Assembly: GCF_002864685.1 (NCBI RefSeq)
Contig: NZ_NMQZ01000007.1
Coordinates: 1 to 64,000, forward strand
Source: Alloalcanivorax mobilis
GTDB lineage: Bacteria > Pseudomonadota > Gammaproteobacteria > Pseudomonadales > Alcanivoracaceae
DNA: 64,000 nucleotides
Direction: 5' to 3'
The notes beneath the pieces are model-generated. The model worked only from the letters and a program-made list of their open reading frames with translations, was not told the DNA's origin and did not search any database. This document shows positions 1 to 64,000 of this stretch, in pieces (within the stretch, counting starts at the first letter, position 1; each line of letters starts with the position of its first letter). A program made the position numbers and the translations under genes.

Positions 1-10
1 AAGAAAGTAG

Positions 11-28
11 GACGCCCAACAGGGCGTC
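11..28. terminator. Hairpin at window edge, possible terminator
   Basis: A perfect 7-bp stem (GACGCCC / GGGCGTC) with an AACA loop. Read on the minus strand it is followed by a moderately T-rich stretch, so it could end a minus-strand transcript; on the plus strand there is no T-tract. The neighbouring gene lies outside the window, so its role cannot be settled. Confidence 0.3.
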
Positions 29-426
29 AGCGGCGATGGGAAGTGGATCGGCATTGAGTCAATTCCCGCCCCGCGATTCCGCGGTGACAAATCAGCCCGC
101 TGCCATTTAGTTCAACTCTTTTGCAAAATTTTCAGGTTGATTTGTGTGCCATCGACACTTTGTCAAGTCGGCGGCTTCCCGCCCCTGGCTTCGTTGCGTG
201 GCAATGCGCTGCGAAGCGTTTCGGAAAACCGTCGCGAACCGCGAATATTCTGGATAGCGCCTTTTTTATCGTTGTCACCGTCGCTGAAGGTGTGTGCGTA
301 AGCGCCATGCCATAGCGGCGAAAACGAATCATTCGCGCGTCAAAAAAAGGTGAAAGGCACAGAGAAAATGCCGTGGTTACCATCAATTTCGCGTCTTTTA
401 CCAGCGCGATACCGGCATCCGGTGAT
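29..426. other. Gene-free region upstream of porin
   Basis: About 400 bases with clearly more A and T than the neighbouring genes. The short open frames on both strands have no ribosome binding site and no recognisable protein character. It probably serves as 5' regulatory DNA for the porin. I see no RNA gene or ordered repeat. Confidence 0.4.
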
Positions 427-454
427 TTGACTTTATTGGCTCATTCTTTACGCT
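427..454 (+). promoter_or_regulatory. Candidate sigma-70 promoter for the porin gene
   Basis: A TTGACT -35 hexamer (427-432) and a weak TACGCT -10 (449-454) are separated by 16 bases, about 30 bases before the start codon. A GGAGAAAAGG Shine-Dalgarno stretch follows directly before the ATG at 485. The -10 match is poor (three of six), so this is tentative. Confidence 0.3.
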
Positions 455-484
455 TTCGTCGAACGAACGACTGGGGAGAAAAGG

Positions 485-1615
485 ATGAGAACCCGAATTC
501 TGGCGACACCTTGCGCGGGCTTTGTCGCCGTTGCCGCTTTATGTTCGCCGCTTAGTGCGCACGCCGGTGCCGAGTTGAGTGCCGGTGTCTGGTGGGTGTA
601 CCAGAACATCACCGATTCCGACTTCGACGCGCCCGGTTTGAACGAAGATCTGGATAATCACACCGGCGGTAGCTTCGCTGACCCGGCGTTTATTCTGTAC
701 GCCGATGATGACGGCAGCCACGGCCCCTGGCATTTCAGCGCGGAAACCCGCATCGGCACGGGTTCATTCACCAACCCCAGCACCAACAATAGCGGCGACT
801 CGTTCGCGGTGCACAAGGCCTGGATCGGCTACGACGTCACCGACAACAGCAGCTTGAAAGTGGGTAAAAGCCAGGTGCCGTTTGGTTGGAAGACGGTCAA
901 CTTCTGGCCCGGCGATGGCGTTCAGGGTGGCTACGGCGACCAGATGGACGTCGGCTTGAAGTACAGCGCTGATGCCGGTGATATTCATTATGACGTGGCC
1001 TATTACCACCAGGACGACTGGGGCGAGGACAGCACCGACACCTTGGACGACAACGGCCACTGGGGCTCCAGCAGCACCTACCGCAAGATCAAGACCGGGG
1101 TGGTCAACCTGGATTGGACCTATATGGAAGGCCACACGGTGGGCGCTTCCTATCAGTACGGCCGCATGCAGGATCTGGCCGAGGCCAACCCCGCCGACCG
1201 CGACGACAGCGGCACCCATTACGCCTACGACCTGCACTATGTGTTCGAGAGCGGGCCGTTCGTGGCCAAGTACCGCTACATCAATGCGCGCCGTGACTTC
1301 AGCGGTATGGACGCGTTCCTCGCCAGTGCCTCCGCGCCGGTCGATGAGGTGGTGAAAACCCAGCGCCATGTGGGCGAGCTGGGCTACCGCCACAACAGCT
1401 GGTTCTATTACATCGACGCCGGCGTGGCGATGACCGACACCAGCGGTAACGATTCCGACGACGCCCAGTACTACGCTCCGGGCGTGCGCTACAACTACGG
1501 CCCGGGCTGGATCTACTTCGAATACCTCTGGTCCAACGGCGACATCGACACCAGCGGCGATGTCTACGACTCCGATTTCAAAGCCGCTTACGTTGCCTTT
1601 GATTTCTACTTCTGA
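485..1615 (+). CDS. Outer-membrane beta-barrel porin family protein
   Basis: Predicted 376-residue secreted outer-membrane protein. A signal peptide of about 27 residues ends at an AHA-G site. The rest consists of alternating polar/aromatic strands rich in Tyr, Trp and Asp with no cytoplasmic motif, and the chain ends in Phe (FDFYF), the classic signal for BAM-dependent barrel insertion. Acidic loops (DDDGSHG, DNNGH-type) are typical of porins. It probably allows diffusion of small solutes; the substrate cannot be told. It stands alone with its own promoter region and is followed by a GC-rich hairpin. The BCCT transporter downstream may be unrelated. Confidence 0.75.
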   Translation: MRTRILATPCAGFVAVAALCSPLSAHAGAELSAGVWWVYQNITDSDFDAPGLNEDLDNHTGGSFADPAFILYADDDGSHGPWHFSAETRIGTGSFTNPSTNNSGDSFAVHKAWIGYDVTDNSSLKVGKSQVPFGWKTVNFWPGDGVQGGYGDQMDVGLKYSADAGDIHYDVAYYHQDDWGEDSTDTLDDNGHWGSSSTYRKIKTGVVNLDWTYMEGHTVGASYQYGRMQDLAEANPADRDDSGTHYAYDLHYVFESGPFVAKYRYINARRDFSGMDAFLASASAPVDEVVKTQRHVGELGYRHNSWFYYIDAGVAMTDTSGNDSDDAQYYAPGVRYNYGPGWIYFEYLWSNGDIDTSGDVYDSDFKAAYVAFDFYF

Positions 1616-1627
1616 ATAAGCAGAGGG

Positions 1628-1647
1628 CGGGCCCGGCAGCGGGCCCG
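1628..1647 (+). terminator. GC-rich hairpin after the porin gene
   Basis: An 8-bp perfect stem, CGGGCCCG / CGGGCCCG, with a GCAG loop lies 13 bases after the porin stop codon. There is no T-tract, so it may act as an mRNA 3' stabiliser or a weak terminator. Confidence 0.4.
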
Positions 1648-1874
1648 ACCGCCCCGGCGCTCGCCGGGCCTGCTTCTCTTCGCGCCGGTCAAACCCCGGC
1701 GCCATCACAGGACCGGCGCTGACGCCGGCCGGGTTCGGCCTGGATACGCATCCTTGTTGCGCGTTCCATGGCAATGATCCGTATCCACCGAACCAATCAG
1801 GCGCGGCCCGCGAGGGCCGGCGCGGAACGGACTATGGGGCCCTGCAATAAGGGGCATCCAATGAGGGTTACCCA

Positions 1875-3455
1875 ATGAGTGTGGAATACGAAACCGACTA
1901 CGAGGTGGGGCAGGACAACGTCACCATTATGGGTATGGATCTGCACAACCCGGTGTTCTTTATCAGTGCGCTGTTGATCGTGGCGTTCGTGGTTGGCACC
2001 TTGATTTTTCCCGACATCGCGCAGCAATCGCTGAACGGCGCCAAGGATTGGGCGATTGAATATTTTGACTGGCTGTTCATGGTCAGCGCCAATATTTTCG
2101 TACTGTTTTGTCTGGCGCTGATCGTGTTGCCGGTGGGTAAGATCCGGCTGGGCGGCGCCGACGCCAAACCGGAATTTTCCACCCTGTCGTGGTTCGCGAT
2201 GCTGTTCGCCGCCGGCATGGGCATCGGCCTGATGTTCTGGAGCGTGGCCGAACCGGTGGGCTACTTCACCGACTGGGCCGGCTCACCGCTGAACGTGGCC
2301 GCCAACACCCCCGAAGCCAAGGATCTGGCGCTGGGCGCGGTGATGTACCACTGGGGGCTTCACCCTTGGGCGATCTATGGCGTGGTGGCACTGTCGCTGG
2401 CGTTCTTCGCCTACAACAAGGACATGCCGCTGACCATGCGCTCCGCGTTTTACCCGATTCTCGGAGAGCGTTGCTGGGGCTGGGCCGGGCACCTGATCGA
2501 CACCCTGGCGGTGCTGGCGACCATCTTTGGCCTGGCCACATCGTTGGGTCTGGGCGCCCGCCAGGCCGCCGGGGGGTTGCACTTCTTGTTTGGCACGCCT
2601 AATGAACTGAACGTGCAGATCGCCATCGTCGTGGGCGTCACGGCGGTAGCCACCATGTCGGTGGTGCGCGGGCTGGACGGCGGCGTGAAACTGCTCAGCA
2701 ACCTGAACATGGGGCTGGCGGTATTGCTGCTGCTGTTCGTGATGGTCACCGGGCCGACCCTGCTGATTTTCACCAGCATGGGACAAACGGCGGCGGATTA
2801 TGCCGCCAACATCCTGCCCTTGAGCAACTGGTTCGGCCGCGAAGACACTGACTTCCTGCACGGCTGGACGGTGTTCTACTGGGCCTGGTGGATTTCCTGG
2901 TCGCCGTTTGTCGGCATGTTCATCGCCCGGGTGTCCCGGGGGCGGACGGTGCGTGAATTTCTCACCGCGGTGCTCTTGGTGCCCACCGTGATCACCATTA
3001 TCTGGATGGCCACCTTTGGCGGCACTGGCCTGGATCAGGTGGCCAATGGCGTGGGCGAACTGGCCGGCGGCATCACCGATGAATCCCTGGCCCTGTTCCA
3101 GATGCTCGCCGAGCTGCCTCTGACGGCAATCACGTCGTTGCTGGCGATTATTCTGGTGTTGGTGTTCTTCGTGACCTCTTCGGATTCCGGCTCGTTGGTG
3201 ATTGATTCGATCACCGCCGGTGGCAAGCTCGACGCGCCGGTGCCCCAGCGGGTGTTTTGGGCGGTGATGGAAGGTCTGATCGCCGGCGCCCTGCTGTACG
3301 GCGGTGGCAAGCAAGCATTGAGCGCGCTGCAGGCCGGCGCCGTGACCACCGGTTTGCCGTTCACCATCGTGCTGCTGGTGATGTGCGTGAGCCTTTACAA
3401 GGGGCTCTCCGCCGAGCGCAAGCTGCTTAAGCAACAGGGCCTCAGCGGCGCCTGA
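1875..3455 (+). CDS. BCCT family betaine/choline/carnitine transporter
   Basis: A 526-residue inner-membrane transporter with about 12 hydrophobic segments. The BCCT signature is clear: GMGIGLMFW in the glycine-rich unwound helix, FYWAWWISWSPFVG, and RVSRGRTVREF after it. The family moves quaternary ammonium compounds (glycine betaine, choline, carnitine, DMSP), usually with Na+ or H+, for osmoprotection or catabolism. The GMGIG motif is more like the Na+-coupled betaine carriers than H+-coupled BetT, but the substrate is inferred only. The N-terminus is short and there is no long osmosensing C-terminal tail. The start is the ATG preceded by GAGGG. A second, divergent BCCT gene lies at 27.1-28.8 kb. 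Confidence 0.9.
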   Translation: MSVEYETDYEVGQDNVTIMGMDLHNPVFFISALLIVAFVVGTLIFPDIAQQSLNGAKDWAIEYFDWLFMVSANIFVLFCLALIVLPVGKIRLGGADAKPEFSTLSWFAMLFAAGMGIGLMFWSVAEPVGYFTDWAGSPLNVAANTPEAKDLALGAVMYHWGLHPWAIYGVVALSLAFFAYNKDMPLTMRSAFYPILGERCWGWAGHLIDTLAVLATIFGLATSLGLGARQAAGGLHFLFGTPNELNVQIAIVVGVTAVATMSVVRGLDGGVKLLSNLNMGLAVLLLLFVMVTGPTLLIFTSMGQTAADYAANILPLSNWFGREDTDFLHGWTVFYWAWWISWSPFVGMFIARVSRGRTVREFLTAVLLVPTVITIIWMATFGGTGLDQVANGVGELAGGITDESLALFQMLAELPLTAITSLLAIILVLVFFVTSSDSGSLVIDSITAGGKLDAPVPQRVFWAVMEGLIAGALLYGGGKQALSALQAGAVTTGLPFTIVLLVMCVSLYKGLSAERKLLKQQGLSGA

Positions 3456-3484
3456 AACCCCGCGCAATACGGCGGATCACAACC

Positions 3485-3510
3485 AAGCCCGGCGCCTGCT
3501 GCCCGGGCTT
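3485..3510. terminator. Bidirectional terminator between convergent genes
   Basis: Inverted repeat AAGCCCGG / CCGGGCTT with a 10-base loop, between the BCCT stop and the 3' end of the convergent serine hydrolase gene. The arms begin in A and end in T, so modest T-runs follow in both directions. Confidence 0.55.
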
Positions 3511-3532
3511 CGTTGTGTGCGGCGCGCGCCCA

Positions 3533-4795
3533 TCAGCGCCGGGTCACCCGGTTGATGGTGTGTTGCAAACTGAGCAGCGCTGGCAGATGGGGGCCGATCA
3601 GGCCCTTGCCGGTGGTCAGCAGGGCGCCGCTGAGTTTGCGCTGCGGGTCCGCCCAGCAGTAGATGCTGATGAAACCCAGATGGCCAAACGCCCGGGGCGC
3701 CGCCGGGCCGAACAGGCTGATGCCGCGGTTGCCGAGCATGAACCCGGCGGAGAAATTCAGCGGCAACATCAGGGTGCGGTCAAAGCGTGGCCGCCGGGAC
3801 GCCGGTTGCAGCGCCTGGGCCACGGTCTCCTCGCGAAACAGACGCTGGCCATTCCAGACGCCACCATTCAACAACATCTGAAAGAAACGGCTGGCTTCCT
3901 CGGCGGTGGCGTAAAGGTTGCCAGCGGGGATCACGGCGTTCTGGAAACGCTCGTCGTTGGTCACGCGCACCACCGCGTCCAGGGTGCCGCCCACCGCGTG
4001 GTTAAGAAACAAATCCACCAGTTTCATCGGCATCCCGGTGACCACGTCCCGGGCGCGCTCCGGGCCGGTGCCGCCGTAGGTGAAATAACGCATGCCCATG
4101 GGTTGGCGGATCACCCGGTCCAGGGTGGCGTTGAGAGATTCTCCGGTGACCGCTTCCACCACCGCGCCGAGCACGAAGCCGGCGGTAATGGCGTGGTAAG
4201 CCTGAGCGCCGAAGGCGGTGGGCCGCGCCGCGCACAGCAGATCAAGAATTTCCCGTGGACGAAACAAAATGTCCGGCTCCACCGGCTGGTCCGGGCGTGG
4301 AATGCCGGCGCGATGGGTGAGCAGATGACGCAGCGTGGTGTCGCCTTTGCCCTGTTGGCCGTAGGCCGGCAGATACCGGGTGACCGGGTCGTCCAGGTTG
4401 ACCAGGCCCTGCTCGACCAGGTGATGCACCAGCATGGCGGTGATGGATTTTGACGCGGAGAACAGGCACACCGGCGTGTTTGGAGTCAGCAAGCGCCCGC
4501 TTTCGAGGTCCGCGTAGCCCAGGCCACGGTCCAGGAACACCTGGCCACGGCGGCGCAGGCACAGGCCGATGCCAGGGCTCATGCCGCCCCGGTACAGGGC
4601 CTTGGTGGCACGCCAGATCGCTTCGACCCCGGGCTCGCTGAGCGCCGCGTCCCGTGCCGGGCACTCGTCGCCCAGGGTGGTGATGTCGCTGAGGTGGCGG
4701 GGGATGGGGGTGCGCTCGGCGCTGAGCAAGCGCCGCACCCGGGGAGCCAGGGCCATACAAGCAGTCCGGTAGTCTCGGTAACCGCCATTGTCCAT
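3533..4795 (-). CDS. Serine hydrolase, beta-lactamase (class C) fold
   Basis: 420-residue protein of the class C beta-lactamase/esterase (EstB) superfamily. The SxxK motif is FSASK (Ser113, Lys116), and QAYHAITAGF supplies the Tyr motif. Other family marks are HLLTHRAGIP, GHLGF near the C-terminus and a GYADLE-type strand. Members are usually carboxylesterases or peptidases, not antibiotic-resistance enzymes. No signal peptide is visible, so it is probably cytoplasmic. The ATG used here lies inside a perfect inverted repeat (4784-4818) and lacks a Shine-Dalgarno; an alternative ATG at 4756 would give 407 residues and leave the repeat fully upstream. It is divergent from the Mpo1-like gene. 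Confidence 0.8.
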   Translation of the reverse strand: MDNGGYRDYRTACMALAPRVRRLLSAERTPIPRHLSDITTLGDECPARDAALSEPGVEAIWRATKALYRGGMSPGIGLCLRRRGQVFLDRGLGYADLESGRLLTPNTPVCLFSASKSITAMLVHHLVEQGLVNLDDPVTRYLPAYGQQGKGDTTLRHLLTHRAGIPRPDQPVEPDILFRPREILDLLCAARPTAFGAQAYHAITAGFVLGAVVEAVTGESLNATLDRVIRQPMGMRYFTYGGTGPERARDVVTGMPMKLVDLFLNHAVGGTLDAVVRVTNDERFQNAVIPAGNLYATAEEASRFFQMLLNGGVWNGQRLFREETVAQALQPASRRPRFDRTLMLPLNFSAGFMLGNRGISLFGPAAPRAFGHLGFISIYCWADPQRKLSGALLTTGKGLIGPHLPALLSLQHTINRVTRR

Positions 4796-4818
4796 TGTCA
4801 CCAGACGTGGACAATGGC
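4784..4818. promoter_or_regulatory. Perfect 11-bp inverted repeat, putative operator
   Basis: GCCATTGTCCA (4784-4794) and TGGACAATGGC (4808-4818) are exact reverse complements separated by 13 bases. The element lies between the divergent serine hydrolase and Mpo1-like genes and covers the hydrolase's presumed start codon. Its size and symmetry fit a dimeric regulator site; no regulator is encoded alongside. Confidence 0.5.
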
Positions 4819-4930
4819 CCTGGAGCGCACGCAAACTTCCAGACAGCCTTGGAATGACCCCCGCGACACGGCGGAAAGAGGTGGTTCGCGGGCTGGCAGG
4901 GTGATAACAAGAACATCGACAGGGCCACCA

Positions 4931-4940
4931 AAGGAGGTGA
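4931..4940 (+). promoter_or_regulatory. Full-length Shine-Dalgarno deciding the Mpo1-like start
   Basis: AAGGAGGTGA is a full-length anti-16S match ending five bases before the ATG at 4946. It rules out the longer in-frame starts and suggests strong translation. Confidence 0.8.
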
Positions 4941-4945
4941 CAGCG

Positions 4946-5263
4946 ATGAATACCATCAAACAGTCCGAGTTCCAGAGCTTCGCGGAGTTTTACCCCTACT
5001 ATCTTCAGGAGCATGGCGATCCCACCTGCCGGCGGCTGCATTTTGTCGGCACTCTGGGCCTGTTCGCGGTGCTTGCCGGCGTGCTGATTACCGGTAACCC
5101 CTGGGGCTTGCTGCTGTTGCCGGTGGTGGGTTACGGGTTCGCCTGGGTCGGCCATTACTTCTTTGAACACAACCGGCCGGCCACCTTCAAGCACCCCTGG
5201 TACAGCCTGGCCGGCGATTTTGTCATGTTCAAGGACATGCTTACCGGCCGCATTCGCTGGTGA
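4946..5263 (+). CDS. Mpo1-like (DUF962) membrane protein
   Basis: 105-residue integral membrane protein of the DUF962/YGL010w (Mpo1) family. The motifs are visible: LHFVGT early, and GHYFFEHNRPATFKHPWYSL, with conserved His32, His70, His75 and His83 that in yeast Mpo1 bind iron for alpha-oxidation of 2-hydroxy fatty acids. Two hydrophobic hairpins span roughly residues 34-66. Bacterial function is not established; a lipid-modifying dioxygenase is the reasonable guess. Its stop codon overlaps the next start (GTGA), so it is co-translated with a truncated haemoglobin, which fits oxygen or haem-linked chemistry. Confidence 0.8.
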   Translation: MNTIKQSEFQSFAEFYPYYLQEHGDPTCRRLHFVGTLGLFAVLAGVLITGNPWGLLLLPVVGYGFAWVGHYFFEHNRPATFKHPWYSLAGDFVMFKDMLTGRIRW

Positions 5264-5700
5264 ACCGGGTCGGCCATTTCGATCCCGGCGCCACTGCCGA
5301 ACAGGACCACGGCGCGCCGCCGGGCACGGATCTGGACAACGGCGCCGCTATTGAACGCATGGTGGCGTTGTTCTATGCGCGGCTGCTGGCCGATCCGTTG
5401 CTGGCGCCGGTGTTTGTTGATGTGGCGCGAATCGATCTGGACCAGCATTTGCCGGTGATCGCCGCGTATTGGAAAAAGATGCTGCTGGGCGAGCCGGGAT
5501 ATCGGCGTCACATGATGGCCCGGCACCGGGCGGTGCATCAGCGCCAGCCGCTGACCGGCCTGCATCACGAGCGCTGGCTGGGGCACTTCACGGCCACCCT
5601 GGACGCCCACTTCCAGGGGCCGCTGACCGACCGCGCGCGGCGCCTGGCGGCGCGCATCATTGATAATTTGTACGCCCAACTAAGCCGGCGGCATGGCTGA
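5260..5700 (+). CDS. Group III truncated haemoglobin
   Basis: 146-residue haemoglobin-like protein. FYARLLADPLLAPVF is the helix A/B signature of trHb, and YWKKMLLG followed by MMARHRAVH matches the group III region, with His89 as the likely proximal haem ligand; ERWLGHF follows as usual. The roughly 30-residue N-terminal extension before the globin core is longer than typical. It starts at GTG, overlapping the upstream stop by four bases, so translation is coupled to the Mpo1-like gene. Possible roles are oxygen supply, NO detoxification or electron transfer to the partner enzyme; the last is inference from coupling. Confidence 0.8.
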   Translation: MNRVGHFDPGATAEQDHGAPPGTDLDNGAAIERMVALFYARLLADPLLAPVFVDVARIDLDQHLPVIAAYWKKMLLGEPGYRRHMMARHRAVHQRQPLTGLHHERWLGHFTATLDAHFQGPLTDRARRLAARIIDNLYAQLSRRHG

Positions 5701-5705
5701 AGGGC

Positions 5706-5729
5706 CGTCATCGTGGCGCTACGATGACG
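5706..5729 (+). terminator. Hairpin after truncated haemoglobin gene
   Basis: CGTCATCGT / ACGATGACG, a perfect 9-bp stem with loop GGCGCT, begins six bases after the stop codon. No T-tract follows, so it is either a weak terminator or a 3'-end stabiliser. Confidence 0.4.
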
Positions 5730-5830
5730 CGGTGTTCGTTAGGCTGGCTAGGCCGTCCCGATGCTTTCTGTAACGCCAGCCCGGTTCGCGCATCCTATCG
5801 TTAACGAATAACACAAAGGAGAACCTGCCC

Positions 5831-7264
5831 TTGTACTGGTCGGTGGTGGCGTTGGGCGTGTATGCCCTGGTGGTGTTGTGGATATCCCCCCGGCGGGTGT
5901 CGGTGCGACAGTTCTTCGACGCCAGCTCCGCGGATGGCGCGGCGCCGCGCATCTGGTTGCTGGCGGTGAGCGCCGCGGTGAGCTGGATCATGGCGAAAAG
6001 CATCAACAACGCCATTGATCTGTCCGCTGCCTACGGCTTCTGGGGCGGCGCCGGCTACGCTGCCTACTGGCTCAGTTTCATCGTCGCCGGGGTGGTGATC
6101 TATGGCCTGCGCACGGCCGGCGGCTACACCTCGTTGACGCAATTTCTCACCCACCGGTATGGGGCCGCCGCCACCAAGGCGTTTCTGGTGGTGATCGTGA
6201 TCCGTCTGTTCAATGAGGTGTGGTCCAATACCAAGGTCACGGCGTTGTTTTTCGGCACCGAAGGCAGTGGTTTGTATTGGGCGGCGGCCTTGGGTTTCAC
6301 CGCTTTGACACTGTATTACTCGTGGCGCGGCGGTCTGCGCTCAAGCATTCTCACCGACGGCTTCCAGATGTTGCTACTGGGTGTGCTGGCGGTGCTGGTG
6401 GGCATGGTGCTGATCCCCGGCTTCCGTGAGTCCGGCTGGCCGACGGTGGCGTCCGGGCAGGTCACCCCGGCGATGCAGGCCGGCGGCCTGACCTTTCTGG
6501 CGCTGGCGTTGGTGCAGATCTTCAGCTATCCGTTCCACGATCCGGTGCTCACCGACCGGGCCTTTATCAATGATCCCGGCCGCATGCTGCGCGCGTTCGT
6601 GCTCGCCGGCCTGCTCGGTGGCGGGGTGATCCTGCTGCTCAGTCTGGTGGGCTTGTACGCGCTCAGCGGCGGGCTGGGCTCGGAGCCGTCGGCGATGGTG
6701 GCGGTGGCGCGTTCGCTGGGGCTGGGCATGATGCTGATCTTTAACGTGATCATGATGCTCAGCGCCGGCTCCACCCTGGACTCCACGTTCTCCAGCACCG
6801 CCAAATTCGCCGCCCGCGACTGGCCGGCCCGCTTCGACGCACCGGACACCGGCCAGGTGCGGCTCGGCCGGCGTGCCATGCTGATCATGGCGTTGCTGGG
6901 CAATCTGCCGTTGTTGAGCCTGTACATTGATGGCATTGGCCCGGCGGTGATCGCCGCCACCACCATCAGTGGTACCGCCGTCATGGGCCTGGCGCCGATC
7001 TTTATTCTGGCGCGCATGCGCAACGCCAATCCGTTCAGTTTCCACTTCGCGTTCTGGCCCGGCGTGGTGCTCGGGCTGATTAAACTGCTGGAGGATTTTC
7101 TTGGCTGGCAGTTGCAACCGGGCTGGATGACCCTGGGTCAGGGCGGCTACGCCACCACGTTGGGCCTGAACGTATACGGCGTGGCCCTGTGCACCCTGGG
7201 CTTTCTGGTGGGCAATCGGGTGGGCGTGATGCTGCCGGCCGCCGGGCGGACAACGGAGTCCTGA
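5831..7264 (+). CDS. Sodium:solute symporter (SSS) family transporter
   Basis: 477-residue inner-membrane protein with about 13 hydrophobic segments and the SSS (SLC5-like) plan: an early SWIMAKSINNA helix, RTAGGYTSLTQFL, a YYSWRGGLRSSILTDGFQ segment, and an LSAGSTLDSTFSSTAKF helix that supplies the conserved Ser/Thr of the Na2 site. The substrate is unknown. Translation appears to begin at a TTG eight bases after AAAGGAG. The next gene starts two bases after its stop, so the two are one operon and the metallophosphoesterase may act on, or signal about, whatever is imported. Confidence 0.85.
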   Translation: MYWSVVALGVYALVVLWISPRRVSVRQFFDASSADGAAPRIWLLAVSAAVSWIMAKSINNAIDLSAAYGFWGGAGYAAYWLSFIVAGVVIYGLRTAGGYTSLTQFLTHRYGAAATKAFLVVIVIRLFNEVWSNTKVTALFFGTEGSGLYWAAALGFTALTLYYSWRGGLRSSILTDGFQMLLLGVLAVLVGMVLIPGFRESGWPTVASGQVTPAMQAGGLTFLALALVQIFSYPFHDPVLTDRAFINDPGRMLRAFVLAGLLGGGVILLLSLVGLYALSGGLGSEPSAMVAVARSLGLGMMLIFNVIMMLSAGSTLDSTFSSTAKFAARDWPARFDAPDTGQVRLGRRAMLIMALLGNLPLLSLYIDGIGPAVIAATTISGTAVMGLAPIFILARMRNANPFSFHFAFWPGVVLGLIKLLEDFLGWQLQPGWMTLGQGGYATTLGLNVYGVALCTLGFLVGNRVGVMLPAAGRTTES

Positions 7265-7265
7265 T

Positions 7266-8069
7266 ATGCAGATCTTTCAACTGGAAAAAGTTCACACCCT
7301 GGCGTTCATGGGCGGCGCCTACGGCAACCTGGCGGCTTTGGACGCCGCCATCGCCGATGCCTATCTGCAAGGGTGCGAAGCGCTGGTGTTTCTCGGCGAC
7401 GCCACCGGCTGTTGCGGGCACAGCGAGGAAACCCTGACGCGCATTCGCGAACATTTCGATGTGATTATCGCCGGCAATCACGAACAGGAAGTGGCCGCCG
7501 GCTCCGACCATTGCGGCTGCGGTTACAGCGACCCGGAAGACGAACGGCTGGGGTGCCTGGCGCATCAGTATGCGATGCGGACGGTGACCGGCGAGCAGCG
7601 TCTGTGGCTGGCCCGGTTACCGGAGAGCGCCCTGTTGAGCGTAGCCGGCCAGCGCTGGCTGATCTGCCATGGCAGCCCCGAGCAAATCAACGAATTCCTC
7701 TACGAAAGCGAGCTCGACGATCACCGCCTTGATGATTGGCTGCAGCAGTATGGCTGCCAGGGGCTGGCCTGCACGCACACCGGCCTGCCCTGGGTGCGCA
7801 AGCTGACAAGCGGCGTCGCCTTGAACTGTGGCGTCACCGGCAAACCGGATCACGACGGCGACCCGGCGGTGCATTATGCGGTGGTGGAGATTCGCGACGG
7901 CCACGCCAACGTGGTGATCCGCCGGGTCGAGTACGATTACGAAAGTTGGGCGTGCCAGTTGGAACAAGAAGGCGTCGACCCGGTGTTCGTGGAGCCGCTG
8001 CGCAGCGGCTGGTGGACCACTGGCGTCAGCAGCTTGCCGCAGTGGGAACGCGAACAGCGGAGGCGTTGA
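7266..8069 (+). CDS. Calcineurin-like metallophosphoesterase, atypical first motif
   Basis: 267-residue predicted cytoplasmic phosphoesterase. Most metal-binding blocks are present: FLGDATG (GDxxG), GNHE, LICHGSP and CTHTG. The first block, normally DxHGN, reads GGAYGN (residues 16-21), so the Asp and His that hold one metal are replaced by Gly and Tyr. A Cys-rich insert (CGCGYSDPED) and a C-terminal GWWTT match a subfamily I recall with FGGVYSN in the same position, so the change is probably shared by the subfamily and not a local mutation. It is translationally coupled to the SSS transporter. The true substrate is unknown; catalysis with a single metal, or a non-catalytic role, is possible. 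Confidence 0.75.
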   Translation: MQIFQLEKVHTLAFMGGAYGNLAALDAAIADAYLQGCEALVFLGDATGCCGHSEETLTRIREHFDVIIAGNHEQEVAAGSDHCGCGYSDPEDERLGCLAHQYAMRTVTGEQRLWLARLPESALLSVAGQRWLICHGSPEQINEFLYESELDDHRLDDWLQQYGCQGLACTHTGLPWVRKLTSGVALNCGVTGKPDHDGDPAVHYAVVEIRDGHANVVIRRVEYDYESWACQLEQEGVDPVFVEPLRSGWWTTGVSSLPQWEREQRRR

Positions 8070-8120
8070 ACAATCAAGGCGCCAGCGGTAACGGTTTCTG
8101 ATTGTGTCGGCGCGGGGCGT

Positions 8121-8246
8121 GCTCCTACAAAAAGACAAACCCCTCTACAGCGCCGCCCTGTAGGAGAGGCCGGGCGGCGTTCCGCCCAGCCAGCGACGTC
8201 TTTTGGTCGAATGGCACGCCCCTGTTGCCCGGCACCGGATGGTTTG
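8121..8246. repeat. Degenerate copy of dispersed palindromic element
   Basis: The right arm (8159-8197), beginning TGTAGGAGAGGC and ending CCAGCGAC, is nearly the same as that of the element at 40215-40319, and the conserved tail TCGAATGGCACG follows. The left arm is mostly lost, leaving GCTCCTACA at 8121-8129. No heptamer array is attached here. It sits between the convergent metallophosphoesterase and CoA-transferase genes, where it may act as a terminator (TCTTTT follows the right arm). Confidence 0.7.
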
Positions 8247-8311
8247 GGTGGCAAGCGTTCCAAGACCCCCAAGATCGACCGCCTACGCTTGAACGCAAAC
8301 CAATGCCGCCA

Positions 8312-9523
8312 TCAACCCACCACGCCATCATCACGCAATACACGCACCTCGTCCGCGCTGAGCCCCAATTCGGCGAGCACCGCTTCGGTGTGGCTGCCGG
8401 CTTCGCCGCCGGGCCAGCGGGTGCCGCCGGGGGTGCCGGCCAAGCGCGGGGCAAGGGCGGGAATCTTCAGCGGCTTGCCGTTGATCTCGACTTGTTGAAA
8501 CAGGCCGCGGGCCTGGAAATGCGGGTCCGCGATCATGTCCGCGGCGCTGTAGATCGGGCCACAGGGCACCCGGTTGGCTTCCAGTTTCGCCAACACCTCC
8601 GCGCTGGGCAGGGTTTGGCACCAGCGATCGATCACTGTGTCCACTTCCTGTTCGTGCTCGACCCGACCGGCGTTGCTGGCCAGGCGTGGGTCGGTGGCGA
8701 GATCGGCGCGGCCGGCGGTTTCCATCAGCCGCTTGAAGATGGAATCGCCGTTGCCGCCGATGATCACGAACTTGCCGTCCGCGCAGCGGTAGGTGTTGGT
8801 GGGCACAATGCCGGTTACGGTGGAGCCGGAGGGCTCACGCACCAGGCCGGCGCCGTCGAACTCGGGAATCACCGCTTCGAGCAGATTGAAGACCGATTCG
8901 TACAGCGCCACGTCCACCACCTGGCCGCTGCCGCTTTGCTGGCGCGCGAACAGCGCCAGCAGGATACCCAGGGCGGCATGAAGGCCGGCCACCGTGTCGC
9001 CCAACGAAAGGTTCGGCCGCACCGGCCGCTCGCCGGGCACGCCGTTGACGTAGCGCAGGCCGCCGATGCCTTCGCACACCGAGGCGTAACCCGGCTTTTG
9101 CGCGTAAGGGCCGTCCTGGCCGTAGCCGGAGATGCGCGTGAACACCAGCCCGGGATTGCTGTTTTTGAAACGCTCCGGCCCCAATCCCCAATTCTCCAGG
9201 GTGCCGGGGCGAAAGTTTTCGATCACCACGTCGGCGCCGTCGATCAGTTTTGCCGCCAGCGCGCGCCCGCGTTGGTTTTTCAGATCCAGAGTGATCGAGC
9301 GCTTGTTGCGGCCAATGCTGCGCCACCAGAACGAGGTGCCACTTTGATCCAGCTTGCGCCAGCCGCGGATCGGGTCGCCACCGGGCGGTTCGATCTTGAT
9401 CACGTCGGCGCCAAAGTAGGCCAGCAGCGTACCGGCGAACGGGCCGGCGATCAGTTGCCCCAGCTCGATCACGCGCACGCCGGCCAGGGGCAGGGCGCGT
9501 TGGGCGTTGTCGTTGGCGCTCAT
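8312..9523 (-). CDS. CaiB/BaiF family (class III) CoA-transferase
   Basis: 403-residue CoA-transferase. The N-terminus LAGVRVIELGQLIAGPFAG, then GADVIKIEPPGGDP, is the family signature. The catalytic Asp is in LSLGDTVAGL, and NKRSITLDLK and ENFRPGTLE are also diagnostic. These enzymes move CoA between carboxylic acids through an acyl-aspartyl intermediate; candidates are formyl-, succinyl- or carnitine-type substrates, none of which can be chosen here. The start at 9523 is preferred because GAAGGAG lies correctly upstream; the ATG six codons earlier has no such site. It is monocistronic and divergent from trmH. Confidence 0.88.
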   Translation of the reverse strand: MSANDNAQRALPLAGVRVIELGQLIAGPFAGTLLAYFGADVIKIEPPGGDPIRGWRKLDQSGTSFWWRSIGRNKRSITLDLKNQRGRALAAKLIDGADVVIENFRPGTLENWGLGPERFKNSNPGLVFTRISGYGQDGPYAQKPGYASVCEGIGGLRYVNGVPGERPVRPNLSLGDTVAGLHAALGILLALFARQQSGSGQVVDVALYESVFNLLEAVIPEFDGAGLVREPSGSTVTGIVPTNTYRCADGKFVIIGGNGDSIFKRLMETAGRADLATDPRLASNAGRVEHEQEVDTVIDRWCQTLPSAEVLAKLEANRVPCGPIYSAADMIADPHFQARGLFQQVEINGKPLKIPALAPRLAGTPGGTRWPGGEAGSHTEAVLAELGLSADEVRVLRDDGVVG

Positions 9524-9664
9524 GGCGGCTCCTTCACTCAATGAAAACCGGCGCTCGAAGACGACGGCGGCGATAATTGTGCCATAACCATCGCGCCCCG
9601 GCCCTGGCCAGCCTGCTAGAATAAACGGTCTTCACCGCGCCCGCGTTTCCCAGGAGCCCGCCCG

Positions 9665-10474
9665 ATGACCCCGCAACGCTACCAGCGCCTGCGCGCCACT
9701 CTGGAGCGCCGCCAGCCGGATCTGGCGGTGATTCTGGAGGGCGTGCACAAGCCGCACAACATCGCCGCCATTCTGCGCACCTGCGACGCGGTGGGGGTGC
9801 TCGACGTGCACGCGGTGCTGCCCGACAACCGGGCCCGGCCCGCGGCGCGGCGCGCCATGGAGAACCCGGAGCCGGAAAGCCCGGTGGCCGAGAGCCCGAT
9901 AACCGAGAGTCCGATAGCCGATAGCCCGATAGCTGAGAGCCCAATAGAAAGCTCGATGGGCTCGCAGCGCTGGAGCAACCTGCATTACCACGACACCGGC
10001 CCGTGTGCGGTCAAGGCAACGCAAGCCCAGGGCATGCAGGTGCTGGCCGCGCACTTTGGCGATCAGGCGGTACCGTATCGGGAGATCGATTTCACCCGCC
10101 CCACCGCGCTGCTGTTGGGCACCGAGAAGTTCGGCGTCACCGAGGCCGCCGCGCGCGGCGTGGACCAGCACGTGATGATCCCGATGATGGGCATGGTGTC
10201 CTCGTTCAACGTCAGCGTGGCGGCCGCCATTATTCTTTCGGAAGCCTGCGAACAGCGGCGCCGGGCCGGGCTGTACCAGCGGCCGGCGTGGCCGGTGAAA
10301 GACTCCCGCCAGGTGCTGTTCCGCTGGGCCCACCCGCGCCTGGCACGCCACTGTGAACGGTTCGGCGTCGCCTATCCGGCGCTCAATGAGCACGGCGAGA
10401 TCGCCGACCCGGGGGCCTTCGATTTCGCGCTCAGCCAGGCGATTCTGCGCCATCAGGGGCGGCCGCATGAGTGA
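9665..10474 (+). CDS. trmH: tRNA (guanosine(18)-2'-O)-methyltransferase TrmH with repeat insertion
   Basis: 269-residue SPOUT methyltransferase that makes Gm18 in tRNA D-loops. RYQRLRATLERRQPDL, VHKPHNIAAILRTCDAVG, the PTALLLGTEKFGVT block and IPMMGMVSSFNVSVA match TrmH motifs, including the trefoil-knot AdoMet site. A stretch of about 27 residues at roughly 70-95 is not expected: it consists of five copies of a five-residue unit (V/I-A/T-E/D-S-P) inserted before the strand that usually follows MRTMASAA in E. coli TrmH. The reading frame is intact on both sides, so the protein is probably made, with a flexible loop. It overlaps the methyltransferase downstream by eight bases. Confidence 0.9.
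   Translation: MTPQRYQRLRATLERRQPDLAVILEGVHKPHNIAAILRTCDAVGVLDVHAVLPDNRARPAARRAMENPEPESPVAESPITESPIADSPIAESPIESSMGSQRWSNLHYHDTGPCAVKATQAQGMQVLAAHFGDQAVPYREIDFTRPTALLLGTEKFGVTEAAARGVDQHVMIPMMGMVSSFNVSVAAAIILSEACEQRRRAGLYQRPAWPVKDSRQVLFRWAHPRLARHCERFGVAYPALNEHGEIADPGAFDFALSQAILRHQGRPHE
9870..9944 (+). repeat. In-frame 15-base tandem repeat inside trmH
   Basis: Five imperfect 15-base units encoding E/D-S-P-(V/I)-(A/T). Each 15-mer is built of a 7-base and an 8-base version of a CCGATAG-like word, so the array keeps the reading frame while showing the heptamer periodicity of the intergenic arrays elsewhere in the window. Confidence 0.8.
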
Positions 10475-11132
10475 CCTCCAGCCGCCGGCGGCGTTGCAGG
10501 CGCGCCTTAACCGGCTGCTACCGAAGATCAGACTGCTGGCGACGCCGTTGCCCGCGGTGCCGGAGTTGCGCCTGTGGCTGCTGGATAAGCTGGTCGATGA
10601 GCGGCTCGACCAGGACGTCGCCAATGCGCTGATGGAGGCGCCGCCGTATTGGGCTCTGTGCTGGGCGTCCGGGCAGGTGCTGGCGGCCCGTTTGCTGGCC
10701 GAACCGTGGCGTGTGCGTGGCCGCCACGTGCTGGACGTGGGCCCCGGCTCCGGGGTGGTGGCGATTGCCGCCGCGCTGGCCGGCGCGGCGTCGGTAACCG
10801 CCTGCGATCTGGACGCGGATGCGCTGGCCGCCTGCGCCGCCAACGCGGCACTGAATGGCGTGGCGGTGAGGCTCAGCGATGATCTGGAAGCCTGTTTGCC
10901 AGGCTGCGACCTGATCACCGCCGCCGACATTCTCTATGATCGCGACAACCTGCCGTTGCTGGATCGCTTCCGAACAGCGGCGAAGCCGGTGCTGCTGGCG
11001 GACTCGCGCATCGCCGATTTGCGCCCCCCGGGGTACCGGCGGCTCGGTGAATGGCCGGCCACCACCTGGCCGGATCTGGGCGAGTCCGGCGAATTCAACC
11101 GGGTGCGGGTGTTCGAAACCACATTGGTTTGA
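10467..11132 (+). CDS. Class I methyltransferase, METTL20 (ETFB-lysine) type
   Basis: 221-residue SAM-dependent methyltransferase. YWALCWASGQVLAARLL followed by HVLDVGPGSGVVAIAAA (motif I) and CDLDADALAACAANAALNG resemble ETFB lysine methyltransferase/METTL20 proteins, and ADILYDRDNL is the post-II block of that group. Bacterial relatives methylate lysines of the electron-transfer flavoprotein beta subunit, damping electron flow from acyl-CoA dehydrogenases; that would suit a fatty-acid-using organism, but the target is inference. The ATG overlaps the end of trmH by eight bases, so translation is coupled. Confidence 0.75.
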   Translation: MSDLQPPAALQARLNRLLPKIRLLATPLPAVPELRLWLLDKLVDERLDQDVANALMEAPPYWALCWASGQVLAARLLAEPWRVRGRHVLDVGPGSGVVAIAAALAGAASVTACDLDADALAACAANAALNGVAVRLSDDLEACLPGCDLITAADILYDRDNLPLLDRFRTAAKPVLLADSRIADLRPPGYRRLGEWPATTWPDLGESGEFNRVRVFETTLV

Positions 11133-11204
11133 ATTTCGGAACCCTGCTCCGTGAACCCGGTCGAAGCAGCACCCCACGTTTTCGTGATACAGGAGGAACC
11201 GCCC

Positions 11205-12590
11205 TTGTATGCGCTTATAAAACAACCGGTTGTTGTCGTCTGGGCCTGCGTGCTGATGCTGATGATGGGCTCGGCCCAAGCGGCGCTGCCGTCGCAGACC
11301 GCCACTGGCGAACCGATGCCCTCGCTGGCGCCGATGTTGCAGAAAACTTCCCCCGCGGTGGTCAATATCGCCACCGAGACCACCGTTCGCGCCGCCCGCA
11401 ATCCGTTGCTTGAAGATCCCTTCTTCCGCCGTTTTTTCAATGTGCCCGACCAGCAACAGCAACCCACCCGCCGCGCCATGGCGGCGGGCTCCGGGGTGAT
11501 CGTCGATGCCGAGCATGGCTACGTGCTCACCAACGCCCATGTGATCGACAACGCGGACAGCATCAAAGTCACCCTGACCGATGGGCGCGAACTGTCCGCC
11601 GAGCTGGTTGGCGTGGACAAGGAAGTGGACATCGCCGTGCTCAAACTGGACAAGGCCGAGGACCTGACCGAGATCAAGATCGCCAGTTCGTCCGGTTTGC
11701 GAGTCGGCGATTACGTGGTCGCCATCGGCAACCCGTTCGGCCTTGGCCAGACCGTCACGTCGGGCATCGTGTCGGCGCTGGGACGCACCGGCCTGGGCAT
11801 CGAAGGCTACGAGAATTTTATTCAGACCGACGCCTCCATTAACCCCGGCAACTCCGGCGGCGCGCTGGTCAACCTGCGCGGTGAGCTGGTCGGCGTCAAC
11901 ACCGCGATCATTGCCCCCGCCGGCGGCAATGTGGGCATTGGCTTTGCCATCCCCACCGACATGGCCACCAATGTCATGCAGCAACTGATCGAGCACGGCG
12001 AGGTGCGCCGTGGCGTGCTTGGCGTGACCGTGCAGGATCTGACCCCGGAACTGGCGGATGCCTTCAATGTGAAAAAGCAGCGTGGTGTGGTGATCACCAA
12101 TGTTCTGCCCAAGAGCGCCGCTGAAGAAGCCGGCCTGAAGGCCGGCGATGTGGTGGTGGCGGTGGATGGCATGCCGGTCAACCGCGCCTCGGATCTGCGC
12201 AATAAAGTCGGCCTTTCGCCGGTGGGCGAAAAAGTGGAATTGTCGGTGCTGCGCGACAGCAAACGCCGCGATGTGACCGCGGTGATCAGTGAGTCCGGTT
12301 CCGACGTGGCCGGTGGCGCCGCCGTGTCCACCCATCTGGATGGCGCGCAACTGCGGGATCTGCGCCCCGGTGAGCTGAACCACGCCGACAAAGGCGTGCT
12401 GGTGGAAAACGTGACGCAGAATTCCGCTGCCTGGCGCGCCGGCCTGCGGCGCGGTGACGTGATCATCAACGTTAACCGGGAGCCGGTGGGCAACATGGAG
12501 GCGCTGCGCGCTGCTGTAAAGAACAAGGACGATGCCCTGCTGCTGCGCGTGAATCGCAACGGCGGCGTGTTCTTCGTGGTGGTGCGTTAG
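11205..12590 (+). CDS. Periplasmic Do-family serine protease (DegQ/MucD type)
   Basis: 461-residue HtrA-family protease/chaperone. A signal peptide ends near GSAQA-A. The catalytic triad is His112 (TNAHVIDN), Asp142 (EVDIAVLKLD) and Ser217 (GNSGGAL), followed by two PDZ domains (about residues 250-345 and 365-455) with carboxylate-binding loops VLGV and GVLV. The TTG start at 11205 is chosen because AGGAGG lies eight bases upstream and the signal peptide then begins properly; a longer GTG form from 11151 has no ribosome site. It degrades misfolded envelope proteins. Not linked here to rpoE-mucAB; it follows the trmH-methyltransferase pair on the same strand. Confidence 0.9.
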   Translation: MYALIKQPVVVVWACVLMLMMGSAQAALPSQTATGEPMPSLAPMLQKTSPAVVNIATETTVRAARNPLLEDPFFRRFFNVPDQQQQPTRRAMAAGSGVIVDAEHGYVLTNAHVIDNADSIKVTLTDGRELSAELVGVDKEVDIAVLKLDKAEDLTEIKIASSSGLRVGDYVVAIGNPFGLGQTVTSGIVSALGRTGLGIEGYENFIQTDASINPGNSGGALVNLRGELVGVNTAIIAPAGGNVGIGFAIPTDMATNVMQQLIEHGEVRRGVLGVTVQDLTPELADAFNVKKQRGVVITNVLPKSAAEEAGLKAGDVVVAVDGMPVNRASDLRNKVGLSPVGEKVELSVLRDSKRRDVTAVISESGSDVAGGAAVSTHLDGAQLRDLRPGELNHADKGVLVENVTQNSAAWRAGLRRGDVIINVNREPVGNMEALRAAVKNKDDALLLRVNRNGGVFFVVVR

Positions 12591-12609
12591 CCGGCTTGAG
12601 CGGGTGTCC

Positions 12610-12628
12610 GGCGGGCCGGCGGCCCGCC
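12610..12628. terminator. GC hairpin between convergent genes
   Basis: Perfect 8-bp stem GGCGGGCC / GGCCCGCC with loop GGC, in the 49-base gap between the protease stop and the 3' end of the beta-helix gene. No strong T-tract on either side. Confidence 0.45.
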
Positions 12629-12639
12629 AACGTCCACTT

Positions 12640-14265
12640 TCAGTTGAGCGGAAAGGCGGTCCAGCCGTCGCTCCAGTCTTCGGCGGCGCCTGGGCGGATC
12701 GCCCCCAGGTAGAGCGCCGCCTCGTCCCAGAACTCATCCTGCGGTGGCGTGACCGCGTCCTGTTTGAGAAACAGGGCGCGGTTGCCCGGTGCGAAATCCG
12801 GGGTGCTCTGGCTGGTAATGTCGCCGCCGAACAGGGGGTCGGCGCCGAACCGCGCGCCGGCATCGGTCTGGAAAAAGAGCGCTTCGTCCAGCCCGCCGTC
12901 ATCGTCGGCGTCGCCCTGTTCCGGTTCGAAATAGCTGACGCCACGCGCGCCAATATCATTGATCGCCAGCCCCTGGAAGGTTAACCGGCCATTGCGCAGG
13001 TTGGCGACCGTGGCCCGGTCGCGCAGGTCGATGGCCTCGCCGGAAAAACCCTGTATCAGCAGATTGTGGAAATGGCCGCCGGTGCCTTCGCGCAGTGTCA
13101 TGGCTCGGTGATGGCGGGCGTGGCTGCGTGGGCTGACCAGGGTGACGTTGTACATCACCGGTTCGGACATCGGTTCGGCGCCGTGCCGGTCGCCGTTGTT
13201 GTCCGCTTCGAAGGCGTTGTCGCCACTGTCGGCGTATTGCTGGGCGATCAGGAACTGCACCCGGCCTCGCCAGCCCCAGTCCCAATCCAGGGAATCGTCG
13301 CCGGCGCCGCTGATCAGAATATTGCGCAAGTCGGCGCTGCCGCCGAACAATTCGATGCCGTCATCCAGGGAGCGGTGCACCTGCACGTGGCGGACGATGG
13401 TGCCGCTGCCACAGGCGCCCAGGGTCAGGCCGTTGAGTTCGTTGTCGGCGTACACTTCAAAGCCGGCGAACTCAATGCGCGCGTATTCCAGCACACCGCA
13501 GCTTCCATTGGCGTCGTTGCCTCCGAAAGCCCCGTTCGGGTCGTTGTCCGCGACGCCCTCGATCTGGGCGTTTTCCACATTCACCGGCGCTGAACCCAGC
13601 AGCACCAGGCCGCCCCAGTCACCGGCGGCGCGCGTGCCCACCGGCTGGGCGCTGGTGAACACCACCGGCGCCTGGGCGGTGCCGGCGGCGTGCAGGCGGG
13701 CGCCCCGGGTAATCACAAGAGCGGAGCCGGGACGACCTTCAATGCGCGTGCCGGGCTCGATGGTCAGCGTGCCCGATGCCTGAACGTAGACGATGCCGTC
13801 CAAAACCCAGGTGCGATCCGCTCCCCAATGGTGCGCGCCGGTGAGTGGCCCGGTGACCAGTTGCCGGCCGGCCAGCAAACCATTCAACGGCGCGGAGAAG
13901 CGCACACCGATCACCGCCACCACCACCAGACCCGCCGCCAGTAGCCAGGGCCACCGCCGCCGGGCTGATGCGGGTGTGTCCGGTGTGGCGGTGGGACGGG
14001 CCGGATCGGCGGCTCCGGTGTCGCGACTTTTATGCAGCAAACGGCCGTGCTGATTGACCTGTTTTAATTGCTTGCCCAGCTCGCGAATATGAACGTGTTC
14101 GCTGGCCAGTGCCTGCTCGATGATCTCCGAGCGATACTCGGAGTCGTTGAGCAGCGTATTGAAATGAATAAACCGGAGTGTGCCGCCACCGGCCTGGTCG
14201 TAGTTCTGCTTGAGTTGCCAAAGCAGTTCCACCAATCGCGCACGTGGTGATGTCGCGCCGCTCAT
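12640..14265 (-). CDS. Membrane-anchored protein with right-handed beta-helix domain
   Basis: 541 residues, no named family recognised. Three parts are visible: an N-terminal cytoplasmic helical domain of about 100 residues (LVELLWQLKQNYDQ, IIEQALASEHVHIRELG), a single membrane segment at about 107-125 (WPWLLAAGLVVVAVIGV), and a large periplasmic domain with parallel beta-helix rungs. That domain opens with ASGTLTIEPGTRIEG, GSALVITRGARL and GDWGGLVLLG, and continues with LNGLTLGACGSGTIVRHVQV and acidic stretches such as DWDWGWRGRV. Such N-in, helix-out architecture recalls envelope sensors, but the cytoplasmic part has no kinase or HTH motif. Its ribosome binding site lies in an inverted repeat (14267-14322). 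It could bind polysaccharide or surface polymers; this is inference. Confidence 0.6.
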   Translation of the reverse strand: MSGATSPRARLVELLWQLKQNYDQAGGGTLRFIHFNTLLNDSEYRSEIIEQALASEHVHIRELGKQLKQVNQHGRLLHKSRDTGAADPARPTATPDTPASARRRWPWLLAAGLVVVAVIGVRFSAPLNGLLAGRQLVTGPLTGAHHWGADRTWVLDGIVYVQASGTLTIEPGTRIEGRPGSALVITRGARLHAAGTAQAPVVFTSAQPVGTRAAGDWGGLVLLGSAPVNVENAQIEGVADNDPNGAFGGNDANGSCGVLEYARIEFAGFEVYADNELNGLTLGACGSGTIVRHVQVHRSLDDGIELFGGSADLRNILISGAGDDSLDWDWGWRGRVQFLIAQQYADSGDNAFEADNNGDRHGAEPMSEPVMYNVTLVSPRSHARHHRAMTLREGTGGHFHNLLIQGFSGEAIDLRDRATVANLRNGRLTFQGLAINDIGARGVSYFEPEQGDADDDGGLDEALFFQTDAGARFGADPLFGGDITSQSTPDFAPGNRALFLKQDAVTPPQDEFWDEAALYLGAIRPGAAEDWSDGWTAFPLN

Positions 14266-14266
14266 G

Positions 14267-14322
14267 CCTGCCCCTCCCCAACTGCGCTCCCCTTTGCAGG
14301 GCGATAGTGTGGGAGGGGCAGG
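14267..14322 (-). promoter_or_regulatory. 12-bp inverted repeat that masks a ribosome binding site
   Basis: On the minus-strand mRNA a CCTGCCCCTCCC segment (14322-14311) is followed 32 bases later by its exact complement GGGAGGGGCAGG (14278-14267), which contains the ribosome binding site and ends one base before the beta-helix protein's ATG. Folding would hide the Shine-Dalgarno. The same repeat could act as terminator for the GMC gene upstream, but no T-tract follows. Confidence 0.5.
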
Positions 14323-14378
14323 TTACAGTGGCATGACGCCGCGATCCTGATGCGGGCCGGGTCCTGTTGGGCGTTGCG

Positions 14379-15977
14379 TTATGGCGCCAGGCCGAGGATC
14401 TTGTCCGCCGCTTTTTCCGCGATCATGACCGTGGGCGCGTTGGTGTTGCCGCCGATCAGCGTCGGCATGATCGAGGCGTCCACCACGCGCAGCCCTTCCA
14501 GGCCATGCACTTTCAGATCCGCGTCCACCACCGCCTGGTCATCGTTGCCCATCTTGCAGGTGCCCACCGGGTGGTAGATGTTGTCGCATTTTTCGCGCAA
14601 AAAGCCGCGAATCTGCTCGTCGCTTTGCACCTGTTCGCCGGGAAAGATCTCCGTGCCGCGCCAGGGCGCCAGGGCTTCCTGGGCCATGATGCCGCGCATT
14701 GCCTTGACGCCACGCACCATGCCTTCCATGTCGTCCGGATGCTCCAGGAAACGGGGGTCGATCAAAGCCGGCGAGCGCGGATTGGCGTCGCGCAGGGTGA
14801 TGCTGCCCCGGCTTTTCGGCCGCAGAATGCAGACATGCCCGGAATAACCGTGACCAATGCTGAAGGTCCAGTTGAGCCCGTGGTTGTCGAGTTTGGCGGC
14901 GGTCAGATGCAGCTGCAGATCCGGGATCGGCTCCTCCGGCCGGGATTTAATAAAGCCACCGGCCTCCGCCACGTTGGAGGTGAGCTGGCCGTTGCGGCGG
15001 TAGAAGAAATCCCACACGCCTTTCAGCCCGTTGGTGGGCAATTCCCACGGCGACAGGGTCAGGGTGTCTTTCTTCAGGTTGCGGTGCACCACCAGCACGT
15101 CCGGATGATCCTGAAGGTTTTCCCCCACGCCGGGCAATTCGTGGACCTGATCGATGCCGTGCCCGGCCAGCTCGGCGCCGGCGCCGACCCCGGACAGCTT
15201 GAGCAACTGCGGCGAGTTGATGCTGCCGCCACACAGCAGTACTTCACCGGCTTCCAGGGTTTGTCGCTCGCCCTTGTGTTCCACTTCCACGCCGGTGGCC
15301 CGCTTGCCTTGGAAGCGTATCCGGTGCGCCAGGGTGTCGGTCATGATGGTCAGATTGGGGCGTTCCAGAGCCGGGTGCAGATAGGCGCGTGCCACGCCGC
15401 AGCGCTCGCCGTCTTTCTGGTTCACCTTGTACAGGCCGACCCCCTCCTGCACATCGTTATTGAAATCGTCGGTGCCCGGATAGCCGGCCTGCACCCCGGC
15501 GCGCACGAAGCCCTCGCTGACCGGATGACGGAACCGGAGCTCCGCCACGTTGAGGCGGCCGTGGGTGCCATGAAAGGCGTTTTCGCCGGGCTCGTAGTGC
15601 TCCGAGCGCTTGAAGATCGGCAACACGTCCTGGTAGCCCCAGCCGTCGTTGCCCAGCTCCGCCCAGTGGTCGTAATCCCAAGGGTGGCCGCGCGTGTAAC
15701 ACATGGCGTTCACCGCCGAGGAGCCGCCCAGGGTCTTGCCCCGTGGGATATAGATCTGGCGATTGTTGAGCGCCTTCTGCGGTACCGTGTAGTAACGCCA
15801 GTTGCGCGAGTTCGAACGCATCAGAAGAATGATGCCGGCGGGCACGCGGATGAACAGACTGTTGTCCGGTGGCCCGGCTTCGATCAGACAAACCCGGGTA
15901 TTGGGGTTTTCCGTCAGCCGGTTGGCCAGCACGCAGCCGGCGGAGCCGGCGCCGACGATCACATAATCAAACTGCAT
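14379..15977 (-). CDS. GMC family FAD-dependent alcohol/choline dehydrogenase
   Basis: 532-residue flavoprotein. The dinucleotide-binding motif GAGSAGCVLANRLTE and EAG open the protein; GKTLGGSSAVNAMCYTRG and the GGSINSPQLLKLSGVG segment are the two GMC signatures; the catalytic His lies in IYHPVGTCKMG and the partner Asn in GNTNAPTVMIAEKAAD. The family includes choline dehydrogenase BetA and AlkJ, the membrane-associated long-chain alcohol dehydrogenase of alkane degraders. Given the lipid-rich gene neighbourhood an AlkJ-like role is plausible, but choline oxidation cannot be excluded. No betB or betI neighbour is present. Confidence 0.88.
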   Translation of the reverse strand: MQFDYVIVGAGSAGCVLANRLTENPNTRVCLIEAGPPDNSLFIRVPAGIILLMRSNSRNWRYYTVPQKALNNRQIYIPRGKTLGGSSAVNAMCYTRGHPWDYDHWAELGNDGWGYQDVLPIFKRSEHYEPGENAFHGTHGRLNVAELRFRHPVSEGFVRAGVQAGYPGTDDFNNDVQEGVGLYKVNQKDGERCGVARAYLHPALERPNLTIMTDTLAHRIRFQGKRATGVEVEHKGERQTLEAGEVLLCGGSINSPQLLKLSGVGAGAELAGHGIDQVHELPGVGENLQDHPDVLVVHRNLKKDTLTLSPWELPTNGLKGVWDFFYRRNGQLTSNVAEAGGFIKSRPEEPIPDLQLHLTAAKLDNHGLNWTFSIGHGYSGHVCILRPKSRGSITLRDANPRSPALIDPRFLEHPDDMEGMVRGVKAMRGIMAQEALAPWRGTEIFPGEQVQSDEQIRGFLREKCDNIYHPVGTCKMGNDDQAVVDADLKVHGLEGLRVVDASIMPTLIGGNTNAPTVMIAEKAADKILGLAP

Positions 15978-16041
15978 GGCGCACGCCTTTGTCAGATTTA
16001 TTCGAGAGATCCGGGCTCACGGGGCAAAGAGGGCAATAGCC

Positions 16042-16224
16042 GTGCAATGCTCACTCCGTGGCCTTGGCCGGGCCCAGTATATAATCCGTATCACCGCGCT
16101 GTTATTGACCCTGGGGGCCGCCGCGCCGGCTCTCGGCGACACCTCATCGTGGCCGGCGCGCGAGGAACAAAGCAAGGCGGGCGATGAATTTACCGCCCGC
16201 GTGTACGTGATTCGCGAATCCTGA
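16042..16224 (+). CDS. Possible small secreted protein
   Basis: A 60-residue frame beginning at GTG with AGAGGG upstream. It has a positively charged start, a hydrophobic run (ITALLLTLGAAAPALG) and a polar tail (DTSSWPAREEQSKAGDEF), which reads like a signal peptide followed by a short mature peptide. No family recognised. It is divergent from the GMC gene, so promoter elements for that gene may overlap it (a TATACT -10-like word lies on the minus strand at 16076-16081). It may be a chance frame. Confidence 0.3.
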   Translation: MQCSLRGLGRAQYIIRITALLLTLGAAAPALGDTSSWPAREEQSKAGDEFTARVYVIRES

Positions 16225-16324
16225 CCGGCGTGTTGGCCGAAGCTTGCTACCGGTTGCCGGCCTTCGGTGCCACGGCCGACCGATAAAAGGCCAATGGTTG
16301 CGAAGCGAAGCCCGCGCTGTATAT

Positions 16325-16343
16325 GATTTGAGCAGCTCAAATC
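16325..16343. promoter_or_regulatory. Perfect palindrome upstream of HNH gene
   Basis: GATTTGAG - CAG - CTCAAATC, an A/T-richer perfect inverted repeat within an otherwise GC-rich 300-base gap between the small secreted frame and the HNH endonuclease. It resembles a regulator binding site more than a terminator, as no T-tract follows. No other feature was seen in this gap. Confidence 0.45.
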
Positions 16344-16525
16344 CGGAGGGCGCCGCGCCTTCCGCCTGTTTTGTGATTAGCCGATCGCGGTCGTTTAATC
16401 ACAGATCAGGGCCCGCGCCGCGCGCACACCTCCGCCGCGCCTTATGTCGCCCATCGCGGAATCGTCACGCACAGGTCATGTCCCCGTCACGGCGGGGTTG
16501 GAGATTGGAAACCGCGAGGTTGCCG

Positions 16526-17086
16526 ATGAGCGAACGCATTCTGCGATTGGATAAAGCCGGAACACCGGTGGAATGGCTGGATTGGCAAGCCGCCGCGGTG
16601 CTCTACGCGCGTGGTCTGGTCACCTGGACCCTGGGCGATGTGATCTATCGCCTGCAGGGTGGCATCAGCCGCTTTACCGGTGATCGCTCCCGCTTGCAGT
16701 TGCATTCGATCATCGCCTGTGAGGGCCTGGCCAGCCCGCGCCGCCGTACCCTTGCACCGCTGACCAACCGCGCGCTGTTCCGCCGCGATCAGCACCTGTG
16801 CCTGTATTGCGGCAAACCGTTTCCCGAATCCAGGCTTACCCGCGATCACATTCGCCCCACCTCACGCGGCGGCAAGGACCACTGGCTGAACGTGGTCGCC
16901 GCCTGCCGGCGCTGTAACCAGCACAAGGGCAATCGCCTGCTGGAAGAGATCAACATGGACCTGATGGCGCTGCCCTATGTGCCGAACATGGCCGAGTATC
17001 TGGCGCTGATTAACAGCCATCGCATTCGTGGTGATCAGATGGAGTTCTTGCGCAATCAGTTTGGTAAGGACAGTCGGTTGCTTTGA
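16526..17086 (+). CDS. HNH endonuclease family protein
   Basis: 186-residue protein with a C-terminal HNH nuclease module: CLYCGKPF and CRRCNQHKGN give the two zinc CxxC pairs, with RDHIRP (first His), WLNVV (Asn) and NQHKGNR (last His) in order. The N-terminal half (WQAAAVLYARGLVTW) is typical of a widespread housekeeping-like HNH family in proteobacteria and not of restriction enzymes. No methyltransferase or phage gene is nearby. The start is the ATG after GAGGT; a longer frame upstream is not supported. The cellular role is unknown. Confidence 0.85.
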   Translation: MSERILRLDKAGTPVEWLDWQAAAVLYARGLVTWTLGDVIYRLQGGISRFTGDRSRLQLHSIIACEGLASPRRRTLAPLTNRALFRRDQHLCLYCGKPFPESRLTRDHIRPTSRGGKDHWLNVVAACRRCNQHKGNRLLEEINMDLMALPYVPNMAEYLALINSHRIRGDQMEFLRNQFGKDSRLL

Positions 17087-17097
17087 CGCGGGATGGC

Positions 17098-17178
17098 GAC
17101 AAGCCGCAAGCCGCAAGCCAAAAAACTCCGGCTGAAATCGGAAGGGTTGGGCGCTTTGCTGTTCGGCTGTCGCTTGTC
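17098..17178. repeat. Small inverted heptamer repeat (AAGCCGC type)
   Basis: GACAAGCCGCAAGCCGCAAG begins at 17098; the array GAC-AAGCCGC-AAGCCGC-AAGCC runs to 17119. It is answered 45 bases later by GGCTGTC-GCTTGTC (17165-17178), the reverse complement of two related 7-base units. This gives a hairpin with 7-base periodic arms just after the HNH stop codon, similar in design to the GTTRAAA elements at 59 and 62 kb. Confidence 0.55.
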
Positions 17179-17221
17179 AGAAACTGCGCTGCGCTCTTGC
17201 GTTCGGGTTAAAACCCGACAT

Positions 17222-17480
17222 CAAAAAAAACGGCGCCCAGAGGACGCCGATGAATCGTTTGGCTCGGGAGAGCTATCACGGAGTAAAACTCCGGAGCCGA
17301 CGGATGGGACCTCGTCGACACAAGAAGTATCTCTGTGACCGGGTTCAAAAACATTCGCTGTACAGACGTGCACAGCGGGGCCCGGTGGTCAATTGTTGGG
17401 CACGAACCCCCGCAGCGCGGTCCTTTGACGATGCTCGGGAGGTCGCTCTGGTGTTTTCGGAATGCCCGATCAACGCTTTT
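17222..17480 (-). ncRNA. Candidate structured small RNA on minus strand
   Basis: About 260 gene-free bases that end, on the minus strand, in a strong intrinsic terminator although no minus-strand protein gene lies upstream. Several stems can be drawn: CGCTGT/ACAGCG around 17356-17376, GGGTTC/GAACCC (17341-17346 with 17404-17409), CGGAG/CTCCG around 17280-17294 inside GGCTC/GAGCC. I looked for the landmark words of 4.5S, RNase P and tmRNA and did not find them; 6S RNA could not be excluded. The 5' end and promoter are not clear. Confidence 0.33.
17223..17249 (-). terminator. Strong rho-independent terminator, minus strand
   Basis: Minus-strand reading gives CGGCGTCC-TCT-GGGCGCCG, an 8-bp stem with one G-U pair, followed at once by eight T residues. 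It is the clearest intrinsic terminator in the window and points to a minus-strand transcript between here and about 17.5 kb. Confidence 0.8.
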
Positions 17481-17482
17481 TT

Positions 17483-17875
17483 TCTTTGGTTAGGCAGGCG
17501 CTGACGCACTCCGAAAGAGGGGTGGGGTTCTCTGACTGATCAGTCGCAAAGCCACGCGGCACAAGACCTGGCCGATCGGATCATCGGTTGGTGGCCGGCT
17601 TGCCGAGGGCGCGCACGGGTCGGCCGGGCTCGCCGACGATCCGAGCGCGTGGACCGGGGGGCCAGCGTCCGACCCGGCGCCCGGCCCGGCAAAAAAGGGG
17701 ACAGATAAAAGAGGAAAAGTGAGCATGTGTACACTTAGTGGCAAGAGCGGCCCGCTGTCCGCCGTGGGTTGCCGTCAGGCGATTTTTGCAAGCGGCATCC
17801 GATAACCCCGTGGGCCAATTGTGCTACCTTTTTGCCTTTGTGCTTCCCCTCCACAACGATAAGGCGACCAAAGGA
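17483..17875. other. Gene-free region upstream of alpha-2-macroglobulin gene
   Basis: No supported protein gene. It holds a perfect 12-bp palindrome GACTGATCAGTC (17534-17545), a long imperfect inverted repeat (GGATCATCGG near 17577 with CCGACGATCC near 17632), and at 17696-17711 the word GGGGACAGATAAAAG, which resembles motifs I associate with REP-associated elements. The macroglobulin promoter should lie near its 3' end. A longer frame into this region from 17738 is rejected because the lipoprotein signal begins at 17876. Confidence 0.4.
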
Positions 17876-20800
17876 ATGCGAAGCTTCGTTCTCGGCCTGG
17901 CCCTGCTGACATTGCTGCTGAGCGGCTGCGATCCGGCTCCCGAACCGCCCGCCAGTGAGACCCAGGCGGCGCAGCCGCCGCCGACGGAGCCAGTGACCCG
18001 TGTTGATGATCGCTGGCTGGAGCATCTCGAGAGCTACCCGCGCGGCGAGGTGAGCGCCCGCGCGCCCCTGGTGGTGCGCTTTAATCATCCGGTGGTGGAT
18101 CAGAGCGCGGTGGGCAAACCCGCCAAAGGGGTGGCGCGGCTGACCCCGGCGCCGCCGTTCGAGGCTGTGTTCACCGCGCCCGAGGTCTTGGAAATCCGGC
18201 CCCGTGAGCCGTTGCCGGCGGCGCGCGCGATTCAGCTGACCCTTTATCCACAGGCCTTTTCCGGTATTGATGACAGTCTGCCGCCGTTGCAAAGCCGCGT
18301 TGCGGTGATCAAGCAGCAACTGGCGGTGAGAGTGGACGCGCTGGCCCCTGCCGATGATGACACCATGGTTCTGCGCGGGCGCCTGGAGAGCCGCGACCGG
18401 GCCGACGCCGGGCCGCTGGAAAAAACCCTGAGTGCCGGCCAGGGCGAGCGCGCCTTGAATATTGAATGGCGCCACGACGCCGCCGGCCTGAGCCACGATT
18501 TCACCGTCACCGGTATCGAGCGCTCTGATCAGGCTCCGCCGGTGCGGCTGCGCTGGAACGGCGAGCCGTTGGGCGTGGCGGAGCAGGGCGAACATCAATA
18601 CCCGGTGCCGGCGGCCGGGCAATTCGCGGTCACCACGGTGCGCACGGTGGGGTACCCGCAGCCGCATTTGCAGGTGCAGTTTTCCGAAGCGCTGATGGGT
18701 GATCAGAACACCGCCGGGCTGGTCACCGTGAACGGCGCCGATGCGCGCGTACGCATTGATGGCAGCCGGCTGCTGGTTTATCCGCCGGCTCCGACCGGCG
18801 ATGACCATGCCGACGGCGATGACGCGCTCACGTTGAAGATCGCCGCCGGGTTGCGCAGCGCTTCGCGGGCTCGCCTGGAAACCCCCTATCAGCGCGCGTT
18901 TACCCTGAGCCTGGCCAAACCGGGCGTGCGCTTCGTTGGCGAGGGCTCGATCCTGCCCAACGGCAAGACGCTGAGTGTGCCGTTCGAGGCGGTGGCCACG
19001 CGGGCGGTGCAGGTGCAGGCGTTCGAGATTTTCGAGAACAACATCACCCGCTATCTGCAAAACCACTCGCTGGCCGGTGACTATCCGGATACCTCCAGTG
19101 GCCGTTATCTGTGGCAGAAAACCCTGACCCTGCCGCCCGATGGCGACGGCGATTGGCACCGCTACCGGCTCGACCTGAGCGAACTGATGGCGCGCCACCC
19201 GAACGGGCTGGTGTTGCTGACCCTGAAGGTGGACGCCAGCGCCATCAACTATCAGTGCCCCGGCGACGCGCCGGCCTATCGCGCCGAACTGCCGGACGAT
19301 TACGAAGGCCCGGGCCAGGAAGAGCAGGGCGCCGATCGCCTGGCCAGCTACTACCGCGACGCCGGTTACCTGAGCTGGCGCGACCGTGACGACCCCTGCG
19401 CGGACGCCTATTACGCCTACAACGACCGGGTCGAATCCAGCCGCGCTTTTCTCGCCTCGAACCTGGGCTTGATCGCCAAGCGCGGCGAAAACGACCATCT
19501 CACCGTGATCGCCACCGAACTGGACAGCAACCGCGCCGCCGCCGACGTCAAAGTGGCGGTCTACAATTTTCAGCACCAGCGCATCGGCGATGGCGTCACC
19601 AACAGCAGCGGCGAAACCACCCTGGCGCTTTCCGGCACACCGTTCTACCTGGTCGCTCGCCAAGGCGATGACCGTGGCTATCTGAAACTGGCGCGCAATC
19701 TGGCGTTGCCCACCAACCAGTTCAACACCGGCGGTGAACGGGTTCGCGAAGGTCTTAAGGGGTTTTTCTACGGCGAGCGTGACGTCTGGCGCCCGGGCGA
19801 CGATATCCATCTGACGTTCGTGTTGGGCGATCCGCGCAACCGCATTCCCGATGACCACCCGCTGACCCTGGATTGGTTCGACCCCCGTGGCAACAAGGTG
19901 GCCAGCTACAGCAATGACAAACCGGTGGGCCAGTTTTACGCCTTTACTCTGAAGACCTCGGAAGACGCCCCCACCGGCAATTGGCGGGCGGTGGCGCGCA
20001 TCGGCGAGCGTTATTTCGACACCAGCCTGCGGGTGGAGGCGATCAAACCCAATCATCTGAAGATCGATTTGCAGACCGCCGACACCCTGAACAGCGGCGA
20101 CAACCCGGTCACACTGCACGCGCAATGGCTCAATGGCGCCCGCGCCGGCGGCCTCAAGACGGACGTGAAAGCACGGCTGGTGACTCGCGCCACCCGTTTC
20201 CAGGGGTACGATGGTTTTGTCTTCGACGATCCCACCCGGGCCTTGCAGGCGGAGCCGTTCACCGCCTTCGAGGGCACGCTGGACAACGCCGGTGACGCCC
20301 GTTTCCCATTAACGGTGCCGGACATTACACCGCCGGGCATGGTCAGCGCCTTTGTCACCACCCGGGTGTTTGAAAACAGCGGCGATTACAGCACCCAGAT
20401 TCGCAGCCTGGCGGTGGCGCCCTACCAGCACTGGGTGGGCCTGCGCGTGCCCAAGGGCAGCGGCTGGGGCGATTCCCTGGGCCGCGACAAAGACCACGAA
20501 ATCGGCTTTCTGACCCTCAACGGCGACGGCAAGCCGGAAGCCGGGCGAGCGTTGACGTTGAGCGTGTACCGCATTGACTGGCGCTGGTGGTGGGACCAAG
20601 GCAGCGACAATCTGACCAGTTTCATCAGCGACCCGCACACCGAAAAGCTCAGCGAAACCCGCCTCACCAGCGATGCTCAGGGCCGTGCCGAGTGGACGTT
20701 GAAAGGGCAGGATTATGAATGGGGCCGGCACCTGCTGCGGGTCTGTGAAGCCGATGGCGACCATTGCAGCGCCCAGGCGGTCTATCTGGGCTGGAGCGGA

Positions 20801-23446
20801 GATCGAGGCGCCGGTGGCGACGCCGCTACCCGGCTGGCGCTGTCCACCGATAAAGACCAGTACCAGGTCGGCGAAACCGCCCGCGTGCAAGTGCCGGTGA
20901 GCGGCGCCGGGCGGCTGCTGGTGAGCCTGGAAAACGGCGCGCGCATGCTCAAGCACTATTGGGTCAAAGTGCCCGGTGAGCGCGAAACGCTGACCCTGGA
21001 GGTGCCGGTCAGTGCCGACATGGCGCCGAACGTGTACGTGCACGTGACGCTGCTGCAACCGCACAGTGGCCGCGATAACGACCGGCCGATCCGCCTTTAC
21101 GGTATCGCCCCGCTGATGGTGGACGACCCGGCCACGCGCCTGACGCCAACCCTGAAGGCACCCGCCGAGGTCCGCCCGCAAAGCACCCTGGCGGTGAGCG
21201 TGGCCGAGAAACAGGGGCGGCCGATGACCTATACCCTGGCGGTGGTCGACGAGGGCCTGCTGGGGATCACCAACTTCGCCACCCCGCGTCCCCACGACGC
21301 CTTTTACCAGCGCGAGGCGCTGGGCGTGTTGACCTGGGATCTGTTCGATCAGGTGGTGGGCGCCTACGGCGGCCAGTTGGATCAGCTGCTGGCACTGGGC
21401 GGCTCCGACGCGCTCCAGGATGGCAAAGAGAAGCAGCGGCGGCGCTTCCCGCCGGTGGTGCGTTTTCTGGGGCCGTTCCAGCTCGCCAAGGGCGAAACCC
21501 GGCAGCACCAGATCGAGTTGCCCGCCTACATGGGCCAGGTGCGCGTGATGGTGGTGGCCGGCGACGGCCGCGCCTACGGCCACGCCGACCAAGACGTCAC
21601 CGTGACCCAGCCGCTCACCCTGCTGGCGACCCTGCCCCGGGTGCTGGGCCCCGGTGAGCGGCTGGATCTGCCGGTGACGGTGTTCGCCACCACGCCGGAG
21701 ATCAACACGGTCACTTTGACGGCGCAGGCGCAGGCGCCGGTGAGCGTCACCGACGGCGAGGCCACGCTCACCTTCAGCGAGCCCGGGGACGACATCGCCC
21801 GGCTCGGGCTGAGCACCGGCGACGGCGTGGGCAGCGCGGCGGTGACGGTGAGCGCCGCCGCCGGCGACCACCACGCCAGCGAAACCGTCAACATTCCGGT
21901 GCGCGCGCCCAACCCGCCGACCACTCGAGAGACGGCAAAACTGCTGGAGGCGGGCGCCAGCGCCACGCTCAAGGCGGTGCCGCACGGCATCGCCGGCACC
22001 AACCGCACCTGGCTGACGGTCAGCAGCCTGCCGGCGATGGGGCTGGAGCGGCGCCTGGATTATCTGATGGCGTACCCGCACGGCTGCATCGAGCAGACGG
22101 TCTCGTCGGTGTTCCCGCAGTTGTATCTCAATCGCCTGGTGGCGCTGGACCCGGGGCAACAAGAGCAGGTTCAGCGCAACGTGGACGCCGGCATTCAGCG
22201 CCTGCGGCGCTTTCAGCTCAGCGACGGCGCCTTCAGTTATTGGCCCGGCAGCGGCCAGGCCAGCGATTGGGGCGGTTCCTACGCCGGTCATTTTCTGCTT
22301 GAGGCACGCCGCCTGGGGTACGCGGTGCCCGACGATCTGATCGCGCCGTGGCTGGAGTATCAGCGCCGCGTTGGCCAGAGCCCCGGGCAGTATCCGTGGG
22401 AATGGTCGGCCCAGGCCTATCGTCTGTACACCCTGGCGCTCGCCGGTGAGCCGGAAGTGGGCGCCATGAACCGCCTGCGCGAGGCGCTTGATGCCGGGCT
22501 CAAGGACAGCCGTCACGGCGCCGCCGGCTATTACGCCAGCCGTTGGCTGCTGGCCGCCGCCTACCAGCAGATGGGCCTGGTGGACGTGGCCGGCACGCTG
22601 ATCCAGGGGGCCGGCGATCCGGTCGCCTACGCCCGCCCTGGCCCCACCTACGGCTCCACCCTGCGCGATCAGGCCATTGAGCTGCGCGTGCGCGACGCGC
22701 GCGGCGACAGTGAAGGCGCCTGGCGCACCGCCCGGGCGGTGGCCGGGCAACTCGCCTCGCGGCAGTGGTATTCCACGCAAAGCACCGCCTGGGCGCTGAT
22801 GGCGATGGCGCGCTTCGCCGGTGGACAAGACGGCGAGCAGGGCTACTCGTTCGCCTGGCGTCAGGGCCAGGGTGATTGGCAGAGCATCACCAGCCAGGCG
22901 CCGCTGTTCAGGCAGGCGCTGGAGCTGGCGGAGCAGGGTAGCGACATCGAAATTCGTAACGACAGTGAGCGGCGCCTGTTCGGCACCGTGACCACGGTGG
23001 GCACCCCCGCGCCGGGCCATGAACAGGCGACCAGCCAGGGCCTCGGCCTGAACGTGCGCTTCCAATCGCTGGACGGCAAAACCCTGGACCCGGCGCGCCT
23101 GCCCCTGGGCACGGATTTCTCCGCCACGGTCACGGTCACCAACCGCAGCGGCCATGCCCTGGAAAACCTCGCCCTGACCCAGGTGATGCCGTCCGGCTGG
23201 CAGATCGGCGAGAGCCGTCTGGCCGGCGACCAACAGGCGGCGCCCCTGGATTACCGGGATGTCCGTGACGACCGGGTGCTGAGCTACTTTTCGCTGGCCG
23301 CCGGCGAGAGCCGCCAATATACGGTCAGCCTGAATGCCTCGTTCGCCGGGCGCTTCTACCTGCCCGGCTGGCAGGTGGAAGCGATGTACGACGGCGCGGT
23401 GCGCGCTCTGAGCGCGGGCAAGTGGGTGGAGGTAAGCGGCGATTAA
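17876..23446 (+). CDS. Alpha-2-macroglobulin family lipoprotein with thioester (YfhM type)
   Basis: 1856-residue envelope protein. The N-terminus is a lipoprotein signal (LLLSGC, Cys18), with Asp at +2, which favours inner-membrane retention. Tandem macroglobulin domains fill the first two thirds, and GCIEQ places the reactive thioester at Cys1404-Gln1407 in the alpha-helical complement-like domain (QLSDGAFSYWPG, DWGGSYAGHFL). Bacterial A2M traps attacking proteases in the periplasm, and the thioester links to them covalently. It is followed directly by pbpC, the classic partner that repairs peptidoglycan after attack. The start is an ATG after AAAGGA. Length is somewhat above the roughly 1650 residues of E. 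coli YfhM. Confidence 0.93.
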   Translation: MRSFVLGLALLTLLLSGCDPAPEPPASETQAAQPPPTEPVTRVDDRWLEHLESYPRGEVSARAPLVVRFNHPVVDQSAVGKPAKGVARLTPAPPFEAVFTAPEVLEIRPREPLPAARAIQLTLYPQAFSGIDDSLPPLQSRVAVIKQQLAVRVDALAPADDDTMVLRGRLESRDRADAGPLEKTLSAGQGERALNIEWRHDAAGLSHDFTVTGIERSDQAPPVRLRWNGEPLGVAEQGEHQYPVPAAGQFAVTTVRTVGYPQPHLQVQFSEALMGDQNTAGLVTVNGADARVRIDGSRLLVYPPAPTGDDHADGDDALTLKIAAGLRSASRARLETPYQRAFTLSLAKPGVRFVGEGSILPNGKTLSVPFEAVATRAVQVQAFEIFENNITRYLQNHSLAGDYPDTSSGRYLWQKTLTLPPDGDGDWHRYRLDLSELMARHPNGLVLLTLKVDASAINYQCPGDAPAYRAELPDDYEGPGQEEQGADRLASYYRDAGYLSWRDRDDPCADAYYAYNDRVESSRAFLASNLGLIAKRGENDHLTVIATELDSNRAAADVKVAVYNFQHQRIGDGVTNSSGETTLALSGTPFYLVARQGDDRGYLKLARNLALPTNQFNTGGERVREGLKGFFYGERDVWRPGDDIHLTFVLGDPRNRIPDDHPLTLDWFDPRGNKVASYSNDKPVGQFYAFTLKTSEDAPTGNWRAVARIGERYFDTSLRVEAIKPNHLKIDLQTADTLNSGDNPVTLHAQWLNGARAGGLKTDVKARLVTRATRFQGYDGFVFDDPTRALQAEPFTAFEGTLDNAGDARFPLTVPDITPPGMVSAFVTTRVFENSGDYSTQIRSLAVAPYQHWVGLRVPKGSGWGDSLGRDKDHEIGFLTLNGDGKPEAGRALTLSVYRIDWRWWWDQGSDNLTSFISDPHTEKLSETRLTSDAQGRAEWTLKGQDYEWGRHLLRVCEADGDHCSAQAVYLGWSGDRGAGGDAATRLALSTDKDQYQVGETARVQVPVSGAGRLLVSLENGARMLKHYWVKVPGERETLTLEVPVSADMAPNVYVHVTLLQPHSGRDNDRPIRLYGIAPLMVDDPATRLTPTLKAPAEVRPQSTLAVSVAEKQGRPMTYTLAVVDEGLLGITNFATPRPHDAFYQREALGVLTWDLFDQVVGAYGGQLDQLLALGGSDALQDGKEKQRRRFPPVVRFLGPFQLAKGETRQHQIELPAYMGQVRVMVVAGDGRAYGHADQDVTVTQPLTLLATLPRVLGPGERLDLPVTVFATTPEINTVTLTAQAQAPVSVTDGEATLTFSEPGDDIARLGLSTGDGVGSAAVTVSAAAGDHHASETVNIPVRAPNPPTTRETAKLLEAGASATLKAVPHGIAGTNRTWLTVSSLPAMGLERRLDYLMAYPHGCIEQTVSSVFPQLYLNRLVALDPGQQEQVQRNVDAGIQRLRRFQLSDGAFSYWPGSGQASDWGGSYAGHFLLEARRLGYAVPDDLIAPWLEYQRRVGQSPGQYPWEWSAQAYRLYTLALAGEPEVGAMNRLREALDAGLKDSRHGAAGYYASRWLLAAAYQQMGLVDVAGTLIQGAGDPVAYARPGPTYGSTLRDQAIELRVRDARGDSEGAWRTARAVAGQLASRQWYSTQSTAWALMAMARFAGGQDGEQGYSFAWRQGQGDWQSITSQAPLFRQALELAEQGSDIEIRNDSERRLFGTVTTVGTPAPGHEQATSQGLGLNVRFQSLDGKTLDPARLPLGTDFSATVTVTNRSGHALENLALTQVMPSGWQIGESRLAGDQQAAPLDYRDVRDDRVLSYFSLAAGESRQYTVSLNASFAGRFYLPGWQVEAMYDGAVRALSAGKWVEVSGD

Positions 23447-23453
23447 ACGGTGG

Positions 23454-25763
23454 TTGAAGGTGCTGGCGGGGCTGGCCGCCGCCACGCTGCTGGCGGCCCT
23501 TGCCTGGCTGCAACTGACGCCGCTGCCGGCGGCCCTGACCGGCGGTGATTACGCCACGCTGATGCTGGATCGCCACGGCCGGCCGCTGGCGGCGCGCATC
23601 GCCGCCGACCAGCAGTGGCGTTTCGCGCCGTTGCAGCGGATGCCGGACAAATACCGGCAGGCGCTGCTGACCTTCGAGGATCGGCGCTTTTATTGGCATC
23701 CGGGGATCGATCCGCTCGCCATTGGCCGGGCGGCGCTGGCCAATGCCCGTGCCGGCCACGTGGTCAGCGGTGGCTCCACCGTGACCATGCAACTGGCGCG
23801 TCTGCTGCGCGATGATCCGCCGCGCACCCTGGCGGAGAAAGCCAGCGAGGCGTTGCTGGCGGTGCGGCTCGAATGGCACCTGGACAAACCACGTATTCTC
23901 GCCGAATACGCCAGCCGGGCGCCGTTCGGTGGCAATACCGTGGGGCTGCGGGCGGCGTCCTGGCGCTATTTTCAACGGGCCCCGGACGCGCTGAGCTGGG
24001 CCGAGGCGGCGTTGCTGGCGGTGCTGCCCAACAGCCCGGCGCTGATTCATCCGGGCCGGGATCGGGCGCGGCTGCTGGCCAAACGCAACGCCCTGCTGGC
24101 CACCCTGCGCCAGCGCGGCGTCCTCGATGCCGCCGACCTGCGCCTGGCGCGGCTGGAGCCGCTGCCGCGCCTGCACGGCGTGCCGCAACTGGCCCCGCGC
24201 CTGATGGATTCACTGGCCGCCGCCCCCGGCGCCAGCCCGCTGTTGCGCACCACCCTGGACGCCGCGTTGCAAGGCCGGGTGGCGGAGCTGGCCGGCCAGC
24301 ACGGCCGCCGCCTCGCCCGTGAGGGAGTGCACAACCTGGCGGTGGTGGTGATCGATCACCGCGATCTGCAAGTGCGCGCCTATCTGGGCAACGTCAGCCA
24401 CGGCGACCCGCTCACCTACGGCGCGGCGGTGGACATCGCCCGCCGGCCGCGCTCCACCGGCAGCGTGCTCAAACCGCTGCTGTACGGTCTGATGCTCGAC
24501 GCTGGCCTGATTCTGCCGGATACCCTGGTGGCGGATCTGCCCACTAATTACGGCGGCTACAGCCCGGAGAACTTTGATCGTGAGTACCGCGGCGCGGTGC
24601 CCGCCCACGAGGCGTTGTCCCGTTCCCTGAACATTCCGGCGGTGCGCATGCTGCGCGGTTACGGGGTCGGCCGCTTCCAGGACCAGCTCACCGCCATGGG
24701 CATGAGCACCCTGTTCCGTTCCGCCGACGATTACGGTCTGACCTTGGTGCTGGGCGGTGCCGAGGGCAGCCTGTTTGAACTCACCTCGATCTATGCGCGG
24801 CTGTTCGCCACCGCCCGCGATGGCCAGGCGGCGCCGGTGGGTGTGCTCAGCGATTGGCCAGCGGTGGCCGAGCCGTTTCCGATCAGCGCCGGCGCCGCCT
24901 GGCTGACCCTGGATGCCTTGCGCGACGTGGCCCGGCCGGGCACCGCCCGGCAGTGGCGCCTGTACCGTTCCAGCCAGCCGATCGCCTGGAAAACAGGCAC
25001 CAGCTATGGGCTGCGTGATGCCTGGGCGATCGGCAGCAACGGCCAATACACGGTGGGGGTGTGGGCCGGCAACGGCAACGGCGAGCCGGCGCCCAGCCTG
25101 GGCGCCGCCACCACCGCCGCGCCGCTGATGCTGGATATCTTCAGCCTGCTGGGCCCGGCGCGCTGGCCGCCGGCGCCCCTGGATCAGCTGAAAAGCGTGC
25201 GCGTGTGCGCGGACGATGGCTATCTGGCCGGTGGCCGCTGCCAGGACAAGGAAGCGCTGGCGCCGCTGCACAGTCATTTCCAGCGGGTGACACCCCACCA
25301 TCGCCGCATACAACTGGACGCCAATGGGCAGCGCGTGCACGGCGGGTGCGAAGCGGTGGCGCGCATGCACGGCCGCGACTGGTTCGTGCTGCCGCCGGCC
25401 CAGGCCTGGTTCTACCGGCTGCGCCACCCGGAATACCGGCCGCTGCCGGCCTGGCGGGCGGATTGCGTGGCCGGCGCCCGCGCCCTTGATCCGCATCCAC
25501 CGATGGCGTTGATCTACCCCCACGCCGGGGCAGCGCTGTATTTACCCCGGGAAATGGGCGGGCGCCCCGGCCAGGCGGTGTTCCGGGTGGTCCATGAGCG
25601 CCCCGGCGCGCGCCTGTTCTGGCACCTGGACGACCGCTATCTGGGCGTCACCGAGCATTTCCACGAATGGGCGTTGCGCGCCGATCCGGGCTGGCACACC
25701 CTGACCCTGGTGGACGACCAGGGCTTCCGCCTGGTGGGGCGCTTCAAGGTGCTGGGCGACTGA
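23454..25763 (+). CDS. pbpC: Penicillin-binding protein 1C
   Basis: 769-residue bifunctional peptidoglycan synthase anchored by one N-terminal helix. The glycosyltransferase domain shows FEDRRFYWHPG (catalytic Glu), GGSTVTMQLAR and NRAPFGG-like RAPFGGNT; the transpeptidase domain has SVLK (Ser337), SLN and KTGTSYG; a PBP1C C-terminal domain follows from about 680. It pairs with the upstream alpha-2-macroglobulin. The first conventional start is the TTG used here, which is 18 bases from the GGAGG at 23428. An ATT codon at 23442, overlapping the upstream TAA, is better spaced and would add KRW-type residues; see findings. Confidence 0.92.
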   Translation: MKVLAGLAAATLLAALAWLQLTPLPAALTGGDYATLMLDRHGRPLAARIAADQQWRFAPLQRMPDKYRQALLTFEDRRFYWHPGIDPLAIGRAALANARAGHVVSGGSTVTMQLARLLRDDPPRTLAEKASEALLAVRLEWHLDKPRILAEYASRAPFGGNTVGLRAASWRYFQRAPDALSWAEAALLAVLPNSPALIHPGRDRARLLAKRNALLATLRQRGVLDAADLRLARLEPLPRLHGVPQLAPRLMDSLAAAPGASPLLRTTLDAALQGRVAELAGQHGRRLAREGVHNLAVVVIDHRDLQVRAYLGNVSHGDPLTYGAAVDIARRPRSTGSVLKPLLYGLMLDAGLILPDTLVADLPTNYGGYSPENFDREYRGAVPAHEALSRSLNIPAVRMLRGYGVGRFQDQLTAMGMSTLFRSADDYGLTLVLGGAEGSLFELTSIYARLFATARDGQAAPVGVLSDWPAVAEPFPISAGAAWLTLDALRDVARPGTARQWRLYRSSQPIAWKTGTSYGLRDAWAIGSNGQYTVGVWAGNGNGEPAPSLGAATTAAPLMLDIFSLLGPARWPPAPLDQLKSVRVCADDGYLAGGRCQDKEALAPLHSHFQRVTPHHRRIQLDANGQRVHGGCEAVARMHGRDWFVLPPAQAWFYRLRHPEYRPLPAWRADCVAGARALDPHPPMALIYPHAGAALYLPREMGGRPGQAVFRVVHERPGARLFWHLDDRYLGVTEHFHEWALRADPGWHTLTLVDDQGFRLVGRFKVLGD

Positions 25764-25845
25764 GGGCGGTCCCGGCTTCACTCGCCGTTCTCCCGTTGAT
25801 CGCGACACTGCTGTCTCGACAAGGTCAATCGACGAGGACTCCCCG

Positions 25846-26388
25846 ATGCGCATTCTGATCATTCCGCTGTTCGCGGCCCTGCTCAGCGCCTGCCAGAGCG
25901 CCCCGGAGCGCCCGCCGGTGCAACTGGTGGACCCTCTGGATTTGGACCGCTTCATGGGCGATTGGTACGTGATCGCCAACATCCCGACGCCATTCGAGAA
26001 GGGCAACCACAACGCGTTGGAACAATATCAGCGGGTCGGTCCCCGCGAGGTGGCGGTGACGTTCTCCTACAACGAAGACGGCTTCACCGGCGAGCGTGAA
26101 ACGATGAACCCCACCGGCTACGTCAGCGAAGACCATAACGCGGTCTGGGGGATGCGTTTTGTGTGGCCATTGAAGTCGGATTATCGGGTGATGTACGTGG
26201 ACGACGACTACCAGACCACGGTGATTGGCCGGCAAAAGCGCGACTATCTTTGGATCATGGCGCGCACCCCGAGCATCGATAGCGCCACGCTTGAGAGTCT
26301 GATCAGGCTCGCCGAAGAGAACGGCTATGAGCGTGGTCAGATCCAGATGGTCCCGCAGCGTTGGCCGGCGCAGCGCGAAGGGCATTGA
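25846..26388 (+). CDS. blc: Bacterial lipocalin (Blc-like) lipoprotein
   Basis: 180-residue outer-membrane lipoprotein. The signal ends in LLSAC (Cys16); the lipocalin GxW motif is FMGDWYVIANIPTPFE, and YLWIMARTPSI is the conserved second block. Blc binds lysophospholipids or fatty acids and is linked to envelope maintenance. The start ATG follows GAGGA. A small hairpin (GGGTT-GAA-AACCC, 26394-26406) follows the stop codon. Confidence 0.88.
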   Translation: MRILIIPLFAALLSACQSAPERPPVQLVDPLDLDRFMGDWYVIANIPTPFEKGNHNALEQYQRVGPREVAVTFSYNEDGFTGERETMNPTGYVSEDHNAVWGMRFVWPLKSDYRVMYVDDDYQTTVIGRQKRDYLWIMARTPSIDSATLESLIRLAEENGYERGQIQMVPQRWPAQREGH

Positions 26389-26474
26389 ATCAGGGGTTGA
26401 AAACCCGGCGACTCTCTTCATTTTAAAGGGAAGGGCGCTCACGCCCCGCGGTGCAATAACGAAAGGAGAGCGTT

Positions 26475-27122
26475 ATGAAAGTGCTGATCGCCGGCGCTAA
26501 CGGCAAGATCGGACGTTGTTTGATTCAGAGGATCGCCAAGGATAATACGGTCACCAGCCGGGCCATGGTGCGTGATCCGGCGCAGCAATCGGCACTTCAG
26601 GAATTGGGCGCCGACGAGACCGTGGTGGCGAATCTGGAAGGCGATTGCCGAGACGCTTTGAGCGGCTGCGACGCGGTGGTGTTCTGCGCCGGTTCCGGCG
26701 CGAACACCGGCCCGGAAAAGACCGTGGATGTGGATCAGAACGGCGCCATCAACCTGATCGACCAGGCGATTGAGACCGGCGTTGGCCGGTTCGTGATCGT
26801 CAGCTCCATGCGCGCGGACGACCCGGATAGTGGCCCGGAATCCATGCGCCATTACTTTGTCGCCAAGCAAAAAGCCGACAACCACCTGCGCGCCAGTTCC
26901 CTCAATTACACCATTGTGCGCCCGGGTAAGCTCACCGACCACAAGGCCAGCGGTCAGGTGCGGCTCGCTGACCGAATAGACGAATTCGGTGAGATCCCCC
27001 GGGATGACGTCGCCGCGGTGCTGCTGGCCGCGCTCAATACACCGGCCACGGCACGGCGCGAATTCGATTTGCTCGCCGGCGACCGGTCGATCGACGCGGC
27101 CCTGGCCGCGCTTGATGCTTAG
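26475..27122 (+). CDS. NAD(P)-binding SDR-like protein (atypical, YhfK/NmrA type)
   Basis: 215-residue Rossmann protein: MKVLIAGANGKIGRCLIQ supplies GxxGxxG, VVFCAGSGANTGPEKTVDVD and FVIVSSMRAD are typical of the SDR_a5/NAD-dependent epimerase-like group, and YTIVRPGKLTD marks the substrate side. There is no clear YxxxK, so activity as a classical reductase is doubtful; relatives act as redox sensors or flavin/quinone reductases. AAAGGAG precedes the ATG. It is convergent with the BCCT gene, 12 bases away. Confidence 0.75.
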   Translation: MKVLIAGANGKIGRCLIQRIAKDNTVTSRAMVRDPAQQSALQELGADETVVANLEGDCRDALSGCDAVVFCAGSGANTGPEKTVDVDQNGAINLIDQAIETGVGRFVIVSSMRADDPDSGPESMRHYFVAKQKADNHLRASSLNYTIVRPGKLTDHKASGQVRLADRIDEFGEIPRDDVAAVLLAALNTPATARREFDLLAGDRSIDAALAALDA

Positions 27123-27135
27123 CGCGGAAAGCGCT
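27121..27135. terminator. Small hairpin joining two convergent stop codons
   Basis: AGCGC-GGAAA-GCGCT spans the 12-base gap and touches both stop codons of the SDR-like and BCCT genes. The stem is short (5 bp), so termination would be weak. Confidence 0.3.
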
Positions 27136-28760
27136 CAATCCGGGGAGTTGCGGTTGACCACCGTCAGGCGTCGCCGCACCCGCTCCTCCGGCGGCAATTC
27201 ACTGAACTCATCCGCCTCGAACAGATCGGCGCCCACCGGCGTGCCGTCGTTGCGGTGATACAGCGCCATCAGGGTTTCCCGGCGGTCCTCGCGCAGTTCC
27301 TTGATGAGCACGCCGATCATCAGAAACAGCACCAGCGCGAACGGCAGGGCACTGAGCAATGACGCCGATTGCAGGCCGCGCAGGCCGCTCGCGGCGATCA
27401 GGGTGATGCAGATGGCGGAGATCAGCACGCCCCAGGTGAGCCGCTTATAGAGCGGCGGATTCAATGAGCCCTGGTCGGTCATCTGCGACACGATGTAGGC
27501 GGCGGAGTCCGCCGACGTGACCAGGAACACGAACAGAATCACCATGGTGATGCCCGACAGCCAGTCGCTGTAGGGCAACAGCGCGTACATCTCGAACAGG
27601 CCGCTGGGCACGTTTTCCGACACCACCGAGGTCAGGCCGGCGCCGCCGTTGAGTTCCATGTCCAGGGCGGTGCCGCCGAACACGGCGATCCAGGCGCACG
27701 CCAGCAGCGGCGGCACCAGCAATACGCCGAGGATGTATTCCTGAATGGTGCGGCCCCGGGAAATGCGCGCCACGAAGGTGCCCACGAACGGCGACCAGGC
27801 GATCACCCAGGCCCAGTAAAACACCGTGTAGCGATTCATCCAGTCGCCTTTCTCGAACGGCGGCGAGGTCAGCGACATGCTGATGAAATTGCCCAGATAA
27901 TTGCCCAGGCCGTGCACGAAGGTGTCCAGGATCAGCACCGTCGGGCCGGTCACCAGCATGTAGCCCATGAAACCCAGGCACAGCCCCATATTCAGGTTGC
28001 TGAGCATTTTGATGCCGCGATCCAGACCGCTGTACGACGAGGCCATGTAGCACACGAACATGGCGGCAAGAATGGCGGCCTTGGTCCAGAAGGTGTCCGG
28101 CCAGCCGAACACTTTTTCCAGACCACCGTTCATTTGCAGCACCCCCAGCCCCAGCGAGGTGGCCACGCCCATGACGGTGGCGATGACCGCCAGCACGTCC
28201 AGCGATTCGGCCACCAGATGACGCCGGGGCACGTCGCGAATCGCCGGCTCCACCATGGTCGACACCAGGCCGGGGCGGTCCTTGCGAAATTGAAAGAAGG
28301 CGATGATCAGGCCCACCAGCGTAAACGCCGCCCACTGGCTGACGCCCCAATGGAAAAAGCTGTACTGGATCGCCAGCGACGCCGCCGCCGGGCTGCCCGC
28401 CTCGGCGGCGCCGTGGGGCGGCTCGCCCAGGTGCAGAATCGGCTCGGCCATGCCGTAGAACACCAGGCCAACCCCGAACCCGGCGGAGAGCAGCATGCTC
28501 AGCCAGGAAAACACCCCGTATTCGGGGCTGCTGTCCTGGGGCCCCAGGCGAGTCTTGCCGTAACGGCTGAAGGCGAGGGCGAGCAGAAACACCACGAATA
28601 CGAACACGCTGAGCAGATAGAACCAGCCAAAGTAGTAGCTGAGCTGCTCGAGAATGTACTCCGCCGCGGCGGCGAATCGCTTGGGCACGGTGGCGCCCAA
28701 CGCCACCAAAACCACGATCAGGCTGGCGGAAATCAGGTACACGCGGTGCTTGATCAGCAT
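27135..28760 (-). CDS. BCCT family transporter
   Basis: 541-residue inner-membrane carrier with about 12 helices. Family marks are GFGVGLVFYGMAEP, FYWAWVIAWSPFVG and ARISRGRTIQEY, then VTSADSAAY in helix 8. The glycine stretch reads GFGVG where the 1.9-kb paralogue has GMGIG, so the two probably differ in substrate or coupling. Expected substrates are choline, betaine or carnitine-like compounds. The C-terminal tail of about 45 charged residues may be regulatory. AAGGAAG precedes the ATG. A 10-bp inverted repeat lies about 150 bases upstream, between this gene and the PHB depolymerase. Confidence 0.9.
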   Translation of the reverse strand: MLIKHRVYLISASLIVVLVALGATVPKRFAAAAEYILEQLSYYFGWFYLLSVFVFVVFLLALAFSRYGKTRLGPQDSSPEYGVFSWLSMLLSAGFGVGLVFYGMAEPILHLGEPPHGAAEAGSPAAASLAIQYSFFHWGVSQWAAFTLVGLIIAFFQFRKDRPGLVSTMVEPAIRDVPRRHLVAESLDVLAVIATVMGVATSLGLGVLQMNGGLEKVFGWPDTFWTKAAILAAMFVCYMASSYSGLDRGIKMLSNLNMGLCLGFMGYMLVTGPTVLILDTFVHGLGNYLGNFISMSLTSPPFEKGDWMNRYTVFYWAWVIAWSPFVGTFVARISRGRTIQEYILGVLLVPPLLACAWIAVFGGTALDMELNGGAGLTSVVSENVPSGLFEMYALLPYSDWLSGITMVILFVFLVTSADSAAYIVSQMTDQGSLNPPLYKRLTWGVLISAICITLIAASGLRGLQSASLLSALPFALVLFLMIGVLIKELREDRRETLMALYHRNDGTPVGADLFEADEFSELPPEERVRRRLTVVNRNSPD

Positions 28761-28912
28761 GGCTCTTCCTTAGAGAGAAGCAGAGAAGGGTTCCACGAGG
28801 GTGTCGTGTGCTGCTACCGGTGTCACGTTTTCCCTGTCTGTCCGTTCAAAAAATCGCCGTAATGATGTTTTTTTAACCTGGACGCATTAATTCATCACCT
28901 GTAGAGTTTTTA

Positions 28913-28940
28913 TTCATCGCATGATGAATAATGCGATGAA
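28913..28940. promoter_or_regulatory. 10-bp inverted repeat between divergent genes
   Basis: TTCATCGCAT (28913-28922) and ATGCGATGAA (28931-28940) are exact reverse complements with an 8-base spacer, inside an A/T-rich intergenic stretch between the BCCT and PHB depolymerase genes. It is symmetric enough for a dimeric repressor of one or both genes. The rest of the 295-base gap has no gene; a run of seven T (28869 on) is nearby. Confidence 0.5.
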
Positions 28941-29055
28941 CGGCTCGGGCGGGCCGGTGCAACGGTGTATGGGAGTCGCCGTTGCCGCCCCGTCAATGGC
29001 CCGGTCAGACCCTGGCCGAGGCTCAGAATAACAACCGACATTCGGAGAACACTCC

Positions 29056-30984
29056 ATGAAAAGATCCGCACTGCGCGCCCTCGCCGGCGCCACTCTGATG
29101 GTTCCGGCGTTGCTGGCCAGTAACGCCCACGCCGGCGCCTGGCAGGACAACCAGACCCGTGGCGGTTTCAACCGCGTCCATCTCTACACCCCGGATACCG
29201 TCTCGCCAGTCGGCAGTGGCCGGGCTCTGTTGATCGTGTTGCACGGTTGCACCCAATCCATCGATGTCTACAAGAACGCCAACCTGGACGATGCCGCCGA
29301 GGAATACGGCATGGTGGTGGCGGTGCCGGACGCCATGAACAAGGCCGGCTTCAGCTGTTGGTCCTATTGGCAGGGCAGCAAATCGCGCACCGCTGGCGAT
29401 TACAAGAATCTGATCAATCTGGCCAACGATCTGAAAGCCGACAGCAGCCTCAATATCGACCCCAACCAGGTCTATATCGCCGGGCTGTCGTCCGGGGCGT
29501 CGTTCGCCAACACCACCGCCTGCCTGGCCCCGGACGTGTTCGCCGGTGTTGGTGTCAGCGCCGGGCCGAGCGTGGGCACCAGTTCCAGCGGCGCGCTCGG
29601 GCCCTGCGAGCAGGCCAACGTGCAGGCCAACTGCTCGTCGCTGGCGGGCGGCTACCAAAGTGCCTTCGAAACGCAAATCGCCTCGATCGCCCAGGGCGAC
29701 GCCGACAGCACCGTGAACCTGTGCTACAACCAGCAAAACGCGGACGGCATGGCGGCGTTGTACGGGGTCAGCGAACTGGCCGGCAGCAACACCCTCAACG
29801 AAGGCGCCGGCCACACCGCCGAGGAGCACTTGTGGCAGGACGGCCGCGTTTCGATGCTGTGGTTCAACGGGCTGGATCACGCCTGGTCCGGCGGCGCCGG
29901 CGCCTCCGGCAGCTACATCGGCAGTGTCAGCATCAATTACGCCCGCTACCTGGGCGGTTTCTTCGCCGACAATAACCAGCGCGTGGATCGCAATCATCCG
30001 CCGGTGGTCGATCAGGTACAGGCCCTGGCCAACGGCCAGAGCATCGAAGTCAGTGGCTCCGCCAGCGACGACGACGGCAGCGTGCAAAGCGTCACCGTAC
30101 TGATCGATGGCTTGAATGGCGGCGGCGACAGCCTCACCACCTCGGTGGACGCCAATGGTCAGTTCCAGGCCAGCAGCGCCAGCCTCGCCGACGATCTTTA
30201 CACCGTGGCGGTGAGCGCCACCGACAACAGCGGCGCGGAAAGCGAACCGGCGATCCAGACCGTAAGGGTCGGCCCGGAACCGGCGCCGGCGGCACCGCAG
30301 TTGAGCGCCATCAGTGTCAGCCTGGATGGCCAATGCGCCACTGTCAGTGGCCAGGTGGTGGATCAGAACCAGAACCTGGACAGCGTCACCGTGACGTTCG
30401 CCACCGGTGACGTCAGCGCCACGGTGGATGGCGTGCAATACAGCGCCCGCGCCTGTGAACTGCCCGGCGGCGCCAACAGCGCCACGGTCGCCGCCACCGA
30501 CAGCGGCGGACTGAGCGCCACCGATCAGATCGACTTCAACATCGATGCCGGCCAGACCGCTACCCTGGACCAGCACATCGCGGCGGGTCGTCTGGATTAC
30601 ACCAACTACGCCAACTGCTACCTGGAATACGGCACCGCCACCTTCAAGCTCAACCAAACTCCGCTTAACGGCCAATGCCAATGGCAGGACGACGACGCCA
30701 GCTGCACCGGCCCGGTGGTGGCCTGTTCAGGCGCCGGTGGTGGTGACAACGGTGGAGAAGACGACGGCGACGACGACGGCACGCCTCCGGCAAGCGGTTG
30801 CGAAGCGGTGTCCGCCTACAACTACTACCACAAGGTCGCGGGCCGCGCGTACAGCACCGGCAACGCCCTGGCCCCGGACTATTTCGCGCAGGGCAGCGAC
30901 CAGCCCATGTCCGGCTCCACCTGGGGGCTGAACACCCTGCACAGCGATGACGGCAGTGTCTGGGAACTGGGCAGCTGTAATTAA
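29056..30984 (+). CDS. Secreted PHB depolymerase/esterase
   Basis: 642 residues with a clear Sec signal peptide (about 1-26, ending NAHA). The catalytic domain (to about 310) is of the extracellular PHB-depolymerase esterase family: VLHGCTQSIDVY oxyanion region, the lipase box GLSSGASFA, and GLDHAWSGG with the catalytic His. Two Ig/cadherin-like linker domains (about 325-500) and a Cys-containing C-terminal part, after a Gly/Asp-rich hinge, probably help bind the insoluble polymer. Substrate could be short-chain polyhydroxyalkanoate or another polyester. Type II secretion is expected but not encoded here. The heptamer/palindrome element at 30999 follows the gene. Confidence 0.85.
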   Translation: MKRSALRALAGATLMVPALLASNAHAGAWQDNQTRGGFNRVHLYTPDTVSPVGSGRALLIVLHGCTQSIDVYKNANLDDAAEEYGMVVAVPDAMNKAGFSCWSYWQGSKSRTAGDYKNLINLANDLKADSSLNIDPNQVYIAGLSSGASFANTTACLAPDVFAGVGVSAGPSVGTSSSGALGPCEQANVQANCSSLAGGYQSAFETQIASIAQGDADSTVNLCYNQQNADGMAALYGVSELAGSNTLNEGAGHTAEEHLWQDGRVSMLWFNGLDHAWSGGAGASGSYIGSVSINYARYLGGFFADNNQRVDRNHPPVVDQVQALANGQSIEVSGSASDDDGSVQSVTVLIDGLNGGGDSLTTSVDANGQFQASSASLADDLYTVAVSATDNSGAESEPAIQTVRVGPEPAPAAPQLSAISVSLDGQCATVSGQVVDQNQNLDSVTVTFATGDVSATVDGVQYSARACELPGGANSATVAATDSGGLSATDQIDFNIDAGQTATLDQHIAAGRLDYTNYANCYLEYGTATFKLNQTPLNGQCQWQDDDASCTGPVVACSGAGGGDNGGEDDGDDDGTPPASGCEAVSAYNYYHKVAGRAYSTGNALAPDYFAQGSDQPMSGSTWGLNTLHSDDGSVWELGSCN

Positions 30985-30998
30985 GAAGAGGCGCGTCT

Positions 30999-31110
30999 GA
31001 CGTCGGACGTCGGGCGCGAAGATCAAAGTCCAAGCCGTCGCTGGCTGGGCCTGCTCTTACGCGGGGTTGTGTAGGAGCAGGCCCAGCCAGCGACGGTTTT
31101 GTCTTTTTGG
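30999..31110. repeat. Compound heptamer-palindrome element, degenerate copy
   Basis: A short array (GACGTCG-GACGTCG-GGCGCGA) is followed by AGATCAAAG and then by a long inverted repeat with 24-base arms at 31037-31060 and 31071-31094 (one mismatch), beginning GTCGCTGGC. The right arm runs into GGTTTTGTCTTTTT, so it can serve as terminator of the PHB depolymerase transcript. Same design as the two copies at 40 kb. Confidence 0.75.
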
Positions 31111-31231
31111 CGCGGAGTGGCCGGCATGGCCTGCTGAGACAACACCGCTGTGGCGCGCCTACAAGAGCCCGCGAGGCTGTTGTACCATGCCGCGCATGGA
31201 TGCCGGAACAATCGGGTGATCAGGAGAGCGC

Positions 31232-31903
31232 ATGGCGAAAAAACCGGTGGGCCGGCCGCGCGGCGGAGACGGTGCCACCCTGGACCGGGGTGAAATCATT
31301 CTCGACGTGTCCGAGGGGTTGTTCGCCCGCCATGGCTACGACGGCGTGACGTTACGCGCCATTGCCCGCGCCGCCTGCGTGGACGTGGCTCTGATCAACT
31401 ATTATTTCGGCCCCAAACAGCAGCTTTTCGACACCGTATTTCAGCGCCGTGCGCGCATTCTCAACGACGATCGGCTGCGTGCCCTGGCGGCGGCGCTCGC
31501 CGAGTGCCAGCCGGCGCCGGTGGAGCGCATCATCGAGGCTTATCTGCGGCCGCTGGAAATGGCGCAGGAAAGCGAGGACGACGGCTGGCGCAACTACTGC
31601 GCGTTGCTCGCCTACGTGAACAATTCCTCGGTGTGGGGGCCGGTGTTGATGAACCGGCACTTCGACGCGCCGATGGAACAATTCGTGGATGCCCTGGCCG
31701 CCGCCTTGCCACGGGCGCGCCGCGCTGATCTTTATTGGTGTTATCAGTTTATGTCCGGCGCCATGTCGCTGACCTTCGCCAACACCGGGCGCATCGACAC
31801 CATGTCCGGCGGGTTGTGCCGGGCGGACGATTTCCGCACCGCCTACGACCGCATGATTCCGTTCGTGGCGGCGGGGTTTGAGCGGGTGTGCGGCCCGCTC
31901 TGA
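31232..31903 (+). CDS. TetR/AcrR family transcriptional regulator
   Basis: 223-residue regulator with an N-terminal TetR HTH: ILDVSEGLFARHGYDGVTLR, IARAACVDVALINYYFGPKQQLF. The C-terminal ligand domain resembles the CecR/YbiH group (RRARILNDDRLRAL). Its target is unknown; the PHB depolymerase upstream on the same strand and the convergent deacylase are candidates only by position. GGAG precedes the ATG. A partial inverted repeat (ACAA...TTGT) lies about 60 bases upstream. Confidence 0.88.
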   Translation: MAKKPVGRPRGGDGATLDRGEIILDVSEGLFARHGYDGVTLRAIARAACVDVALINYYFGPKQQLFDTVFQRRARILNDDRLRALAAALAECQPAPVERIIEAYLRPLEMAQESEDDGWRNYCALLAYVNNSSVWGPVLMNRHFDAPMEQFVDALAAALPRARRADLYWCYQFMSGAMSLTFANTGRIDTMSGGLCRADDFRTAYDRMIPFVAAGFERVCGPL

Positions 31904-31919
31904 GCGGTTCGGTTGGCGG

Positions 31920-33251
31920 TTATTCGGTTTCCGTAGGGGCGTCCGGGTCTTCCGGCGCGCTGGCCGGCGGTGCCGGTTCGCTGCCGTCCTGCGTGGTTGC
32001 TTTGTCTTCCTGAGCCTGCTCCGCTTTCGCCTGCACTTCCTCAGCGCTCTTTTCCTCGCCGATGCGGTGGGTGGCGAAGCCGGCGTGCACCACCTGATTG
32101 ACCGCCATGCCGAGAATGCGGCCGTCGTAGGGGGCGATGATGGCGCTGCCGGTGTTACTGATCGGGTCGGTCACGGTGCCCAGGATCTGCCCCTTTTTGA
32201 CCTTGTCGTTCAACTGCACTTCTGAAAGCAGGATGCCGCCCTGGGAAGCACGCACCCAGTCCGATTCATAGAACACTGGCTGAGGCGCCCCCCAGAAGCG
32301 GCTCGCCTTGCGCATCTTGAGATTTTCCAGAAGGGTGTCCAGGGCCTGGGTGCCGTAACGCACCGCGTCCTCTTCCAGCCGGTTGGGCCCGCCGGCTTCC
32401 ATGGTCACCGCGATCACCCCTTTTTTGACCGCCGCATCACGCAGCATGCCGCTGGCCGGCGGGCTGTGCAGCACCGTCATGCCACCAAAATTCTTGGCGA
32501 AGGCCACCACGTCCGGATTTTCCAGATCGGCGCGCAATTGCGGCTGATTGATGCGCTTTTGCGAGCCGGTATGCAGATCCACCAGGTAATCGCAGTGGCT
32601 GACGATGTTGTGAAACAGGGAATACGCCACCCGGCCGGCGGCGCTGCCGTTCTTGTGGCCGGGGAAATAACGGTTCAGGTCACGCCGATCGCTGAGGTAG
32701 CGCGAGCCATTGCGAAAGCCATCCAGGTTGACGATCGGCACGCCGATCACGGTGCCGGCCAGGTTACCCGGCTCCAGCTCGTACATCAGACGGCGGACCA
32801 TTTCGATGCCGTTGAGTTCGTCGCCGTGCACGGCGGCGGTCAGACACAGGGTGGGGCCGGGTTTGTTGCCATGGGCGACCAGTACCGGCACCGGCGTGGC
32901 GATTGAGGCGAACGACTGGTCCGGCGTCCAATGCAGGGTGTCGAAACTGCCCGGTTGTACGGTGCGCCCCAGCAAGGCCAGCGGCGCCACCGGCGCTGGC
33001 TCGGCGGTGGCGCTGTCTGGCTCGGCGCCGGGCGCGGCTGGTGAGGCATCCGAGCGCGCTGGCTCGCCGGCCGCCGGCGGTTCGGGCGGCGCCGCCACCG
33101 GGGTCGCCGGCTCAGCCGGAGAGGTGGGCAGGGTGGGTGCGCGGTCTTCGCTGGCGGCGGGCAGGCGCTCTTCGTCCTCGATTTCGTTGGCGGACAAAGG
33201 CGCGCACAGCGACACCATCAACATCATCAGGGCAACACGCGGGCTCGACAC
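31920..33251 (-). CDS. Secreted M14-type deacylase (succinylglutamate desuccinylase/aspartoacylase family)
   Basis: 443 residues. A signal peptide (about 1-22) and a Pro/Ala-rich stretch of about 60 residues precede the catalytic domain. Zinc ligands are in AVHGDELNGIEMV (HxxE) and LVDLHTGSQKR, and VTMEAGG holds the catalytic Glu. The C-terminus has a biotinyl/lipoyl-like fold (KVKKGQILGTVTDP, IIAPYDGRILGMAVNQVVHAG). Cytoplasmic relatives deacylate N-acyl amino acids; a periplasmic version with a disordered leader is less usual. The start is GTG with GGAG nearby; the gene is 56 bases downstream of uup on the same strand, so it could be co-transcribed with it. Confidence 0.8.
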   Translation of the reverse strand: MSSPRVALMMLMVSLCAPLSANEIEDEERLPAASEDRAPTLPTSPAEPATPVAAPPEPPAAGEPARSDASPAAPGAEPDSATAEPAPVAPLALLGRTVQPGSFDTLHWTPDQSFASIATPVPVLVAHGNKPGPTLCLTAAVHGDELNGIEMVRRLMYELEPGNLAGTVIGVPIVNLDGFRNGSRYLSDRRDLNRYFPGHKNGSAAGRVAYSLFHNIVSHCDYLVDLHTGSQKRINQPQLRADLENPDVVAFAKNFGGMTVLHSPPASGMLRDAAVKKGVIAVTMEAGGPNRLEEDAVRYGTQALDTLLENLKMRKASRFWGAPQPVFYESDWVRASQGGILLSEVQLNDKVKKGQILGTVTDPISNTGSAIIAPYDGRILGMAVNQVVHAGFATHRIGEEKSAEEVQAKAEQAQEDKATTQDGSEPAPPASAPEDPDAPTETE

Positions 33252-33307
33252 GGTGGGGTGGGGCTCCTGTTCAGGCAGTTCAGTTTTCAGTGCGTCGTGG
33301 TGGTGGC

Positions 33308-35209
33308 TTATGGCGATGGCTGGTCCAGTGTTTCCCAGCGCTGGAAGCGCTCGGCGAGTTGTGTTTCCAGATCCTGCAGCCGCTGTTGCGCCTGTTTGAG
33401 CTGCTCCGGTGGCGCCTTGTAGAGCTCCGGATCGGCGAGCGTCACGCGCACCTCATCCAGTTGCGTCTCCAAGACCTCGATCTCGCCGGGCAGGGACTTC
33501 AATTCCTGCTGCTCCTTGTAACTGAGTTTGCGCGTCTTCGGCGCAGGCGCCGCTGACGGCGGCGGATCGGCGGGTTGCAGCTTGTTGCTTTTGACGCCCG
33601 CCGGGCTCTCCGGTTCCGGGCGCTGGCGCAGCCAATCCTGGTAGCCGCCCACGTAGATGTTGGGGTCGCCCGCGCCTTCGAACACCAGCGTTGATGTCAC
33701 CACATTGTCGATGAATTCCCGGTCATGGCTGACCAGCAACAAGGTGCCCTGGTAATTGACCAGTTGCTCTTCGAGCAATTCCAGGGTTTCCACATCCAGG
33801 TCGTTGGTGGGTTCGTCGAGCACTAGCAGGTTGAACGGCTTGGTGAACAGTTTGGCCAGCAGCAGGCGGTTGCGCTCGCCGCCGGACAGCGAACGCACCG
33901 GCTGGCGCGCCCGGCCCGGCTCGAACAGAAAGTCCTGTAAATAGCCCATCACATGTTTTTTCACGCCGTTGATCTCGACCACGTCGGAGCCTTCCGCCAG
34001 GTTGTCGATCACGCTCTTGTCGCCATCCAGGGTGTCGCGCAACTGGTCGAAGTAGGCCACCTTAAGCTGGGTGCCCTGTTTAACGGTGCCGGTGTCCGGG
34101 GTGAGACGGTCCAGCAGCAGGCGGATCAGTGTCGACTTGCCGCAGCCATTGGGGCCAAGAATGCCGATCCGGTCGCCGCGCTGGATGGTGATCGAGAAAT
34201 CGCGCAGCAGGGTGCGCCCGCCAATCCCATAGCCGAGGTGTTCCGCGTCCACCACCACCTTGCCGGAGCGGTCGCCCTGCTGAATCGACAGCGCCGCGGT
34301 GCCGGTGCGGTTGCGCCGCTGGGCGTACTCGTCGCGCAGCGCTTTAAGAGCGCGCACGCGGCCCTCGTTGCGGGTGCGTCGGGCCTTGATGCCCTGGCGA
34401 ATCCAACGCTCTTCCTGGCTGAGTTTCTTGTCGAACTCGGCGTTGGCGCGCTCTTCGTTGTCCAGCGCCGCCTGCTTGCCGGCCAGGTACTTGTCGTAAT
34501 CGCCGGGCCAGCTGCTCAGCCGGCCGCGATCCAGCTCGATGATGCGGGTCGCCAGGGCACGAATAAACGCCCGGTCGTGGGAGATGAACACCAGGGTCGC
34601 CGGGTAACCCTTGAGGAACGTTTCCAGCCAGCGGATCGAGGCCAGATCCAGGTGGTTGGTGGGCTCGTCCAGCAGCAGCACATCGGGTTCCTGGACCAGC
34701 GCCCGCGCCAGCAGCACGCGCCGCTTCATGCCGCCGGAGAGGCCGGCGAAGCTTTGCTCGCCGTTCAGTTCCAGTTTCGAGAGCACCGTTTCCACGCGCT
34801 GCACCAGTTGCCAGGCGCCGCGCGTTTCGATTTCGTTGTTGACCGCCTCGAAGCGGCTGAACACGCTGCCGTCGGTGTCTTCCTCAAGGGCGCGCGCCAG
34901 TCGTTCGTGCTCGTTGAGCAGGGCGCCCAGCTCGCCCAGACCCTGGGCCACCATGTCGTGGACACTGTGGTCCTGGTCGTCCGGCACTTCCTGCTCCAGG
35001 CGCGCCACGGTGAGATCCTGCTGGCGTTCGATCTGGCCGTCGTCGGCCTGCACTTCGCCAGCCAGCACCTTGAACAGGGTCGATTTGCCGGAGCCGTTGC
35101 GGCCCACCAGACAGAGCCGTTCGCCCGGCTCGATGACCAGGTCGACCCGGTCGAGCAGGGGCTGTTCGCCGTAGTGGAGTTGCAACTGGCGCAGGGTAAT
35201 CAATGCCAT
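33308..35209 (-). CDS. uup: ABC-F family ATPase Uup
   Basis: 633-residue soluble protein with two ABC domains: Walker A GRNGSGKST and LSGGMKRR signature in the first, GPNGCGKST and LSGGERNR in the second, each with a LLLDEPTNHLD/LVLDEPTNDLD Walker B. The linker is the ABC-F type (KLSQEERWIRQGIKARRTRNEGRV), and the last 70 residues form a coiled coil as in E. coli Uup, where it helps bind DNA or ribosomes. ABC-F proteins act on the ribosome, and Uup loss raises transposon excision. The ATG at 35209 begins MALITLRQ as in the family; the longer frame upstream is not coding. Confidence 0.92.
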   Translation of the reverse strand: MALITLRQLQLHYGEQPLLDRVDLVIEPGERLCLVGRNGSGKSTLFKVLAGEVQADDGQIERQQDLTVARLEQEVPDDQDHSVHDMVAQGLGELGALLNEHERLARALEEDTDGSVFSRFEAVNNEIETRGAWQLVQRVETVLSKLELNGEQSFAGLSGGMKRRVLLARALVQEPDVLLLDEPTNHLDLASIRWLETFLKGYPATLVFISHDRAFIRALATRIIELDRGRLSSWPGDYDKYLAGKQAALDNEERANAEFDKKLSQEERWIRQGIKARRTRNEGRVRALKALRDEYAQRRNRTGTAALSIQQGDRSGKVVVDAEHLGYGIGGRTLLRDFSITIQRGDRIGILGPNGCGKSTLIRLLLDRLTPDTGTVKQGTQLKVAYFDQLRDTLDGDKSVIDNLAEGSDVVEINGVKKHVMGYLQDFLFEPGRARQPVRSLSGGERNRLLLAKLFTKPFNLLVLDEPTNDLDVETLELLEEQLVNYQGTLLLVSHDREFIDNVVTSTLVFEGAGDPNIYVGGYQDWLRQRPEPESPAGVKSNKLQPADPPPSAAPAPKTRKLSYKEQQELKSLPGEIEVLETQLDEVRVTLADPELYKAPPEQLKQAQQRLQDLETQLAERFQRWETLDQPSP

Positions 35210-35345
35210 CGAATCGAACGTCCTGGGTGGCGGTGGGGATTGGGCCGGCAGTCTAGCATTTTCGCCGTGGCCCAGGCAGAGACCGGGGCGGTCGCGTTTA
35301 AACAATTGAGCACCACGCTCTATTGTGACTATGGTTCCAGACAGT

Positions 35346-35403
35346 GGTTTCGGCCGTCGGCCGGCGCCGCTGACCCGAAACCGACAAAAACAACGGTTAT
35401 AAA
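35346..35403 (+). promoter_or_regulatory. Inverted repeat overlapping a candidate promoter
   Basis: GGTTTCGG (35346-35353) and CCGAAACC (35375-35382) form an exact inverted repeat, and a TATAAA -10-like box follows at 35398-35403. The right arm sits where the -35 would be, which itself is poor, so an activator or repressor may bind here to control the phospholipase-like operon. Confidence 0.35.
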
Positions 35404-35410
35404 AACAACA

Positions 35411-35429
35411 GGTCCCTGAAAAAGGGACC
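35411..35429 (+). promoter_or_regulatory. 5'-UTR hairpin before the phospholipase-like gene
   Basis: GGTCCCT-GAAAA-AGGGACC, a perfect 7-bp stem, lies five bases before an AAGGAGGG ribosome site. A hairpin near the 5' end would protect the mRNA or insulate the ribosome site from upstream pairing. Confidence 0.5.
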
Positions 35430-35443
35430 GCCAAGGAGGGAAT

Positions 35444-36466
35444 ATGAAACTGATCGCCGTCGCCAGCGTGTTCGCCGCGCTGCTTGTCACCCAACCCGCC
35501 CAGGCCTTCAAGCAAGCCACCCACAAGCGTTTCGTGCTGGACGCGGTGAGCTATATGCAGGCCCATCCGGAGACCACCGAGTTCGCCGCCTTGCAGGCGC
35601 TCGCCACTGCTGCCGGCTACACCGTGGCGCAGTTCGCCGAGGTGCTTGGCCAGGGCGCCTACGACGTGGACGACTTCCAGGACACCTATTTCTGCGGTGC
35701 CATCACCGGCAACTGCACCTACGCGCCGGTGTTCAATGCCGGTGCTTCGCTGGTCAATTACACCTCCTACTGGCACTTCCAGAATCACACCCGTGGGCCG
35801 GACGTGCACGGCAACGACCTGGGCGGCTACAACTACGAGCTGCTCACCGTGTGGGGCGACATCGACAATCTGGCCGCCACCTGGCTGGTGGGCGATTACA
35901 TGGACGACGGCCCCGGCGGCATGACCGGCTGGTGGTCCAACGACAGCCCCGAGTACGACACCTACGGCGTCACCGAGGCCAACTACCGCCAGGGCACCAC
36001 GTCCAGCAAGTCGATGTACGATGATTTCGAGGAGATGCCGTTCCAGCCGCTGGATAACCTGGCCCAGTACTGGTACGACCAGTTCATCGCCACGCCCACC
36101 GCGCAGAGCCTGGGCTTCGCCCTACACGCCACCGACCTGCTGCAGCCGCACCATGTGTGGACCACTTCGGCGCTCAATCACAGCGGCTGGGAAGGCTGGG
36201 TGGAGGATTACTACGACAGCGAAAATCTCGCCGACGAGGCACTGATTACCCAGGCGCTGGCGGACTTCACGCCGCTCAGCCCGAGCGCCACCGACATTCG
36301 GCCGTTGTTGACCCAAGGTGGCGCGCTGGCCTACGCCAACGGCGGCATCGTGCTCTCCAGCACCGATCAGACGGACCGCGTGCAGGTGGGGCAGGTGGTG
36401 GTGCCCCATGCCATCGCCATGGTGGTGCATCTGCTCAACCATGCCGTCGTGCAGATGACCCTCTGA
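35444..36466 (+). CDS. Secreted zinc phospholipase C/P1 nuclease-like protein
   Basis: 340 residues with a Sec signal (1-21, PAQA-F). The mature chain begins FKQATHKRF; spaced His and Asp motifs (HFQNHTRGPD, LHATDLLQPHHVW) match the trinuclear zinc fold of Bacillus-type phospholipase C and P1 nuclease, where the N-terminal residue is also a ligand. Acidic and aromatic surface segments (GGMTGWWSNDSPEYD) are present. Substrate is probably a phospholipid or nucleic acid; this is inferred from fold only. It is the first of three tightly packed genes with a membrane-anchored foldase-like protein and an anchored partner, suggesting dedicated maturation. Confidence 0.65.
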   Translation: MKLIAVASVFAALLVTQPAQAFKQATHKRFVLDAVSYMQAHPETTEFAALQALATAAGYTVAQFAEVLGQGAYDVDDFQDTYFCGAITGNCTYAPVFNAGASLVNYTSYWHFQNHTRGPDVHGNDLGGYNYELLTVWGDIDNLAATWLVGDYMDDGPGGMTGWWSNDSPEYDTYGVTEANYRQGTTSSKSMYDDFEEMPFQPLDNLAQYWYDQFIATPTAQSLGFALHATDLLQPHHVWTTSALNHSGWEGWVEDYYDSENLADEALITQALADFTPLSPSATDIRPLLTQGGALAYANGGIVLSSTDQTDRVQVGQVVVPHAIAMVVHLLNHAVVQMTL

Positions 36467-36473
36467 GAGCGCC

Positions 36474-37790
36474 GTGAGCCCCCGTGTTGCAGGGTGCTGG
36501 CTGGGGCCGCCGCTGGCCTTGCTGCTGGTGGCGGCGGTGGCCTGGCGGGCGTGGCTGCCGGACACCGTGGCGGCGCGCATCGACGGTGTGCCGCTGTCCC
36601 GCGAGGTGCTGAGGGTTTTCCTGGTCAACGCCGAGGCCGCCGCCGATCACGGCGAGCCGGTCACCGAGCGGCAGGTGCTGGCCGGGCTGATCGACGTTCA
36701 CCTGCTGGGCCGCTGGTATCGTTCCGAGCGCTGGGCGCACCGGCCGCCGGAGCGGGTCGGTTACGACCGCGCCAGCCGCGAGCGTCGCCAGCTGTACCTG
36801 CTGGTGCGTGGCGCCTACGCCGCCGAGCTGGCGCGGGCGTTGCACGAGGACGGCCGTCAGTCGCCGCTGGCCTATCTGCTCGAGCCGCCGGCTCTCGATG
36901 TCGACGCCCTGGCGCCGCTGCTCAAGGTGGAACCCGGCCTGTACGCCACCCTGCCCGAGACCCGCGCCGACGCCGCCCGTGGCTATGTGCTGGCGCACTA
37001 CCGGTTCGCCGGTGGCGAGCGGCGCAGCGTGACGTTATGGCAGCTCTACCAGCGCCAGAATCTGCAAATGAAGGTGCAGTTCCAGGCGCTTAACGTGGCC
37101 GCCATGGGCGAGGCACTGCGCCAGTTCATGGCGGAAGCGTACGTGCTCGACTGGTTCGAACGCCGTGCCGGCCTGCCCGAGCTGGATCGCCGCTGGGTAC
37201 GGCAACTGGTGGCGGACGCGGAAGATCAGCGAGCGCTGGTCTATGCGTTGGGCCTCAGCGATGATCCGCACGATGACAACCCGCTGTTGCGGCAGCAGGC
37301 GGCGGCGATCCGCCCGGCGGCGATCCGCGATTTTTATCGCCGCCATCGGCGGGACTTTGAACGGGTCGAGGCGGTGCGCGCCGGCGTGCTGCGTCTGCCG
37401 TCCCAGCAACTGGCGGATCGGGCCTACCAGAGCCTGCGCCGGGGCACGCCGGCGACGGCGCTGGCGCGCATGGAGGGCGTGGCGTATCAACCGCCGCACT
37501 GGATCGATCGCGGCAGCGGCCACCCACGGTGGCTGACCGGTTTCGCCTTTGTTCAGCAACCCGGCCAGCCCTCCGCGCCGGTGCGTGCGCCGCTGGCGGA
37601 CCCGCCGGCGCACTGGGTGATACTGCTGGTCGAGGAACGTCGCCTGGGCTATCAGGACCCGGCCAGCGAAAGCGTGCGTTATCAGGCTTCCATGGCGCTG
37701 GCCCACCAGGCATTGCAACGGCGCTTTGAGCAGGGCCTGACGCACTGGCGTTCGCGCAGCGTGTTACAGATCAATACGGAGATTCAATGA
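36474..37790 (+). CDS. Membrane-anchored parvulin/SurA-like peptidyl-prolyl isomerase
   Basis: 438 residues: one N-terminal membrane segment (LGPPLALLLVAAVAWRAW), then a periplasmic chain. DGVPLSREVLRVFLVNAEA and LIDVHLLGRWY are like the N-terminal chaperone region of SurA/PpiD, and IRDFYRRHRRDFERVEAVRAG opens a parvulin-like domain (to about 400) with RAYQSLRRGTPATALAR and WIDRGSGHP. Active-site residues are not convincing, so it may be a chaperone without isomerase activity. It starts at GTG seven bases after the phospholipase-like gene and overlaps the next ATG by four bases. Most likely a dedicated folding helper for the upstream secreted enzyme. Confidence 0.65.
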   Translation: MSPRVAGCWLGPPLALLLVAAVAWRAWLPDTVAARIDGVPLSREVLRVFLVNAEAAADHGEPVTERQVLAGLIDVHLLGRWYRSERWAHRPPERVGYDRASRERRQLYLLVRGAYAAELARALHEDGRQSPLAYLLEPPALDVDALAPLLKVEPGLYATLPETRADAARGYVLAHYRFAGGERRSVTLWQLYQRQNLQMKVQFQALNVAAMGEALRQFMAEAYVLDWFERRAGLPELDRRWVRQLVADAEDQRALVYALGLSDDPHDDNPLLRQQAAAIRPAAIRDFYRRHRRDFERVEAVRAGVLRLPSQQLADRAYQSLRRGTPATALARMEGVAYQPPHWIDRGSGHPRWLTGFAFVQQPGQPSAPVRAPLADPPAHWVILLVEERRLGYQDPASESVRYQASMALAHQALQRRFEQGLTHWRSRSVLQINTEIQ

Positions 37791-38437
37791 TGAAACGGCT
37801 ATGGATGGCATTGATGGTGTTGGTGGCGATGACCCTGGCGTGGTGGGGCTGGGCCGGTGAACGCGGGGCGCCGGCCCGGCCGGGCCCGCCGAGCAATGTG
37901 CCCACCGCCACCAAGGCGGCGTTGCCGGCACCGCCGCCCGCCGCTGGTGGCACGCTGCCGGCCACGCCTCGGCGCAACACCGCGCAAGACGTGGCGCGCC
38001 CGTCGTCGTCGCCGGTGGCGACGGGCGGCATGGCGCTGCCCCGCTTGCGTGCCGAGGCGGTGGCGTCGCTGCGTTACGCCCGCGTGCACGGTGATCCGCG
38101 CCGGCCGCCGCTGGCGCCAGCGGCGGCGACGCGGATCCTGCCCAGCGACGAAGAGCTGGCTGATCCGGCGCTCTATCAGCGCTATGAACAGCGCCAGAAC
38201 CAGCGGGTGTACGCCTCGTTTCTGGCCGCCTCGGAACAGAAGATCAGGCAGTTGGCGCCGCTGGTGGCGCGCGCCGAACGGGAAGGCATGGCGCCGGCGC
38301 AACTGGCTGAGGGGCAGCGCAAACTGCAAGGTCTCAAAGACCGCCGCAAGGAAATGCTGGAACGCTACCCGCAATTGCAACCGGTTCAGGACACCGGGCC
38401 GGTGTCCGACCTGAATCAGGACAGCGCCGAACGCTAA
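37787..38437 (+). CDS. Membrane-anchored periplasmic protein, unknown function
   Basis: 216 residues, no recognised family. An N-terminal membrane anchor (LWMALMVLVAMTLAWWGWAG) is followed by a Pro/Ala-rich unstructured stretch (about 25-80), then a charged helical C-terminal half (LYQRYEQRQNQRVYASFL, RAEREGMAPAQLAEGQRKL) likely to form a helical bundle. The plan (anchor, Pro-rich linker, helices) resembles lipase chaperones (Lif) in outline, though I see no Lif motif. The ATG overlaps the foldase-like gene's stop. It probably completes a three-gene secretion or folding unit with the phospholipase-like enzyme; that is inference from packing. Confidence 0.55.
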   Translation: MMKRLWMALMVLVAMTLAWWGWAGERGAPARPGPPSNVPTATKAALPAPPPAAGGTLPATPRRNTAQDVARPSSSPVATGGMALPRLRAEAVASLRYARVHGDPRRPPLAPAAATRILPSDEELADPALYQRYEQRQNQRVYASFLAASEQKIRQLAPLVARAEREGMAPAQLAEGQRKLQGLKDRRKEMLERYPQLQPVQDTGPVSDLNQDSAER

Positions 38438-38489
38438 CCTGACGCGTCGAGGCGTTAGCGTGCCGGCGTGTTGCGTGAAAGCGTGCTCG

Positions 38490-39866
38490 CTAGAGCTTCC
38501 GCACCTTGAAACGCTTGCCCTTGATGCGGCCTTCGCTGAGGCGGCGCAGGGCCTTGTCGGCCACGTTGCGCCGCACCGCCACGAAAGCGACCTGATCGAG
38601 GATATCGATCTTGCCGATGCTGGCGCCATCCAGGCCGGCGTCGCCGGTCAGCGCGCCGAGAATGTCGCCGGGCCGCAGCTTGTCCTTGCGGCCGCCCTGG
38701 ATGCACAGAGTGTGGTGGCTGGCGGTGAGCGGGCTGATCAGTGGCGCGCCGAGAGCGGCGGCGGCCGGGGTGGTGGCGTCGAGGCCCAGATCGGCGGCCA
38801 GCCGTTCCAGCTTAAAGCGCTCTTTTTCCACCAGCAGCGTCACCGCCAGACCGCTTTGGCCGGCGCGGCCGGTGCGCCCGATGCGATGCACATAAACATC
38901 CGGGTCGCGCGGCAGGTGGTAGTTGATCACCAGTGGCAGGTTTTCCACATCCAGCCCGCGCGCGGCCACGTCGGTGGCCACCAGCAGGGCGGCGCTGCCG
39001 TGCTTGAAGCGGATCAGCACCTGGTCGCGATCGCGCTGATCGAGATCGCCGTGCAAAGCCAGGGCCGGAGTGCCGCGCTGTTCCAGCCAGGCGCACAGTT
39101 CGCGCACTTGCTCTTTGGTGTTGCAAAACACCACCGCGGCGCTGGGCCGGGTGTGCGCCAGCACGCGGCTGAGATCCTCGGCCAGGGCGTTCGGTTCGCT
39201 GAGGTAAAACCTCTGCTCGATGTCGCTGGCCTGGTGCCGGCTCTCCACCGTGACCCGCTGTGGCTGCCGTTGAAAACGGCCGCTCAGGCTCTGGATGTCG
39301 TCCGGGTAAGTGGCGGAGAACAGCAGCGTCTGGCGCTCGGCGGGCAGGGTGCCGATGATCGCCACCATCGCCTCCATGAAACCCATGTCGAGCATCCGGT
39401 CCGCCTCGTCCAGGACCAGGGTGGTGGCCTGGCTCAGATCCAGGGTGCCCTTGCGCAGATGATCCTGAATCCGCCCCGGCGTCCCCACCACCACATGGGC
39501 GCCGTGTTCCAGCGAGCCAATTTGTGGGCCGATCGGCTGTCCACCGCACAGGGTCAGCACCTTGATGTTGTCCCGGTAGCGCGCCAGCCGGCGGATTTCC
39601 TCGGCGACCTGGGTGCTCAACTCCCGGGTGGGGCAGAGCACCAGCGCCTGGCAGCCGAAAAAGCGCGGGTTGATGCGCTCCAGCAAGGCGATGGCGAAGG
39701 CGGCGGTTTTGCCACTGCCGGTTTTCGCCTGGGCGATCAGGTCGCGGCCGGCCAGGGCCACCGGCAGGGCCTGCGCCTGAATCGGCGTCATCGAGAGATA
39801 GCCCAGGCTGCGCAGATTGCTGATCTGATCGGCGGGAAGAGGCAGGCTGTCAAAGGCGTCGGTCAC
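38490..39866 (-). CDS. dbpA: ATP-dependent RNA helicase DbpA
   Basis: 458-residue DEAD-box helicase, the length of E. coli DbpA. The Q-motif MTPIQAQALP, Walker A AKTGSGKT, PTRELSTQ, VLDEADRM, SAT, HGDLDQRDRD and HRIGRTGRAG are in order, and the C-terminal DbpA RNA-binding domain (GDILGALTGDAGLDGASIGKIDI, then IKGKRFKVRKL) recognises hairpin 92 of 23S rRNA for 50S assembly. The start is GTG at 39866; a longer frame merely translates the heptamer array upstream (SGVRRPA repeats) and is rejected. Confidence 0.93.
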   Translation of the reverse strand: MTDAFDSLPLPADQISNLRSLGYLSMTPIQAQALPVALAGRDLIAQAKTGSGKTAAFAIALLERINPRFFGCQALVLCPTRELSTQVAEEIRRLARYRDNIKVLTLCGGQPIGPQIGSLEHGAHVVVGTPGRIQDHLRKGTLDLSQATTLVLDEADRMLDMGFMEAMVAIIGTLPAERQTLLFSATYPDDIQSLSGRFQRQPQRVTVESRHQASDIEQRFYLSEPNALAEDLSRVLAHTRPSAAVVFCNTKEQVRELCAWLEQRGTPALALHGDLDQRDRDQVLIRFKHGSAALLVATDVAARGLDVENLPLVINYHLPRDPDVYVHRIGRTGRAGQSGLAVTLLVEKERFKLERLAADLGLDATTPAAAALGAPLISPLTASHHTLCIQGGRKDKLRPGDILGALTGDAGLDGASIGKIDILDQVAFVAVRRNVADKALRRLSEGRIKGKRFKVRKL

Positions 39867-39933
39867 GGCGGGCTCGCGGAGTGGCGAAGGGGGTGCGCAG
39901 TATAGCGGCCCGGGGCCGCCGGGGGCAGGGTCG

Positions 39934-40140
39934 GGCGCTGGACGTTGGACGCCGGACGCCGGACGCCGGACGCCGGACGCCGGACGCCGGACGCCGGACG
40001 CCAAGATCAAAACCCGTCGCTGGCAGGGCCTGCTCCTACAATAAACACGCCTCTCTACAGGGCCGCCGTAGGAGTAGGCCCTGCCAGCGACGTTTTTTAG
40101 CCGAATGGCACGGCGTTGTTGCCCCGCACCTGAGGGTTTC
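39934..40140. repeat. Compound repeat copy 1: heptamer array plus palindrome
   Basis: About nine 7-base units (GACGCCG, first ones GGCGCTG and GACGTTG) at 39934-40002, then AAGATCAAAACCC, then a long inverted repeat with 24-base arms at 40016-40039 and 40068-40091 (one mismatch) that begins GTCGCTGGCAGGG. The right arm is followed by TTTTTT and a conserved tail GCCGAATGGCACGGCG ... CACCTGAGGGTTTC. The T-run makes it a good terminator on the plus strand. Lies upstream of dbpA. Confidence 0.88.
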
Positions 40141-40142
40141 TT

Positions 40143-40369
40143 CGCCGGACGCCGGACGCCGGACGCCGGACGCTGGACGCTGGACGCCGGACGCGAAGAT
40201 CAAAATCAAAACCCGTCGCTGGCAGGGCGGGGCGCCGCCCGGCCTCTCCTACAAACACACCCAACCCGGCTACAGGGCCGTGTAGGAGAGGCTGGGCGGC
40301 ATTCCGCCCTGCCAGCGACGTCTTTTAGCCGAATGGCACGGCGCTTTTGCTCCGCACCTGAGGGTTTCG
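40143..40369. repeat. Compound repeat copy 2: heptamer array plus palindrome
   Basis: Second, head-to-tail copy of the preceding element. About seven GACGCCG/GACGCTG units (40143-40194), AAGATCAAAATCAAAACCC, then an imperfect inverted repeat with 39-base arms (40215-40253 and 40281-40319), and the same tail GCCGAATGGCACGGCG ending near 40369. The middle of the arms differs from copy 1, and arm length is greater, so the copies are related but not a recent exact duplication. Confidence 0.88.
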
Positions 40370-40417
40370 GCGCCGGGGCCGCCGCTGAGCACATAAAGCG
40401 GAGGGTCGATCATGATG

Positions 40418-43400
40418 CTAGCCGGGGACCGGCGCGTCGTCGCCATCGCCTTCTGTGCCGCCGCCGGCCGGGCCGACACCCGGGCTGCCGTCGCGGCCGG
40501 CCTTGCGGTGAAAATCGCGACGGTCGCCGCGCACCACCACTTCATCTTCATTCATGCTGCGCAGATGAACGTCGAGCTGATTGAAAGCGATTTCCACGTT
40601 GTGCTCACGGCAGGCTTCGGCGATGGCCCGGTTGAGCTCGTCGGTGGCGTAGAGAATGTCGCCGATTTCTTTCACGTGCACACGCAGCTCATGTTCCAGT
40701 GAGCTCTCGCCAAACGCCATGAACAGGATCAGCGGTTCCGGATCGCGCAGCACGCGTGGATTCTCCCGCGCGGCGCGTTCCAGAATATCGCGGCACATGG
40801 CCAGGTCGGAGCCATAGGCGAAGCCCAGCTTCAGGGTGACCCGCGTGATGTTGTCGGTGAGCGACCAGTTGATCAGCCGCTCGGTGACGAACGTCTTGTT
40901 GGGGATAATGATTTCTTTGTGGTCGAAATCGAACACCGTGGTGGCACGAATGCGGATGCGGCTGACGGTGCCGGACAGGTTATTGATGGTGATGACGTCA
41001 CCAATACGAATGGGCCGCTCAAACAGAATAATGATGCCGGAAATAAAATTGGCGAAAATTTCCTGCAGGCCAAAGCCGAGACCGACACCCAGTGCCGCCA
41101 CCAGCCATTGCATCTTGCTCCAGGACAGCCCCAGAGTGCCCAGGGCGATGATGATGCCGACCACCACGATCACATAAGAAAGCAGGGTGGTGGTGGCGTA
41201 GCTGGTGCCCGGGCGCAGGGTCAGCCGCGAGAGCAGCAGCACTTCCAACAAACCGGGCAGGTTGCTGGCCAGCAAAATGGTGGTCACGCCGATCGCCAGC
41301 GAAGTCATTACGTCGCCCAGGCTGATCGGCACGTCGGTGGCGTTGACGCCCTGACCTTCGGTGGTTTGCCAGAGCAAAATATTATCGGTGTAGGAAAAGG
41401 CGTTGAGAATATCCGCCCAGACCAGATACAAAAGCACGCCGAACCCCACCACCAGCGCCAGCCGGATCAGACGCAGGGACTGTTGATTGACCTGCTGAAG
41501 ATCCAACTGCGGCTCTTCCACTTCCACCCCTTCCGGGTTGTCCTTGGGCTCCGCTTCGCGCTGTGCCACCGCTCGTTTGTAGGCGAGCCGCTGGGCCGCC
41601 ACCGCCAGGCCGCGTACCGCGGTGGCATCGCAGAGAATCCACAGCAGCAGTAGATAGAACGAGTCGATCATGCGCCCGCTCAGGCGCACCGAGGTGTAGT
41701 AGTAGCCGAGCCCGATCAACGCCACCAGCACCAGCGGGATACCGGCGCACAGGGTAGTGGCCAGCCCTTTGAAAGCGCGCGAGTAACTGCGCGTGGGATA
41801 AACCAGCGCGGCGCGGCACAGCGCCGCGCTGATCAGCAGCAGGCCGGCGACCATGGTGACCAGGCCAATGCGATCATTGCTCAACTGCGAAGGCCATTGC
41901 TCGCCGAAGGCGATCACCAGGGTCATGGGCACCATGGTCAGCCCGACAACCAGCAGACGCCGGCGCAGCTGCAGATTTTTTTCCTTGCTCCAGCGAAACT
42001 GCCGTTGGGCGATGCCGTTGTCGGCCAGCAGCCGGTAACAGAGTTCGAACACCAGCCACAACAGGCCGATTTTCAGCAGCGTCGCGGCCAGCACCGAGCT
42101 GAGCGTGCCCGGCTGCAGCCACAGCCCCCAGGCCACCAGCGAAAACACCATGGGAACCGGCGCGCAGAGCACCGCGGTGTAGAGAATCGACAGCGGCGTA
42201 TGGCGCTGGCTGTCACGCTTCAGAAAGCCAATATCATTGTTGAGCCGGCGGATTCGAGGACGCAGGATTCGGCGCAAGAGCAGCAGAGCCCCGGCCAGCA
42301 CCATCGGCAGCAACAGCCAGCCGCCCTTGTCGCTGAGTAATGCCTTCGAGCGGGTTTTCAGGTCGGCCCAGGGAATATTATCGAGCTCTTCACGTACCTG
42401 GGCGGGGAACTGATTGAACCACTGCAACGACAACGGTTGCGTGCTGGGCATCCAGAATGTTTGTTCGGAAATCACATTGCGCAGATCGTTAATGGTCTTG
42501 TCGAGTTGTTCCTGGTTGAGCTGTACGCGCACCATTACGTTCAGCTTGCGGCCCAGCTCCTGGTCGAGCTGATCGAGCAGCTCAGCGTGGGCCTGGTGAA
42601 GACGATTCAGTACCGTCTGTATCTGATCGCGTTCACTGTCGCTTAACGCGCTGTCGTCCACCTGCGGTGGCTGGCGTCCCAGGTCTCGGCGTTTCTGGTC
42701 GATGTCGAACTGGGCCAGACGGGTATCGGTAATGCCCTTTTGCAGATTGGCGCCGGGCGCTGGTTCGGGCAGGCTCTTTTGCTGCTCATAGAGAATCCGC
42801 GACAACAGCAGGCTGCCGTCGAGCATGCGGATCTGATCGTTGACGGTACTGGAGAGCGAGCGCACCCGGTCGAGCCGGGTTTTCGACGAAATGCTCTCGC
42901 GAATCAGATCGTTGACCTCGCTGCCGACCTGTTGCAACCGCTCGCTGAGCGCCTGATTCTGCTCACGGGCGGCCTTGAGCAGCGGGTGGCCGCTGAGTGA
43001 TTCCGGCAGTTGCACGTCTTCCGCGCTGAGCTGGGCGCGCAATTCTTCGATGCGGCGCTGATTGATCATCGGCTGCAGGGCGTCCAGACGCTGCTGATAG
43101 AGCTCCGCTTCCGCTTCCAGCAGTTCCTTGCGCGCTTCGGCGAGTTCCTCCAGGGTGCTGGCCACCGACAGCTCCTGATTGCGCAGCTCGATGCGTGTCT
43201 CCAGGGCGGTCAGTTCCGTTTGCAGGCGGGTGCGCTGCAGGTCGTTGAGCTCATCCTGGCCACTGTTTCGTGCGTCGCCCAGGCGGTGGCGGATTTCATC
43301 CATGCGGGCGAGGCTGTCACTGATGGTGTTCTGGGCCCGTTCAGGCAGGGTTTGCGAACTGGTCAGCTGGCTGCTGACCTTGGCCAGGGTTTCCTGATTG

Positions 43401-43819
43401 TTTTCCAGGGCATTGAGTTGCTTGACCAGTTCATCGACCAGCGCTTCCAGTGACAACGACGCGTAGCGGCTCTGCCAGTCCAGTTCCCGTTCCCGGCGCG
43501 TGCTCTCAAGCGCATTCTCCTGGCTGGCCTGTTGTTGCGGCGCCTGCTGGCTTTGTTGTTTGAGCTCTTTGGCGCGCTCGCGGTTCTGGTCGATCTCGCG
43601 GCGCAGATCCAGAGTTTCCTGGAGCAGCTGCTGACGCTCGCCGGAGGGTTTTTCCGCTTCGCCGTTCGGGTCGTTCGCTGCATCCTTATTCTGAGCGCCG
43701 CCGGTCAGTTGTTTCTCCAGATCCGCCACGCCGGGCAGGGTAAAGTTCGCGCTTTGGGCGTGGACGCCGGCACTGACGCAGGCCAACAGAAGCACGAACA
43801 AAATCGGACGAATCAGCAC
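40418..43819 (-). CDS. mscK: Large MscS-family mechanosensitive channel (MscK/KefA type)
   Basis: 1133 residues, close to E. coli MscK. A signal peptide (about 1-20) is followed by a long periplasmic coiled-coil region (to about 480) dense in Glu/Gln/Arg, then about 11 membrane helices and the MscS pore: SWSKMQWLVAALGVGLGFGLQEIFANFISG (shown in two parts in family tables) with FERPIRIGD and the beta-domain RIRATTVFDFDHKEIIIPN. It releases solutes on hypo-osmotic shock. The start is GTG, giving MLIRPILF. The last 40 residues are charged and family-atypical. BCCT carriers elsewhere in the window would supply the osmolytes this channel releases. Confidence 0.92.
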   Translation of the reverse strand: MLIRPILFVLLLACVSAGVHAQSANFTLPGVADLEKQLTGGAQNKDAANDPNGEAEKPSGERQQLLQETLDLRREIDQNRERAKELKQQSQQAPQQQASQENALESTRRERELDWQSRYASLSLEALVDELVKQLNALENNQETLAKVSSQLTSSQTLPERAQNTISDSLARMDEIRHRLGDARNSGQDELNDLQRTRLQTELTALETRIELRNQELSVASTLEELAEARKELLEAEAELYQQRLDALQPMINQRRIEELRAQLSAEDVQLPESLSGHPLLKAAREQNQALSERLQQVGSEVNDLIRESISSKTRLDRVRSLSSTVNDQIRMLDGSLLLSRILYEQQKSLPEPAPGANLQKGITDTRLAQFDIDQKRRDLGRQPPQVDDSALSDSERDQIQTVLNRLHQAHAELLDQLDQELGRKLNVMVRVQLNQEQLDKTINDLRNVISEQTFWMPSTQPLSLQWFNQFPAQVREELDNIPWADLKTRSKALLSDKGGWLLLPMVLAGALLLLRRILRPRIRRLNNDIGFLKRDSQRHTPLSILYTAVLCAPVPMVFSLVAWGLWLQPGTLSSVLAATLLKIGLLWLVFELCYRLLADNGIAQRQFRWSKEKNLQLRRRLLVVGLTMVPMTLVIAFGEQWPSQLSNDRIGLVTMVAGLLLISAALCRAALVYPTRSYSRAFKGLATTLCAGIPLVLVALIGLGYYYTSVRLSGRMIDSFYLLLLWILCDATAVRGLAVAAQRLAYKRAVAQREAEPKDNPEGVEVEEPQLDLQQVNQQSLRLIRLALVVGFGVLLYLVWADILNAFSYTDNILLWQTTEGQGVNATDVPISLGDVMTSLAIGVTTILLASNLPGLLEVLLLSRLTLRPGTSYATTTLLSYVIVVVGIIIALGTLGLSWSKMQWLVAALGVGLGFGLQEIFANFISGIIILFERPIRIGDVITINNLSGTVSRIRIRATTVFDFDHKEIIIPNKTFVTERLINWSLTDNITRVTLKLGFAYGSDLAMCRDILERAARENPRVLRDPEPLILFMAFGESSLEHELRVHVKEIGDILYATDELNRAIAEACREHNVEIAFNQLDVHLRSMNEDEVVVRGDRRDFHRKAGRDGSPGVGPAGGGTEGDGDDAPVPG

Positions 43820-43915
43820 GGTGATCTCGCTATCCCTGTGAAATGAGGTCAGCTTAGGGCCTGTTTGGTGGAATTGCGATGCCCGCAATGGCGCCATGAT
43901 CGATGCTGGCCGGTG

Positions 43916-44875
43916 TCAGTGCGCCGGGCAGCCGTGCCCACCGGTCAGTTCATCGACGCTGGCGGTGATGTTGTCGCTCTCCGGGGCCAGGGTGTGCGCC
44001 TGACACACCGCCGCTCGCGCGCCGTCCTGGTCGCCGTGGTCGGCACGGGCGTAGGCGAGATTGTTCCAGGCGGGGGCCAGATCCGGTGCCTGGTCGACGG
44101 CCTGTTCGAAGGCCTCTAGCCCGGCGTCGCGCTGGCCGGCCTGCCACAGCGCATTGGCGTAGCCGAAGCGCAGCCGGCCGTTGTCGGGAAAGCGGGCCAC
44201 CGCCGCGCGCCAATGGGGCAGGGCATCCCGGTTCAGGGGCGCCAGCGCCTTGAGCAATGGTTCAGGCTCCACGCTGTCGGGTAATTGCCCCGGCGGCAAC
44301 AGCACGAACCCCCAGTAGCCGGCGCGTGCCCAGGTGCGCAGAAAGCGATTCCAGTGGCTGGGCGTGGCTTCGTCGGTGCCGCTGTGCAGGATCACCCGAT
44401 GGCCGGCCTGGTCGTAGCCAATCACCACCGCGTAATGCCACATCGGCCACTGAGGCAAAGCGAGGTTTTGCAGAATCAACACCGGGTGCCCGGCCTGAAC
44501 CTCGCGGATCAAGCGATCGGGAGTCTGAATCGGGTAAGCGAGCAGGCCGCGGGCGCGGCCCGCGGCCATCAGCTCAATGCCCAGCGAACCATGCCGCTCC
44601 GGCAGCCACACTTCATCGACCAGTTGATCGGCGTCGCCGGGCAGATGATTCCATTGCAGCATCATCGCCAGCGCGGCGGGACCGCACTGGTATTCGCGTT
44701 GCGCCACAAAGGGCACGTCGAGGAGAGTATGTGGCCGGGCGCTGGCGCGCTCCGGCGGTGGAATGGTCTGGCAGGCGCCAAGTAGCACACAGGTGAACAC
44801 AGTGAAAGCGGCGGCCAGACGGCCGCCGCGAAAGGTGCAAGACATGGGCGCGAGCAAGCGCTTTGGCGTGGGCAT
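43916..44875 (-). CDS. PA2778-family C39-like cysteine peptidase with TPR
   Basis: 319-residue lipoprotein: signal with LLGAC (Cys35 if translated from this ATG). The peptidase C39-like domain has the catalytic Cys in YQCGPAALAMML and His in MWHYAVVIGY; TPR-like helices (ALWQAGQRDAGLEAFEQAV, APAWNNLAYARADHGDQDGA) fill the C-terminus. This is the family called after P. aeruginosa PA2778. The start codon overlaps the stop of the PA2779-like gene (TGATG), so both are translated together. Function is unknown; a peptidase processing a small partner in the envelope is plausible. Confidence 0.82.
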   Translation of the reverse strand: MPTPKRLLAPMSCTFRGGRLAAAFTVFTCVLLGACQTIPPPERASARPHTLLDVPFVAQREYQCGPAALAMMLQWNHLPGDADQLVDEVWLPERHGSLGIELMAAGRARGLLAYPIQTPDRLIREVQAGHPVLILQNLALPQWPMWHYAVVIGYDQAGHRVILHSGTDEATPSHWNRFLRTWARAGYWGFVLLPPGQLPDSVEPEPLLKALAPLNRDALPHWRAAVARFPDNGRLRFGYANALWQAGQRDAGLEAFEQAVDQAPDLAPAWNNLAYARADHGDQDGARAAVCQAHTLAPESDNITASVDELTGGHGCPAH

Positions 44876-45264
44876 CAACCGATCGGGTCGATCACCGGAA
44901 ACACGTCGGTGGCGCCGAGCAGGTCGAGCAGAACCAGGATCAGGATCACCGCCAGGATCACACCAATCACGCCTTCACCGGCGGGCAGTGAATCGGCTTT
45001 GGTGGCCATTTGCTGAAGTTCGCTGTCGCTGAGACGGGCGAGACGTTGCTCGACCTGATCCGGGGTCACGCCATTGCGCGCCAGCACCTTGCTGGCCGCT
45101 TCCCGGTCCATCAGGCGCATGACTTTTTGTTCGAGCGCGGCGCGCTGTTCGTGCGCCACCATGCCATCGGTGGTCACCATGGCCGCCTGTGCCGCCGGCA
45201 TCAGCAAGCCCTGACTGATCAGCATGACCAGAACGGTAAAGAGACTGGTGATTTGCTTTTTCAT
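44875..45264 (-). CDS. PA2779-family small membrane protein
   Basis: 129 residues with a signal peptide (about 1-28, PAAQA-A), a helical middle with EQRAALEQKVMRLMDREAASKVLARNG and a C-terminal membrane helix (GVIGVILAVILILVLLDLLG). It matches the PA2779 family, always found beside a PA2778-like cysteine peptidase, with which it is coupled here through a TGATG overlap. It may be the peptidase's substrate or partner. GGAG-like GGAGCGACC lies before the ATG. Confidence 0.82.
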   Translation of the reverse strand: MKKQITSLFTVLVMLISQGLLMPAAQAAMVTTDGMVAHEQRAALEQKVMRLMDREAASKVLARNGVTPDQVEQRLARLSDSELQQMATKADSLPAGEGVIGVILAVILILVLLDLLGATDVFPVIDPIG

Positions 45265-45301
45265 CGTTGGTCGCTCCGCATTGTTCGGTCATCGAAGGCT
45301 A

Positions 45302-47506
45302 TCACGGTGCTGTTGGCACCAGCGTGAGCGTACTGAAAGCTTTGTGATTTTTTACAGTGATGGCGCCCGCCACGCAGGCCGGTACCCCGGCCTGGCGCAG
45401 CGCGGCCAGTGCCTCGCTGAGGTGCTCCTCGGCCAGACAAAAAAGCAGCCCGCCGCTGGTTTGCGGGTCGGTGGCCGCCGCCAGCCGTGGGTCGTGGTCG
45501 GCGACGCGCGGCCGCTGGCAGCGTGCCAGCACCTGATCGTTGGCCGGCTTAAGGGTGCTGCCCACGCCCCGTTCGATCAGCTCAAGGGTGCCGGGCAGCA
45601 AGGGCAGCGTGTCCAGATCGAGGCGGGCGTCACAGCCGCTTTGTTCGCAAATTTCCAGCAAATGGCCGAGCAGGCCAAAGCCGGTAATGTCGGTGCAGGC
45701 GCCCGGGTGGAACCGGCGCAGGGCGTCGCGGGCGTTGCCGTTGCTGGCCAGCATGTTCTCGAGGGCGGCGTCCAGCCAGGGCCCGCGGGTCAGCCCCTGC
45801 ATGGCGGCTGCCAGCTGCACGCCGGTGCCCAGTGCCTTGGTGACGATCAGCCGGTCGCCGGGCCGGGCGCCGCTCTTGTGCCACAACTGCTCCGGCAGCG
45901 CGCTGCCATTAACCGTAAAGCCGGCGGCCAGTTGCGGGCCTTCGATGGTGTGGCCGCCGACCAGCGAGCAATTGGCCTGATTCAGCTCCCGCACCGCACC
46001 GGCCATCAATCGCTTCAAATCACGGCCCTGCAGGCGCGGGTGGTTGTGCGCCAGACACACGTTGGCCAATGCCGAATGCGGGTCGGCGTTCATTGCGTAC
46101 AGGTCGCTCAGGCTGTGCAGCGCCGCGATTCGGCCGAACAGGTAAGGGTCATCGATAAAGGCCGGGAAATAATCCAGGCTCTGCACCAGCCGGCGCTCGC
46201 CGGGCCAGCGGATCACGGCGGCGTCGTCGGCCTCGCCGAGACCGGCATCGCTGTTGTCGCGCGCCACCGGGCGCAACTCGGCGAGCGCCTCCTGCAGGGC
46301 GGTGGCTCCGACCTTGGCGCCGCAGCCGGCGCAGTGCATGGGTTGTGTTGTGAGGTTGTCGTTGGCCATCGGCATGGCCGGCAGCCGCTGGTCGAACTTC
46401 GCCATAAAGGCGCGATCAATGCGGTCTTTCCAGCGCCATACCCAGGTGCCGGACACGGTGGGCCCGGGCCCGCGGCTGCCCACCGCGTCCCGGTTGCCGC
46501 CGCTCAGCAGCGAAAGATAGCGGCGTTGCGGTTTAAAGCGCCGCAGTGGCTGCCCGCCGACCACGGCGCGCAGGTTGGCGGCCAAGGTGTCGGCCTGACG
46601 CACCGCGTACACCCCCGCTTTGGGTAACGGCGTGGGGAAGGCGGCGCAGTCACCGCTGGCGAACACGCGCAGGTCATCGATGCTTTGCAGGGTCTCGTTG
46701 ACCCGCACAAAGCCCTGTTCATCACAGCTCAACCCGCTGTCCGCCAGCCAGGCCGGCGCCCGCGCGCCGGTGCACCAGAGCAGGAAGTCGAAAGTCAGGC
46801 CACGATCCGGCAGTTTCAGGGTGTGCGCTTCGACCCGCCGTACCGGGCTGTGTGGATGCAACTGGATCGCCGCGTCTTCCAGGCGCCGGCCGATGCGCCG
46901 GCGCACCGCCGGCGGGTAACCGGGCAACAGCTCGCCAGCGGTGATCAGATCAATGCGCGCGTTCAGGCCGCGCCGCCGCAGTGCCTGACGCACCGCCAAC
47001 GCCATTTCAGTGCCGCCGGCGCCGCCGCCGACCACCGCCAGGGCGGGCTCGCCCGGCTGGCGGCTGAGCTTCTCCAGCAGGGCGTGCCAGCGCTGATGGA
47101 AGGCACTGACTGGCTTGACCGCCACCGCCTCGGTGGCGGCGCCGGGAACGCGCTCCAGATCCGGGGTGGCGCCCACGTCCAGGCTCAGCCAGTCGTAGTC
47201 CAGGGTGCCGCCGTCGTGCAGGTGCACGAAGCGCCGTCGGGGGTCCACGCCGGTGACCCTGGCGCGCACGAAGCGCGCGCCGCTGGCCTGGCAAAGGCGG
47301 GGCAGATCGATGTGCGTCTGCGTCAGGCTGTAATGGCCGGCAATCAGCCCCGGCAGCATGCCGGAATAGGCACTCAGGCTCTCCGGCGACACCAGCGTCA
47401 CGCGCAGGCCCGGTATCGGCTTCATCGCCAGCCGGCGCAGCAGCAACGCATGGCTGTGGCCGCCGCCGGCCAGCAGCAAATCGTGTTCGGCGCCGCCCGA
47501 TGTCAT
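45302..47506 (-). CDS. selD: Selenide, water dikinase SelD fused to NADH-dehydrogenase-like domain
   Basis: 734 residues in two parts. The first 360 or so form an FAD/NAD(P) oxidoreductase of the type-II NADH dehydrogenase class (LLLAGGGHSHALLL, VVGGGAGGTEMAL, FASGDCAAFP). The second is SelD: CAGCGAKVG holds the catalytic Cys and Lys (Cys in place of Sec), then GEADDAAVI, NADPHSALA, LVGGHTIEGP and DITGFGLLGH. SelD makes selenophosphate from selenide and ATP. The fused redox domain may supply or sense reduced selenium. The start at 47506 gives the family-typical MTSGGAEHD; a start at 47578 adds 24 residues with A/T-rich codons. Last gene of the mnmH-ABC operon. Confidence 0.9.
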   Translation of the reverse strand: MTSGGAEHDLLLAGGGHSHALLLRRLAMKPIPGLRVTLVSPESLSAYSGMLPGLIAGHYSLTQTHIDLPRLCQASGARFVRARVTGVDPRRRFVHLHDGGTLDYDWLSLDVGATPDLERVPGAATEAVAVKPVSAFHQRWHALLEKLSRQPGEPALAVVGGGAGGTEMALAVRQALRRRGLNARIDLITAGELLPGYPPAVRRRIGRRLEDAAIQLHPHSPVRRVEAHTLKLPDRGLTFDFLLWCTGARAPAWLADSGLSCDEQGFVRVNETLQSIDDLRVFASGDCAAFPTPLPKAGVYAVRQADTLAANLRAVVGGQPLRRFKPQRRYLSLLSGGNRDAVGSRGPGPTVSGTWVWRWKDRIDRAFMAKFDQRLPAMPMANDNLTTQPMHCAGCGAKVGATALQEALAELRPVARDNSDAGLGEADDAAVIRWPGERRLVQSLDYFPAFIDDPYLFGRIAALHSLSDLYAMNADPHSALANVCLAHNHPRLQGRDLKRLMAGAVRELNQANCSLVGGHTIEGPQLAAGFTVNGSALPEQLWHKSGARPGDRLIVTKALGTGVQLAAAMQGLTRGPWLDAALENMLASNGNARDALRRFHPGACTDITGFGLLGHLLEICEQSGCDARLDLDTLPLLPGTLELIERGVGSTLKPANDQVLARCQRPRVADHDPRLAAATDPQTSGGLLFCLAEEHLSEALAALRQAGVPACVAGAITVKNHKAFSTLTLVPTAP

Positions 47507-47599
47507 GGGCACGGGCGCTGGCCGGTGAACACGCAATGCCTTGTCATCGGTGTCAATGTCATCAGCGTTTCTCTGCATTGTATGTTGTACGCGGCCGGA

Positions 47600-49096
47600 T
47601 CATGGTGCCGCCAGGGAGCCGTTGCTCAGCCGCAGGCGCCCGCGCAGCCAGCGCGACAGGGCGTCCACCGCCAGGTTGAGGGCCACGGTGGCCAGGATCA
47701 GCACCAGGGTGCGATCAAAACGAAACTCGGACACGCTGGAATCAATGTAAAAGCCGAGCGTGTGGATGCCCAGGATACCGAGCACCGCGGTCTCGCGCAT
47801 GATGATCTCCCAACGGTAGAGCAGGAAGGCGAGAAAATTCGGATACAGGCGTGGCAGCACTTCATAGGCGTAGCGATTGAGGCCCCGCGCGGCGTCGGCG
47901 CGCAGCGTCAGGCCCTCGCTGAAGCGGCCGGTGAGGTGGGCGATGATGGCGCCGGTGTGCAGCGCCAGAGCAAGGATGCCGGGCAGCATCGACGGGCCCA
48001 GCATGATCAACAGCACGAAGGCGAGCAGAAATTCCGGGGTGGTGCGCAGCACCACCAACAGAACATGACCCAGCCCGCGGCTGAGGCGGTTACCAAACAA
48101 CGGCGACAGCAGGGGAAACATCAGCAGAGCGAGTATCGCGGTGAGCAACAGCGCGGCCATGCCCAGCACCAGGGTTTGCCAAAGCCCGGGGCCGATCTGT
48201 TCAATCCACAGGCCGCTGAGCCACGGCCCCAACCCGGCCAGACCCTGCCCCTGGCGCAGCGGCGCGGGCACCAGATCGACGGTGACAAAACGCACCAGGG
48301 TCGCCCAGCGGCCCTCCAGCAGCGGCGGCGCCCAGGCCAGCGCCGCCACCAGATACGCCGGCACCAGCCAGGGCCGCAACCACAGCCGCAGCGTCAGGAT
48401 CAGGATGAACAGCAGATACAGCAACGCGGCGCCCTGGTCGTAGAGACCTTCGCGGAACGCGGTCTCCAAATGGAAGCCGACGGTGGGTAAGCCGATAAAG
48501 CCGAGAATCGCCGAGGCCCGCAGGGCGCACTCCAGACGATAGGCGGTGTAGGTTTTGCAGCCGTGCCAGATCAGCGGCAGCCGGGCATAAAAAAAGCGGC
48601 TGGTGGCGCCGGCGGCGGCGGGCAGGCTGCGCTCTGGTGCCGGGTCCGCCTCTTCCAGGAATTCGCCGAACACCTTGGCGAAGATGCCGGCGTAGGGAAT
48701 CGCGATCGCCAGCACGCCGGTCAGCGTGGAGAGACCGTTGAGCTGCAGCAGCAGCAAGCCCCAGAACAGTTCATGGATGGCGCGCACCGCCGCCGCGCCG
48801 GCGCGAACCGTGCGGTGGCGCCACAACATGGCCAGCAGAAAGCCGGCCACGGCGCCCAGAGCAACGCCCTGAAAGGCGAACGCCAGGGTGTTGGCCAGGG
48901 CCTGCCACAGCCCGTCGGTGTGGAAAAAATCCGGCGCCAGGAAGCCGCCCAGCATTTTCGCCAGCTCCGCGCCGGGGGACGGGCGCGCCAGCTCCAGATC
49001 GGCGCACAGGAAGGCGGCCAGGCCGGCCAGGGCGAGGCCAGCGCTGGCACGGCGCCAGCGGCTGGCGGTGGTGTCCAGTGCCGGTGTGTCGCTCAC
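47600..49096 (-). CDS. ABC transporter permease, two fused permease units (selenate/phosphonate type)
   Basis: 498-residue inner-membrane protein with two repeats of the binding-protein-dependent permease fold, each with about six helices. The EAA-like loops are ALRASAILGFIGLPTVGFHLE in the first and IIMRETAVLGILGIHTLGFYI in the second. PhnE-like permeases are normally separate chains; here the dimer is one protein. It begins at GTG overlapping the ATPase stop (GTGA). With the ATPase, binding protein, SelD and MnmH it makes up an apparent selenium uptake operon. Confidence 0.83.
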   Translation of the reverse strand: MSDTPALDTTASRWRRASAGLALAGLAAFLCADLELARPSPGAELAKMLGGFLAPDFFHTDGLWQALANTLAFAFQGVALGAVAGFLLAMLWRHRTVRAGAAAVRAIHELFWGLLLLQLNGLSTLTGVLAIAIPYAGIFAKVFGEFLEEADPAPERSLPAAAGATSRFFYARLPLIWHGCKTYTAYRLECALRASAILGFIGLPTVGFHLETAFREGLYDQGAALLYLLFILILTLRLWLRPWLVPAYLVAALAWAPPLLEGRWATLVRFVTVDLVPAPLRQGQGLAGLGPWLSGLWIEQIGPGLWQTLVLGMAALLLTAILALLMFPLLSPLFGNRLSRGLGHVLLVVLRTTPEFLLAFVLLIMLGPSMLPGILALALHTGAIIAHLTGRFSEGLTLRADAARGLNRYAYEVLPRLYPNFLAFLLYRWEIIMRETAVLGILGIHTLGFYIDSSVSEFRFDRTLVLILATVALNLAVDALSRWLRGRLRLSNGSLAAP

Positions 49097-49755
49097 CGGT
49101 ACAGCTCGTCGAGCTCGGCAAGGCTCAGTTGGTCGGCGGCGGCATCCAGCACCACGGCGCCATCGCGCAGGCCAATAATGCGCTGGAAGCAGGCCAGCGC
49201 CAGGGCCCGGTCGTGCATTGCCACCACCGCGCCGCGGTGGCGTTGCAACGCCAGCCGCACCAGGTCGAGGCCCTGGTGTTCGTCCAGATTGGAGACCGGC
49301 TCATCGGCCAGCAGCACCGGGCGCTCGCTGTACAACGCCCGCCCCAGAGCGGTGCGCTGAGCCTGGCCGCCGGAGAGCCGGTCGACGCTGGTGAACAGCT
49401 TCTCGCCAATGCCCAGCAGGCCGGTCAGTTCCGCGACCCGTGCCCGGTCGGCGGCGGCCGGCCGTATCAGGGTGCGCAGATTGTGCCAGGTGCCGTAACG
49501 GTGCAGCGCGCCCATGTGGATGTTGTGAAACACGCTCAGCATCGGCACCAGGGCGCCCTGTTGGGGGCACCAGGCGCATTGATCCTGCCGTTGTTCGCGC
49601 AGGGCCGCCAGCAGGGTGGACTTACCGCTGCCCGAGGGGCCCAGCAACGCGACCTGCTCGCCCTCGGCAATGCTCAGGGTGAGGTTTTCGAACAGTGCCG
49701 AGGGGCCGTAGCCGAGACGTGCCTGATGGAAATGAAACAGCGGCGCCGGATTCAA
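49093..49755 (-). CDS. ABC transporter ATPase (selenate/phosphonate type)
   Basis: 220 residues: Walker A GPSGSGKST, signature LSGGQAQRTALGRAL, Walker B VLLADEPVSNLDE and the switch His in VAMHDRAL, in the PhnC-like size class. The start is a TTG that overlaps the binding-protein stop by four bases, and its own stop overlaps the permease start. It powers the import system that sits between selD and mnmH. Confidence 0.88.
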   Translation of the reverse strand: MNPAPLFHFHQARLGYGPSALFENLTLSIAEGEQVALLGPSGSGKSTLLAALREQRQDQCAWCPQQGALVPMLSVFHNIHMGALHRYGTWHNLRTLIRPAAADRARVAELTGLLGIGEKLFTSVDRLSGGQAQRTALGRALYSERPVLLADEPVSNLDEHQGLDLVRLALQRHRGAVVAMHDRALALACFQRIIGLRDGAVVLDAAADQLSLAELDELYR

Positions 49756-50621
49756 TCCAGTAATCCGATGTCTTCCGCGGTTTGCTCGATCGGCCGATAG
49801 TCCTGATTGCTGGCTGGGATGAATTTTTCGCGGGGGAACACCGCCAGCAATTGCGGATCGTCGATGCCCAGCAGGGTGTCGGTGACCTTGGCGGTAAAGC
49901 CCTCGCCGAAGCGCTCATCAAGATCGCCGCGCACGGTCCAGTGATAATCCGGGTAGCTGGGGGTTTCCCAGACGATGGTGACCTTGTCGGTGTCGATCTC
50001 GCCGGCCTGCATGGCGCGGTCCCAGACTTTGTAGTTGAGCACGCCGGTGGCGTAGGCGCCGCTTTGCACCAGCGCCAGGGTGCGGTTGTGATCACCGCTG
50101 AAACCGACTTTGCCGATCAGCTTTTGCGGCGCGTCGCCAAACCGTTCGCGAAAATAGTACTCCGGCATCAACCGCCCCGAGGTGCTGCCTTTGTCGCCGA
50201 AGGTGAATGAGGGCTGGTCGATAAAGGCATCCGGCAGGGTGTCGCCGCGTTGCAGCCCGGTACCGGTATTGGCGATGAAATAGGATTTGAACGCGGCGTC
50301 TTCCTGGCCCTGGGCGATGGCCTGGGAGCCCGGCACCAGGCGCCGTGCCTGCACCCCGGACAAGCCACCGAACCAGGCCATTTGCACTTCGCCATTGCGA
50401 AACGCGGTGACCGCCGCCGGATAGGATTTCACTGGCACATACTTGACCGGCACACCGAGCTTGTCTTGCAGATACTCGGCGATACGGCCGAAACGCTCAA
50501 CCAGGTGGCTTTCGTCCTGATCGGGGATGGCGGTGAAGGTAAAGGTCTCGGCCGGTTTATCCGGGCCACAGGCTGTCAATAGCAGGGCCGTCAGGGCGAC
50601 CAGCAGGGCGCGCACTCGCAT
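49752..50621 (-). CDS. Putative selenate ABC transporter substrate-binding lipoprotein
   Basis: 289 residues, lipoprotein signal LLLTAC (Cys18). PhnD-like fold: FTAIPDQDESHLVERFG, VPVKYVPVKSYPAAVTAFRNGEVQMAWFGGLSG, GDKGSTSGRLMPEYYF and VVWETP-like IVWETPSYPDYHW. Proteins of this type next to selD and mnmH form the group named as putative selenate-binding proteins. Ligand (selenate, selenite or another oxyanion) is inferred from the context, not from residues. Located 97 bases after mnmH with hairpins in the gap, so its expression may be separately tuned. Confidence 0.85.
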   Translation of the reverse strand: MRVRALLVALTALLLTACGPDKPAETFTFTAIPDQDESHLVERFGRIAEYLQDKLGVPVKYVPVKSYPAAVTAFRNGEVQMAWFGGLSGVQARRLVPGSQAIAQGQEDAAFKSYFIANTGTGLQRGDTLPDAFIDQPSFTFGDKGSTSGRLMPEYYFRERFGDAPQKLIGKVGFSGDHNRTLALVQSGAYATGVLNYKVWDRAMQAGEIDTDKVTIVWETPSYPDYHWTVRGDLDERFGEGFTAKVTDTLLGIDDPQLLAVFPREKFIPASNQDYRPIEQTAEDIGLLD

Positions 50622-50650
50622 TGTCGTCTCCGTTCAATAGGGAGTCATAC

Positions 50651-50679
50651 CGGGCTGGATAGGAACAGAACCCAGCCCG
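50651..50679. promoter_or_regulatory. Hairpin in the mnmH-ABC transporter gap
   Basis: CGGGCTGG (50651-50658) and CCAGCCCG (50672-50679) pair exactly over a 13-base loop, and the neighbouring CCCGCCG / CGGCGGG (from 50676) offers a competing stem. The two share bases, so the RNA can take alternative folds before the binding-protein gene; whether this is attenuation or only mRNA processing is not clear. Confidence 0.35.
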
Positions 50680-50718
50680 CCGCTGCCCGGCTATCGCGGC
50701 GGGGGCTGGCAGCCGTGG

Positions 50719-51813
50719 CTACCGGTGAAGCAAAAATTCGAGCACTTCGGCGCGGCGTCCGGTGAACAGGGTGTCGCCGTCGCGGTGTTTTTCCAGCATG
50801 TAATCGTACATCGGGTCGTAGTAGCCATGGAGCAGCTCGCGAATCCAGTCACGATGCTGTTCGGTGGCGCCGCTGCGCTGCTGTTGTTTCAGCGCTGCCT
50901 GCAGGGTCGCCCGCAAGGCCTGATGGCGGGCGCCGCCAAGGCGTTTGCTGATGCGCTCAAGGGCGTCGAGCAGGGCCTGACCGAGGCGCGCGTGGGCCTG
51001 CTGCTCACCAAAGTACTCGGCGTATTCCGCCGCCGGGCCGATCACGTAGTCTTCCAGGGTCACTTGCACGCGCGCCTCCAGAGGCTCTTCGATGGTCACC
51101 CTGGGTGCTTGTTTGAGCCGGTCTTGCAGGGTCTGTGGAAGATAGCAGCGGCCGATCAGTTTGCTTTCGTCCTCCATGATCACGGCACCGGCGGGGCGTT
51201 GAGCCTGGTGCAGCAAATCAATGGCGAGGGCGTTTTCAAAATCGATCTGGGTGGGCTGGCCGGCGGGCCGCCGGCCGAACGATGAGCCGCGATGGTGGGC
51301 CAGACCTTCCAGGTCCACGGCGTTGTTCAGCCGTTCGATGACGCGGGTCTTGCCGCAGCCGGTGCGGCCGCTGAGCACGGTGATCGGCAGGGCACGCAGG
51401 TGGCGTTCCATGCTGTCCAGCAGAAAACGGCGCAGCGCCTTGTAGCCGCCTTCCACCAGCGGCGCGTCAACGCCGGCCTCGCGCAACCAGGCCTGGGTGG
51501 TGCGGCTGCGCAGGCCACCGCGAAAGCAGTACAAATAGCCCCGCGGGTGCGCTTGCCACCAGGCCCGCCAGGCCCGCAGCCGCGCCTCGCGCCGCTCGCC
51601 GCGCACCAGCTCGTTGCCCAGATCGATGGCCGCCTGCTGGCCGGCTTGTTTATAGCGAATGCCGATGCGATGGCGCTCGTCGTCGTCGATCAAGGGCAGA
51701 TTGACGGCGCCGGGAAACGCGCCCTTGCCGAATTCCACCGGCGCGCGCACATCCAGCAGCGGCGTGCCATTGAGAAACAGGGCTTGGTAATCGCGGGTGT
51801 CGGCTCGGTTCAT
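50719..51813 (-). CDS. mnmH: tRNA 2-selenouridine synthase
   Basis: 364 residues. The rhodanese domain (to about 130) has LDVRAPVEFGKGAFPGAVNLP and the active Cys in LYCFRGGLRSR; the P-loop domain holds LSGRTGCGKT. MnmH (SelU/YbbB) replaces sulfur by selenium in 2-thiouridine at the wobble position of Lys, Glu and Gln tRNAs, by way of a geranylated intermediate, using selenophosphate from SelD. It is the first gene of the five-gene minus-strand unit. The start is the ATG giving MNRADTRDY, with no strong ribosome site. Confidence 0.93.
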   Translation of the reverse strand: MNRADTRDYQALFLNGTPLLDVRAPVEFGKGAFPGAVNLPLIDDDERHRIGIRYKQAGQQAAIDLGNELVRGERREARLRAWRAWWQAHPRGYLYCFRGGLRSRTTQAWLREAGVDAPLVEGGYKALRRFLLDSMERHLRALPITVLSGRTGCGKTRVIERLNNAVDLEGLAHHRGSSFGRRPAGQPTQIDFENALAIDLLHQAQRPAGAVIMEDESKLIGRCYLPQTLQDRLKQAPRVTIEEPLEARVQVTLEDYVIGPAAEYAEYFGEQQAHARLGQALLDALERISKRLGGARHQALRATLQAALKQQQRSGATEQHRDWIRELLHGYYDPMYDYMLEKHRDGDTLFTGRRAEVLEFLLHR

Positions 51814-51940
51814 GGCTGGGGATTCTAGCAGGCTGCTGAACAACCCGTCGCGTACTCTGGCTTTCCGGCACGGGTGGCACGCCGCCGCCAGGGCGCGCGG
51901 GTGCCGGGCCGAGCCGCTCCCGCAGCTTTGCGGAAGAGCT

Positions 51941-52819
51941 CTACTTGGGTGGTTCCTTGGCGCGCAGTTCGCCACTCAGGTGTGGTTTGATGCCATCGCT
52001 GGCGAGCAGGCGGAAATCGATGCCGCCGTCGACGCTCTTTTCCTCAAAGCGAACCGTGGCGGGGATGTACATCGGCAGCTTGAATTGCACGTCCACGCTG
52101 AACGCCTGCTCCGGCAGTTTATGTTGCAGTTGCGCCAGGCAGCGCGCCTTGGACCACATGCCGTGGGCAATCTGTCGCTTGAAGCCGAACAATCGGGCGC
52201 TCAGCGGGTAAAGGTGAATCGGGTTGCGATCTCCGGAGACCGCGCCGTAGCGGCGGCCGGTGTCGCCGGGAACTTTCCATTCCACCGTGTCGGTGGCCGG
52301 CGCCGGGTTTTCGCGGGATTGTTTTTTCTTTTCGCCACTGCCGCCGCCACGAAAGAAGTTCACCGATTCGCTTTCCCAGACACGCTCGCCGGCGGTGCTG
52401 ACCACGGTGAACACGGAAAACTCATAGCCTTTCGCCACCTGCGTCAGGTTGCCCAGATAGCATTTGATATTGAGCTGTTCGCGTTCGGCGATGGGGCGGT
52501 ACTGGGTGATGATATTGCGCACATGCACCAGGCCCATGGCCGGGAACGGGAAGCCGTCGGCGGTCATCAGTGCCATGTGCAGCGGGAAGGCGTGCATGTG
52601 CGGGTAGGTCAGTGGCAGCCGGCCGTCGGCGCTGAAGCCGCACACTTTCCGGTAGGCGGCCAGGTGTTTGGCGTCCAGCCCCACATCATTGAGGCGCAGC
52701 CCGATGTCCGGCAGCTTGGGGTCACGGCCCGGCCGCACGCGGGCGCGCAGCAGGGCCTTGGCGAAGTTCACCGGCATCGCCGGCGCGTGGCGCAGTTCGC
52801 GGAAATTCACTTCACTCAT
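51941..52819 (-). CDS. MaoC-like (R)-hydratase/dehydratase family protein
   Basis: 292-residue double hot-dog protein. The C-terminal MaoC block reads YGAVSGDRNPIHLYPLSARLFGF followed by IAHGMWS, where Asp and His are the hydratase pair. The N-terminal half (MPVNFAKALL, PLTYPHMHAFPLHMALM) is the degenerate partner fold. It hydrates trans-2-enoyl thioesters in fatty acid metabolism; relatives serve FAS or beta-oxidation with FabG4-like reductases, one of which lies at 59 kb. The start at 52819 follows GAGGA. No partner gene is contiguous. Confidence 0.82.
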   Translation of the reverse strand: MSEVNFRELRHAPAMPVNFAKALLRARVRPGRDPKLPDIGLRLNDVGLDAKHLAAYRKVCGFSADGRLPLTYPHMHAFPLHMALMTADGFPFPAMGLVHVRNIITQYRPIAEREQLNIKCYLGNLTQVAKGYEFSVFTVVSTAGERVWESESVNFFRGGGSGEKKKQSRENPAPATDTVEWKVPGDTGRRYGAVSGDRNPIHLYPLSARLFGFKRQIAHGMWSKARCLAQLQHKLPEQAFSVDVQFKLPMYIPATVRFEEKSVDGGIDFRLLASDGIKPHLSGELRAKEPPK

Positions 52820-52967
52820 AACGGCGTCCTCGTCGCGCGGTTGGGGTGCCAGGGCCCGCGCCACGCACGGGCCCACCGCCGCGCCCTGGGCGCGGCGTCA
52901 GCGGGCTGTTAAAGGGGACAGTATAGGGCGCGCTGGAAGTGGGGAATTGGCCGTATCGCCGCAGCGC

Positions 52968-53621
52968 TCAGGTGTTGGTGTCGGGATGGGAGCGCCACAG
53001 AGCGACGCCGAAATAGATCAGGCGCACCTGTTTTTCCGCGATCAACAACATTTCCTGCTGGCCGGTCTCGTCGTCTTCGTCCAGTTCCAGCATTTCCTGG
53101 GTCAGCGCCACCACGCCATTGACCACCGGCGACGCCATCATTTGAAGGTCCTCGGCGCTGACGTCGACCAGGAACGGGAACCGCGACATGTCCATGGCCA
53201 GCTCGCTGACGAACAGGCGGATCTCCCGGCGGATCGCCTGGCGCATGGTCGCCGAGCCGCCATAGAGTTCCTTGGAGACGAACAGGAAGTGGTTGCGGTT
53301 ATTGCGCACATAAGTGAAGAAGGTATCCATGGAGCCACGGATCATGCGCTCGCTGGGCAGCTCTTGCTGGCGCACTTCGCGCATCATCTGGCGCAGGGTG
53401 CGGAACGATTCGTCCAGCAGTGTCAGCCCGAGCGCGCTCATGTCTGGAAAATGGCGATAAAAGGCAGTGGGTACCACGCCGGCCCGTTTGGTCACCTCGC
53501 GAAGGCTCAATGAAGAGAACGGCGCTTTTTTGGCGACCAGATCCAACGCCGCGTCCATCAGGGCCTGACGGGTTCTGCCGCGCTTCGGGCGCCGCCCCCG
53601 GGTTGTCGTCTCTCTGCTCAA
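52968..53621 (-). CDS. desT: TetR-family repressor of desaturase genes (DesT/FabR-like)
   Basis: 217 residues: HTH from LMDAALDLVAKKAPFSSLSLREVTKRAGVVPTAFYRHFPDMSALG (family match in overlapping segments), with the FabR/DesT C-terminal domain (FVSKELYGGSATMRQAIRRE, FLVDVSAEDLQMMASPVVNGVVA). In Pseudomonas aeruginosa DesT senses the ratio of saturated to unsaturated acyl-CoA and represses desCB. The same divergent arrangement is present here, and an operator-like palindrome overlaps the desC promoter. The gene name rests on that synteny. Confidence 0.88.
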   Translation of the reverse strand: MSRETTTRGRRPKRGRTRQALMDAALDLVAKKAPFSSLSLREVTKRAGVVPTAFYRHFPDMSALGLTLLDESFRTLRQMMREVRQQELPSERMIRGSMDTFFTYVRNNRNHFLFVSKELYGGSATMRQAIRREIRLFVSELAMDMSRFPFLVDVSAEDLQMMASPVVNGVVALTQEMLELDEDDETGQQEMLLIAEKQVRLIYFGVALWRSHPDTNT

Positions 53622-53695
53622 CGTTTGTTTACTCCCGAACCATCATTTTTATTCTTTCCCGCCTCGCCATGTTAATCATCTTTCCTTTTTGGTTG

Positions 53696-53722
53696 TACAC
53701 AACTTATTGATTTTGTTGTGTA
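53696..53722. promoter_or_regulatory. Inverted repeat in desT-desC intergenic region
   Basis: TACACAAC (53696-53703) and GTTGTGTA (53715-53722) are exact reverse complements 11 bases apart, within the A/T-rich divergent promoter region. It lies on the desT side of the desC promoter and may be a second operator or a site for autoregulation. Confidence 0.45.
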
Positions 53723-53733
53723 AAAAAGTATTT

Positions 53734-53773
53734 GTGAACAGGTGTTGACTAGCGCTGCTTGTGGCGTTACAAA
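53734..53773 (+). promoter_or_regulatory. desCB promoter with DesT operator
   Basis: -35 TTGACT (53745-53750), a 17-base spacer and -10 TACAAA (53768-53773) form a good promoter about 30 bases before the desC ATG. The near-palindrome GTGAACA-GG-TGTTGAC (53734-53749; one mismatched pair) covers the -35, as expected for a TetR-type operator. Confidence 0.6.
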
Positions 53774-53803
53774 GTGCACAACTGTAAACAAGAGGAGTCG
53801 GGC

Positions 53804-54886
53804 ATGATCTCAATCCCGTCCACCGAAAAACGCTGGGCCCGGCGCCTGGGCAATGCCCTGGCGACGCCGTTTACCCCGGAAGACTACCTGGCCCTGTTCA
53901 ATCCGTTGCACTCCGCCCGGGAGACCCGCGCGCGGGTGCGCCAGGTGGTCCGTGAAACTGATCGCGCCGTCACTTTGCAATTGCAGCCCAACCGGCTGTG
54001 GCGCGGCCATCGCGCCGGGCAGCATGTTTTGCTGGGCGTGGAGATCAATGGCGTGCGTCGGCAGCGCTGTTTTTCTCTCTCCTCGGCCCCTTCGGACCCC
54101 TACCCGTGCGTATCGATCAAGGCCAATGGCCAGGGCGGCGTCAGTGACCACCTGGTGCGGCACGCCCGCGCCGGTGATCTGCTGGTGCTGGGCGAGGCGA
54201 GCGGCGACTTCGTGTTGCCCGGCCCCGCTCCCGAGCGGTTGTTGCTGGTCAGCGCGGGCTCAGGGCTTACACCCGTTCACAGTATCGCAAAGGAACTGCT
54301 GGCGTCCAATCAAGAGCTGAATCTGGTTTGGTTCCACTTCGAACGCCGCTATCAGGACCTGATGCTGGCCTCGTCACTGCGCGACCTGAGCGCCGATCCG
54401 CGCCTTGATCTGCGTGTTGTGCTCAGTGGTGAACCGCCGCGGGCAGGGGATCTGCAAGGGCGGCTGGATGAACACTGGCTCACCGAACAACAGGTGGATG
54501 CCGAAGAGCGCACGCTGCTCACCTGTGGCCCGGCGGGCTTTCTCGACACCGTGATCGGCTGGCACCAGCGGCACGGCCGGGCGCCGCTGCTGCATGAGCG
54601 CTTCCAGGCGGCGCCGGTGAGCGCCGGCCACGGCGGCCGGGTGGTGTTTGCCCGCAGTGGCGGCGAGATGCGCACCGACGGCTCGGTGTCGCTGCTGGAG
54701 GCCGCGGAACAAGCCGGGCTGAAACCGCAACACGGCTGCCGCATGGGCATCTGCCACACCTGTAAATGCCAGGTTAAGCGCGGCCGGGTGCGTGATCTGA
54801 ACAGCGGCGAGAGCCGTGAGCTGAACAACGAAGCAATTCGAATCTGCATTCACGCCGCCGAGGGCGACGTGGAAATGGACTTGTAG
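53804..54886 (+). CDS. desC: Desaturase-linked ferredoxin-type oxidoreductase
   Basis: 360 residues with three parts: FAD domain (RCFSLSSAP), NAD(P)H domain (LLVSAGSGLTPVHSIAKEL, LLTCGPAGFLD) and a C-terminal plant-type [2Fe-2S] domain (CRMGICHTCKCQ, last Cys in ICIH). It passes electrons from NAD(P)H to the desaturase encoded 30 bases downstream, as DesC does for DesB in Pseudomonas. AGAGGAG before the ATG fixes the start; the frame extends upstream without a ribosome site. Confidence 0.9.
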   Translation: MISIPSTEKRWARRLGNALATPFTPEDYLALFNPLHSARETRARVRQVVRETDRAVTLQLQPNRLWRGHRAGQHVLLGVEINGVRRQRCFSLSSAPSDPYPCVSIKANGQGGVSDHLVRHARAGDLLVLGEASGDFVLPGPAPERLLLVSAGSGLTPVHSIAKELLASNQELNLVWFHFERRYQDLMLASSLRDLSADPRLDLRVVLSGEPPRAGDLQGRLDEHWLTEQQVDAEERTLLTCGPAGFLDTVIGWHQRHGRAPLLHERFQAAPVSAGHGGRVVFARSGGEMRTDGSVSLLEAAEQAGLKPQHGCRMGICHTCKCQVKRGRVRDLNSGESRELNNEAIRICIHAAEGDVEMDL

Positions 54887-54916
54887 GAGCCCTGACAGGC
54901 TCCGAGGAGAAAGACC

Positions 54917-56035
54917 ATGAATGCGAACGCTGAAATGATCGATCCGGTGATTTTTGAACGTAAAGGCACCCGTCTTACCCGTTCCCAGGTGGAGGCGTTC
55001 GGTGCCGAAATTCAGGCTCTGCGCGACCAGGTGATGGCCGATCGGGGCGCCAGGGACGCGCGTTACATCCGCCGTGTGGTGCGCGCCCAGAAAGGCTTCG
55101 AAGTGGCTGGCCGGGGGCTTCTGTTCCTGGGCGTCCTGCCGCCGGCCTGGCTGGCCGGGACCGCACTGCTGTCGCTCTCCAAGATTCTCGAGAACATGGA
55201 GATCGGCCATAACGTCATGCATGCGCAGTGGGATTGGCTGGGTGATCCGGCCCTGGATTCTTCCACCTACGATTGGGACAACACCTGCCCGGCGGAGCAG
55301 TGGAAGCACTCGCACAATTATATGCATCACACCTATACCAACGTGGTCGGCAAGGATCGCGACGTCGGCTACGGCATCATGCGCATGTCCGACGAGCAGC
55401 GCTGGAACCCGATCTATCTGTTTCAGCCGGTCTATAACTGGGTGCTGGCGGGCCTGTTCCAATGGGGCGTGGCGCTCCATGACCTGGAAGTGGAAAAGGT
55501 ACTCAAGGGCGAAAAGAGCTGGAGTGAGTATCGCCGCCAGCGCCGTCTGATCATGAAAAAGGTGCGTAAGCAGGTGGCCAAGGATTATCTGCTCTTCCCG
55601 CTGCTGGCCGGGCCCTTCGCGCCCTGGGTGCTGGCCGGCAATCTGAGCGCCAATCTGATCCGTAACCTGTGGTCCTATCTGATCATCTTTTGCGGCCACT
55701 TCACCGAGGACGCGCAGATGTTCACCGAGCAGGAGATTGAGAATGAAAGCCGTGGTCAGTGGTATTTGCGTCAATTACTGGGCTCTTCGAACCTGGAAGG
55801 CGGGCCGATCTTCCACATTCTCAGTGGCAACCTGAGTCATCAGATCGAGCACCATCTGTTCCCGGATATGCCCTCCAACCGCTATAAAGAGGTGGCGCCG
55901 AAGGTGCGCGAAATCGCCGAACGCTATGGCCTGAACTACAACAGCGGTCGCCTGGGCCGACAGTTTGGCACCGTGCTTAAGCGCATTCACCGGCTCGCGC
56001 TGCCTGGCCGCAAAGCGGACCTGGCCAGTGCCTGA
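54917..56035 (+). CDS. desB: Acyl-CoA/fatty acid delta-9 desaturase
   Basis: 372-residue membrane di-iron desaturase. The three His boxes are HNVMH (98-102), HSHNYMHH (131-138) and HQIEHH (about 311), with hydrophobic spans between. It introduces a cis double bond into acyl chains using O2 and electrons from DesC, adjusting membrane fluidity and using exogenous saturated acyl-CoA. The DesT-DesC-DesB order is that of P. aeruginosa PA4890-PA4888. GAGGAG lies before the ATG. Confidence 0.92.
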   Translation: MNANAEMIDPVIFERKGTRLTRSQVEAFGAEIQALRDQVMADRGARDARYIRRVVRAQKGFEVAGRGLLFLGVLPPAWLAGTALLSLSKILENMEIGHNVMHAQWDWLGDPALDSSTYDWDNTCPAEQWKHSHNYMHHTYTNVVGKDRDVGYGIMRMSDEQRWNPIYLFQPVYNWVLAGLFQWGVALHDLEVEKVLKGEKSWSEYRRQRRLIMKKVRKQVAKDYLLFPLLAGPFAPWVLAGNLSANLIRNLWSYLIIFCGHFTEDAQMFTEQEIENESRGQWYLRQLLGSSNLEGGPIFHILSGNLSHQIEHHLFPDMPSNRYKEVAPKVREIAERYGLNYNSGRLGRQFGTVLKRIHRLALPGRKADLASA

Positions 56036-56162
56036 GAGGTCGCCTTGCCCGCGTGGCCGGCAACGGCCACGCAAGTCGTTTTGCGAAGCGGTTCCGGCTC
56101 TCCCGGGGCTGTGCTAACCTGCTTGCTTGGTATGTACCACCACTCGGGGACGTCGCAAAAGG

Positions 56163-57191
56163 ATGGCAGAACTGACCGATTCCGGTGTGCTCCTGCGCAT
56201 GGCGTACAGGGCCATGAAAAATGCCGGTATAAACGCGGACGCCGTGCTGGCCGAAATCGGCCTGGACCGCTCGATCCTTGAGATCCCGGACTTGCGCACA
56301 CCCCACGATGGCCAGGAATGGTTCTGGCAGGCGCTGGAGAAAGTCTCCGGCGATCCGCATGTGGGTTTGCATCTGGGTAAACACATGCCCACCTATAAAG
56401 GGCAAGTGCTGGAGTATCTGTTTCTCTCCAGCCCCAACTTCGGCGAAGGCCTGCGCCGTGCGCTCAACTATCAGCGCCTGCTCTCCGACGCCGCCCGTGC
56501 CGAACTGTTCGACGAAGGCGAGCGTATCTTTCTGCGCCAGCCATTTTGGGGGCGCCGCCTGGCCCACCTCAACGAATGCGTGATGATGGGGCTGATCAAG
56601 TTTTTCGCCTTCGTCACCGACGGTGCCTTCGAACCCCTGGAGATTCATTTCGGCCACGAGCGCCACGCCGACCGGGATGAATACGAGCGCGTGTTCGGCT
56701 GCCCGGTGAAATTCGAGATGCCGTCGGTCGGGGTCTATTTCGACGCGCGGCTGATGGCGCTGTCTTCCGCTCACCACGAACCGGAACTGCTGCGTTTGCA
56801 CGAGCAGTTGGCCAGTGAGCAGGTGGCACGCCTGGAGAAACAGGATCTGGTGGCGCAGGTGAACCGGCTGATCGCCGAGTTGCTGGAATCCGGGCACGCC
56901 AATCTGGAGGAAGTCGCCGAGCGGCTGGGCATCAAGGCGCGGCAATTGCGCACCCGGCTCGCCGACGCCGGCACCAACTTCAACCAACTGGTCGCCGATT
57001 ACCGCTGCAAGCTGGCGAAACGGTTGCTGGCCGGTACCGATGAATCCATCGACGAGATCGTTTATCTCACCGGTTTTTCCGAGCCGTCCACTTTTTATCG
57101 CGCGTTCAAGCGCTGGGTGGGCATGACGCCCATCGAGTATCGCAAGATGAAAGCGGAAGAAGACGCGGCGGCGGCTCGCGAAGCGCACTGA
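56163..57191 (+). CDS. AraC family transcriptional regulator (arabinose-binding-like N-terminus)
   Basis: 342 residues. The N-terminal 200 belong to the Arabinose_bd/OruR group (LRMAYRAMKNAGINADAVL, QALEKVSGDPHVGLHLG), and the C-terminal double HTH includes EEVAERLGIKARQLRTRLADAG and EIVYLTGFSEPSTFYRAFKRW, then GMTPIEYRK. Targets are unknown; lipid or alcohol use genes nearby are candidates by position only. The ATG at 56163 gives the family-usual length; a TTG 36 bases earlier is less likely. A terminator follows. Confidence 0.88.
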   Translation: MAELTDSGVLLRMAYRAMKNAGINADAVLAEIGLDRSILEIPDLRTPHDGQEWFWQALEKVSGDPHVGLHLGKHMPTYKGQVLEYLFLSSPNFGEGLRRALNYQRLLSDAARAELFDEGERIFLRQPFWGRRLAHLNECVMMGLIKFFAFVTDGAFEPLEIHFGHERHADRDEYERVFGCPVKFEMPSVGVYFDARLMALSSAHHEPELLRLHEQLASEQVARLEKQDLVAQVNRLIAELLESGHANLEEVAERLGIKARQLRTRLADAGTNFNQLVADYRCKLAKRLLAGTDESIDEIVYLTGFSEPSTFYRAFKRWVGMTPIEYRKMKAEEDAAAAREAH

Positions 57192-57199
57192 CTCAGCTC

Positions 57200-57231
57200 C
57201 GGCCGGGCGAACGCTCTGGCCGTTTTCATTT
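57200..57231 (+). terminator. Rho-independent terminator after araC-type gene
   Basis: GGCCGGGCG-AA-CGCTCTGGCC folds to a long stem with one mismatch and G-U pairing, followed by GTTTTCATTT. Lies eight bases after the stop codon. Confidence 0.6.
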
Positions 57232-57366
57232 CCGATTAATGTTGCTCCGTTACACTGCCCGTTGGTGGCCGGCCTGCTGTTAAACGCACGGCCTTCTACC
57301 ATTGTGCACGGCACTTTGGCGTGCATCGGGGCGTGCGGCGCCCATTATTGAATCGGGGTCGAAGCA

Positions 57367-58344
57367 GTGGGGCGTGCTCAGGCGGATAAGGTCAGCGGGG
57401 CGCACAGCCGCCGTCGCATCGGTTGGTTTGTTGTGCTGATCGCGGTATTGATCGGTCTGTTGCTGGTGATCCAGCGTTATCATTGGGACGCGCGCCTTTA
57501 TTACTCCGTTAAAAGCCACTGGAGTGAGAACGATTGGCGCGGTCGCAGCCTGTGGCTGCCCGATTACCAGGCGGTGATTGAAGCCAGGCCGATAGAAGGC
57601 GTGCGCCAGAACCTCTCCTCGATCCTCTACGATCCCGAACACGATCGGCTACTGGGCGTGACTAACGGCCCGGCTGAGATCGTGGCATTGAGCAAAGAAG
57701 GGGAGTTGCTGGCGCGTTATCCATTGATGGGTTTTGGCGACGTCGAGGCGATCGGCTACCTGGGCGATGGCATGATGGTGATGGTGGACGAACGCGCCCA
57801 GCAATTCAGTTTCGCGCCGCTGCCCGAACAGCCCGGGCCGATCCGCATCGAACAGGCCCAGGTGTTGTCGCTGGGCATCAATCTGAACGGCAACAAAGGC
57901 TTTGAGGGCACCAGCTACGACCCGGTCAATGATCGGCTGTTCGTGGTCAAGGAGCGTGATCCGCGCCAGCTTTACGAGATCCGTGGCGTTCGTGCCAGTC
58001 TCGGCCACGGCCTGCACTTGCACATCCACGACCGCACCGAATGGATCGAACGCTCGGTGTTCGGTACCGACCTCTCCGGCGTGCATTACGATCCGGCTAC
58101 CGGGCACCTGGTGGTGCTCAGCGACGAATCCAATCTGCTGGTGGAAATGACCGATCAGGGTGAGTTCGTCAGCTTCCGCACCTTACTGGGCGGCTGGTTT
58201 GGCCGTGGCGACTTGCATGACAGTGCGCCGCAACCGGAAGGCGTGGCCCTGGACGATCAGGGCAATCTGTACGTGGTCAGCGAGCCCAACCTGTTTTATC
58301 GCTTCCGCAAGCCCGCTGCCGGCGCCGTCAACGCGGACCCTTGA
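57367..58344 (+). CDS. SdiA-regulated domain (YjiK-type) anchored protein
   Basis: 325 residues: N-terminal membrane anchor (about 18-40) then a beta-propeller-like domain of the SdiA-regulated family (LSSILYDPEHDRLLGVTNGPAEIVALS, GFGDVEAIGYLGDGMMVMVDER, GFEGTSYDPVNDRLFVVKERDP, QPEGVALDDQGNLYVVSEPNLFYRF). The domain may bind calcium or small ligands in the periplasm. GTG start after GGGGTCGAAG. Its 3' end overlaps the convergent fxsA by 17 bases. Confidence 0.82.
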   Translation: MGRAQADKVSGAHSRRRIGWFVVLIAVLIGLLLVIQRYHWDARLYYSVKSHWSENDWRGRSLWLPDYQAVIEARPIEGVRQNLSSILYDPEHDRLLGVTNGPAEIVALSKEGELLARYPLMGFGDVEAIGYLGDGMMVMVDERAQQFSFAPLPEQPGPIRIEQAQVLSLGINLNGNKGFEGTSYDPVNDRLFVVKERDPRQLYEIRGVRASLGHGLHLHIHDRTEWIERSVFGTDLSGVHYDPATGHLVVLSDESNLLVEMTDQGEFVSFRTLLGGWFGRGDLHDSAPQPEGVALDDQGNLYVVSEPNLFYRFRKPAAGAVNADP

Positions 58345-58858
58345 TGGAGGGATCGTCTTCGCTGCGCGCCTCGCCCTCGATGATCTCGCCCTGGTGGTCA
58401 TCGTTGGCCGGCCGATGGCCGCCAAACGGACCGCCGCCGGGGGCGCCGCCCCGGCTCTGGTAGAAGAAGGCGCCGCCGCCGGAGCCGGTGGTGAACGCCT
58501 GCACCGTGCCGCGCTTGATCAGGCGCGCCGCCAGAGCGCGCCGGGACGCCGGCAGCAGCAGTACCAGGCCGGTCGCGTCGCTGATGAAACCGGGGGTGAT
58601 CAGCAGAGCGCCGCCGAGCAACAACATTATCCCCTCGACCAGCTCCCGACCCGGCATTTCGCCCTGATTAACCCGTTGATTGAGCCGCTGCCAGGTTTCC
58701 AGTCCCTGATGGCGGAACAGCGCCGAACCGACCAGCGCGGTCAGCACCACCAGACCGATGGTGATCGGCCAGCCGATCACGTCGGCGGCGGCGGCGAGCA
58801 CCATCACCTCCACGATCGCGAACACCAGGATAAACAGGAAAATCCGGCCGAAACCCAT
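58328..58858 (-). CDS. fxsA: FxsA family membrane protein
   Basis: 176 residues with three or four hydrophobic segments (FLFILVFAIVEVMVLAAAADVIGW, then GIMLLLGGALLITPGFISDATGL), the core FxsA motif GGALLLxPGFxTD. A Gly-rich tail follows. FxsA overproduction blocks exclusion of phage T7 by the F plasmid PifA in E. coli; its native role is not known. GAGGGTGGC precedes the ATG. The 3' end overlaps the SdiA-regulated-type gene convergently. Confidence 0.85.
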   Translation of the reverse strand: MGFGRIFLFILVFAIVEVMVLAAAADVIGWPITIGLVVLTALVGSALFRHQGLETWQRLNQRVNQGEMPGRELVEGIMLLLGGALLITPGFISDATGLVLLLPASRRALAARLIKRGTVQAFTTGSGGGAFFYQSRGGAPGGGPFGGHRPANDDHQGEIIEGEARSEDDPSIKGPR

Positions 58859-58964
58859 GCCACCCTCGAAACATCATTGCGGCGCGGAACACGCCTTTAA
58901 CCGTCAAGATGGCGCTAACGGTGGGAGGATTCAAGGGGCAGGCGCGGGCAGAACGTCCACGCCA

Positions 58965-59125
58965 GTTGAAAGTTACAAGTTAAAAGTTGAAAGCGCGGTA
59001 GCGCCTGGGGAGGGCGCCGGGCCGTGGTGTCCGCGCGGAAGGCTAAACACCAGGCCCGGCCGAAGGCCGTGGATGTTGGGGGGGGCCGGCCGGGCCCTTT
59101 TAACTTTTAACTTTCAACTTTTAAC
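58965..59125. repeat. Inverted GTTRAAA heptamer element after fabG
   Basis: Four 7-base units (GTTGAAA, GTTACAA, GTTAAAA, GTTGAAA) at 58965-58992, a GC-rich core of about 105 bases, then four units of the complementary type (TTTTAAC, TTTTAAC, TTTCAAC, TTTTAAC) at 59098-59125. The arms can pair into an A/T-rich stem around a GC core. Located between fxsA and the 3' end of fabG, both on the minus strand, so it may stop fabG transcription. Confidence 0.82.
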
Positions 59126-59135
59126 CGCGCTTTTC

Positions 59136-60554
59136 TCAAGCCCCCAGCATCATCTGGCCACACACCCGTACCACATTGCCGGTCAGGCCCTGGGCCGCGG
59201 GGCTGGCGAAAAAGGCGATGGTTTCCGCCACGTCCACCGGCTGGCCGCCCTGGTTCATGGCGTTCATGCGCCGGCCGGCCTCGCGAATGGTGAACGGAAT
59301 GGCGGCGGTCATCTGCGTTTCGATAAAGCCCGGCGCCACCGCGTTGACGGTGATGCCCTGGTCGGCGTATTCCCCGGAATAGGTGTCGATCATGCCGATC
59401 ACCGCCGCTTTGGAGGTGCCGTAGTTGGTCTGCCCCAGGTTACCGGCGATGCCGGCGATGGAGCTGATCGAGATAATACGGCCGCCGTCGCCCATGCCGC
59501 CGTCGGCGATCAATTGCTCGTTAATGCGCAACTGGCTGGCGATGTTGATGTTCAACACCATATCCCAGAAGTTTTCCGGCATGTTGCCGAGCATTTTGTC
59601 GCGGGTCACGCCGGCGTTGTGCACCAGAATGTCCAGACCGCCCATCTCCCGGGCGGCTTCGGCGATGGCCCGTGGCGCCTGCTCGGAGGTGATGTCCAGT
59701 TCCAGCGTCTTGCCGCCGATCTCGGCGGCCACGGTGTTGAGATCTTCCGCCATCGGCGGGATGTCCAGCACCGTGACCTCGGCGCCGTCCCGGGCCAGCA
59801 CTCGGGCAATGGCGGCGCCGATGCCCCGTGAGCCGCCGGTGACCAGCGCTTTCTTGCCGGCCAGGGGTTGCTCCCAGTTGAACGTTTCGGCCTGGAAGCC
59901 GGCCTGGGCCACGCGCACCACTTGCGCCGACACGTAAGCCGATTTCGGCGACAGGAAGAAATGCAGCGGGGCGGCCAACTGGCTTTCCGCGCCGGCTTCC
60001 ACATACACCAGCTGCACCGTGGAGCCGCGCTTGATCTCCTTGCCCACCGAGCGGGTAAAGCCTTCCAGGGCGCGCTGAGCGACGCGGGCCGTGCCGGTCA
60101 GGGTTTCAGGGGTGCGTCCGATCACGATCACGCGGGCGCAGCTGTCGAGTTTTTTCACCACCGGGTGAAAGAATTCCCACAACGCCTTTAACTGGTCCGG
60201 GTGTTCGATGCCGGTGGCATCGAACACCAGGGCCTTGAATTTGCTGTCGTCTTCCCGGGTGGCGGTGTAGTTGTCGGCGCTGACGCCGGCGGCGGCGGCC
60301 TGCTTCTGCAGATCGGTGGCGTTGGCGGTGTTGGCGAGTACCGCGGCGCTCGCCTCCGGCGCGCCCTTGAGCGTGGCGAACACGGTGTCCACCGCGCTGG
60401 ACCCGGGCGCGGCGCCGACCAGAACCCGGCCTTTGATGAAGGAAGTTCGGCCCGGTTGCCAGCGCTCGAGAATCACCGGAATCGGCAGATTGATGGCGCT
60501 GAACAGCGCCTTGCCCATCGGAGAGTTGGCAATCGCCTGATAAGTATCGCTCAT
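59136..60554 (-). CDS. High-molecular-weight 3-oxoacyl reductase (FabG4-like)
   Basis: 472 residues. The C-terminal half is an SDR: TGGSRGIGAAIARVLA, HNAGVTRDKMLGNM, and catalytic Tyr/Lys in NYGTSKAAV. The N-terminal 200 residues are a degenerate flavodoxin-like Rossmann half as in mycobacterial FabG4. Relatives reduce 3-oxoacyl-CoA/ACP with NADH and act with MaoC-type hydratases and FadA-like thiolases. It is divergent from a thiolase gene, fitting a two-gene acyl-CoA unit. The start is an ATG after AGGACAGGACC. Confidence 0.87.
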   Translation of the reverse strand: MSDTYQAIANSPMGKALFSAINLPIPVILERWQPGRTSFIKGRVLVGAAPGSSAVDTVFATLKGAPEASAAVLANTANATDLQKQAAAAGVSADNYTATREDDSKFKALVFDATGIEHPDQLKALWEFFHPVVKKLDSCARVIVIGRTPETLTGTARVAQRALEGFTRSVGKEIKRGSTVQLVYVEAGAESQLAAPLHFFLSPKSAYVSAQVVRVAQAGFQAETFNWEQPLAGKKALVTGGSRGIGAAIARVLARDGAEVTVLDIPPMAEDLNTVAAEIGGKTLELDITSEQAPRAIAEAAREMGGLDILVHNAGVTRDKMLGNMPENFWDMVLNINIASQLRINEQLIADGGMGDGGRIISISSIAGIAGNLGQTNYGTSKAAVIGMIDTYSGEYADQGITVNAVAPGFIETQMTAAIPFTIREAGRRMNAMNQGGQPVDVAETIAFFASPAAQGLTGNVVRVCGQMMLGA

Positions 60555-60798
60555 GGTCCTGTCCTTTGCCGTGCAATGATCCGCTGCGGCGCGCCGGATC
60601 GAAGAAGGGGCGTCGCCGCTTTCAGGGTGCGTATTGAAGCACCGGCCTGTAAAGGGTGTATTGACCGGCCCGGGAAGCGCAGGGGGCGCCGAAGCCAATG
60701 AGGCACACCGGCGGACCGCTAGACTGCGCTCATCTGTTAACCTGGGCGCGACGCCGAGAGCACACTCCGGCGCAACCGCCACTGTGGAGGAATTAACT

Positions 60799-62085
60799 AT
60801 GCTGGCAGGCGAGAACGTACGCAAGGTAGCCATTGTCGGCGGCAACCGCATTCCCTTTGCCCGCTCCAACAGCGCTTATTTCGAGGTCAGCAACCAGGAC
60901 ATGTTCACCGCCGCGCTGAATGGCCTGGTGGACCGCTTCAAACTCCACGGCGAGCGCATGGGCGAAGTCGCCGCTGGCGCGGTGATGAAGCACTCCCGCG
61001 ACTTCAATCTGGTGCGCGAATGCGTGCTTGGCTCCAAGCTCGCCCCGGAAACGCCGGCCTACGATCTTCAGCAGGCCTGCGGCACCGGCCTGGAAGCGGC
61101 CATCCTGGTGGCCAACAAAATCGCGCTGGGGCAGATTGACTGCGCCGTGGCCGGTGGCGTGGACACCACCTCGGATGCGCCGCTGGGCGTTAACGAGCAG
61201 GCGCGCAAGGTGTTCATGGAGATCAACCGCGCCAAAAGCACCGGCGATAAACTCAAACAGGCGATCAAGCTGATCAATCCCAAGCTGATGATCCCGGACA
61301 TTCCCAAGAACGGCGAGCCGCGCACCGGCTTGTCCATGGGCGAGCACCAGGCGATCACCGCCGCCGAATGGGGCATCCCCCGTGAAGCCCAGGACGAGCT
61401 GGCCTGGCGTTCCCACCAGAACCTGGCCAAATCCTATGAGGAAGGCTGGCAGCAGGACCTGATGACGCCGTTCCATGGCCTGGAGCGCGACAACAACATG
61501 CGTGGCGACTCCACCATCGAGAAGCTGGCTACCTTGAAGCCGGTGTTCGGCGGCCCCGAGGGCACCATGACCGCCGCCAACTCCACGCCGCTTACCGATG
61601 GCGCCTCCGCGGTGCTGCTGGCCACCGAGGCCTGGGCAACCGAGCGCGGCCTGCCGGTGCAGGCGTACATGACCCATTGTGAAACCGCCGCGGTGGATTT
61701 CATCGGTAAAAAAGAAGGGCTGCTGATGGCGCCGGCCTACGCGGTGCCGCGCATGCTTGATCGTGCTGGCCTGACCTTGCAGGATTTCGATTTCTACGAG
61801 ATCCACGAGGCGTTCGCGTCCCAGGTGCTGACCACCTTGAAAGCCTGGCAGGACGAAACCTTCTGCAAAGAGCGCCTGGGCCGCGATAAGCCGCTCGGTG
61901 CCATCGACATGAACAAGCTGAACGTGAAGGGCTCGTCCCTGGCCGCCGGCCACCCGTTCGCCGCCACCGGCGGCCGCATCCTCGCCAACGCCGCCAAACT
62001 GCTCAACCAGAAAGGCTCCGGCCGCTGTTTGATCTCGATCTGCGCCGCCGGCGGGCAGGGGGTTGTGGCGATCGTGGAAAAATAA
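60799..62085 (+). CDS. Acetyl-CoA C-acyltransferase (thiolase, FadI/FadA2-like)
   Basis: 428-residue thiolase. The nucleophile is Cys94 (QQACGTGLEA); HEAFASQ and ICAAGGQG supply the His and second Cys. The GHPxGxTG motif reads GHPFAATGGR. Its length and N-terminus (GENVRKVAIVGGNRIPFARS) match the FadI/FadA2 subgroup. It catalyses thiolytic cleavage or condensation of 3-oxoacyl-CoA. GGAGG at 60786 fixes the ATG. The heptamer array begins at the base after its stop codon. Confidence 0.9.
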   Translation: MLAGENVRKVAIVGGNRIPFARSNSAYFEVSNQDMFTAALNGLVDRFKLHGERMGEVAAGAVMKHSRDFNLVRECVLGSKLAPETPAYDLQQACGTGLEAAILVANKIALGQIDCAVAGGVDTTSDAPLGVNEQARKVFMEINRAKSTGDKLKQAIKLINPKLMIPDIPKNGEPRTGLSMGEHQAITAAEWGIPREAQDELAWRSHQNLAKSYEEGWQQDLMTPFHGLERDNNMRGDSTIEKLATLKPVFGGPEGTMTAANSTPLTDGASAVLLATEAWATERGLPVQAYMTHCETAAVDFIGKKEGLLMAPAYAVPRMLDRAGLTLQDFDFYEIHEAFASQVLTTLKAWQDETFCKERLGRDKPLGAIDMNKLNVKGSSLAAGHPFAATGGRILANAAKLLNQKGSGRCLISICAAGGQGVVAIVEK

Positions 62086-62177
62086 GTTGAAAGTGAAAGG
62101 TTAAAAGGAGAAAGCGCGGGCACGGCCTGGCTGAAAAGGCGAGGCCCTGCGCCGCGTTTCAACTTTTAACTTTCAAC
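62086..62177. repeat. Inverted GTTRAAA heptamer element between thiolase and tesB
   Basis: GTTGAAA, GTGAAAG, GTTAAAA, GGAGAAA run from the base after the thiolase stop (62086-62113). After a GC-rich core come TTTCAAC, TTTTAAC, TTTCAAC (62157-62177). The last unit contains the tesB stop codon on the minus strand. The stem would end transcripts from both convergent genes. Confidence 0.82.
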
Positions 62178-63036
62178 TCTGCTGTCTGATCAACCCCTCC
62201 TGACACACCGACGCCACCAGTTCTCCCTGGCGGTTGAACACCCGGCCGCGGGCGAAGCCGCGGGCGCCGGTGGCGATCGGGCTTTCCATGTCGTAGAACA
62301 GCCAGTCGTCGATGCGGATCGGGCGGTGGAACCAGACGGTGTGATCGAGGCTGGCCACTTGCACTTCGCGGTTGACGAAGGTGAAGCCGTGGGGCAGCAG
62401 GGCGGCGCCCATCAGATTGTGGTCACTGGCGTACGCCAGCAGCGCCTGATGCAGCAGTGGGTCGTCGCTCTGCAATCCGGTGGCGCGCAGCCAGGTCTGG
62501 CGCAGCGGCGGGCTTTTCTCCGGGGTGAGCGGGTGGCGCCGGGTTACCGGGCGCAGCTCCACGGGCTTGCGGCGCAGCATGGCGGCACGGAAGTTCTCCG
62601 ACATTTCCTCATTTTCCAGGAACTGGGCGTTCATTTCGTGCTCGGTGACCAGGGTGTCCGGGTCCGGGGCGCTGAATTCCGCGGTCTGGTGTTGAGGGCC
62701 TTCTTCGGCGGTATGGAATGAGGCGGCCATATCAAAAATCGGCCGGCCGCGTTGCTCGGCGACCACCCGGCGGGTGGAAAAGGTGCCGCCATCGCGAACC
62801 CGCTCGACCCGGTAGGTGATCGGCAGGCGGGCATCGCCGGGGCGCAGAAAATAGGCCTGCAGGGAATGGGCGGGGCGGTCGGTGACGGTGCGCGCCGCCG
62901 CGATCAGCGCCTGGCTGACCACCTGGCCCCCGAAAATGCGCGGTCCCACGATATTGCGACTTTCCCCCTCGAACAGGTCTTCGTCGAGCCGGGTCAATTC
63001 GAGCAGGGCGAGCAGATCGGGCAGATCGGTATCCAT
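62173..63036 (-). CDS. tesB: Acyl-CoA thioesterase II
   Basis: 287 residues, double hot-dog fold, as E. coli TesB. FGGQVVSQALIAAARTV, HSLQAYFLRPGD, YASDHNLMGAALLPHG (Asp), VASLDHTVWFHRP and CQEGLIR (Gln) follow the TesB active-site order; the usual Thr is Ser here. It hydrolyses medium- to long-chain acyl-CoA. GAGGAC precedes the ATG used; upstream frame has no ribosome site. The stop codon lies within a heptamer array unit. Confidence 0.92.
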   Translation of the reverse strand: MDTDLPDLLALLELTRLDEDLFEGESRNIVGPRIFGGQVVSQALIAAARTVTDRPAHSLQAYFLRPGDARLPITYRVERVRDGGTFSTRRVVAEQRGRPIFDMAASFHTAEEGPQHQTAEFSAPDPDTLVTEHEMNAQFLENEEMSENFRAAMLRRKPVELRPVTRRHPLTPEKSPPLRQTWLRATGLQSDDPLLHQALLAYASDHNLMGAALLPHGFTFVNREVQVASLDHTVWFHRPIRIDDWLFYDMESPIATGARGFARGRVFNRQGELVASVCQEGLIRQQS

Positions 63037-63254
63037 CGAACGTCCTCTTGTTACTGTTATGCGTGTCGGCTCCGCGGGCATCTGTGGCGGGCGGGCTGGA
63101 GCATAATAATGGAAGTCCATTCCAAAAACACATCGGCACTGTCGGGTGCCGCCCTGTTCATTTTGAATTCATCGCCCATTCAGGGACAATTAAGCGCGCT
63201 GTCATAGAGTTCGTCCTGTGCCCACACGGGCTTACCAAAGGAAAGGAGAACTCC

Positions 63255-63578
63255 ATGAAAGCCACTCAATATACCCTGATCGCCGCCCTCGCCGCCCTCG
63301 CCGGTTTCGCCGGCCTTGCCAGCACCGCCCATGCCCGTGATCTGGGCCCGGATAAAGCGGTGCAATTGCTGGAGGCGGGCAAGGTGCAATCCTTCGAAAA
63401 GCTCAATCAGGCGGCGCTGGCCAATCACCCCAACGCGACTCTGGGTGACACCGAGCTTGAGGAGCAGTACGGAAAATACGTCTACCAGGTCGAGCTGCGT
63501 GACGAACAGGGCGTGGAGTGGGACATTGACCTCAATGCCGCCACCGGCGAGATCCTTCACGAGGAGCGTGACGACTAA
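63255..63578 (+). CDS. Secreted PepSY-domain protein
   Basis: 107 residues: signal peptide (about 1-27, ending AHA-R), then one PepSY domain with VQLLEAGKVQSFEKLNQAA, LEEQYGKYVYQVELRDEQG and DIDLNAATGEILHEERDD. Periplasmic PepSY proteins are often the first genes of two-component operons such as those of the QseB/PmrA kind, where they tune the sensor. AAAGGAGAA precedes the ATG; its TAA overlaps the next ATG by one base. Confidence 0.85.
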   Translation: MKATQYTLIAALAALAGFAGLASTAHARDLGPDKAVQLLEAGKVQSFEKLNQAALANHPNATLGDTELEEQYGKYVYQVELRDEQGVEWDIDLNAATGEILHEERDD

Positions 63579-63889
63579 TGATGGAACTGGGACGCGGGGC
63601 GGCCATTGCCTCCTTGCTGTTGCTGAACTCAGGCGCCACCCACGCCCTGGACATCAGCCAGGACGAGGCGCTTCAGTTGCGCCGCCAGGGTGAAATCCTG
63701 TCCTTCGAGGCGATCCTGAAGGTGGCGATGCAGCGCTATCCGGACGGTCGGCTTTTGGAGACCGAACTGGAGCAGGAAGGCGAGCGTCTGATTTATGAGA
63801 TCGAATTGCTGACCGGCGATGGCGTGGTCCGGGAAATGGAGATCGACGCCCGCGACGCCAGCGTATTACGCGACGAGCTGGACGACTGA
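63578..63889 (+). CDS. Second secreted PepSY-domain protein
   Basis: 103 residues with a signal peptide (about 1-23, THA-L) and a PepSY domain ([51 protein letters not shown]). It resembles the preceding gene over most of its length, so the two probably arose by duplication. Starts within the upstream stop (TAATG) and ends in the start of the response regulator (TGATG), so three genes are translationally coupled. Confidence 0.85.
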
Positions 63890-64000
63890 TGCGCCTGCTG
63901 CTGGTGGAAGACAGCGTCTCGCTGGCGGATCAGTTGATGCCGATGTTGCGCGATCATGGCTATGCCGTGGACTGGCTCGCCGATGGCCGCGACGCTCTGG
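63889..64000 (+). CDS. Response regulator, N-terminal part (cut by window end)
   Basis: The frame [20 protein letters not shown] begins a receiver domain with the acidic pair ED at the usual place; only about 37 residues are inside the window. OmpR-type (QseB/PmrA-like) output is expected, with a sensor kinase next, but neither can be seen. It overlaps the PepSY gene stop. Confidence 0.8.

Follow-up and report, generated by a model that had tools for sequence, protein, structure and literature searches.

GTAG-type REP doublets beside heptamer arrays in Alloalcanivorax mobilis: possible non-coding representatives of an inverted-repeat element family with heptamer arms

Background

The STRRs of cyanobacteria are dispersed 7-bp tandem repeats. 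Other bacterial heptamer arrays consist of TAACTGA (PMC4679880) or, in Geobacter, of GGACCGG (PMC2700814), and the GGGAATC arrays of Xanthomonas form 70 convergent pairs in Xcc and 75 in Xac (Rehm 2015, PMC4692102). Heptanucleotide repeats are reported to be over-represented in bacterial genomes, an excess for which these sources give no accepted cause (PMC4692102, PMC4679880). REPINs and BIMEs built of GTAG-type REPs are described together with their RAYT transposases (Bertels and Rainey 2011, PMC3116915; Di Nocera 2013, PMC3733652), and intervening sequences of 23S rRNA with an S23p/IVP reading frame have been called selfish, the S23p/IVP protein being listed without known function (PMC4990558). 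The open-access literature, with subscription papers and preprints largely outside it, yielded no paper in which heptamer arrays are connected to REPINs or to PF05635.

Here we analyse a locus of Alloalcanivorax mobilis, a marine oil-degrading bacterium, in which arrays and REPs stand side by side. The window, i.e. the whole stretch of DNA that was analysed, comprises 64,000 nt at the start of contig NZ_NMQZ01000007.1 (assembly GCF_002864685.1); the genome measures 4.10 Mb in 92 contigs.

Structure of the locus

Two head-to-tail units occupy window positions 39932-40367, each running from a heptamer array through an A-rich linker and a REP doublet to a tail. In the first unit the array (CGGACGC)10 (39932-40002, plus strand; 10.1 copies according to TRF) is followed by the linker AAGATCAAAACCC (40003-40015, plus strand, read from the sequence), by a doublet at 40016-40091, in which a minus-strand REP (40016-40039) and a plus-strand REP (40068-40091) enclose a spacer of 28 nt, and by a plus-strand tail (40092-40139) that was delimited by sequence comparison and ends in CTGAGGGTTT. 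The second unit repeats this plan with the array (CGCCGGA)7 (40143-40194, plus strand; TRF, 7.4 copies), the linker GAAGATCAAAATCAAAACCC (40195-40214, plus strand, likewise read from the sequence), a doublet of long REPs at 40215-40319 (minus-strand REP 40215-40252, spacer 29 nt, plus-strand REP 40282-40319) and a plus-strand tail, again delimited by comparison, with the same end (40320-40367). The inverted-repeat arms measure 31 nt with 90% complementarity in the first palindrome and 46 nt with 87% in the second, and a 71-nt stretch containing the tails is common to both units at 92% identity. Arrays, linkers, inverted repeats and tails bear out the composite repeat that the original prediction had described, and the fold z-scores (first palindrome -9.8, second -13.2, entire feature -12.4) show that the structure is not due to chance.

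In both palindromes two REPs (GTAGGAG...GCCAGCGAC) stand head to head, and the doublet combines the GTAG-type head and imperfect palindrome of a REP with the opposite orientation and short, hairpin-forming spacer of a REPIN, so that its designation as REP-like was apt. The four REP copies of the feature alternate in orientation (-, +, -, +) with 28, 123 and 29 nt between them, as is characteristic of BIMEs; 28-29 nt is the head-to-head and 123 nt the tail-to-tail spacing, and a heptamer array lies inside the long spacer. Both arrays have the period of 7 of the Xanthomonas-type arrays. They and both linkers point in the same direction (plus), and an inverted partner that would make a convergent pair was found for neither array at this locus. 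Four G-tracts of at least three, as in a G-quadruplex, do not occur, the unit GGACGCC having G runs of two. The T-run that had been counted as part of the design fared poorly: a scan for intrinsic terminators was at background, with one site against 0.5 expected, away from the T-runs.

The feature lies after the stop of a gene for an MscS-type channel and before a DEAD-box/DbpA helicase gene, both on the minus strand. In relatives (L066, L067, L069, L073) a gene like that at window 37787-38437 directly adjoins the MscS-type gene; here the DbpA-type helicase gene (38490-39868) and the repeats separate the two. The window also holds a third, smaller composite of short array, linker, REP doublet and inverted linker (about 30998-31105, plus strand) and a palindrome of the same family with a tail and without an array (about 8122-8248, plus strand). 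A further heptamer array, (CTTTTAA)4, was noticed at 59097-59125; an inverted partner lies no more than 400 bp away.

Distribution of REP palindromes and heptamer arrays

A query of linker, palindrome and tail found at least 70 matches in the A. mobilis genome (40 of 88 candidates scored), which supports the predicted proliferation of the palindrome unit. Among 12 congeners the same query gave one 26-base match each in two and none in ten. The heptamer pattern matched 270 times in A. mobilis versus 0 for a reversed control, 392 times in genome G012 and 55 times in G005, while four more congeners had 8, 7, 4 and 2 matches and six had 0. Of 194 genomes sampled from the order, two contained a stricter pattern, and both belong to this genus. 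A scan for unit plus linker in named genomes retrieved 46 stretches, of which all 26 from Alcanivorax sp. 24 have arrays; Alloalcanivorax xenomutans contributed one stretch with one array, and the 19 others have none. The palindrome is close to species-specific, and the arrays have a patchy, genus-level distribution.

The search for a RAYT gene that the prediction had proposed was successful. Three A. mobilis genes exceeded the cut-off for Y1 transposases, none of them on the window's contig, and one, L002, matches the NCBIfam family of REP-associated tyrosine transposases (NF047646) at 138.6 bits (cut-off 80). Eight REP heads of the related class GTGGGAG surround it, and the window's exact REP class is absent there; a REP of the GTGGGAG class replaces one half of window-family palindromes at L023, L046, L048, L053 and in the 'GC' pair of C34. 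Heptamer arrays accompany none of the 31 RAYT/Y1 loci of the genus, and RAYT was therefore rejected as the mobiliser of the arrays.

The coupling of array and palindrome, which the prediction had regarded as fixed, goes beyond chance but does not amount to an obligate unit. In 464 kb, an array is found at most 150 bp away from four of seven REP loci, where random intergenic placement leads to 0.24 (P 0.0002); the window itself contributes three of the seven loci, and once these are set aside two of four are near an array. The 54 REPs of the window's class in the stretches analysed carry the linker at their foot in 20 cases, the tail in 18 and neither in 16, and an array lies within 150 bp of 11, 6 and 2 of these, respectively, fractions that are biased upward since most stretches had been chosen by similarity. 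None of 13 head-to-head doublets has the same module on both sides, and linker and tail keep a fixed order in five. At C34:56754-56981 a REP core is flanked by both arms. On the other hand, palindromes of A. mobilis also occur without arrays (L047, L049, L050, L059, L060), and G012 and G005 are rich in arrays without the palindrome. Independent occurrence across genomes, which the prediction itself had named as fatal to a composite element, is thus largely what we found: array and palindrome are separate layers, often joined.

In 609,790 bp of the A. mobilis genome, a 15% sample chosen partly for matches, we counted 142 arrays with two or more units. Neighbouring arrays (at most 220 bp apart) form 67 pairs, of which 56 converge, 8 diverge and 3 point alike (2 + 1), and a reversed-unit control gave 4. 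The gap between convergent arrays is 70-93 bp in 41 of the 56. Three convergent pairs with overlapping arrays were excluded from the core tabulation and from the gene-placement count; the inner edges of nearly all 53 tabulated pairs read GACGCT-AAACCC on one side and GGGTTT-AGCGTC on the other, ends that are common to cores A, B and one C. Core A (GTGTTTCCTG...CAGGAAACAC) occupies 25 elements, core B (TTGCGGCTACGCA) 16, and the other 12 include A+B fusions, short cores and one both-armed REP core. The sequence of linker 1 likewise recurs in this genome next to arrays that enclose other cores. A likeness of the AAC...GTT ends to integron attC sites was considered and dropped. At L106 (11996-12106) and L113 (7978-8074 and 11108-11185) of G000, convergent arrays of the TTTTCAG/ACTGAAC type have almost no core.

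The lengths of the two arms of an element are independent of each other (Spearman 0.17, P 0.24), as is their unit make-up (P 0.37) except in the GGACGTC class (r 0.71); homogenisation of arms by template switching is therefore not supported. Among the tandem arrays of unbiased 400-kb samples, 22 of 36 from G000 and 6 of 13 from G002 have period 7, with several different units.

Frames in sister species and around PF05635 genes

At two unbiased loci of G002 (L127), a REP doublet of another class stands between (GTTGACA)4 with its A-rich linker on one side and the inverted array on the other. The 26-base arm pattern (at most 3 mismatches) has 93, 21, 9 and 75 matches in G002, G001, G011 and G012, against 37, 9, 3 and 32 for the pattern written backwards, a control that is not small because the arm itself is repetitive. 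The 21 frames examined in sister species enclose REP heads in 14 cases, an IS3 copy in 3, a PF05635 gene in 1 and other cores in 3 (locus L263 was left out). Their arms agree without mismatch in 10 of 21 and differ at up to 6 of 30 positions, and frames stand at the same junction in two species at L266/L276, L272/L278 and L275/L279. The three IS3-containing frames of G002 (1.3-1.4 kb; L260, L261, L262) hold copies of one IS3-family element inside the core; it has its own ends and is read as an insertion, and IS3 was rejected as the mobiliser of frames.

The framed gene of 118 codons belongs to PF05635 (23S_rRNA_IVP; 90.5 bits, cut-off 33.8), and its relatives include the solved structure 2RLD. 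Its link to the window runs through this one bridging locus, L273, in another species and with arms that differ at 5 of 30 positions. No PF05635 gene was found in the 609,790 bp (15%) of the A. mobilis genome and tblastn gave no match in the window, so that no S23p/IVP reading frame inside inverted arms was seen at the window copies.

Plasmids provided further PF05635 relatives. Among 25 plasmid records retrieved by tblastn, 19 were examined (five unlisted records and H19 were left out), and 17 of these loci have a period-7 array within 300 bp of the gene, 16 on both sides and 14 with an inverted partner. Periods 6 and 8-11 are absent from the 19 loci and period 5 occurs once. Of 1693 random 360-bp segments taken from comparable records, 31 have an array on one or the other side and none on both, a contrast that is somewhat generous, as the segments were not limited to intergenic places. 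Some loci are not independent (L280, L282 and L285 form one family, L296 and L297 another); after collapsing, 14 of 16 have an array. The array-framed loci belong to Cyanobacteria, Bacteroidota, Spirochaetota and Chloroflexota, with at least ten unit sequences among the plasmid loci, and several arrays touch the gene. The two loci without an array are L287, which has a 44-bp inverted repeat instead, and L292, the sole Bacillota locus, whose unannotated gene was given ends guessed around the match. At L288 and L290 the PF05635 unit lies between cas2 and cas1, and its arrays are A-rich and weaker. At L288, L290, L296, L297 and L292 the PF05635 gene is flanked by genes whose annotation is CRISPR, DISARM/BREX or type I restriction. 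In viral contigs no PF05635 gene was confirmed, and two phage records matched.

Interpretation

We read the feature, with moderate confidence, as GTAG-type REP doublets that are attached to, or lie within, non-coding members of a family of heptamer-armed inverted-repeat elements. The sequence shows the inner part to be a REPIN- or BIME-like doublet of GTAG-type REPs in opposite orientation, and comparison shows the outer part to consist of 7-bp tandem arrays and an A-rich linker with AAACCC...GGGTTT ends, around a core that can be a REP doublet, another hairpin or, in relatives, a gene. Because they have neither an inverted partner array nor a reading frame, the window copies are at most decayed or chained members of this family. 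Such palindromic, non-autonomous elements would spread within the genome, the REP part probably mobilised by the RAYT-type Y1 transposase and the armed frame by another enzyme, perhaps with help from the four-helix-bundle protein of the coding members. They would persist directly after stop codons, where they do least harm, and their arms may lengthen and shorten by slippage of 7 bp on each side independently. Where inverted arms are transcribed, a long hairpin would form in the 3' region of the mRNA and probably be cut by RNase III, by analogy with the intervening sequences of 23S rRNA. Against this reading, neither excision nor transposition nor a duplication of the target was observed, and the like orientation of the two window arrays also speaks against it.

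Tentatively, and with more doubt than confidence, the convergent arrays may be the signature ends of an unrecognised mobile family of several phyla, whose coding members carry PF05635 (S23p/IVP) and in which the period of 7 is set by the machinery of that protein and not by the sequence; its non-coding members would be the arrays of Alcanivorax, whose cores are REPs, hairpins or short. If true, such a family would explain both the bacterial heptamer excess and the role of S23p. The association of PF05635 genes with arrays (17 of 19) and the arms around REP doublets make these two matters testable together, and the heptamer-edged hairpins and the surroundings of PF05635 genes hint that two unexplained oddities of genomes are one kind of element. 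REP doublets nested in a second family would also bear on how the spread of REPINs and the domestication of RAYT are read.

Alternatively, the feature could comprise ordinary REPINs or BIMEs in whose long spacer a slippage-prone heptamer has grown by polymerase slippage at the hairpin bases, with no separate element. We consider this unlikely, though it accords with the BIME-like alternation of the window REPs, with the dominance of period 7 and with the independent variation of the arms. Gene junctions give a divided answer. The junction that we take to be bamB-der measures 17 bp in G006 and G009 and holds other REP-type palindromes in several other genomes, a pattern that favours gain or loss of elements and answers the prediction's call for empty sites. 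At the junction that we take to be mutL-miaA, in contrast, a convergent array pair stands in frame at the putative start of miaA in two species, G000 (GGACGTC) and G012 (GGACGCC), at loci L028 and L252. The units are degenerate in G011, number two in G001 and G002 and are missing from eight genomes; these states could also fit local growth without transposition. Slippage fails to account for the 25 core-A and 16 core-B elements, which have arms and ends without a REP doublet, or for sister-clade arms that stay fixed while their cores differ, and by itself it gives no reason for PF05635 genes inside arms.

It is less probable still, and in our view doubtful, that the elements are functional 3' RNAs, selected because the long hairpin of the arms terminates transcription or protects the mRNA, with their spread being secondary. 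Their position is in keeping with such a role. A purpose-made gene caller based on codon usage placed 37 of 53 elements between co-directional, 9 between convergent and 3 between divergent genes, 3 at edges and 1 inside a gene, the last probably a caller error. The stop is the nearer side in 33 of the 37 co-directional cases, with 1 tie (P 2e-7), and the median distance is 6 bp to the stop versus 89 bp to the start; 29 of the 37 lie within 15 bp of the stop, and divergent gene pairs make up only 3 of 49. The inner stem of core A covaries modestly (0.107 versus 0.071 in shuffled alignments, reached in 0 of 500), but pairs with changes on both sides are near the shuffles (5 versus 3.2, 46 of 500). 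Core B, of which one arm alone is conserved, has no covarying pair and was rejected as a conserved RNA; the alignments comprised 23 of the 25 A cores and 14 of the 16 B cores. Rfam gave one chance-level match (15.8 bits, cut-off 40) outside the feature and tRNA alone in 12 element loci, so that no known RNA family identifies the feature. Arrays frame a terminator-like hairpin at L037 of G000 and at its counterpart L098 of G006, in favour of an RNA role, and the shared junction shows that some elements are old; against it, presence at the same junction differs between species and the terminator scan stayed at background. At one junction of G010 (L237) inverted 7-bp arrays of two different units are nested.

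That array, palindrome and tail form one obligate transposable unit is very improbable, despite the fixed order of linker and tail in some doublets and the enrichment of arrays near REPs, and a single composite transposon was rejected because the layers occur apart both in A. mobilis and across the genus.

Comparison with known systems

As dispersed 7-bp tandem repeats, the arrays resemble those of TAACTGA, the GGACCGG arrays of Geobacter and the STRRs. Their units differ from TAACTGA (PMC4679880) and GGACCGG (PMC2700814), and inverted framing of palindromes was not found described in the accessible portions of these two papers. With the Xanthomonas arrays (PMC4692102) they share 7-bp units in 2 to more than 10 copies, convergent pairs, a position near stops and rarity between divergent genes, but the unit is another one without G-tracts of three, and the cores here are REP doublets or hairpins; no core or gene between the arrays was found described in the accessible portions of that paper.

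Like the intervening sequences of 23S rRNA (PMC4990558), we deal with small elements bounded by inverted repeats and able to carry a PF05635 protein. In contrast to them, the present elements are intergenic and outside rRNA, their arms are heptamer arrays, and the window copies have no such reading frame. REPINs and BIMEs (PMC3116915, PMC3733652) differ from the window feature in that here the long spacer or the flanks hold heptamer arrays with linker and tail, and the REPs around the RAYT gene are related and not identical; what they share is the inverted doublet with its short spacer and GTAG-type head, the dispersed intergenic copies after genes, the tandem clusters and a RAYT gene in the genome with REPs around it.
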